Source of the DNA: a virus
Length of the DNA: 24,346 nt
Direction: 5' to 3' (one strand)
Virus record (IMG/VR): IMGVR_UViG_3300010233_000239
Span: 1-24,346 of that record
Positions within the stretch are counted from its first letter, which is position 1. Each line of letters begins with the position of its first letter. A program made the position numbers and the translations under genes. The notes under the pieces are model-generated. The model worked only from the letters and a program-made list of their open reading frames with translations. It was not told where the DNA came from and searched no databases. This document shows, one piece after another, positions 1 to 24,346 of the stretch.

Positions 1-192
1 AATCCCCGGCATATGAAATCGTCGATTATATTTGACGAAAGTGCCCGTTCCGGCTGGACCTTGTATTCGATGCGAAGTATTAATTACGCTTAGCTGATCT
101 GCGGCTTTTTGAGCCCCACATACTACGTCACCGAGATTTTGCGACTGCGTAGCGCCGGGAAAACCATACACGTCGCCATAGGGATAAGGCAT
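1..192 (-). CDS. N-terminal part of an unknown protein, running off the left end
   Basis: The minus strand has an ATG at 192 followed by 64 open codons to the window edge, preceded by a GGAG ribosome binding site seven bases upstream. The visible protein begins MPYPYGDVYGFPG and is rich in glycine, tyrosine and proline, with no signal peptide or membrane segment. The gene is the last one visible downstream of phoH. The composition would suit a structural or virion protein, but no family is recognised and the C-terminus is missing. A short FPG stretch near the N-terminus also occurs in the protein at 15237-15827; that is too little to claim homology. Confidence 0.7.
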   Translation of the reverse strand, partial: MPYPYGDVYGFPGATQSQNLGDVVCGAQKAADQLSVINTSHRIQGPAGTGTFVKYNRRFHMPGI

Positions 193-233
193 ATTAATAC
201 TCCGAAATAAAAGTTACTATGTATGATACCCCG

Positions 234-926
234 TTAAAATACCGACAGGATAGTTTGTACTAATGGATGCCTTACAGATTGCTTTAAATCGGCAATACCA
301 ATGCGGTTATCAGGATTTAATGACAACGGCTCAACCCTCTTGATAAAGTCTGCAAAATCATTTTGATGATAATGACATAGGTCTGACTGAGTCGTATCGC
401 CGTTTAAAATCATCTTAGAATTCTCGCCGAAACGAGTAACAACAAGTTTAAGTTGGTGCATAGTAAGGTTTTCCGCTTCATCAATTACGATAAACGAATT
501 GATAAATGTTAAACCTCGCATAAATCCAACCGGTATGACTTGAATTTGTCCGTGAGCAATTGCTTTACGTACGTCTATAAATGGCGATAGCTGAATAAAT
601 AAAGGCTGTAGATAAGGATCTGTTTTATTTTCTATCTCGCCCGGCAGAATACCTAAATTAGCTTCTGCACTAACGATTGGTCTCGATATGATAATTTTGT
701 CTACTAAACCTCGTAGAAAATAATCAGCCGCCATAGCTGAACTAACAGCACTTTTACCACTTCCAGCAACACCGCTGACAAATATTAAATCATTATTATG
801 GATAAGTTTAACTAAGCTAGCTTGTTCGCGAGTTCTAGGAGAAAATTTTTCATGCTGCGTTTCATGTTCTGATTCACGAGTTACATCTTTTGGTTGCACC
901 GCTGCGGGACGACGTTTTCTAGGCAT
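234..926 (-). CDS. phoH: PhoH-like P-loop ATPase
   Basis: This is a 230-residue PhoH-family ATPase. The family is a P-loop NTPase related to the N-terminal half of superfamily 1 helicases, common in phages and usually linked to RNA metabolism or stress; its exact role in phages is unsettled. Visible motifs are the Walker A GVAGSGKS at residues 52-59, Walker B FIVIDEAEN around 145-153, and the family signature KMILNGDTTQSDL around 171-183. The first 30 residues are a charged, probably disordered extension. The length is close to that of compact PhoH proteins. The start is the ATG at 926, with only a weak TAAAG upstream. It follows the BCS1-like gene after a 45-base gap, one of the longer gaps here, which contains a TATACT hexamer (around 961-966) that could be a weak -10 element. 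Confidence 0.95.
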   Translation of the reverse strand: MPRKRRPAAVQPKDVTRESEHETQHEKFSPRTREQASLVKLIHNNDLIFVSGVAGSGKSAVSSAMAADYFLRGLVDKIIISRPIVSAEANLGILPGEIENKTDPYLQPLFIQLSPFIDVRKAIAHGQIQVIPVGFMRGLTFINSFIVIDEAENLTMHQLKLVVTRFGENSKMILNGDTTQSDLCHYHQNDFADFIKRVEPLSLNPDNRIGIADLKQSVRHPLVQTILSVF

Positions 927-971
927 GTTTAAACTTTATGTTAAAGTAACGATGTGTCCAAGTATAATACA

Positions 972-2405
972 CTATTCTAATTTGATCCCCAGGCTATTAA
1001 ATAGATCGTCTTCGTCTTCATATTGTGTCAAACTTCCCTTCATTGCTTGAAAAGTATCATTGTTTGGTATTTTATAATCATAAAGTTCCTTTAAAGCTAA
1101 ACCAATACATCGCTCTTGTAATTGAGCGGGAGTTAACTCTTCATCGGGATTTTGTAAAAGTTGGTCAGTAATTTCTTTATGGGCTTCGGGACTATCATGT
1201 AAGATTTTATTGACTAATTTAAATTTATTTTCTGCTGTAAGATATGTTAATTCAATGACTTTGTCTATCCTACCGGGTCTATTTAACAATGCTGGGTCTA
1301 CCTTATCTAGTAGATTAGTGGTTATGATGGTAAATATACCCTCGAAGTTTTCTACGCCGTCCAAACAATTTAAAAAAGTATCAAAAGTTAGACCTTTTCT
1401 ATCCATAGTGTCAACTTGATTGTCTTTGTCGCTTAAAGCTGACAACAAATTATTATTACTATAAACAATATTGGTTCTACCATCAAAAATATTATCAAAA
1501 TCTTCTATTAAAACAATACATGGAGTATAGTGTTGTAAAGAACGCCATTGATCTTCAAACTTTTTTGATGTCATATTGTGCATTTTAAATAAAACTATTG
1601 GTATATCTAGAAGTTCTGCTATAGCTCTTGCTAATGAACTTTTACCGGTGCCCGGTGGTCCGTATAATAACCATCCTAATTTCCAATTAACGCCTTTTCT
1701 TTTATACCAATCTTTATTATCAAACCATAGTTGGGCTGATTCAATTAATTCTTCATTATTTTTTGTTAATACGATAGAATCAATTTTATCTTTATTTACT
1801 TGAAATCCTAAATCATGATTTTTATGAGATAGTGAGATACAAGTTGCTCGGGCAAAATTAATAATTTCGCTTCCAGACACCGACGTTGAAGAATAACCAT
1901 CATCTATCTTCAAAACAAAAAATCGCTGCTGATTCTTATTTTCTTCCGCAGAACTTTCGTTATAATAGTGAGTTGCATTATTTATCAATTTAATTGGATC
2001 TAAAGTACCTTTGATATAGAATAGGGTTACTTTTTCATACGCGGTTGTTGGTATACTTTTAGAGTTTTCTGTTTTATTGTCTTGTTTGGCTACATGATAA
2101 TAAAATGGAATATGTTTACTCCAAAAAAGTATGGACGATTTACCAAATCTTTCTAAAGATATATATTCTCTTTTTTTTGTAGACCTAATATAATACTGAT
2201 AGTGGAAAATCGTTTTATCGTAAAATCCAGAATATTGAAAATTGTGAATTAGGTAAGATAATAAAATATGCTGTGAGTGTTCTTCTATAACAATTTTCTT
2301 CACAAATATATTACATACTTTCCATGCTGCGCTCTTAATCATTCCCCATGAGGAAATTAATGTGCCGACTAATGCTCCACCAACAAATAGCTTGGTAAAA
2401 TCCAC
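972..2405 (-). CDS. BCS1-like membrane-anchored AAA ATPase
   Basis: A 477-residue AAA ATPase with the layout of mitochondrial BCS1: an N-terminal hydrophobic segment (about residues 6-24), a middle region of about 200 residues, then one AAA module. The module has Walker A GPPGTGKS at 249-256, Walker B IVLIED at 297-302, the sensor-1 region IITTN ending at 364, and an NRPGRID motif at 375-381 with the expected arginine. The stretch FLNCLDGVENFEG (344-356) closely resembles the BCS1 signature LLNALDGV. Mitochondrial BCS1 moves a folded iron-sulfur protein across a membrane; the viral substrate is unknown. The start is a GTG at 2405 with AAGGA (2412-2416) six bases upstream, overlapping the thyX stop codon. 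A general AAA protease partner is less likely because no peptidase domain is present. Confidence 0.88.
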   Translation of the reverse strand: MDFTKLFVGGALVGTLISSWGMIKSAAWKVCNIFVKKIVIEEHSQHILLSYLIHNFQYSGFYDKTIFHYQYYIRSTKKREYISLERFGKSSILFWSKHIPFYYHVAKQDNKTENSKSIPTTAYEKVTLFYIKGTLDPIKLINNATHYYNESSAEENKNQQRFFVLKIDDGYSSTSVSGSEIINFARATCISLSHKNHDLGFQVNKDKIDSIVLTKNNEELIESAQLWFDNKDWYKRKGVNWKLGWLLYGPPGTGKSSLARAIAELLDIPIVLFKMHNMTSKKFEDQWRSLQHYTPCIVLIEDFDNIFDGRTNIVYSNNNLLSALSDKDNQVDTMDRKGLTFDTFLNCLDGVENFEGIFTIITTNLLDKVDPALLNRPGRIDKVIELTYLTAENKFKLVNKILHDSPEAHKEITDQLLQNPDEELTPAQLQERCIGLALKELYDYKIPNNDTFQAMKGSLTQYEDEDDLFNSLGIKLE

Positions 2406-2411
2406 TTTATA

Positions 2412-2416
2412 TCCTT
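2412..2416 (-). promoter_or_regulatory. Ribosome binding site deciding the GTG start of the AAA ATPase gene
   Basis: The minus strand reads AAGGA, then TATAAA, then GTG. The six-base spacing supports GTG at 2405 as the true start, and the site overlaps the upstream thyX stop codon, suggesting translational coupling. Confidence 0.7.
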
Positions 2417-3198
2417 TAAGGTTTATTATTCAATAAATACTTCCAGCCTTCTTCTGTTTTCTCTAAATCTGCAAATACCGAAGGTGAAAAATCCTTTAAA
2501 ATCGGCACAACCTGATCCATTACTAAACGAATTTCTTCTTCTGCGCCATCTCCGCCCCTCATATTAACTATATGTCGCCACGCACGCAAATTTCCTGTCA
2601 CTAATATAGTTGTTGCTAAACCAATTGGGGCTAGTCTGCGAAATCTACTTGTCCATTTTTTCTTTTCATCAAACGATTTACCTTCTAAATTAACTATTTT
2701 ATTTAACTTTAATTGCACGTTTTCTAAATATTCTACTGTTTCTAAGTATAGTTGATTTAACTCTTCATTTTCTTCTACTTCTTTTGGAAGCCAAAATTTT
2801 AATTGGTCTAGACGAACATAACGTAGACTTTCTTGTGAATAAGCCATTCCTGCACGATGTCTAACCATTTCGTGGGTAAACACTCTACTAACATTATGAA
2901 AAATCATACTGATAGTAGAGTGTTCTAACACGCTGCCATGCGATGATTGAATAATATTTTGGACATATTGTAAATTATCATCCCTTACTCTGGATACATT
3001 AGGATTTGTTCCTTGCGTACCATCATAAGGTGCCCAACTACGGTAACATAGTCTTCCAGCAACTTCTATTAATCCATCAGAAGGTGTTTCAGCATTAGAA
3101 CTCCATCCTTCTTGTTGGATATCTTCCATAAAGTCTGAAAAATTTTCATTAAAATCTGTTTGTGCTACCACGTAAACTTTAGGTTGAACTTGTATCAT
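2416..3198 (-). CDS. thyX: Flavin-dependent thymidylate synthase ThyX
   Basis: ThyX methylates dUMP to dTMP using methylenetetrahydrofolate, FAD and NADPH. The 260-residue protein carries the ThyX signature RHRAGMAYSQESLRY at 113-127 and the C-terminal RAWRHIVNMRGGDGAEEEIR region at about 205-224, matching the family's conserved arginine and dUMP-binding segment. The signature has eight residues between RHR and the serine of QES, one more than the textbook RHRx7S spacing. It is preceded by AAGGA about 12 bases upstream of the ATG, a rather long spacing. With dCMP deaminase (9991-10449) it gives a complete dCMP to dTMP route. It lies between the exported protease cassette and the AAA ATPase in one transcription direction. 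Confidence 0.95.
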   Translation of the reverse strand: MIQVQPKVYVVAQTDFNENFSDFMEDIQQEGWSSNAETPSDGLIEVAGRLCYRSWAPYDGTQGTNPNVSRVRDDNLQYVQNIIQSSHGSVLEHSTISMIFHNVSRVFTHEMVRHRAGMAYSQESLRYVRLDQLKFWLPKEVEENEELNQLYLETVEYLENVQLKLNKIVNLEGKSFDEKKKWTSRFRRLAPIGLATTILVTGNLRAWRHIVNMRGGDGAEEEIRLVMDQVVPILKDFSPSVFADLEKTEEGWKYLLNNKP

Positions 3199-3236
3199 AT
3201 TGGGATATTTTCCTTAGTAAATATGCATTCTATGTC

Positions 3237-4124
3237 TTACAAAGATCGCAAGTAAGCACTAATATTTTCCTTTAGAAAGAAATTCTTAAATGAATGTTTT
3301 GGAGTAGTCTTCGCCGCCTCATATGGAACCGCAAAATTTACGCCATTATCCTCAATAGGAATTTTCTTTAGATCGGGCTCTGATGGCAGAGGGCATTCCG
3401 AGTTAATCGCCCACTCTACATTAGCACTTTTTGCCCAATCAAGAATACGTCGAGCCGGAACACATAAAATGAATGTTTCGCCCGCACCATTAGTTAGAAT
3501 ACCTAACATACGACCATCGTTTAAAAACAATCCACTTCCAGAACAACCGGGAAATCCGGGGCAACTAACTTGATCGTAAACGTGACCGTCAAGTAATCGA
3601 CCATGTTGGGAAACAATTCCCTTACTAACTGTGTTGCTGCCGTCTAAACCTAAAGCGGAACCCACATTAATGACATCGTCGCCCAATGAAGGTAATTTCT
3701 TTTCATTATAAATTCTAAATGATGCGGTTGAAAAATTCTTCTTACGTACCTTTAGTATCGCTAAATCTTCTTCGCGGTTGTACCGAATAACCGAAGCCAA
3801 AATACTATATCGAGCAACCAATCGACCGTCTTCATTAATACTTTGAACGATCTGTGCGTCGTCAAACTCTACAACGGTACGTGGTGTTCCACTTTTCCCA
3901 TCAATAATCTGACGAGTTTTTCTCAACCCCTCAACTACATGTGCAGCCGTTAGTACAAATGTTACATTATCGTCGCCAATTTTTCTAGTAGACAACACGC
4001 CACTACCAGAACCCCTTCCAGTTGTTACGGTTACGGAAACCTCTTGTAGTTTGTCAATCAAATCACCGGCATATGTCGGAACAGGAGCGATAACGAGAAG
4101 TAAAGCGAGCAGAAAACGTTTCAT
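3237..4124 (-). CDS. Exported trypsin-like serine protease (S1 family, HtrA-like domain)
   Basis: A 295-residue protein with a clear cleavable signal peptide (MKRFLLALLLVIAPVPTYA, cleavage likely after residue 19), so it is predicted to act outside the cytoplasm. The chymotrypsin-fold triad is visible: His62 in TAAHVV, Asp120 in EEDLAIL, and Ser195 in GCSGSG, which replaces the usual GNSGGP. There is no PDZ domain after the protease domain, only a tail of about 70 residues. It shares several stretches with the second protease at 5058-5762 (VSKGI, DGR followed by a hydrophobic strand, and a WA segment near the end of the domain), so the two are probably paralogues. The start ATG at 4124 overlaps the upstream stop as ATGA, with TGAGG seven bases upstream. 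Targets are unknown; envelope or surface proteins of the host are plausible. Confidence 0.9.
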   Translation of the reverse strand: MKRFLLALLLVIAPVPTYAGDLIDKLQEVSVTVTTGRGSGSGVLSTRKIGDDNVTFVLTAAHVVEGLRKTRQIIDGKSGTPRTVVEFDDAQIVQSINEDGRLVARYSILASVIRYNREEDLAILKVRKKNFSTASFRIYNEKKLPSLGDDVINVGSALGLDGSNTVSKGIVSQHGRLLDGHVYDQVSCPGFPGCSGSGLFLNDGRMLGILTNGAGETFILCVPARRILDWAKSANVEWAINSECPLPSEPDLKKIPIEDNGVNFAVPYEAAKTTPKHSFKNFFLKENISAYLRSL

Positions 4125-5065
4125 AGTTTAGCCTCAGATCTTTGGGTTAAAATTAGTAATGCAATACCGTCATCAAGCAAAATTTTATCTTTAGATGACC
4201 ATGTTTTGTCTATAGATTGTGATTGACATAGAGGATCTTCACCGGCGTATTTAATTACATTGGGGAAAAATTTACTACAACAAAGCACACCGAGCGGGGA
4301 AAAATAATAAGGGGAATTCACCGAATATCCATATGGTGATGGCATCGCTGAATATCCTAACCTACCAGTAGTTTTAATTTGAAATTTTATAGATTTGTCG
4401 AGATGATCTAACCAAATAGTCTCCTCTGGATAAAACGCGAGGGGAAAATAGAACACGAACAATGGTAAAGTATAATCTATATTGGTTTCCGGTAAAGGTG
4501 AATTATAATATTTGTATAATAAAATTCCCTCATTATATCTATCCCACTTACTGCGCAAGCCAATGCCGTGACGGAATAAGCCCTCTTCCATCATCTTCTC
4601 TTTGTCTATTCCCGCGCTAACCTTTTTTATATGAGCCAACAATTCGGAATCTCCTAATCGTTCGGCTGCTCTTTGCGCTCCTAAATAGAATAGAATAGAG
4701 TCTATAGAAGATACTTCACATGAATATGCCGGATTGCCCTTTAAATCCACGAAATGATATAACCAACCGAAGTGATCCATATTGGCGTTAATCATATTGT
4801 CAAAACCTGTGGCAATCCATTGCTTGGCGGTTTTTTTAGAAATTATTCCGTGTTCGGCAGCAAGAACATAAGCATAAAAGCCGGTTCCGGTTGCTGATAC
4901 TGATACGATTTCTCTATTATCTGATCGGTCTAATGTCCAACACTTAGCAGTTTTCGCTGAAAGTATGCTTCGCACTAATGGCGTCACATAGTCGGGCTTC
5001 ACATTATGCAAAACACACGATAAAAATATCGTAGCCACAATTAACAGCGTAGCTAATTTACTCAT
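4121..5065 (-). CDS. Predicted exported glycoside hydrolase, glucoamylase-like (alpha/alpha)6 barrel
   Basis: A 314-residue protein with an N-terminal hydrophobic segment (about residues 5-19, with a cysteine at 17 but a poor lipobox). Its core matches the glucoamylase-like family (PF10091, related to GH144/GH162 beta-1,2-glucanases) at several points: VSVSATGTGF (54-63), a GWLYHFVD segment (100-107), EVSSIDSILF (117-126), and WDRYNEGILLYKYYNSP around residues 173-189, where the family has a YNEA..LY..ALGSP motif. Known members act on beta-1,2-glucan or related polysaccharides; the substrate here is unknown. It is shorter than typical members and may lack peripheral helices. It overlaps the flanking protease genes by 4 and 8 bases, so the three are likely co-translated. 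An alternative is a non-catalytic binding protein with the same fold. Confidence 0.72.
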   Translation of the reverse strand: MSKLATLLIVATIFLSCVLHNVKPDYVTPLVRSILSAKTAKCWTLDRSDNREIVSVSATGTGFYAYVLAAEHGIISKKTAKQWIATGFDNMINANMDHFGWLYHFVDLKGNPAYSCEVSSIDSILFYLGAQRAAERLGDSELLAHIKKVSAGIDKEKMMEEGLFRHGIGLRSKWDRYNEGILLYKYYNSPLPETNIDYTLPLFVFYFPLAFYPEETIWLDHLDKSIKFQIKTTGRLGYSAMPSPYGYSVNSPYYFSPLGVLCCSKFFPNVIKYAGEDPLCQSQSIDKTWSSKDKILLDDGIALLILTQRSEAKL

Positions 5066-5762
5066 TATATAGCCATGACATATCGTTGTCGTCAGCCCAT
5101 TTAATAATTGTTCTAACCGGCAACATTCCGTATCGAATGTCTTTATTACCTATGCAAATCATACCAACTAGTCGACCGTCTAACAAGAATACTCCTGAAC
5201 CGCTCGCTCCTGACTTGCCGGTAATTGCTAAAATGTCGTATGAGTTTCCACGTACAAATAAGTCGTGCGAAGAAATAATGCCCTTGCTAACCGCATGAGG
5301 TACTTCTGCCCCGGAATTATTGCCTACAGTTAAAACGTCTGTCGCTAGTTTTGGCTTTGTCTTGGATAGGTAAAATTTGGTAGACGTAAAATGAAAGTTG
5401 GATTTATCTAATAATTTAATTACGCCTATATCCAACTTACGATTGTATTTAATTACTTCGCCTGTAACACTATAGGTGATATTATTTTGTGTGTGTAATA
5501 CTTCTACGTGTTTAAATGTGACCTCTCCGGTATATTCGTCTTCAATAATGGATGGCTCAAGACAATGTGCGGCGGTTATAACATAAACCTCATTATTGTG
5601 AAGTACAGTGAACCCACTACCATAACCTTCGGCGTCTTTAACCACTACGCTGGAATTTACAAGATTTTCAATTGGTGAACTTTGAGGAAGGGTGAAATAT
5701 AAAGTAGTTCCAAGTATGAAACCGGCGTAAATAATTACTCCAAAAATAATTTTATTCATCAT
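5058..5762 (-). CDS. Membrane-anchored trypsin-like serine protease (second copy)
   Basis: A 234-residue serine protease with an uncleaved-looking N-terminal anchor (about residues 4-24). The triad is His66 in TAAHC, Asp111 in KLDIGVI, and Ser187 in GASGSG. It aligns with the protease at 3237-4124 along its whole length: IKYNRKLD versus IRYNREED, HAVSKGIISSHD versus NTVSKGIVSQHG, LLDGRLVGM versus LNDGRMLGI, and the KWADDNDMSWL end versus DWAKSANVEWA. It lacks the longer C-terminal tail of that copy. The ATG at 5762 overlaps the release-factor-like gene's stop as ATGA. The two copies probably arose by duplication, with the glycosidase gene lying between them. The N-terminal anchor suggests it stays at the membrane while its paralogue is released. 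Confidence 0.9.
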   Translation of the reverse strand: MMNKIIFGVIIYAGFILGTTLYFTLPQSSPIENLVNSSVVVKDAEGYGSGFTVLHNNEVYVITAAHCLEPSIIEDEYTGEVTFKHVEVLHTQNNITYSVTGEVIKYNRKLDIGVIKLLDKSNFHFTSTKFYLSKTKPKLATDVLTVGNNSGAEVPHAVSKGIISSHDLFVRGNSYDILAITGKSGASGSGVFLLDGRLVGMICIGNKDIRYGMLPVRTIIKWADDNDMSWLYNE

Positions 5763-6154
5763 GGTCTATCCTCTAAAAGTTCTATTTGACCTTTAATAAG
5801 TATGTCGTGTATGCTTGCCCTTTTACCATTTTTGTGATTGATAACTCCCTGATCATTTCCACACATTCGGTACGTTCGTATCTGACTGCCAAATGTAGCG
5901 TCAGACTTAGCCTCATACGCCTTTTGTAAGGATAAGTCTTTTTTATCTTTAATAAATTGATCTAATTTTTCCTGCAAAGACTCCATTGCCGCTTTTTTAT
6001 TTTGTGGTAATGATCTTTCTTTTGTAGCCACGGCTTTAATACCGGTAGGTATATGAATAGCTCTTACGCATTTTTGACATTTGTTCCTATTAGCTCCTCC
6101 GGGTCCATGACCGGAAAATACTTCAAAACGTATATCTTTAGGATTTATTTTCAT
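5759..6154 (-). CDS. Stand-alone class I release-factor domain with GGA instead of GGQ
   Basis: A 131-residue protein consisting of the peptidyl-tRNA hydrolysis domain of class I release factors (PF00472). The segment GHGPGGANRNK (16-26) aligns with the catalytic loop SGAGGQHVNK, IHIPTGI follows as in RF2, and the C-terminal SQIRTY and the helix after it match domain 3 of RF1/RF2. No stop-codon recognition domain (PxT or SPF) is present, so it cannot read stop codons by itself. The catalytic glutamine is an alanine codon (GCT), and the loop is two residues longer. Family knowledge: the glycines are essential, while glutamine substitutions lower but do not always abolish hydrolysis. Likely roles are ribosome rescue or an inactive competitor. 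It overlaps both neighbours by ATGA. Confidence 0.85.
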   Translation of the reverse strand: MKINPKDIRFEVFSGHGPGGANRNKCQKCVRAIHIPTGIKAVATKERSLPQNKKAAMESLQEKLDQFIKDKKDLSLQKAYEAKSDATFGSQIRTYRMCGNDQGVINHKNGKRASIHDILIKGQIELLEDRP

Positions 6155-6414
6155 ACGTGAATATCCTTACGTTGACATCCCTTACTCATTAATACTTGTA
6201 TGGGACAATCACATAGTGTTTTAACAAGATTATCGTCCGTATCAATATAGTTTGACTCGCCACACTCTTCCAACATTTCTCCAATATCAACTTTTCGCCA
6301 TTTAATTAGAGATTGAAGTATTTTACTAGAATCAAATCTAACAGGTAAATTATATCCTAATATGGGGTTTTCAAACTCTTCCGGCTGTAAGTATTTAGCG
6401 TTTCGTTTTAACAT
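6151..6414 (-). CDS. Hypothetical protein (87 aa)
   Basis: Not recognised. The protein is soluble and mixed in charge, with an acidic middle and four cysteines, three of them close together in LCDCPIQVLMSKGC near the C-terminus; a metal site is possible but the spacing fits no known motif. It starts 12 bases after the ribonucleotide reductase stop and overlaps the release-factor-like gene by ATGA, so it is co-translated with it. Its position between a nucleotide enzyme and a translation protein does not by itself indicate a function. Confidence 0.75.
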   Translation of the reverse strand: MLKRNAKYLQPEEFENPILGYNLPVRFDSSKILQSLIKWRKVDIGEMLEECGESNYIDTDDNLVKTLCDCPIQVLMSKGCQRKDIHV

Positions 6415-6426
6415 TGTTAATACCCC

Positions 6427-8859
6427 TCAGCACTTTGAGTAAGAGCAGCTTTGACATTTAGCGCAGTTTTCAGATCTAATCATATTACCATTACATTCTG
6501 GACACTTCTCTTCGAGTTTCTCGTCTGCTACGAATTTACTTAAAACTCTAGACAAAACATGCGCAAGAGAATATAAATCACCTTTACATTTCAACAATTG
6601 ATTCCGAAGAAACTTCGTATCGCATCCGTGGCGAAAACTAGTTGAAATCAGTCTATTAAAACCTTCCTGAGTATCGTCCGAACATGATGCGAGATCGTCA
6701 ATTAATACATTGTTATTACTATCAAGTAATTTATAATGACCGGCGCGGGCACGTTGAATAAAACCATCCTTAACATCTTTCTCTAATAGGTCGTGTAATC
6801 TATCATAGTTGCCAGAAAACACTTCATAGGGGAAATTTTCAAATAATCCAACAACGACGAAAAACTTTTCTTTCTTCCATGACGGATAAAAGATCTTAGC
6901 TGGTATTGTATCTGGTCGTTTTGGAGCGTCTGTTTGTACAAAGGTTTTCTTATTTTCTATGAGAACTCCAGTACGACAACCATCCCTATATACCGTAAAG
7001 CCTTTACAGCCCTTTTTCCAGGCTTGCATATATATTTCACTTACCAGTTCTACAGAGCTATCATTTGGTATATTACACGTTTTAGATAAACTATGGCAAA
7101 CCCATTTTTGTGCCGCAGCTTGTATATCTACACTTTTAGACCAATCAATATCATTAGATGTGGATTTATTATAGGGTGATTTACCAATGTTATTTAAACC
7201 TGTAATTTCTTTCCAATGACGGAACCCGGAATGTTCGACTGTATTTTCTTCCCATTTGTCTCCGCTGGCGTCAATAAAGTCTACATTTTTATTTTCTTCA
7301 GAGATTTTTCTTCTTCTCGTATAACTTAATAGATAAGCCGGTTCAATTCCGCTAGTAATATTATGTTTGTCGGTATTAAATAATCTGGCTAAAATAGAAA
7401 GTGATCCGGTTGGAGCGGTAGTAAGATTTGCTATATTTCTCCTGCCGTATTTTTTATATTGTGTTTTTAATTGAATATCTTCATTGATAATTCTAACGAT
7501 AAAAGGGTGTTGCTTTTCTAAATTATATTCATAAATTGGAAATACGCCTCTATCTCTAGCCATATCTACCGAACTTTTATATGAATTGATAGCTAGTGAC
7601 TTATATATTTCATTAGTAATGATTATGCTATTTTTAGAACCATATTGAATATTTAATCCTGCTAGTGTATCTCCCAACCCGGTTATACCTAAACCAGTTC
7701 TTCTGCCGTTAACACAATTATGTCTAATTTTATGCCAAAGATCTAATTCTATTTTTTTAATATTTTCAGGTTCTGGATCTGATTTTATTTTTTTAATAAT
7801 GTCGTCTATGTGCTCTAATTCCAAATCAATCATATCATCCATTAATTTTTGAGCATGATATGCCGTAGATGCAAACTCAGTATAATCAAAAAATGCACAA
7901 CCGGTAAATTCTTTATGAACGAAAGCAGTTAGATTAATCGCAATTAACCGACAACTGTCGTATTCGCTCAAAATTAACTCCGCGCAAGGGTTGCACGATA
8001 CGTTCGCAAATCCTTTAATAGCATAGGCTTGTGTCGGGGTCTCTCTCTCTACTGTATCCCAATATAAAAGACCGGGTTCTGCTGTTTGCCATGCACACTG
8101 TACAATTTGATTCCAAATATCTCTTGCTCGCACATTTTTAGTAAAGGCTGGATCAGATGAGTTTACTGGAAATCTTTGTTCGTATGAGCTATCATTTTCC
8201 ACAGCCATCATAAATTCATCCGTAAGCCTTATTGACACGTTGGCTCCGGTTACTTTGGCGGTATCCTGTTTAATATTAATAAAAGTTTCTATTTCTGGAT
8301 GGTGAATAGATATTGATAGTAAGAGTGCTCCACGACGTCCCCCTTGCGCTACTTCGCGTGTAGTTCGTGAAAACCTTTCCATAAAAATCGCTATCCCGTC
8401 AGTGGTTTTAGCTGCATTTTTAGTAGGTAAGCCCTTGGGTCTTAATGCGGAAATATCAAACCCAACACCACATCTACGCTTTTGCAATTGGGCTAATTCT
8501 TGATCAGTAAAACATATTCCACCATATGAATCTTCCGGAGCAGCAATTACTTCACAGTTTGATAGGCTCATAATTTGATATGGATTGCCTATTCCAGCCA
8601 TAGGTGAACCTTGGGGAATTATTTTACCAAATTTATCAAAATATTTAAAAATTTGTTCTTCTGATAGTGGATTTGGATATTTTGCTTCAATGCGAGCAAA
8701 CTCTTTAGCCATACGACGATGCATATCTGCCGGTGTTAACTCTTGCAAAACTCCGTCGTTATCACGCAACGCATACTTATCACACCAAACTTTTGCCGCT
8801 AGCTCGTCTTGAAAGTAATCCATCGTGGCAGACAATACTTCGTCGTAACTATAACCCAT
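6427..8859 (-). CDS. nrdJ: Adenosylcobalamin-dependent (class II) ribonucleoside-diphosphate reductase
   Basis: An 810-residue class II ribonucleotide reductase, which makes deoxynucleotides with coenzyme B12 instead of a separate radical-generating subunit. The barrel motifs are present: first redox cysteine Cys102 in SLSNCEV, the active-site triad N290-P-C292-A-E294, second redox cysteine Cys303 in YDSCRL, and a glycine-rich AQGGRRGALL at 171-180. NPCAEL replaces the usual NPCGEI but keeps Asn, Cys and Glu. The C-terminus ends in a four-cysteine ribbon, CPECNGNMI followed by CAKCQSCSYSKC, typical of NrdJ, which re-reduces the active site. No intein or split is seen and no nrdB-like gene is nearby. 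GGAG lies six bases before the ATG. The host must supply or import cobalamin for it to work. Confidence 0.95.
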   Translation of the reverse strand: MGYSYDEVLSATMDYFQDELAAKVWCDKYALRDNDGVLQELTPADMHRRMAKEFARIEAKYPNPLSEEQIFKYFDKFGKIIPQGSPMAGIGNPYQIMSLSNCEVIAAPEDSYGGICFTDQELAQLQKRRCGVGFDISALRPKGLPTKNAAKTTDGIAIFMERFSRTTREVAQGGRRGALLLSISIHHPEIETFINIKQDTAKVTGANVSIRLTDEFMMAVENDSSYEQRFPVNSSDPAFTKNVRARDIWNQIVQCAWQTAEPGLLYWDTVERETPTQAYAIKGFANVSCNPCAELILSEYDSCRLIAINLTAFVHKEFTGCAFFDYTEFASTAYHAQKLMDDMIDLELEHIDDIIKKIKSDPEPENIKKIELDLWHKIRHNCVNGRRTGLGITGLGDTLAGLNIQYGSKNSIIITNEIYKSLAINSYKSSVDMARDRGVFPIYEYNLEKQHPFIVRIINEDIQLKTQYKKYGRRNIANLTTAPTGSLSILARLFNTDKHNITSGIEPAYLLSYTRRRKISEENKNVDFIDASGDKWEENTVEHSGFRHWKEITGLNNIGKSPYNKSTSNDIDWSKSVDIQAAAQKWVCHSLSKTCNIPNDSSVELVSEIYMQAWKKGCKGFTVYRDGCRTGVLIENKKTFVQTDAPKRPDTIPAKIFYPSWKKEKFFVVVGLFENFPYEVFSGNYDRLHDLLEKDVKDGFIQRARAGHYKLLDSNNNVLIDDLASCSDDTQEGFNRLISTSFRHGCDTKFLRNQLLKCKGDLYSLAHVLSRVLSKFVADEKLEEKCPECNGNMIRSENCAKCQSCSYSKC

Positions 8860-9225
8860 TTATCGCTCCATGTCTTTAATTTCTGATAATAAAGCCAGTA
8901 TTACTGATCGCATTTCATCTTTTGTAATTAGTCTATCTTCTTTTTCAAATTCTATATATTGTTCCCAATATGTCAATCTCTTCATATCATATTTTGAGAG
9001 ACGAACTAAAAATCCGTCTAAGTCTAAGAAGATATTAGACATATCCATTCGCCAGTCGTCTTCATGATCACCAAACGAATAACCATTATATTTTATGCCG
9101 TACTCTATCGGCGGCAAGCAATAACCACTTATACCCTCAATTGGAGCGTCGTTGTGTGCTTCACTAGTCCATTTTATATTAAATGTTAGTGGTTTACCCA
9201 ATACTCTAATAATGTCGTCTTTCAT
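8860..9225 (-). CDS. Hypothetical protein (121 aa)
   Basis: Not recognised. It is a soluble, acidic protein with a tryptophan-, tyrosine- and aspartate-rich middle (GDHEDDWRMDMSNIFLDLDG) and a helical C-terminus. No signal peptide or membrane segment is seen. Its stop codon directly abuts the nrdJ start codon, and its ATG overlaps the macrodomain gene's stop (ATGA), with GAGG just upstream. The tight coupling to nrdJ makes a link to nucleotide metabolism possible, but nothing in the sequence shows it. Confidence 0.75.
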   Translation of the reverse strand: MKDDIIRVLGKPLTFNIKWTSEAHNDAPIEGISGYCLPPIEYGIKYNGYSFGDHEDDWRMDMSNIFLDLDGFLVRLSKYDMKRLTYWEQYIEFEKEDRLITKDEMRSVILALLSEIKDMER

Positions 9226-9695
9226 TTGTCCTCTAATGAGTAAATATTAATTTCCACATCTTGATAGTCAGATGAAACTTCTTCAATTATTGTCAATATT
9301 TCATCCCAAGATCCACCACCTAAACCTGCACCAATTTTTGGCATACTGATAGAAAGTTTATTATTTTCTGCAAATTCTAATAGTTTAGATAGCCCTAGTC
9401 GGAATCCTACATAACTAAAATAAACCTCACCATCATATCCGTAATATTTCTGTGTGGCTATATTACATATGATAGGTTTATAATTTTTCAAATATGGATG
9501 ACTGCAACATTGTATGTCGCCAATTTTCCAACCGTCATTTAAATGTTTGATTGAGTAGTCCTGTTTAGCCCAAGGATAATATCGAGCTACCAAAGCTGCA
9601 AATCCACTAGCAAATCTGCCTTGACAATTTACGCCATGTGCAATGATGTCGCTGGTAGAGAGTTTAAATAGGTTTCCATTAATTTGATTTATCAT
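9222..9695 (-). CDS. Macrodomain protein (ADP-ribose binding or hydrolase)
   Basis: A 157-residue protein that is a single macrodomain. IIAHGVNCQGRFASGFA (17-33) matches the first ADP-ribose loop, IAHGxNxxGxxGxG, and MPKIGAGLGGGSW (118-130) matches the second glycine-rich loop. This pattern is closest to the Poa1p/TARG1-type branch, whose members hydrolyse ADP-ribose 1''-phosphate or remove ADP-ribose from proteins or nucleic acids. ADP-ribose 1''-phosphate is a by-product of some tRNA-splicing-type RNA repair, and ADP-ribosylation is used in antiphage toxins such as DarT, so either housekeeping or counter-defence is possible. It sits between two small unknown genes, close to dCMP deaminase and nrdJ, and is coupled to the next gene by ATGA. 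Confidence 0.9.
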   Translation of the reverse strand: MINQINGNLFKLSTSDIIAHGVNCQGRFASGFAALVARYYPWAKQDYSIKHLNDGWKIGDIQCCSHPYLKNYKPIICNIATQKYYGYDGEVYFSYVGFRLGLSKLLEFAENNKLSISMPKIGAGLGGGSWDEILTIIEEVSSDYQDVEINIYSLEDK

Positions 9696-9696
9696 T

Positions 9697-9972
9697 TTAA
9701 ATATTATTTCTTGGCAATATAGTAGCCGCTTTATCTACCGTATTTTGTAGTGATTCTAATCGTTGTTTTATATCCCAATCTGGCACGGCATAATATACGA
9801 ATCCATCAGGCGGATATGGCGGCGTAACAACTTTATATTGAAGGTTTTGTAAAAGTTCGTTTAACCATTTCATTTGATTACGACACTGTACAAGTAGTAA
9901 AAGACTTACTTTTTTAAGATTTTCAACTTGTTCATTAGGGACGTCTTCTCTTACGTCATATTGATTTAGCAC
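9697..9972 (-). CDS. Hypothetical protein (91 aa)
   Basis: Not recognised. The N-terminal half is a predicted helix, with a leucine run followed by CRNQMKWLNELLQNL. A proline-rich, aromatic stretch (VVTPPYPPDGFVYYAVPDW) follows, then a second helix. The start is probably the GTG at 9972, with AGGA about ten bases upstream in the short gap after dCMP deaminase. It precedes the macrodomain gene. No membrane segment is convincing. Confidence 0.72.
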   Translation of the reverse strand: MLNQYDVREDVPNEQVENLKKVSLLLLVQCRNQMKWLNELLQNLQYKVVTPPYPPDGFVYYAVPDWDIKQRLESLQNTVDKAATILPRNNI

Positions 9973-9990
9973 TGATACAATTTCCTCATA

Positions 9991-10449
9991 TTAAATTGGA
10001 TATATTTTTAATTCAGTATGAATAGGATAATCAAATAAATCTAAAATAATTCCCGCATCATCTATGGTTTCCTTCGCAATGGCGAAATCGGCAACCCACC
10101 GTGGGTTATCATTAATTGGTGCAACAATTCGTGTAACCCCGGCTTGGATTAGTATACTTGTACACGGCGCACAAGGTTGAAATGGATAGGTATATACCGT
10201 GCAATCTTCTAAAGTTTGTTCTGCGAAAATCAACGAATTAATTTCCGCGTGGATAATACGGCGATATTTTAATTCGCGATTTTCCAACCAGTCTTTCCTG
10301 TCGGAAGTTTGTCTCGCAAAACCATTATAACCAATTGAAACTAATACATTATCACGGGTAATCACCGCTCCAACTTTGGTCGAAGGATCTTTACTCTTAC
10401 GAGAAATTCGCTCCGCGAGATCTAAAAATAATTTATCCCAATCGTTCAT
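9991..10449 (-). CDS. dCMP deaminase (deoxycytidylate deaminase)
   Basis: A zinc-dependent deaminase that converts dCMP to dUMP, the substrate of ThyX. Counting from the ATG at 10449, the 152-residue protein has the zinc motif HAE at 67-69 with catalytic Glu69, and PCAPC at 92-96. The N-terminal DPSTKVGAVI and GYNGF motifs are typical of phage and bacterial dCMP deaminases. A TTG at 10464 would add five residues, but AAGGA lies seven bases before the ATG and inside that extension, so the ATG is preferred. It still overlaps the upstream gene by 17 bases. The usual allosteric control by dCTP and dTTP cannot be judged from sequence alone. Confidence 0.93.
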   Translation of the reverse strand: MNDWDKLFLDLAERISRKSKDPSTKVGAVITRDNVLVSIGYNGFARQTSDRKDWLENRELKYRRIIHAEINSLIFAEQTLEDCTVYTYPFQPCAPCTSILIQAGVTRIVAPINDNPRWVADFAIAKETIDDAGIILDLFDYPIHTELKIYPI

Positions 10450-10741
10450 TTGATAATCCTTCAATTGCTTTTTCCGCGCCGGTTTTCTCTCGGTTTAACT
10501 TGTTAAGAACACATTGACAAGCAACAATAGCTACTGCGTATCGCTCTCTAACAATTGAAATATTATCATTGATTACCATTCGTCGTAGTCGATATCCATG
10601 ATCAATTTCTTGTGTCCCGCGACCATAACATTGTCGACAACTTCGTTTTGCATAACCTTTAACATTGTCAACATTGATGTTATTTGAGTCACGCACTACT
10701 GTGTTGCCATATTCATCCATTTCCTGCCATCGTAAAATCAT
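10433..10741 (-). CDS. Small protein with a CxxCxGxG-type cysteine motif
   Basis: A 102-residue protein of unknown function. It contains CRQCYGRGTQ (35-44), the CxxCxGxG element of DnaJ-type zinc fingers, and later ACQC (about 74-77), so a single zinc site is likely. DnaJ itself has four such repeats, so this is not a DnaJ. The ATG at 10741 overlaps the upstream stop as ATGA and has AAGG eight bases before it. The coding region continues 17 bases into dCMP deaminase. A protein- or RNA-binding role is possible but unproven. Confidence 0.72.
   Translation of the reverse strand: MILRWQEMDEYGNTVVRDSNNINVDNVKGYAKRSCRQCYGRGTQEIDHGYRLRRMVINDNISIVRERYAVAIVACQCVLNKLNREKTGAEKAIEGLSNERLG
10457..10461 (-). 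promoter_or_regulatory. Ribosome binding site deciding the dCMP deaminase start
   Basis: The minus strand reads AAGGA, then seven bases, then ATG at 10449. The site lies inside the coding sequence implied by the alternative TTG start at 10464, which has no comparable site. Confidence 0.65.
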
Positions 10742-10986
10742 TGTGGAAACCTTATAGTTATTTTTAATTTCTCGGCAAGTTCTTGTAAAATTTTCTTTTT
10801 TGAATCTAATTCACAATCAGGTTGACCGGTAATTCTATCATACTCTTTGGCTTTGCGTAGCAATTCTTCAATTACACTAACAATTCCTTCTGGTAGCGGC
10901 TGCGGTGTAAACGGAATTGAAGGCTGTGGAACATATTTGTGCAAATCTTGTATTGTTTGATTCATGAAGGCTGACATTACACACAT
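10738..10986 (-). CDS. Hypothetical protein (82 aa)
   Basis: Not recognised. The protein has a proline-rich N-terminal third (KYVPQPSIPFTPQPLPEG) and a helical, lysine- and glutamate-rich C-terminal half. The start is uncertain: the ATG at 10986 has GGAG about ten bases upstream and avoids overlap, while a GTG at 11004 would overlap the next gene and has no ribosome binding site. It is coupled to the cysteine-motif gene by ATGA. Confidence 0.65.
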   Translation of the reverse strand: MCVMSAFMNQTIQDLHKYVPQPSIPFTPQPLPEGIVSVIEELLRKAKEYDRITGQPDCELDSKKKILQELAEKLKITIRFPQ

Positions 10987-10988
10987 TT

Positions 10989-11384
10989 TTATCGTACTCC
11001 ACACGATCCGCTAGAACAATTAGTCCCCATAGGTAAAACTTGTTGAGGTAGCAACTGATAATGAACTTCCGGCTGCGTATTTACGGCATTCATACGTTTG
11101 ATATCCCTATCAAGTGTGGTTTTATTTACATTTCCCCACCATCGACCATAGCGGTCTTTGGCTTTAAAAAGTTCCTTATTAGCTTCGCTAATTTTTTGTT
11201 CTAATTCTGCTTCGGTCGAAGACTTCCACTTCTTACCAAATTTATCCCATCCAACGTAAACGGTTACTACCGTAACTGGTGATTCATTTGCCGATTCAAT
11301 TCGTGAAACCGGAGGTTTTTCCTCAACCATATCAAATGACGGAGGTTGAGTTACCAACATTAATGTTAAAAGCAGTGCGTTCAT
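10989..11384 (-). CDS. Predicted secreted protein with a C-terminal cysteine pair (131 aa)
   Basis: Not recognised. The N-terminus MNALLLTLMLVTQPPS is a short hydrophobic stretch consistent with a weak signal peptide or anchor, but it has no lysine or arginine before the hydrophobic core. The middle is a helix (EAELEQKISEANKELFKAKD) followed by RYGRWWGNVNKTTLDRDIKR. The end, NCSSGSCGVR, holds a CxxxxC pair that could form a disulfide outside the cytoplasm. It overlaps the RNA-ligase gene by ATGA, with AAGGA about ten bases before the ATG. Confidence 0.7.
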   Translation of the reverse strand: MNALLLTLMLVTQPPSFDMVEEKPPVSRIESANESPVTVVTVYVGWDKFGKKWKSSTEAELEQKISEANKELFKAKDRYGRWWGNVNKTTLDRDIKRMNAVNTQPEVHYQLLPQQVLPMGTNCSSGSCGVR

Positions 11385-12388
11385 TGCATATTATTCCTTT
11401 CTAATTGTTGACCCATCATCCAATGTTTATTTGTTTGTATATGATCTCTTCGTACAAACTTGCCAACGCTGCGAGAAAACGCTTTATATGGGAACGACGA
11501 AGTAAGTCTAACAACATAACCCTCGACTAAATCGAAATCTAATTCGTCTTGTTTTGCCAATATTCGCTGCGGGAGAAATGCTCCTCTATACAATACATTA
11601 GGAATCTGGATACCCAACAAGCTAAACCACTCAATAGTATCATCCCAACTAAGACATTCATTGCTTTCGCTCCATACGGAGAAACCAAGAAAAAACGACT
11701 TTAAATCATTATACATAATGGAATGTTTTGCGTATAGGTTTTCTCCGCAAATTCTCCAACCATCGGGAATCTCAGATCGTATTTGCGACCAAAAATTTTT
11801 CACCCAAGTGCGACTAGGATGACTACCACTATTAACGCTACGTGCGTGAATGTGATCGTTATACATTGTTGTGTTCTCGCCATCCATTTTTTCCGTCATT
11901 ACAATTTCTTGATTTTGAAAAGACTCAAGTGAAGCCATCATTCTATCATCATCATTCATGCCATCAGACCAGGGTAAATGATAAGTTCGCGGATATTTTA
12001 CATAATGGGTGAATAAATGAAAACTATCTCGAAGTATTTTTTGTACACTGTCGTCATTGAATAATTCTCCGCGTAAACGTTTTCCATTAGGCAAAATGCA
12101 ATTTCCCCATTTATCATAAATTTCATCGTCATATAAGTGTGGTGGCAAAATTCTATGAGAATTGGTTTTTTGTAATAGATGTTCTACTGTAATAATAGTT
12201 TTTTCTGCTTCGATATGACAATTTGGACATAGCGATGCACCGTTATCTAAATAATATCCACCATCTGTAAATAACCTTCTTTCCATAATATGATGAGCGT
12301 CTGCTGCGGGGAAATCACATATAACGCATTTATGACTATCTCTCTCAAATACAGCATTGCGGAATGTGTCCCTACTCATTAACATCAT
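11381..12388 (-). CDS. HNH domain fused to an RNA ligase
   Basis: A 335-residue two-domain protein. Residues 14-65 form an HNH/zinc module: Cys21 and Cys24 in CVIC, DAHHI at 30-34, an asparagine in DNGASLC, and CPNCH at 54-58. Residues 160-320 form a nucleotidyltransferase RNA-ligase core: motif I EKMDGEN with the nucleotide-accepting Lys167, WRICGENLYAKHS at 211-223, FFLGFSVW at 232-239, motif IV VEGYVVR at 288-294 and motif V KFVRR at 310-314. Such ligases seal nicked RNA with ATP, and phage versions repair host-cleaved tRNA. The HNH fusion could cut, or could simply bind nucleic acid. The start is one of three nearby ATGs (12388, 12385, 12379); GGGGA precedes the first. It overlaps both neighbours. 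Confidence 0.87.
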   Translation of the reverse strand: MMLMSRDTFRNAVFERDSHKCVICDFPAADAHHIMERRLFTDGGYYLDNGASLCPNCHIEAEKTIITVEHLLQKTNSHRILPPHLYDDEIYDKWGNCILPNGKRLRGELFNDDSVQKILRDSFHLFTHYVKYPRTYHLPWSDGMNDDDRMMASLESFQNQEIVMTEKMDGENTTMYNDHIHARSVNSGSHPSRTWVKNFWSQIRSEIPDGWRICGENLYAKHSIMYNDLKSFFLGFSVWSESNECLSWDDTIEWFSLLGIQIPNVLYRGAFLPQRILAKQDELDFDLVEGYVVRLTSSFPYKAFSRSVGKFVRRDHIQTNKHWMMGQQLERNNMQ

Positions 12389-12644
12389 AATTTCCCCAGA
12401 GACTCCAAAGTCTTCTCAGATAAGACCCATACACAATTTGGCATTCTGCTTTTTCCCGTTTTAATTTACGGTTACCCTTACAGTATTCAAGTATTTCATC
12501 TTCGATGAGTCTACGATTTTTGTCTACAAATATCAGTAATTTCGATTGTTTTTCCCTATATGATTTTAATAGGTCATTTTCTTTACGCAGTTCTTCAATT
12601 TCTTCTTTTAATTCCTGTATCTCCAAGCCATATATGGGATGCAT
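12372..12644 (-). CDS. Small coiled-coil protein (90 aa)
   Basis: Not recognised by family. Residues 8-45 form a strong predicted coiled coil (IQELKEEIEELRKENDLLK and onward) with leucine and isoleucine at heptad positions. The C-terminal part is basic and tryptophan- and tyrosine-rich (YLRRLWSLWGNY). It starts as TAATG overlapping the upstream stop and runs 17 bases into the HNH-RNA ligase gene. It might be a partner or adaptor of the ligase, but only position suggests this. Confidence 0.72.
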   Translation of the reverse strand: MHPIYGLEIQELKEEIEELRKENDLLKSYREKQSKLLIFVDKNRRLIEDEILEYCKGNRKLKREKAECQIVYGSYLRRLWSLWGNYDVNE

Positions 12645-12961
12645 TATAATAAATATTTCCTTATAACATCAACTGCCTCAGTATATGAGGTATATCGTGT
12701 GCGTTTGAGAAAATCTTTAGTACGATTAGACGGTAATGACTCGTATAGCCAATTACCGCCTTTAGTCATACAATAGCAGCTTTCGCGGATTACCCATTGA
12801 TCGTCGCCACTATCTTGTGATACTCTTTCTATAAATATATAGAATCCGTGGTTAGGTTTACATTTCACATATTTACAATTTTTCTCATTGCATTCAGATA
12901 TATAAATTCTAAATGATTGGACTTCAATATCTAGATCTTCTGTATGGACTAATTTAATCAT
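12644..12961 (-). CDS. Hypothetical protein with several cysteines (105 aa)
   Basis: Not recognised. The protein holds ECNEKNCKYVKC (28-39) and CYC (62-64), a spacing that could bind zinc, between beta-rich segments, and ends in a helix (YTEAVDVIRKYLL). No signal peptide is seen, so the cysteines are probably metal ligands and not disulfides. It is the first gene after the 197-base stretch with no confident gene (12962-13158) and may therefore be the first gene of a transcription unit running leftward. Only a poor ribosome binding site (GAG two bases before the ATG) is seen. Confidence 0.7.
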   Translation of the reverse strand: MIKLVHTEDLDIEVQSFRIYISECNEKNCKYVKCKPNHGFYIFIERVSQDSGDDQWVIRESCYCMTKGGNWLYESLPSNRTKDFLKRTRYTSYTEAVDVIRKYLL

Positions 12962-13002
12962 GTCTCGTGATGTTCCAAATCCTTAGCAAAATAGCATACC
13001 GC

Positions 13003-13021
13003 CAAACTCGAAGCAAGTTTG
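13003..13021 (-). other. Intergenic hairpin, 8-bp stem with triloop
   Basis: On the minus strand CAAACTTG, then CTT, then CGAGTTTG can pair as an eight-base-pair stem (one G-T pair) with a three-base loop. It lies in the largest stretch without a confident gene. No T-run follows, so it is not a standard intrinsic terminator; RNA processing, stability or chance are alternatives. Confidence 0.35.
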
Positions 13022-13037
13022 AAAATAGCCCATTTTA

Positions 13038-13055
13038 CTTAGCATTTCTTAGCAT
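13038..13055. repeat. Short direct repeat, two copies of CTTAGCAT
   Basis: CTTAGCAT occurs at 13038-13045 and again at 13048-13055, ten bases apart, about one helical turn. This could be a pair of protein-binding half-sites near the candidate promoter, or chance in AT-rich DNA. Confidence 0.3.
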
Positions 13056-13138
13056 AAACGCACTCTGGTAAACCAACGCTCTTCCGCAATATTGACGGCG
13101 ACTCTAGCAAAATCTTTACGATCTTTAGCTTTAGTCAT
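13049..13138 (-). CDS. Possible small basic protein (29 aa)
   Basis: An ATG at 13138 opens 29 codons ending in TAA at 13049: MTKAKDRKDFARVAVNIAEE and on to TRVRLC. The product is basic and could form one helix. It lies 11 to 20 bases downstream of a good extended -10 sequence, and AGGA is about 15 bases before the ATG, longer than usual. The region could instead be a leader RNA without coding function. No similar known protein is recognised. Confidence 0.35.
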   Translation of the reverse strand: MTKAKDRKDFARVAVNIAEERWFTRVRLC

Positions 13139-13157
13139 TAAGTCAAATATTAATCCT

Positions 13158-13166
13158 ATTATATCA
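13158..13166 (-). promoter_or_regulatory. Candidate extended -10 promoter (TGATATAAT)
   Basis: The minus strand reads TGATATAAT, a perfect sigma-70 extended -10 element (TGnTATAAT), overlapping the stop codon of the cysteine peptidase gene. TTGGAC lies 19 bases before the hexamer as a poor -35 match. It is placed to start transcription into the intergenic stretch and the genes from 12961 leftward. AT-rich DNA yields such matches by chance, but the position at the largest gap is suggestive. Confidence 0.35.
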
Positions 13167-14067
13167 TACTGAAAAAATCAGGGTCCAATGATTGTAATCT
13201 AAAATCATCGAATGAACTATAAGCCCAACTATCGTCTTGAGAAAGCATTGCTACGACATCAGCCTTACGGGCACGAATAACGCCAACGGGTAACGTTAGC
13301 GAAGGATCACGAAAGTCTTGTAAAGGACCACCCATTACATCTCCCCAGCTATTTAAAATAATAGCATGTGGTTCAATATTTTTAGATTTGTCACCATTGT
13401 CGACTCCGATAATACATAATTGATGACCCCAATTACCTTGTCTGTGGTGATATCCATCTGGCTGAGGAGTCATAGTAAACCCAACATCGCTAGCAACGGT
13501 AACCGGATAAAGATTAGTAATCGCTGCAACTAAATCATCCCAAGTAGAAACTTTGGCTGTTTTATGAACAATGTGTTCTTTTGCTACTGATAAGAATGGC
13601 TGCCAAGGAGTTTTACTTGCGCCCCACTTTTTAGCTATATCCCCGCTATACTTAGGTACATCCTGTGCCGTTGCATCTAGCTCACCATATTGGTTAGCTG
13701 CTTGTGCGGCATAAATACCAACTGAGCCATCGCCAGTGCCCAACATGTTCCCAATTGATCTACTGGTTCCATAAGCGAACGGAGGGAAAATCGGATGAAA
13801 CTCTGCTATATTACCCATAACAATTTGACAACACTCTACGTATTCAGTGGCATTCTTTGCGCCGAACGAAACGCAGTCGCCGATCTCCTGCCCGTAGTTA
13901 TCCGTATCCTTACCTAAAACCTTTCGTGTTAGCCTACATAATTGCATATTGTCCGTGGTAGGACCAGAGCCAACAATATAAATTTGACCAGTTAGTTCAG
14001 ATGGGGCGTTAGATAACGCTTTATCAAGTATTTTTCGGTCAACACCAGCCCAACCAAAATTAATCAT
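13159..14067 (-). CDS. Papain-like cysteine peptidase (C1 family)
   Basis: A 302-residue protein with the papain catalytic layout: Gln60 and Cys65 in GQEIGDCVSFGA (oxyanion glutamine and nucleophile), His215 in GNWGHQLCIIGVD, and Asn239 in IILNSWGD, the counterpart of the papain NSWG motif. There is no signal peptide and no long propeptide, only about 59 residues before the active site, so it may be made as an active or virion-packaged enzyme. It shares a block with membrane-anchored and glycine-rich proteins that look structural or envelope-related. Possible roles are maturation of virion proteins or attack on host proteins. A CGAG element lies eight bases before the ATG, in a GAGTATTAAA context much like that before the partial gene at the left end. 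Confidence 0.85.
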   Translation of the reverse strand: MINFGWAGVDRKILDKALSNAPSELTGQIYIVGSGPTTDNMQLCRLTRKVLGKDTDNYGQEIGDCVSFGAKNATEYVECCQIVMGNIAEFHPIFPPFAYGTSRSIGNMLGTGDGSVGIYAAQAANQYGELDATAQDVPKYSGDIAKKWGASKTPWQPFLSVAKEHIVHKTAKVSTWDDLVAAITNLYPVTVASDVGFTMTPQPDGYHHRQGNWGHQLCIIGVDNGDKSKNIEPHAIILNSWGDVMGGPLQDFRDPSLTLPVGVIRARKADVVAMLSQDDSWAYSSFDDFRLQSLDPDFFSMI

Positions 14068-14098
14068 TTTAATACTCGAATCAAAGTTTTGACTGTTA

Positions 14099-14926
14099 TT
14101 ATTTTACTAGCGCGAGCCCCTGAGCAATTTCATTAAACGCCACCGCATAATCACTAATTTTGTTAAACTTTTTAGCCGCATAAAGTGATTGCAATTGACT
14201 ATTCAATGCATCACTCCAAGATTTAACTGAACTCGGCGATAGATTATATTTAGCCAAAGTTGCTTGGTTATTTTGTTTGATGGTTTTCATTACATCGTTG
14301 AGAGTCGTTAACGCTCCGGCGCTAATTGAACTAGCGATACCGGCATAATTATTAGCTAATGCACTCGCAACCGCTACTTTGTTAGGGATTGTTAATGACT
14401 CAAATTGATTATATGCAATACCAGCTAATTGGAATTGACCATCGGGAATATCAGGTGGCGCAGGAGGAGTTGGATCAGGAGTAGGATTAGGCGGCACAGT
14501 CCCATTAATATCAACTTCTTTTACGTCTGCTCCTAACGGGACTTGAGTAGACCACAAAATATAATTATTGACAACTGAGCCGGCATAATATACGTAATAC
14601 TTTGTGGAGCCCTGCGAAGGAACAAATAGAACAGTATTACCACTCACTCGCATTGGAACAGCACCAGCATTAACTTCAACTACTTGCCATTGCCATTGCG
14701 GAGTGCGAGCAAACCAAGATAGATTCGATGCGGTCGCTGTAAACTCAACGAATTTCGCCACATTTGCAGTAGACGGACCATCAACAGTTACTTGTAAAGT
14801 GCGCGGAATAGAAGTGAAGTGACTATATGCGGCAATGCCGGTTACAAACGATGCCGCGCTGAGCGCGAGCGTATACAGTGTCGCTTTAGTAAATAAAGCT
14901 GACAGATTAACTTTTGGTAAATTCAT
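14099..14926 (-). CDS. Membrane-anchored protein with Ig-like domain, proline-rich linker and helical C-terminus
   Basis: A 275-residue protein. Residues 14-35 form a hydrophobic anchor or signal (LYTLALSAASFVTGIAAY). Residues 40-140 look like a beta-sandwich of the Ig/PKD type (QVTVDGPSTANVAKFVEFTA, then WQWQVVEVNAG). Residues 146-163 are a proline-, threonine- and aspartate-rich linker (PPNPTPDPTPPAPPDIPDG). The last 100 residues are alanine-rich helices. This arrangement suits a periplasmic or surface-exposed protein or virion accessory. AGGAT lies about eight bases before the ATG. It sits between the cysteine peptidase and a small coiled-coil membrane protein. No specific family is recognised. 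Confidence 0.75.
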   Translation of the reverse strand: MNLPKVNLSALFTKATLYTLALSAASFVTGIAAYSHFTSIPRTLQVTVDGPSTANVAKFVEFTATASNLSWFARTPQWQWQVVEVNAGAVPMRVSGNTVLFVPSQGSTKYYVYYAGSVVNNYILWSTQVPLGADVKEVDINGTVPPNPTPDPTPPAPPDIPDGQFQLAGIAYNQFESLTIPNKVAVASALANNYAGIASSISAGALTTLNDVMKTIKQNNQATLAKYNLSPSSVKSWSDALNSQLQSLYAAKKFNKISDYAVAFNEIAQGLALVK

Positions 14927-14928
14927 TT

Positions 14929-15237
14929 TTATAATCCTATGGAGTGCTTTAACTGATCTATATTAATAGAACCGTTGAAAATTCTGATCAACGCAGTAAT
15001 GATAAATATCACGAATAGATACTTAGTTTGATTGCGCGAGCGTTTATCCTCTACTTGCATTTGTTGCATCATTTGCTGCAAGTAATTAAGTCGCTGGGTA
15101 TTCAATTCCATATTTTGCGTCAATAGAGCAATTGACCAGAGCCCAGGATATTTACCTTCATAAACAATTTCTTCAAGGGTAGACACCTTATCTTCTAAAG
15201 CATCTACCCTCAAAGTGGTTTCTGTTACAGCGGGCAT
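14929..15237 (-). CDS. Small coiled-coil protein with C-terminal membrane segment (102 aa)
   Basis: The coding region starts at the ATG at 15237, which overlaps the upstream stop codon as TAATG. A longer reading starting at 15396 lies inside the upstream gene in another frame and is rejected. The N-terminal part has heptad-like LRVDALEDKVSTLEEIV, the middle is glutamine- and methionine-rich (LQQMMQQMQ), then basic residues precede the membrane segment YLFVIFIITALIRIF (about 74-88). A tail-anchored topology, as in some spanin- or holin-associated proteins, is possible, but no lysis enzyme is next to it. No family is recognised. Confidence 0.72.
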   Translation of the reverse strand: MPAVTETTLRVDALEDKVSTLEEIVYEGKYPGLWSIALLTQNMELNTQRLNYLQQMMQQMQVEDKRSRNQTKYLFVIFIITALIRIFNGSINIDQLKHSIGL

Positions 15238-15827
15238 TAGTCTGTCTTTGCTTGGTATTGAGTAACAAGAGCTGTTGGAGCACCTTGCATATATGTAAGA
15301 CGACCAGGGTGAGCGTATGTGCCAGTATTTGTATCGGTTTTGAACAAATCTCGTGAGGACTGAGCGTTTACTGGTTGACCAGTCTGGTAATACCAACCAC
15401 CAGTTGTTCGTTTGAGCCAGCTATTTCGATAGGGATTGCTAATATCTTGAGATTTAACGTTGTACGACATACCCGGACTATTGAGTAAGGTATTGGCGAT
15501 ACCGGCGATCTGCGAAGTAAAACCAACCATGATATACTTACCAGCAACCATTGTGGCAAATGTACCTGCGTTAATTGCTTTCGCTACGCCATTTACTGTA
15601 TTGGAAGGAATTAGCTGAGGCTTGTTATCGTTGTAGCCGTTATGGATACCCAAATAAGGATAACCAAAGTCCGTATCAAAAATACGACTATTTTGGCGAG
15701 ATGCGGCACTAACACCTAGAACAGCTCCGCCGTTGTTAACAGTGCCTTTATTGACGTTAGCCTTATAGGTGATCTGATCCGAACCATAATATCCGGGGAA
15801 AGCTGATGCTGGGTTATTAGCAGGCAT
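15237..15827 (-). CDS. Glycine- and asparagine-rich protein, possibly virion-associated (196 aa)
   Basis: Not recognised. The protein starts MPANNPASAFPGYYGSDQ, is rich in glycine, asparagine and tyrosine, has almost no cysteine, and contains a moderately hydrophobic stretch (AGKYIMVGFTSQIAGIANTLL, about 98-118) that may be a buried or membrane segment. The C-terminal third (WYYQTGQPVNAQS to the end) is polar. CGGAG lies nine bases before the ATG. It heads the four-gene block 15827-13159 and follows a 50-base gap, so it may be the first gene of a transcript. A structural role is inferred only from composition and neighbours. Confidence 0.72.
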   Translation of the reverse strand: MPANNPASAFPGYYGSDQITYKANVNKGTVNNGGAVLGVSAASRQNSRIFDTDFGYPYLGIHNGYNDNKPQLIPSNTVNGVAKAINAGTFATMVAGKYIMVGFTSQIAGIANTLLNSPGMSYNVKSQDISNPYRNSWLKRTTGGWYYQTGQPVNAQSSRDLFKTDTNTGTYAHPGRLTYMQGAPTALVTQYQAKTD

Positions 15828-15877
15828 TTTCGTAGACTCCGCGATTCACTGACAAATCATAAATCCTAAATTGATTC

Positions 15878-16357
15878 CTATCCGTTAATGATACCCCGAA
15901 CGAATAATTTATATGGCAAACAACTCCTACTAGATGTGTATTCGCGAGATAACGAAAAACCATTTGTTTGGAAATGTGAAATCATTGGATTATTATCGCT
16001 AGCGCAGGTGCCGAAAATATAACTGTCTTCGACGCATTTTAAAGCGTAATTGATTATTTTTCTCGCCCATTCTTTTCCGCGATAGGCTTCCTTTAAATAT
16101 AACCACCCAAATTCAAATTTATAATTCTCACTATTATCATGAAACACTTTATTTTTATAGGTTTCACTAGGTATTTTTATACCACATGTTCCAACAATAA
16201 TCTCGTTATCTTCTAACCAAACTAGTCTTTTTGCTCGCCTAATCCGCCTTTTTAAATATCGTTTTTCTACGTTATTACTTTCCAAAACTACGTCATAAAA
16301 TTTTTGTAAATCTGTTGCAGATAAAGTCTTTATATCATCTATGACTTTAATTTCCAT
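15878..16357 (-). CDS. GNAT-family N-acetyltransferase
   Basis: A 159-residue protein with the GNAT fold pattern: IIVGTCGIKI (strand region 53-62), FGWLYLKEAYRGKEWARKII (83-102) containing the acetyl-CoA loop in the form YRGKEWA instead of the usual RxxGxG/A, and a later NPMISHFQTNGF (about 123-134) typical of the last helix of the family. It transfers an acetyl group from acetyl-CoA to an unknown amine; tRNA, small molecules and proteins are all possible. The N-terminal half is unusually basic (KRYLKRRIRRAKR). It overlaps the upstream gene by 19 bases. The degenerate glycine loop lowers certainty about activity. Confidence 0.82.
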   Translation of the reverse strand: MEIKVIDDIKTLSATDLQKFYDVVLESNNVEKRYLKRRIRRAKRLVWLEDNEIIVGTCGIKIPSETYKNKVFHDNSENYKFEFGWLYLKEAYRGKEWARKIINYALKCVEDSYIFGTCASDNNPMISHFQTNGFSLSREYTSSRSCLPYKLFVRGIING

Positions 16358-16893
16358 ATTAACTTACCACCAAGTTCTTTTTTAACTTTTTCATATTTAG
16401 TTAATAATATCTTTAACTCTTCGTTGGTTTTGGGTTGTCGAGTTTCATATGATCCATTAGGCAAAACGTACAATAGATAGGGATCGCCATTATGATCTAA
16501 CTCTAATTTATGTTTTTTTAGTGATAGTAAAATATCTTTAGAGACTTTAAGATTGTTATTGCAATTAAGTTTCTTTTCTATGATTGCTTTGACTTTGACC
16601 GTTGTAAAACCTTTTCCTATAGCAATACGAAATCGATATGGACTGAGAACTGTCAATACTTCTACTCCGCTAATTTTGTCTAATTCAACAGCAAGTTCTT
16701 TAGTAATATAAAAATTACAATGCCCCAACCATATATTCATTCGGGAACTTTGACGGGAAGAAATTCTACCAACGGAAATATAACCAACTCCCTCAATATT
16801 TTGAACGGGATAAGCTCTTCCTTCTGATTCTTCTTCTTCAGATTCCACTTCCATATGTGGTTCAATCCATTTTTCCCAAATAATTTTTCTCAT
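16339..16893 (-). CDS. Hypothetical protein (184 aa)
   Basis: Not recognised. The N-terminal region has an acidic run (VESEEEESEG, about 17-26), followed by an alternating strand-like section (GVGYISVGRISSRQSSRMNI) and a lysine-rich C-terminal half. No signal peptide, membrane segment or metal motif is seen. GAGGG lies six bases before the ATG at 16893, which overlaps the upstream stop as ATGA. It may be a DNA- or RNA-associated protein, but nothing specific supports that. Confidence 0.75.
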   Translation of the reverse strand: MRKIIWEKWIEPHMEVESEEEESEGRAYPVQNIEGVGYISVGRISSRQSSRMNIWLGHCNFYITKELAVELDKISGVEVLTVLSPYRFRIAIGKGFTTVKVKAIIEKKLNCNNNLKVSKDILLSLKKHKLELDHNGDPYLLYVLPNGSYETRQPKTNEELKILLTKYEKVKKELGGKLIWKLKS

Positions 16894-17231
16894 GATTTGC
16901 CCTCATTTACATTATTTTTAATATGATTAATAACACGAGATGGTTTAATTAAAGGACCATGATCAATAATAGGTGTTGGTAATCTGTTTTTTTGAAAAGC
17001 AGCCATACTATTTATAATATATTGACCCTGCTCGACCCAATTTTCCCTTTTAGACCAAACTGAGATTGATCCCGTAATACCCGCATACATACTAGGATGG
17101 TTATCCAGTAATGCATTAATCATCAACAATAATGTTTTAGGATCATCATTCGGTGACAAACCTACTTTAACAACAAAATTGCCATCAGTTACTTCTATAT
17201 TGATAAAGGTTTTTTGCTTTTTTTTGAACAT
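16890..17231 (-). CDS. Hypothetical protein (113 aa)
   Basis: Not recognised. After a lysine-rich start (MFKKKQKTF) it has strands and a helix (VVKVGLSPNDDPKTLLLMINALL) and a short SISVWSKRENW segment. It is soluble. AAAGGG lies six bases before the ATG. The second to fourth codons contain a run of nine adenines, a possible slippage site, though the frame is intact as read. It is coupled to the next gene by ATGA. Confidence 0.75.
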   Translation of the reverse strand: MFKKKQKTFINIEVTDGNFVVKVGLSPNDDPKTLLLMINALLDNHPSMYAGITGSISVWSKRENWVEQGQYIINSMAAFQKNRLPTPIIDHGPLIKPSRVINHIKNNVNEGKS

Positions 17232-17232
17232 A

Positions 17233-17595
17233 TCATACCCTTTGGGTTGCTGTGTATCTAATTAATGCTTGACATTCCGGATTAAGTTCTGATAAATCAT
17301 TTATTTTCATCCATTTGCCTAATATGGTTTCCGGTATATCGTCAAAACAGACCATATAAACTATAGTAAGCTTTTTTTCTCCGTCTATAACGTGTTCGTA
17401 TGTACCAACTTGTTTATAGTAGATCTGCCAATCTTTGATTCCCAGCATATTATATGTGATGTGCCTGACAGTATCAAGCGAATTAGGGCTTTCGTCGGTC
17501 AACTCTATACTTGGCAACGAGTCGTCGAACGTTAATACGTAGCCGCCTAATTTATCCGAATAAGCAAAAGCACACAGCGCCGCAACAACTTTCAT
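17233..17595 (-). CDS. Nudix-like protein with a degenerate catalytic box (120 aa)
   Basis: The 120-residue protein has the strand-helix pattern of a small Nudix hydrolase: VVAALCAFAYSDKLGGYVLTF at the start, a helix (SPNSLDTVRHITYNMLGI, about 37-54) where the Nudix box should be, then strands ending in a KWMKINDLSEL segment. The expected GX5EX7REUXEEXGU residues are mostly missing: the REXXEE glutamates are absent, with HITYNML in their place. It is therefore either an inactive Nudix fold or unrelated. AAGGA lies six bases before the ATG at 17595. The assignment is an inference from pattern only. Confidence 0.5.
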   Translation of the reverse strand: MKVVAALCAFAYSDKLGGYVLTFDDSLPSIELTDESPNSLDTVRHITYNMLGIKDWQIYYKQVGTYEHVIDGEKKLTIVYMVCFDDIPETILGKWMKINDLSELNPECQALIRYTATQRV

Positions 17596-18011
17596 AGTTT
17601 ATCCTTTGTAGAGGCTACGCCATCAGACTGATATTTTCTTCGCATAAGATCTAATATAAAAACCATTATAATAACGCCTAATACGGCATAATTATTGCGT
17701 AGCGAAAGCAAAAATACCTTAACGGGCGGTGCCCACACTTTATCTAAAGTTTGGTCGACATTGTCTAATAGAAATTGTAAAGTTCCCCAAGTACCACCAC
17801 CGGCAGATACCGCCAATGTTAGTACTCGGTATAACTCTTCTGGATTGATATGATTGTAAACTGATCCTGTCACCGGACCTAAAAATCTATAGGCACTAAC
17901 AACGATATATTTTATAATTTGATATGTGTTGTAGCATAGATTTTTAATCAACTTAATTTCGGCTTTAATAAGCTGCCAAAAAAAGTTTTTCGGTGTGACA
18001 GCCTTAGTCAT
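17592..18011 (-). CDS. Small membrane protein with one or two membrane segments (139 aa)
   Basis: The start is the ATG at 18011, overlapping the sigma-like gene's stop as ATGA; a longer reading from 18125 lies inside that gene and is rejected. The protein has an amphipathic basic N-terminus, a hydrophobic middle (LTLAVSAGGGTWGTLQFLL, about 64-82) and a strong membrane segment near the end (YAVLGVIIMVFILDLM, about 109-124) followed by RRKYQ. A holin-like role is possible, but no endolysin is next to it. No family is recognised. Confidence 0.75.
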   Translation of the reverse strand: MTKAVTPKNFFWQLIKAEIKLIKNLCYNTYQIIKYIVVSAYRFLGPVTGSVYNHINPEELYRVLTLAVSAGGGTWGTLQFLLDNVDQTLDKVWAPPVKVFLLSLRNNYAVLGVIIMVFILDLMRRKYQSDGVASTKDKL

Positions 18012-18559
18012 TGGACTAACATTTGCATTTTTTGAATTGCTTTTTGCAGATGTAGGTTGACATTCTGATGGGTCTTGCCCGTCATTTCCGCTACCTGATT
18101 GTCTGTTTTGCCCTGCAAGAACCAATTGACATGCTCCATCTGAGTTTCTGTTAACCCGGCATTGTTTTTTAAGAATTCGACTGCATTTTTAGCGTCTAGG
18201 GTTTCATGTGGTTTTTTAAAACGTTGGCGTAGATCTTTATGGGTATAAAATTTTTCTAATTTAGAGTTACCTTCACTGATATTGCTAATTGTATTAGTGA
18301 ACATTGTCCTATTTTTAAATCGCATCTCTCTTACAAAGTACGCTTGAATTCGCCTAATACATACAAAAATTCTATATTTTCGTAGTGTTTTTCCCTTATT
18401 AGGATCATAAGTCATATCTGACATAACTAATCCATTGATAATCTCTCCAAGCAATTCATCGTGATTAAATTTGAATGGTCGATTTATATTAGCTCTTTTA
18501 TACCGCGATAACACCTTATTTGCAATATTAGTATATTCTGATAAAGATAAAAGTTCCAA
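18008..18559 (-). CDS. Sigma-70-like RNA polymerase sigma factor
   Basis: A 183-residue protein with two sigma-like parts. Residues 33-80 (NHDELLGEIINGLVMSDMTYDPNKG, then LRKYRIFVCIRRIQAYFVRE) resemble region 2, which binds core polymerase and melts the -10 element. Residues 135-180 (GLTETQMEHVNWFLQGKTD, then VAEMTGKTHQNVNLHLQKAI) form a region 4 helix-turn-helix for -35 recognition. It is as short as ECF or phage late sigma factors. The start is taken as the TTG at 18559, directly after the guaC stop, with AGGAG six bases upstream; a reading from 18652 would overlap guaC by 92 bases. It probably redirects polymerase to a subset of viral promoters. Confidence 0.78.
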   Translation of the reverse strand: MELLSLSEYTNIANKVLSRYKRANINRPFKFNHDELLGEIINGLVMSDMTYDPNKGKTLRKYRIFVCIRRIQAYFVREMRFKNRTMFTNTISNISEGNSKLEKFYTHKDLRQRFKKPHETLDAKNAVEFLKNNAGLTETQMEHVNWFLQGKTDNQVAEMTGKTHQNVNLHLQKAIQKMQMLVQ

Positions 18560-18560
18560 T

Positions 18561-19634
18561 TTAAACTCCTGAAGTTTTCGCAAAAACAGCCGCGCGAGGA
18601 AAATGCTTAATCTTATCGCAGCCGATATAACTGCCGCAACTGCGTAACCCACCTAGAATTTCTCTCACTACGTTATCGACTGGTCCCTTATATGTTACTA
18701 AAGTTGATACACCCTCACTGGCTCGGTATTCTTTTTCCGCGCCGCCGAATTGAGCCATTGCCTCATGAGAAGACATACCGAAGAATTTTAGTTGTTTAAC
18801 AGTTTGATAGGCTCGCGACGATATGAACATTGAATCACTATAATGATTAATCCATTCTGTGTGTTCTACCCATTCGCCCTCATTCTCATCTACTCCCGCT
18901 AACATTCCCCCCAACATAACAAAATCTGCGCCAGCACAGAAAGCTTTAGCAATATCGCCGGGAGTTCTACATCCACCATCAGCTACAATATGACCGTTCA
19001 ATCCGTGAGCGGCGTTAGTACATTCAATAATAGCGGACAACATAGGATAGCCAACTCCGGTTACCTTACGAGTTTCACAAACACTTCCCGGACCAATACC
19101 TACTTTTACTATATCTGCACCGGCTAAGATTAATTCCTGTGTCATTTCCGGCGTTGTTACATTGCCCGCCATGATTAATACTTCTTCGCAAAATTCATTT
19201 CTAACACGTTTGATAAAATCAACAAAAGACGCTCGGTAACCATTGGCAACATCAACACAAACCATGAAGTTCGTATATGTTCCTTCTCTAAACAATCCTT
19301 TTAACTCTTCTAAATCGTCATTACTCTCGCCGATTGTGACAAAAAAATAATCGGATAGAGAAGGTTGATCCAGCCTATCCAATAAAACAGCATATAAATA
19401 GTATTTATGCAGTGCAGTGAGCATCTTATGTTTACTTAATGAGGTAGCCATTGCGATCGTACCAGTATTATACATATTGCTGGCGATAATCGGCACACAA
19501 GTAATTTCTCTCGCATAGTGAGGAAATTTAAAAGTTCGCTCTAATGAAACATCAGCACGACTATCTAGTGAGCTACGCTGAGGAACAATGAGTACGTCGT
19601 CGTAATTTAATTTTACATCCGGTAGGATAATCAT
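18561..19634 (-). CDS. guaC: GMP reductase
   Basis: A 357-residue member of the IMP dehydrogenase/GMP reductase family. It fits GMP reductase, which converts GMP to IMP and ammonia with NADPH: it has no CBS domain insert, and its length is close to the roughly 345 residues of known enzymes. The catalytic loop GPGSVCETR puts Cys186 and Thr188 at the same positions as in human [13 protein letters not shown] (285-293) and EYRASEG (302-308) match GMPR and differ from the IMP dehydrogenase flap. [24 protein letters not shown] at the start also matches. An insertion near 247-280 is longer than in the human enzyme. It starts at a TAATG junction with the acidic small gene. Guanine-nucleotide salvage toward adenine is the expected role. 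Confidence 0.93.
18566..18570 (-). promoter_or_regulatory. Strong ribosome binding site deciding a TTG start
   Basis: The minus strand reads AGGAG, TTTAAA, TTG. The site lies in the last codons of guaC, and the guaC stop lies between it and the TTG, indicating coupled translation of GMP reductase and the sigma-like factor. Confidence 0.7.
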
Positions 19635-19870
19635 TATTCTTCCTCTTCCTCTTCGTCTTCTACATAGTCATAATGATCTTTTGGCATATCTATTCCGTAA
19701 ACGTTTTTATATAGCTGTTTAATATCAGAAAAAAATTCTTCTTGCCTTTCGGAGTAGCCTTCCCAATTATCAACACCGGCAGCAAATAATTCTTCAAGTC
19801 GTAGTTGGTCTGAGGCTAACGTATAATATTCCTGTTTAGTCAAAACAATATCATTTCCTTTAATTCTCAT
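19634..19870 (-). CDS. Small acidic protein (78 aa)
   Basis: Not recognised. The protein is helical in the middle and ends in a very acidic tail of glutamates (after DYVED). GGAG lies seven bases before the ATG, inside the end of the upstream glycosyltransferase gene, which it overlaps by 11 bases. It precedes guaC in the same transcript. Acidic phage proteins of this size sometimes mimic DNA or bind basic host proteins, but no such evidence exists here. Confidence 0.75.
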   Translation of the reverse strand: MRIKGNDIVLTKQEYYTLASDQLRLEELFAAGVDNWEGYSERQEEFFSDIKQLYKNVYGIDMPKDHYDYVEDEEEEEE

Positions 19871-20960
19871 TTATAATCTCCATTAGTTTTTTAGCGGTGT
19901 TTTCCCAAGTAAACTGTTTAGCGTCTTCCGCGCCAATGTCGTTAACCATATTTGCGCCCGACTGTTTTTGTTGGTGAACATAACGCATATAGTTAATTAA
20001 CTGTTCATTTTCTGCGACACCGAATTTAGCCCAATTGCCTGCTCCGCCTTTAAACCACACTCCGTCGTAAGCTTCTTCCGTGTCTAACACGTCGATCAAC
20101 ATCGTATTGCCCACGGTACAAAATTCAGTATGCGCGGAATAATCAGTGGCGATTGCCAGTGTTCCGCATGCAAGTGTTTGTAATAAACCAAGGTTAAAAC
20201 CTTCCGCGTGCGATGGAAATACTCCACAATCGGCGTTAGCGATTAACTTAGCAACATCATTTTGTGAGGGCAGCCAATCATATAGGGTGATTCGGTCGGC
20301 TAATTTACTTGTCCTATATGCTTTCAACCATGAAGCCTTTTCTTGTGGAGCACGTTGATCCAATAGGCGATTATCCCACACCATATGTAATTCAACATTT
20401 TCTCCGTCGGCGAAAGCCGATTCAAAACACTCTAAAATAATGTCGTGTTTGCGCAGCTCCATCTTACCAACATTGATAAATACCGTAGAGTCGCGGAACT
20501 TGCGGGGAAAATTACCAGTCTTTAGACCGGGGTGAAAAACCTTATGATCAACACCTAGTCTTGCTACTTTTGCATTAATCTTATTCGCCAGACAAACTTG
20601 CCGCGCCCATTCACTACACACAATAACCATATCTTGGCTGCGTAAATGTGCTAACTCGCGCGGAGAAAATTGATCTAGCTCGAAAATGGTCCACCCAAAA
20701 CGGTTTCCCGCTCCTGCGTGTAATGCCATATCAAATGCGTGCCAGAGTCTAAGACTAGGTGCGCCGACGTTAAAACTTTCCGCATTTTTTAAAAGACTAA
20801 ATAGAAAATCATGATCTTCTGGTGAGGCTCCTAAACCATATTCATTAATAGGGAATAGATTAACCTTTACACCAAGATTAGTTAATGCTCGACAAGTTTC
20901 AAATGCTGTCAAACCATAGGATGTATCGTTCGGGAGGCATACATAATTAAGTTCTTTCAC
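19860..20960 (-). CDS. GT-B fold glycosyltransferase (GT4-like)
   Basis: A 366-residue glycosyltransferase of the GT-B fold. The C-terminal domain shows FINVGKMELRKHDIILECF (161-179), typical of the nucleotide-sugar domain, and SHAEGFNLGLLQTLACG (250-266), the family's donor-site motif. In the EX7E motif the first Glu is Glu253, but the second is Gln261, a substitution at a residue that usually contacts the donor. The N-terminal half has YGLTAFETCRAL, an acceptor-side glycine loop. Phage members often modify surface polysaccharide or DNA bases; the target here is unknown. The start is a GTG overlapping the upstream stop as GTGA, with AAGGA nine bases upstream. Confidence 0.9.
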   Translation of the reverse strand: MKELNYVCLPNDTSYGLTAFETCRALTNLGVKVNLFPINEYGLGASPEDHDFLFSLLKNAESFNVGAPSLRLWHAFDMALHAGAGNRFGWTIFELDQFSPRELAHLRSQDMVIVCSEWARQVCLANKINAKVARLGVDHKVFHPGLKTGNFPRKFRDSTVFINVGKMELRKHDIILECFESAFADGENVELHMVWDNRLLDQRAPQEKASWLKAYRTSKLADRITLYDWLPSQNDVAKLIANADCGVFPSHAEGFNLGLLQTLACGTLAIATDYSAHTEFCTVGNTMLIDVLDTEEAYDGVWFKGGAGNWAKFGVAENEQLINYMRYVHQQKQSGANMVNDIGAEDAKQFTWENTAKKLMEIINEN

Positions 20961-21397
20961 GGAGTGAATTCCTTCCAGTTATCGTCACGACTAAACCATC
21001 TAAAGCCTAAGACTTTTACTTTTTTACTTTCATGGTTTTCAACAGACCTATATGCGTCGGGAAATTTCGTCGCTCGTTCTTGTAATAGTTTCACTTGCGT
21101 GATGTTTGGCATTGTATTAAAAATTAATGCTACGGAATCACTATGGGCTTCACCATCAAAAATATCAGTATAATCTGGATCGTGTACGCCGTCCCAATCG
21201 TGTGAACCAACGATATTTTCAAAACTTGACGAACCGTATTTATCCACATCTCCGGTTTCATCTTTATATAACTGCGCTAACTTCTCCGCCGTAGTGGAAA
21301 AATATTCATTTTCAAGAACGCCAGTTAGGTATGCACCCATTTCGCGATTGAAATTTCCGGCGTATTTATTAGTGTCGATAACAAAAAGATATTCCAT
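20957..21397 (-). CDS. Hypothetical protein (146 aa)
   Basis: Not assigned a function. It begins MEYLFVIDTNKYAGNFNREM, a start that I believe recurs in phage hypothetical proteins, though I cannot name a family. The middle is acidic (VGSHDWDGVHDPDYTDIFDG) and the end has VKVLGFRWFSRDD. The protein is soluble, with no metal motif. It is coupled to the glycosyltransferase by GTGA and directly follows the zinc-ribbon gene. Confidence 0.78.
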   Translation of the reverse strand: MEYLFVIDTNKYAGNFNREMGAYLTGVLENEYFSTTAEKLAQLYKDETGDVDKYGSSSFENIVGSHDWDGVHDPDYTDIFDGEAHSDSVALIFNTMPNITQVKLLQERATKFPDAYRSVENHESKKVKVLGFRWFSRDDNWKEFTP

Positions 21398-21634
21398 TTA
21401 ATTTTCCTTCGGAAAAGCAATCTTAATAGCTTCTAGTCCTGGTAAATCACACAATTTTTTATAACATTTTAAACAAAGACAAAGTAACTCATCATTGATA
21501 GTATTATCAGTATCGGGATGAGAAAAATAGTCGACGCCGGCAGATTTATCACAAACATAACATGGATGAACTTTTGCGTACTTGCCGTTATCGCGAAAAT
21601 TTTCACTTTGTCGTTGACGTTGTTTTGGTGTCAT
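21398..21634 (-). CDS. Small zinc-ribbon-like protein (78 aa)
   Basis: A 78-residue basic protein with CYVC (25-28) and, about 25 residues later, CLKC (54-57), the four-cysteine pattern of a zinc ribbon. SHPDTDN between them resembles the middle of HNH-type folds, but the HNH histidines are not clear, so nuclease activity is not claimed. The N-terminus (PKQRQRQSENFRDNGKY) is basic and could bind nucleic acid. It ends next to the following start codon and overlaps the DUF5662-like gene by ATGA. Confidence 0.75.
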   Translation of the reverse strand: MTPKQRQRQSENFRDNGKYAKVHPCYVCDKSAGVDYFSHPDTDNTINDELLCLCLKCYKKLCDLPGLEAIKIAFPKEN

Positions 21635-22089
21635 TCGACTACGCTTTTAGTATTATGAAAAATTCTTTTCAACTGATCACTCATATTGAATCGTTCCGCG
21701 TTAATGTCGATGCTTTTATTTAAATTGCCATCATGGTGGCGCATAGAGGCGCTTTTCCAGTCTGCGAACATCTCAATTAAATCTAATAGATTCATGTCGT
21801 CTACGCCGTTCTTCCAGTGCTCGGGATGATGACGATTCTTAGCGTAATGATGATCTAAGGCGGGCTTTAACTCTTTAAGAAATGACTTATACTCATCAGA
21901 ATTGTATGTGCAACCGGCTAATTTGGGTGTTAGCTCTGCAAAGTGTGTTAACTCGGGATCTTCGAGTTTACTATTATCGTGTATTTCTCCTCGCGCCAGA
22001 AGTTCTGTTGCGAATAACGTTAAAAATTTCTGAACAAGCCTAATATGTTTTAACGTTTCGTAATTAGTGGCTATTTCCTGTTGTGTCAT
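21631..22089 (-). CDS. DUF5662-like protein with histidine-rich metal-site pattern
   Basis: A 152-residue helical protein matching the DUF5662 pattern as I recall it: EIHDNSK (35-41) with an HD pair, LDHHYAKNRHHPEHW (79-92) with many histidines, and DLIEMFADWKSAS (103-115). These suggest a metal-dependent all-helical enzyme related to HD-domain hydrolases, but no reaction has been established for the family to my knowledge. It overlaps the upstream gene by 26 bases and the zinc-ribbon gene by ATGA. Nucleotide hydrolysis would fit the nearby nucleotide genes; this is inference. Confidence 0.75.
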   Translation of the reverse strand: MTQQEIATNYETLKHIRLVQKFLTLFATELLARGEIHDNSKLEDPELTHFAELTPKLAGCTYNSDEYKSFLKELKPALDHHYAKNRHHPEHWKNGVDDMNLLDLIEMFADWKSASMRHHDGNLNKSIDINAERFNMSDQLKRIFHNTKSVVE

Positions 22090-22264
22090 TGATTAATTTT
22101 CCATTTCTAAATAATAGGCAGTCGCCGTACCATTTGACTACCTGTACAAATCCCAACTTACGGGGTAAGTAAAGTCCATCTATTTTGGACGCTGCATTAC
22201 CATTTGTTATTCTATAATATTCTTGTTCGTGATCGAGTATAACATATATATCACTCTTCTTCAT
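22064..22264 (-). CDS. Hypothetical protein (66 aa)
   Basis: Not recognised. The start is taken as the ATG at 22264 (MKKSDIYVILDHEQEYY); a TTG at 22288 would add eight residues but has no ribosome binding site. The ATG lies within the last codons of the 40-codon membrane gene, suggesting coupling. The protein is beta-rich (IDGLYLPRKLGFVQVVKWYG), of the size of small barrel-like phage proteins. It extends 26 bases into the DUF5662-like gene. Confidence 0.65.
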   Translation of the reverse strand: MKKSDIYVILDHEQEYYRITNGNAASKIDGLYLPRKLGFVQVVKWYGDCLLFRNGKLINDTTGNSH

Positions 22265-22373
22265 CTCGCAAAAAACCCTCAACTTCAAATAAAAAATGCA
22301 ATAATAAATTTATCATTATGTGCATGACAACACCAAACGCTAAGGCAACGGCTAGATAAAAAGTGGTGTTCAT
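22251..22373 (-). CDS. Small membrane protein (40 aa)
   Basis: An ATG at 22373 opens 40 codons ending in TGA at 22251. The product has a hydrophobic segment (FYLAVALAFGVVMHIMIN, then LLLHFLF) and an acidic C-terminus (GFLRDEEE). The ATG overlaps the upstream stop codon as TAATG, with GGGA a few bases upstream, and its end overlaps the next gene's start, so it fills exactly the only gap in the coupled chain. This spacing supports a real gene. A membrane peptide of this size could be a holin-like, superinfection-exclusion or anchor protein; no family is recognised. Confidence 0.6.
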   Translation of the reverse strand: MNTTFYLAVALAFGVVMHIMINLLLHFLFEVEGFLRDEEE

Positions 22374-22714
22374 TAGTATCCGGGATTCTGTGCTTTCCAA
22401 TTTTGGATCTCGCTTACCAGCGAGTTTAAAGCAGTTTGCAACGTACTAAGCAAGTTTAATCCAGTAGATTCGTTATGCCAAACTGTTTTGTCAGGAAATT
22501 CCTTTGTTATATCTACTACCCAACCATACATAGTACCTTGTGGTACAGTAATTACGTCAAAACGAACACTGACCGTTGCTCCTAAATCAATCATTGATTG
22601 AACTAAGGCGTTAGGGTCATCTGTTCCACCGTCGCGGGGATGGAATTCAAGTTTTTCGTATATATAGCCGCCCGCTATTGAAAATAGGAGCGTTAAGGCG
22701 AGCGTCAGCCACAT
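22373..22714 (-). CDS. Exported or membrane-anchored hypothetical protein (113 aa)
   Basis: The N-terminus WLTLALTLLFSIAGGYIY is a hydrophobic signal or anchor without a basic residue before it. The rest is a small alpha/beta protein with strands (ATVSVRFDVITV) and a C-terminal helix (LLSTLQTALNSLVSEIQNW). Not recognised by family. It follows the GT-A gene by six bases and is coupled to the 40-codon membrane gene, so the two may work together at the membrane. Confidence 0.75.
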   Translation of the reverse strand: MWLTLALTLLFSIAGGYIYEKLEFHPRDGGTDDPNALVQSMIDLGATVSVRFDVITVPQGTMYGWVVDITKEFPDKTVWHNESTGLNLLSTLQTALNSLVSEIQNWKAQNPGY

Positions 22715-22720
22715 TATTAT

Positions 22721-23464
22721 TTACTTGTCCTGTGTTAATGCAAATCTTTTTGTTTTACGACCTTTCCAATTAATCCCTTGGATTTTTGCATCTTCCGTCA
22801 TCAGATGAATTAAAACCAATTCTGGTATCAATTGTCTATTAACTCTTTTAGGATAGTTAACTAAACTAAATTGCATGTCTGCCCTACTACAATCTTTATG
22901 TTCAGTAGGATATATTTTTTTAGTTCCATTATCAAACCAAGCCTGGAAAAAGCCTATGGGACAGAACCCCGGCTCAAATTCAAATTCCACATCTTTAGTA
23001 TATGTCTTCGACACAATTGCGCCCATAGGAAATGCTCCCTGATGCACGTATATTTCCTTTTCATGAATTAAGGACGGTTTTGACATAAACTTAATCCAAT
23101 TTTCAAATCCAATACAATTCATCCTATTTGCGCCATAGATAGTATCTGGTTGTAACTTAGCGATAGTAAGCATCTCTCTAGTTCTTTTGGGGCAAATGAT
23201 GTCAACGTCCTGGTGAATCAAAAGACCTTTCCTAGATAGTCTATCAAGACCTAAATTAATTGCCACGCCTTTAGGAAATTCATTGTTATTAAAGATATTA
23301 CTTACAACACATTCTATATTGTAGAACTTGCATAAGTTTTGCGTATGCCAATCCCCTTCGCTGGTAACAACTACCAACTTATCGAAAATATGAGCATTTA
23401 GCGGTAGGCTCCAAGCCAAATAGTCGTCCATCCCTACGCATACAATGACGCCTTCGATAATCAT
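22721..23464 (-). CDS. GT-A fold glycosyltransferase-like protein
   Basis: A 247-residue protein with the layout of GT-A glycosyltransferases: an N-terminal strand (IIEGVIVCVGMDDYL), a second strand with helix (KLVVVTSEGDWHTQNL), then KGVAINLGLDRLSRKGLLIHQDVDI in which DVD (86-88) is the metal/nucleotide-sugar DxD motif. The C-terminal part is less clear. The sugar and acceptor are unknown; with the GT-B enzyme at 19860-20960 it could decorate a surface polysaccharide, virion protein or DNA. The ATG at 23464 has AAAGG eight bases upstream. An alternative overlapping reading to 23591 in another frame is rejected. Confidence 0.75.
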   Translation of the reverse strand: MIIEGVIVCVGMDDYLAWSLPLNAHIFDKLVVVTSEGDWHTQNLCKFYNIECVVSNIFNNNEFPKGVAINLGLDRLSRKGLLIHQDVDIICPKRTREMLTIAKLQPDTIYGANRMNCIGFENWIKFMSKPSLIHEKEIYVHQGAFPMGAIVSKTYTKDVEFEFEPGFCPIGFFQAWFDNGTKKIYPTEHKDCSRADMQFSLVNYPKRVNRQLIPELVLIHLMTEDAKIQGINWKGRKTKRFALTQDK

Positions 23465-23505
23465 CGATAGTGCCTTTATTGAGGAGTATTAAATTAGTCC
23501 TTATT

Positions 23506-23652
23506 TTATACCCCTCCACACTGACATCCTTTAGATAAAAGCACAACAATATTACAAGTACATTTTTTAGGCTTAGGGGTTTCCGTACCATTATATATGA
23601 TAGTGCTGATCATTTCGTCTATTTCTTCATCGCTCCAAACTTTGCCATTCAT
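23506..23652 (-). CDS. Small cysteine-rich protein (48 aa)
   Basis: An ATG at 23652 (another at 23655 adds one residue) opens 48 codons ending in TAA at 23506. The product begins MNGKVWSDEEIDEMISTIIY, a helical acidic start, then PKPKK, and ends KKCTC, a hydrophobic strand and KGCQCGGV: two CxC pairs that would suit a small zinc site. It overlaps the upstream gene by 26 bases and lies in what would otherwise be a 162-base gap. The peptide reads like a real protein and not random translation. No family is recognised. Confidence 0.6.
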   Translation of the reverse strand: MNGKVWSDEEIDEMISTIIYNGTETPKPKKCTCNIVVLLSKGCQCGGV

Positions 23653-23809
23653 CATCCAAATCTTTCTCGGTTTCTTCTACGCGGTCCAACTCTTCATATC
23701 TACCTTCTTTTAACAAGCGTTTGACGTCATGTCTTACTGAACGTAGCTCGTGATGGCGCTTAGAATCACGTAGACGATCGTTCTCTTTATTATCGTTCGA
23801 CTTGCTCAC
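23627..23809 (-). CDS. Small highly charged helical protein (60 aa)
   Basis: Not recognised. The sequence is almost entirely charged and polar (KENDRLRDSKRHHELRSVRH, then VKRLLKEGRYEELDRVEE), predicted to be one long helix or coiled coil. The start is a GTG at 23809 with AAGG about ten bases upstream. It overlaps the lipoprotein gene by 20 bases and the 48-codon gene by 26. A role in binding nucleic acid or protein cannot be distinguished. Confidence 0.6.
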   Translation of the reverse strand: MSKSNDNKENDRLRDSKRHHELRSVRHDVKRLLKEGRYEELDRVEETEKDLDDEWQSLER

Positions 23810-24071
23810 TGTCTTTCAAACCTTTATGAAATGGATTAGGGCAATCGCCCCTATGAGTAAATGCAAATAAATCTCCACTGTGTATTCCTAAATACTCGCA
23901 TCCCTTGTATTGAACGGGTTGTATAAACATAGCATCACCACTAGATCCAATACTCCAAGTATCTTCTATAATGACCCTGTCATAGTTTTTAGCAAATTTT
24001 TCACTACCACATCCAAGTAAATTAATGAGGAAAAATCCAATTATTAACATCCTATGTAATGTCGGACTCAT
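23790..24071 (-). CDS. Predicted lipoprotein (93 aa)
   Basis: The N-terminus MSPTLHRMLIIGFFLINLLGC is a lipoprotein signal peptide with the lipobox LLGC; lipidation would be on Cys21. The mature part is about 70 residues with two further cysteines (GCEY and DCPNP) that could form a disulfide. It may sit in a host membrane, where small phage lipoproteins often block re-infection or act in lysis (spanin-like o-components), but it shows no specific family match. The ATG overlaps the upstream stop (ATGA) and a purine-rich GAGAAG lies just upstream. Confidence 0.75.
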   Translation of the reverse strand: MSPTLHRMLIIGFFLINLLGCGSEKFAKNYDRVIIEDTWSIGSSGDAMFIQPVQYKGCEYLGIHSGDLFAFTHRGDCPNPFHKGLKDSEQVER

Positions 24072-24304
24072 GATCTTCTCTCCACGAAATCAGGACATAA
24101 GATGTCTAGAAAATCACCTTTGCCCAAGGACTTCATATTAGGATAATACCCCGGTCCTGCTGACCGTTCAATGCTGGTATTTTTATACCGATCCGACTCA
24201 GTTGTGGGATTTAAGGTATAACCCGCCAATATCATGCGAAATAAACACTTATTATTTCCGCACTCACGTACAATTGAACAACGGGTTTGAGCTATTGGTT
24301 TCAT
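24068..24304 (-). CDS. Hypothetical protein with several cysteines (78 aa)
   Basis: Not recognised. The start MKPIAQTRCSIVRECGNNKC has three cysteines within the first 20 residues, with another near the end (ILCPDF), so a metal site is possible. The middle is rich in tyrosine, proline and serine. The ATG at 24304 overlaps the upstream stop as TAATG, and the end overlaps the lipoprotein gene by ATGA. Confidence 0.68.
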   Translation of the reverse strand: MKPIAQTRCSIVRECGNNKCLFRMILAGYTLNPTTESDRYKNTSIERSAGPGYYPNMKSLGKGDFLDILCPDFVERRS

Positions 24305-24346
24305 TATTTTTCCACCTTCGCCGGCACTAGCCGATCTATCTTTGAT
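24304..24346 (-). CDS. C-terminal end of an upstream gene entering from the right edge
   Basis: One minus-strand frame reads SKIDRLVPAKVEK followed by TAA at 24306-24304, overlapping the next start as TAATG. Only 13 codons are visible, so the assignment rests on the overlap pattern common to this window. The function cannot be judged. Confidence 0.45.
   Translation of the reverse strand, partial: SKIDRLVPAKVEK

Follow-up and report, generated by a model that had tools for sequence, protein, structure and literature searches.

Mitochondrial Bcs1 moves the folded Rieske protein through a heptameric ring that has two vestibules and a seal; the movement is concerted and non-threading, and Bcs1 is described as the mitochondrial replacement for Tat in the transport of this folded protein (PMC12219900, PMC11143374). 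The basket and the seal used in translocation are formed by its N-terminal helix and middle domain, and in yeast Bcs1 a DDR motif contacts the Rieske protein (PMC12219900). Iyer et al. (2021) described BCS1 orthologues from each of the three major groups of jumbo phages, and proposed that they act in membrane-proximal virion assembly, the folded proteins that they move ending up in the head (PMC7824862). The occurrence of BCS1 in a phage, which was the main surprise of the original prediction for the locus studied here, has thus been known since 2021 and is not in itself new. On the divergent clade to which the protein belongs, no paper was found among open-licence papers.

Phage genomes offer many classical examples. 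One hundred INPHARED records match BCS1, mostly from large phages, and the Pfam domain BCS1_N was found in all 15 of the complete classical-BCS1 phages examined, scoring above its cut-off in 12. The jumbo-phage orthologues, for example those of Salmonella phage Munch, Caulobacter phage CcrPW and Salicola phage SCTP-2 (reported as a group in PMC7824862), resemble the protein studied here in their domain order, in belonging to large phages and in lacking a Rieske partner. However, their BCS1_N is recognisable and they fall together with the BCS1s of mitochondria and bacteria, whereas the protein studied here lies in a sister clade. As a side observation, a nucleotidyltransferase of PF10127 type (name taken from the Miami annotation) is encoded close to BCS1 in three phages that are otherwise distant from one another, with 29-31% identity, at -677..-15 (L007), -1139..-324 (L024) and +2573..3562 (L016) relative to the BCS1 start; this may be due to chance.

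The window, by which we mean the whole stretch of 24,346 nucleotides that was analysed, belongs to a virus record of 26,145 bases which is itself a fragment (a contig of about 26 kb). The RNA ligase of this record shares 57.5% identity with the enzyme of the 440-kb phage SCTP-2, and the nearest matches of its ribonucleotide reductase are in uncultured phages of 460-630 kb; since both are closest to jumbo or huge phages, the record likely originates from a large phage. The gene occupies positions 972..2405 of the minus strand as an intact open reading frame with a GTG start, encoding a divergent BCS1-type AAA ATPase of 477 residues with a predicted membrane anchor. It sits within a run of minus-strand genes, between thyX upstream (2416..3198, Pfam Thy1 E 9.2e-39) and phoH downstream (234..926, Pfam PhoH E=2.6e-54), both mentioned here for context, so that the adjacency to phoH in a probable phage is as originally described. 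The thyX stop codon TAA lies at 2418-2416, and an AGGA at 2412..2415 on the same strand, six bases before the GTG, is a probable ribosome binding site. The gene and thyX are probably on one transcript; a promoter and terminator scan gave results near chance. Neighbour comparison across phages indicated that the adjacency to phoH is not common to the relatives, and the search for shared neighbours found none with this gene, only sporadic families.

Other genes of the window deserve a brief mention. A short RF-1 domain protein (5759-6154, Pfam E 5e-20) is possibly a ribosome-rescue factor carried by the phage, and the RNA ligase (11381-12388) is fused to an N-terminal HNH-like domain. A 302-residue protein with no family match (13159-14067) reads like a cysteine protease from its NSWGD motif. 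Another one, of 314 residues (4121-5065), also has no family match and is flanked by two trypsin-like protease genes (3237-4124 and 5058-5762); it has a homologue in a planctomycete genome with 36% identity over residues 44-312 (E 1e-39). This last protein was tried as a link to the host and, although planctomycetes provide its three strongest matches (E 1e-39 to 1e-21), it was rejected as non-discriminating, with matches at E<=0.001 in 18/148 and 17/145 genomes of the two groups compared.

The ATPase consists of a predicted N-terminal membrane helix, a middle domain and a single AAA module, all coordinates being on the minus strand. The helix (residues 8-34, 2304..2384) is predicted in both AlphaFold2 models, starting at residue 3 or 8, and its Kyte-Doolittle peak of 1.40 compares with 1.32 and 1.39 for the anchors of mouse and yeast Bcs1. 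The middle domain (residues 35-167, 1905..2303) is supported by predicted strands and helices, by Foldseek and VIA alignments to Bcs1 that run through it and by an hhalign profile. A linker modelled with low confidence (residues 168-212, 1770..1904), which holds a clade-conserved LG motif with an invariant G200, leads to the AAA core (residues 213-387, 1245..1769; Pfam AAA at 246-387, E=1.6e-21) and to a helical lid seen in the models (residues 388-445, 1071..1244) with the clade-conserved AQxQERC...AL. The motor motifs are complete, as had been claimed: Walker A is GPPGTGKS (residues 249-256, 1638..1661), Walker B is IVLIEDFD (residues 297-304, 1494..1517), and the second region of homology TTN...RPGRID (1263..1322) includes the arginine motif RPGR, preceded by an insertion characteristic of the clade.

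Several of these features are those of mitochondrial Bcs1/BCS1L (PDB 6UKO, 6SH3, 8TP1, 9GS2), which has a similar N-terminal membrane helix, a middle domain alike by predicted fold and an AAA domain without the aromatic pore loop. The segment of pore loop 1 that reads KYYG in VAT and FVG in FtsH is deleted in the protein studied here, and the same holds for the BCS1s with which it was compared, from yeast, mouse, bacteria and phages. Moreover, Walker B has the ED order of Bcs1 and not DE, and LNCLDGV and TTN have the forms found in Bcs1 (LNxLDGV and TTN). On the other hand, identity to the mitochondrial proteins is only about 20%, there is an insertion before the arginine finger, and the DDR contact motif of yeast Bcs1 is not conserved. 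Neither BCS1_N (PF08740, at E<=1) nor AAA_lid_BCS1 (PF25426) matches the protein, whereas the latter is present in the SCTP-2 homologue and in two bacterial homologues (L095 and L098).

When only the AAA sequence is compared, VCP-like proteins score as high as Bcs1 and are among the top PDB matches. In view of this near tie and of the missing BCS1_N match, the label "BCS1-like" needed testing, and recognition of this identity required structure prediction and a deeper profile. A single-sequence protein search of viral contigs found no relative, so that alignment-based searches were needed, and megablast of the window against phages gave no match. The first model used five close relatives, in none of which Pfam recognises BCS1_N. 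Mouse or yeast Bcs1 made up the first 11 PDB matches of Foldseek (430-475 alignment columns, E down to 3e-19), and in VIA-align Bcs1 reached a Z of 20.7 over 348 residues, spanning model residues 1-442. The rmsd of 15.8 is large because the orientation of the domains is uncertain in the models. By comparison, p97 and FtsH reached Z values of about 17 and Bacillus subtilis YjoB (7W42), a bacterial AAA protein near Bcs1 in the fold searches, 19.4, all three over the AAA part only. The second model, from 23 sequences, gave the same order, with Bcs1 first in the PDB fold search. Confidence is moderate in the middle domain (blocks of about 45-85).

Profile comparison points in the same direction for the middle domain. 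An N-terminal profile of 25 clade sequences matched classical BCS1 N-termini in hhalign with a probability of 84.9% (E 6e-6, score 42.6), against a best score of 20.0 among 60 column shuffles and 19.0 for the reversed alignment; this supersedes a comparison with only four clade sequences (5.5%). The link runs via phage and bacterial BCS1s (85.5%) and fails against the two mitochondrial sequences alone (0.3%). In the PDB, the N-terminal profile of classical phage BCS1 has Bcs1 as its sole match (E 3e-18 to 2e-10). On the evidence of profiles and models, we take the middle domain to be homologous to that of BCS1, although strongly diverged. In the AAA tree, all 40 BCS1-like proteins stand apart from VAT and FtsH (UFBoot 100), and the clade of the protein studied here (UFBoot 98 for the AAA part, 100 for the full length) is sister (98) to classical BCS1 (95). 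We therefore hold with high confidence that the protein is of BCS1 type: it is so by architecture and ancestry, but the Pfam models do not count it among the classical BCS1s.

Members of the divergent clade were found in three phage contigs and, in an N-terminal profile search, in 45 of 397 genomes of one bacterial class that we infer to be Planctomycetota. On a contig of 7.74 Mb, one member is flanked, as read from the translations, by uvrB and a gene for an aminotransferase. The planctomycete copies (L106, L131-L150), carried on chromosomes or bacterial contigs, align with the phage protein over the full length with 27-35% identity and share with it N149, G200, W287 and AQxQERC. They differ in the insertion before the arginine finger, which was scored only in clade members with a readable motif: it has 7-15 residues in these copies, 15 in the nearest relatives, and one in the phage protein. 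Neither BCS1_N nor AAA_lid_BCS1 matched in the three planctomycete relatives tested, and BCS1_N was not matched in the records G000, L019 and L020. A search of a second phylum, that of a Chthoniobacterales assembly, had used a weaker profile (A5) and was repeated with profile A7; a single match in 289 genomes, with a marginal E of 5e-4 and an internal stop, does not place the clade convincingly there. In the trees the phage protein clusters with the planctomycete copies L143-L149 (UFBoot 77 for the AAA part, 93 for the full length), to which it is 32-35% identical, versus 28-31% to the phage proteins L019 and L020. A bacterial source for the gene is the simpler reading of the direction of transfer.

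Classical BCS1_N proteins occur in the same bacterial class as well (that of G295), in 15/198 genomes. Mutual exclusion of the two types in planctomycetes was considered and set aside: the two lists have no genome in common, but chance alone would predict an overlap of only about one. Full BCS1_N was present in the three proteins tested (L095, L098, L099) of a set of bacterial proteins, L094-L099, from Schlesneria, Anaerolinea and Paraburkholderia; two of them, L095 and L098, form a group together with mitochondrial Bcs1 (UFBoot 66), a placement relevant to the origin of the mitochondrial protein. In three related planctomycete genomes (L136, L138, L140), a membrane protein that reads as SPFH/stomatin-like from its sequence, with 78-88% identity among them, is encoded upstream of the BCS1-like gene on the opposite strand. 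Finally, a 7-kb contig binned as Chthoniobacterales encodes the C-terminal half of a clade member with no N-terminal part (L093:5066-5581), in surroundings that look phage-like; the likely explanation is a fragment of a phage or a break in the assembly.

The original prediction presented the protein as a BCS1 without its known substrate. The 26,145-base record indeed encodes no Rieske domain; however, this does not set the locus apart, as none was found in any of the 15 complete BCS1-bearing phages examined either. Because of this absence and because the DDR motif is not conserved, the phage's own client is probably not Rieske, although a Rieske protein of the host may still be one. No conserved partner gene emerged across 21 planctomycete loci of clade members, and since no neighbour recurs in phages or planctomycetes, no client can be named.

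Given the BCS1 architecture and the absence of a threading loop, our best guess is a translocase or inserter of folded clients. We suggest that the phage acquired a divergent BCS1-type gene, the donor being a Planctomycetota-like bacterium or a different phage that infects such bacteria. The single N-terminal helix would anchor the protein in the host cytoplasmic membrane, with its middle and AAA domains on the cytoplasmic side. The subunits, by analogy with Bcs1, would form a wide ring without threading loops, whose cytoplasmic vestibule would take in a folded client domain, and ATP binding would push this client across the membrane or insert it. We consider such a bacterium-derived machine for a folded, non-Rieske client slightly more probable than all other possibilities taken together. 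A more specific proposal is that the phage protein and its planctomycete relatives form a separate and undescribed branch of BCS1-type translocases, carrying a folded cargo other than Rieske through the cytoplasmic membrane of bacteria, which large planctomycete phages took up to handle a phage or host membrane protein; this is offered tentatively and may well not hold.

A phage assembly factor is one alternative, with the ATPase acting close to the membrane in virion assembly, where it would bind and move folded proteins that end in the head, as suggested for other jumbo-phage BCS1s. The presence of orthologues in all three major jumbo-phage groups (PMC7824862) speaks in its favour, as do the 100 INPHARED matches, mostly in large phages, and the BCS1_N domain of the 15 complete ones. 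However, the clade is also chromosomal in many bacteria, on the 7.74-Mb contig beside housekeeping genes, a setting in which there is no virion to assemble. In the record, none of the genes beside it was recognised as structural, and no neighbour is conserved across phages. We regard this alternative as rather unlikely. About equally improbable to us is a membrane-bound chaperone with BCS1 architecture that would remodel or disassemble membrane complexes on the cytoplasmic face, with nothing crossing the membrane. The fold and motor evidence fits it as well as it fits a translocase, the insertion at the arginine finger and the different residues at the Rieske contact allow another output, and the bacterial relative YjoB is among the fold matches. 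Against it, the N-terminal helix and the BCS1-type middle domain are kept, and in Bcs1 these serve translocation (PMC12219900).

A role in defence or anti-defence, raised in the original prediction, gained no support and seems very improbable. Matches to models of the defence ATPases IetA/IteA do exist (PADLOC E 1.6e-14; NCBIfam E 1.8e-11), but they cover about 100 residues of the AAA core, and the IteA match scores 43.8 bits, far below the NCBIfam cut-off of 510; general AAA similarity suffices for such matches, and no conserved partner is seen beside clade members. The chance that this is an ordinary AAA protein of the FtsH, VCP or ClpX type with a fortuitous N-terminal helix is negligible, for although VCP-like proteins are top PDB matches by sequence, such an identity is contradicted by the deleted pore loop, the ED Walker B, the tree and the first rank of Bcs1 in all PDB structure searches, and the protein has no protease domain match and scores 43-52 bits with FtsH models (cut-offs of 600-1008) and 16 with the NCBIfam ClpX model (cut-off 359). 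The BCS1-like assignment of the original prediction was thus borne out by fold, motifs and tree, with BCS1_N undetected, and the placement in an FtsH- or ClpX-like family that it had named as its refutation did not occur.

One consequence is that Pfam BCS1_N undercounts BCS1-type proteins. If the reading of the phage protein as a translocase or inserter of folded clients is true, a divergent branch present in Planctomycetota chromosomes and in phages, with no Rieske protein in the phage record, would mean that the BCS1 machine has other clients. It would also provide bacterial systems in which these clients may be sought and the generality of folded-protein translocation by AAA rings may be tested.

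Follow-up and report, generated by a model that had tools for sequence, protein, structure and literature searches.

A PDZ-less HtrA-like protease, its putative duplicate and a GH144-related protein encoded side by side in an uncultured phage

When two protease genes and a gene for a glycosidase homologue overlap in a phage, and all three products appear to be exported, do they form a functional unit, or do they merely lie side by side? The question arises in a stretch of 24,346 bases ('the window'), the bulk of virus record IMGVR_UViG_3300010233_000239, which is 26,145 bases long and itself only a fragment of a phage genome. Nearly all of its genes lie on the minus strand. They encode, besides the three proteins of interest, a PhoH-like protein, a BCS1-like AAA ATPase, ThyX, an RF-1-domain protein, a large ribonucleotide reductase (RNR), macrodomain-like and dCMP-deaminase-like proteins, an HNH/RNA-ligase protein, a papain-like protein, IMPDH and a glycosyltransferase. 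The RNR has its closest matches in records of uncultured phages 635 and 462 kb long, so the fragment probably comes from a large phage. In the HNH/RNA-ligase protein (11381–12388), the HNH endonuclease match (PF01844) is N-terminal and the RNA-ligase domain (PF09414) lies behind it.

The three open reading frames lie where the first-pass annotation had placed them, on the minus strand: protease A at 3237–4124 (295 aa), the middle protein M at 4121–5065 (314 aa) and protease B at 5058–5762 (234 aa). B and M overlap by 8 bases, and M and A by 4. That annotation took the overlaps to mean that the three proteins are made together, a deduction that is not supported, since overlaps are unspecific here: 23 of the 40 junctions in the window have one. 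The chain of overlaps also runs on upstream, by 4 bases from B into the gene for the RF-1-domain protein (5759–6154, minus strand; 131 aa; PF00472, 4.7e-20) and then into an open reading frame at 6151–6414, and the trio is thus no delimited unit. A, M and B are very likely co-transcribed, their neighbours included; scans for promoters and terminators gave results close to chance. The RF-1-domain protein has GGA in place of the GGQ motif (HGPGGANRNK), and the usual catalytic glutamine is missing.

Protease A matches Trypsin_2 in Pfam (1.5e-17), with its catalytic triad, H62-D120-S195, intact. Its N-terminus is hydrophobic and of the signal-peptide type (MKRFLLALLLVIAPVPTYAG), judged, like those of B and M, from hydrophobicity and motif only. 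An AlphaFold model built from an alignment of 52 sequences is confident (pLDDT 87.6), and Foldseek finds DegQ, HtrA, MucD and DegP as its nearest PDB entries. The best NCBIfam match is degP_htrA_DO, at a score far under the cut-off. On the strength of Trypsin_2 and the triad, A and B both belong to the trypsin-like serine proteases (PA clan, S1). Assignment of A to the S1C (HtrA/Deg) family is partial: the protease domain is closest to HtrA/Deg, but the one or two C-terminal PDZ domains that characterize the family are lacking. Pfam detects no PDZ domain in A, which ends ~50 residues past the protease domain in a tail of low confidence in the AlphaFold model.

Relatives of A are numerous in viral contigs. 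Two scans of IMG/VR confirmed 325 and 380 places, and sequences were fetched for the best 80 of each. The His-Asp-Ser triad is intact in all 82 family sequences of the first fetched set, and a hydrophobic N-terminal segment is present in all 111 members scored; a tail motif, FPxL[IL], is confined to roughly half of the members. The gene is usually single-copy, and its neighbourhood changes from phage to phage: across 120 de-replicated loci the neighbours include terminase and portal genes, RecA-like proteins, DUF1501 proteins, and RNR or dCMP deaminase. Such variety is more what one would expect of an accessory gene that functions on its own than of a fixed module. Elsewhere the family is scarce. 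Searches of 50,697 phage records returned no match to A, to B or to family member L058, and one weak match to another member, L036. Among ~85,000 GTDB species genomes only six MAG contigs matched, under unrelated taxonomic labels; three of them (L158, L160 and L161) carry several phage neighbour genes in common and are likely misbinned phage contigs. With phage genes on several contigs, the MAG matches were dropped as evidence of hosts. We found no paper on this protease family in phages in the open literature. That hundreds of uncultured phages of diverse kinds carry this conserved protease, predicted to be exported, while cultured phages and bacterial genomes nearly lack it, points towards a step of infection, directed at the envelope, which the cultured model phages do not display.

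Two neighbours deserve separate mention. A DUF1501 protein is encoded immediately after the protease in several phages (at 2563–3810 in locus L027, for example, and in the L036 contig), which hints at planctomycete-like hosts for some of them. And in locus L003, an open reading frame at 2655–4130, adjoining an AAA ATPase, resembles by eye a TROVE/Ro60-type protein.

Protease B also matches Trypsin_2 (1.5e-15) and retains its triad, H66-D111-S187, so that the earlier description of two trypsin-like serine proteases with intact triads is borne out by profile matches and residue mapping alike. Its long N-terminal hydrophobic segment is of the signal-anchor type, and the C-terminal tail of A is absent. 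The proposal that one protease has a signal peptide and the other an anchor agrees with these N-termini, and hydrophobic segments suited to export or anchoring were found, as had been proposed, in all three proteins. A and B are 34% identical and share 14 residues that are rare in the family, against nine for the next-best member. A quick tree places B as sister to A with moderate support (82); the branch leading to B is long (9.7), and the placement therefore leans on the shared rare residues together with that support. B is best read from these data as a fast-diverging duplicate of A, their likeness being that of paralogues. Protease pairs are rare in phages, as the first reading had it. Two copies occur in two of the 120 loci, the window and L124, and among 50 virus records searched whole, one besides the window (that of L124) has a second convincing copy, three other candidates being weak and short. 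L124 is syntenic with the window, sharing the order C1-like protein, dCMP-deaminase, protease, macrodomain, PhoH. Its proteases, at 9920–10867 and 11703–12452, are separated by small unrelated genes, with no M; the second copy falls elsewhere in the quick tree, likewise on a long branch, and is of unsure origin.

The middle protein was harder to place. M matches nothing in Pfam, PHROG or NCBIfam, and direct searches with it found nothing in phages, viral contigs, species genomes or the related protease loci. One weak PDB match, to the GH144 beta-1,2-glucanase XCC2207 (E 0.056), led us to build a profile from seven bacterial GH144-like open reading frames, and this settled the homology: run against 2,558 proteins, the profile gives M 48.7 bits (E 6e-14), the next best protein having an E of 0.37. 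Three residues of XCC2207 (XcSGL), E239, F286 and Y367, define the SGL clan (GH-S), whose catalytic residues have been proposed (PMC12102758). Numbered through the solved structures, they correspond in M to E179, F203 and Y247; E179, which corresponds also to CpSGL E211, occupies the general acid position, and D122 lies at the site of CpSGL E142, the proposed general base. M is, by profile and residues, a real GH144/SGL-clan homologue. The annotation of M as a PF10091-type glycosidase accordingly stands as far as the (alpha/alpha)6-barrel clan of PF10091 and GH144 is concerned; it fails for the Pfam family itself, since M falls below the PF10091 (Glycoamylase) cut-off of 27 bits and is not matched. 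The N-terminal signal of M ends in a plausible lipobox (IFLSC, Cys17), which makes M a probable lipoprotein.

Whether M is an enzyme is less certain. At 314 residues it is ~100 shorter than the bacterial GH144-like proteins (~440), lacking the C-terminal helix as well as a stretch inside the barrel, in the region of the YW.N helix. Homology extends across most of the barrel apart from that one missing segment, and a single-sequence AlphaFold model reached a pLDDT of only 37. Given these losses M may be inactive, and a decayed or repurposed, non-catalytic relative of GH144, serving as a sugar-binding or structural lipoprotein, is a serious if tentative alternative. The retention of a mere 19 of the 68 columns invariant in the bacterial relatives speaks for it as well, but E179, D122, F203 and Y247 are all among the residues kept, and the reading frame is intact. 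Viral relatives of M are apparently very rare. A scan of viral sequences with bacterial GH144 patterns found none, and two unannotated human-fecal records that matched such patterns, one of them marked UNVERIFIED, were not used. A GH144-like gene was found in one of the 50 protease-bearing virus records, the 176-kb contig IMGVR_UViG_3300010373_001364 (L189), so that both virus-encoded examples found come from phages with the protease.

Taken together, the observations are best explained, we believe with moderate confidence, by a virus-restricted, exported, PDZ-less HtrA-type protease, A; a duplicate of it, B; and a separately acquired M. A would be a free-standing host-takeover gene of large uncultured phages. 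Once its signal had been removed, the protease would work in the periplasm or the envelope of the host, cutting envelope proteins there, those of the host or perhaps exported proteins of the phage. In the present lineage A would have been duplicated, and B would have diverged fast, losing the tail and keeping a membrane anchor, and would now cut such proteins at the membrane, its specificity altered. M would be specific to the lineage, most likely a separate acquisition; anchored by lipid, it could possibly cleave periplasmic beta-1,2-glucans. A bolder version supposes that large uncultured phages have in common a virus-only family of HtrA proteases, not described before, which are exported, lack PDZ domains and remodel the envelope of the host, and that the present lineage has widened it to a set of two proteases and a beta-1,2-glucanase directed against periplasmic proteins and osmoregulated glucans; as a whole, this is in our estimation unlikely.

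The HtrA-like fold invites another interpretation of what the proteases do. They might mimic the host's own HtrA/Deg quality control, removing misfolded periplasmic proteins so that the cell survives until lysis. Since the nearest solved folds are those of HtrA/Deg proteins, and the family occurs in large, gene-rich phages and consists of proteins predicted to be exported, the idea has some appeal; the PDZ domains are missing, however, nothing suggests the cage architecture of HtrA, and the link amounts to fold and low identity (~20–25%) only. We regard such mimicry as rather improbable.

Somewhat more doubtful is a true functional cassette, in which the two proteases and the glycosidase would cooperate on the host envelope, to the benefit of the phage in lysis or in blocking superinfection, and which would be rare because it was assembled recently. 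It would account for the 8- and 4-base overlaps, the common strand and the export or anchor segments of all three proteins. The survey of related genomes, which the first-pass annotation had itself named as a test that could refute it, speaks otherwise. In the 50 related virus records that were searched over their full length the A-M-B trio is nowhere to be found; it was seen in the window phage only, and L124 has two proteases and no M. A shared operon we rejected as proof of a unit, overlaps being common throughout the window. It follows from these results that the trio is a local arrangement, and the three-gene functional unit of the first-pass annotation is not supported; a joint function of A, M and B is possible yet unsupported.

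The sole recurring partner of the serine protease across loci is the papain-like protein, a cysteine-peptidase homologue with C1-type motifs, encoded in the window at 13159–14067 (minus strand). It has no Pfam or PHROG match; its family cluster is encoded close to the serine protease in the window and in ten other fetched loci (L117, L143, L077 and L012 among them), and within it C65 (GDC) and H215 are invariant and N239 (NSWG) nearly so. Prohead proteases act in the cytoplasm. That the serine proteases are not directed at the host at all and mature exported or virion proteins of the phage is very unlikely, for although the gene immediately precedes terminase and portal genes in ~11 loci and adjoins the papain-like gene in others, these proteases, unlike the cytoplasmic prohead proteases, carry N-terminal signals, and most of their contexts are not structural.

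How do these proteins compare with those already known? Among cultured phages, profiles of PHROG 9683 ('protease') and PHROG 11383 match A weakly, and the former also B; at the level of sequence the likeness shrinks to the single weak match of L036. The GH144-like protein of L189 is, like M, compact and virus-encoded in a protease-bearing phage; it differs in having no evident signal, in lying 81 kb from its protease gene and in being only ~20% identical to M. The bacterial enzymes of GH144 and clan GH-S, XcSGL (XCC2207) and CpSGL, align collinearly with M, which keeps the clan and acidic residues; M is 21–28% identical to them, ~100 residues shorter and probably a lipoprotein. Protease A, finally, has with the HtrA/Deg proteins of S1C (DegQ, DegS, MucD and bacterial HtrA) a common protease-domain fold (Foldseek E ~1e-11; TM scores, by target, of up to 0.7–0.8), the His-Asp-Ser triad and export, which for A is predicted. 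It departs from them in being phage-encoded and 20–25% identical, and in carrying, in place of PDZ domains, a conserved tail of its own.
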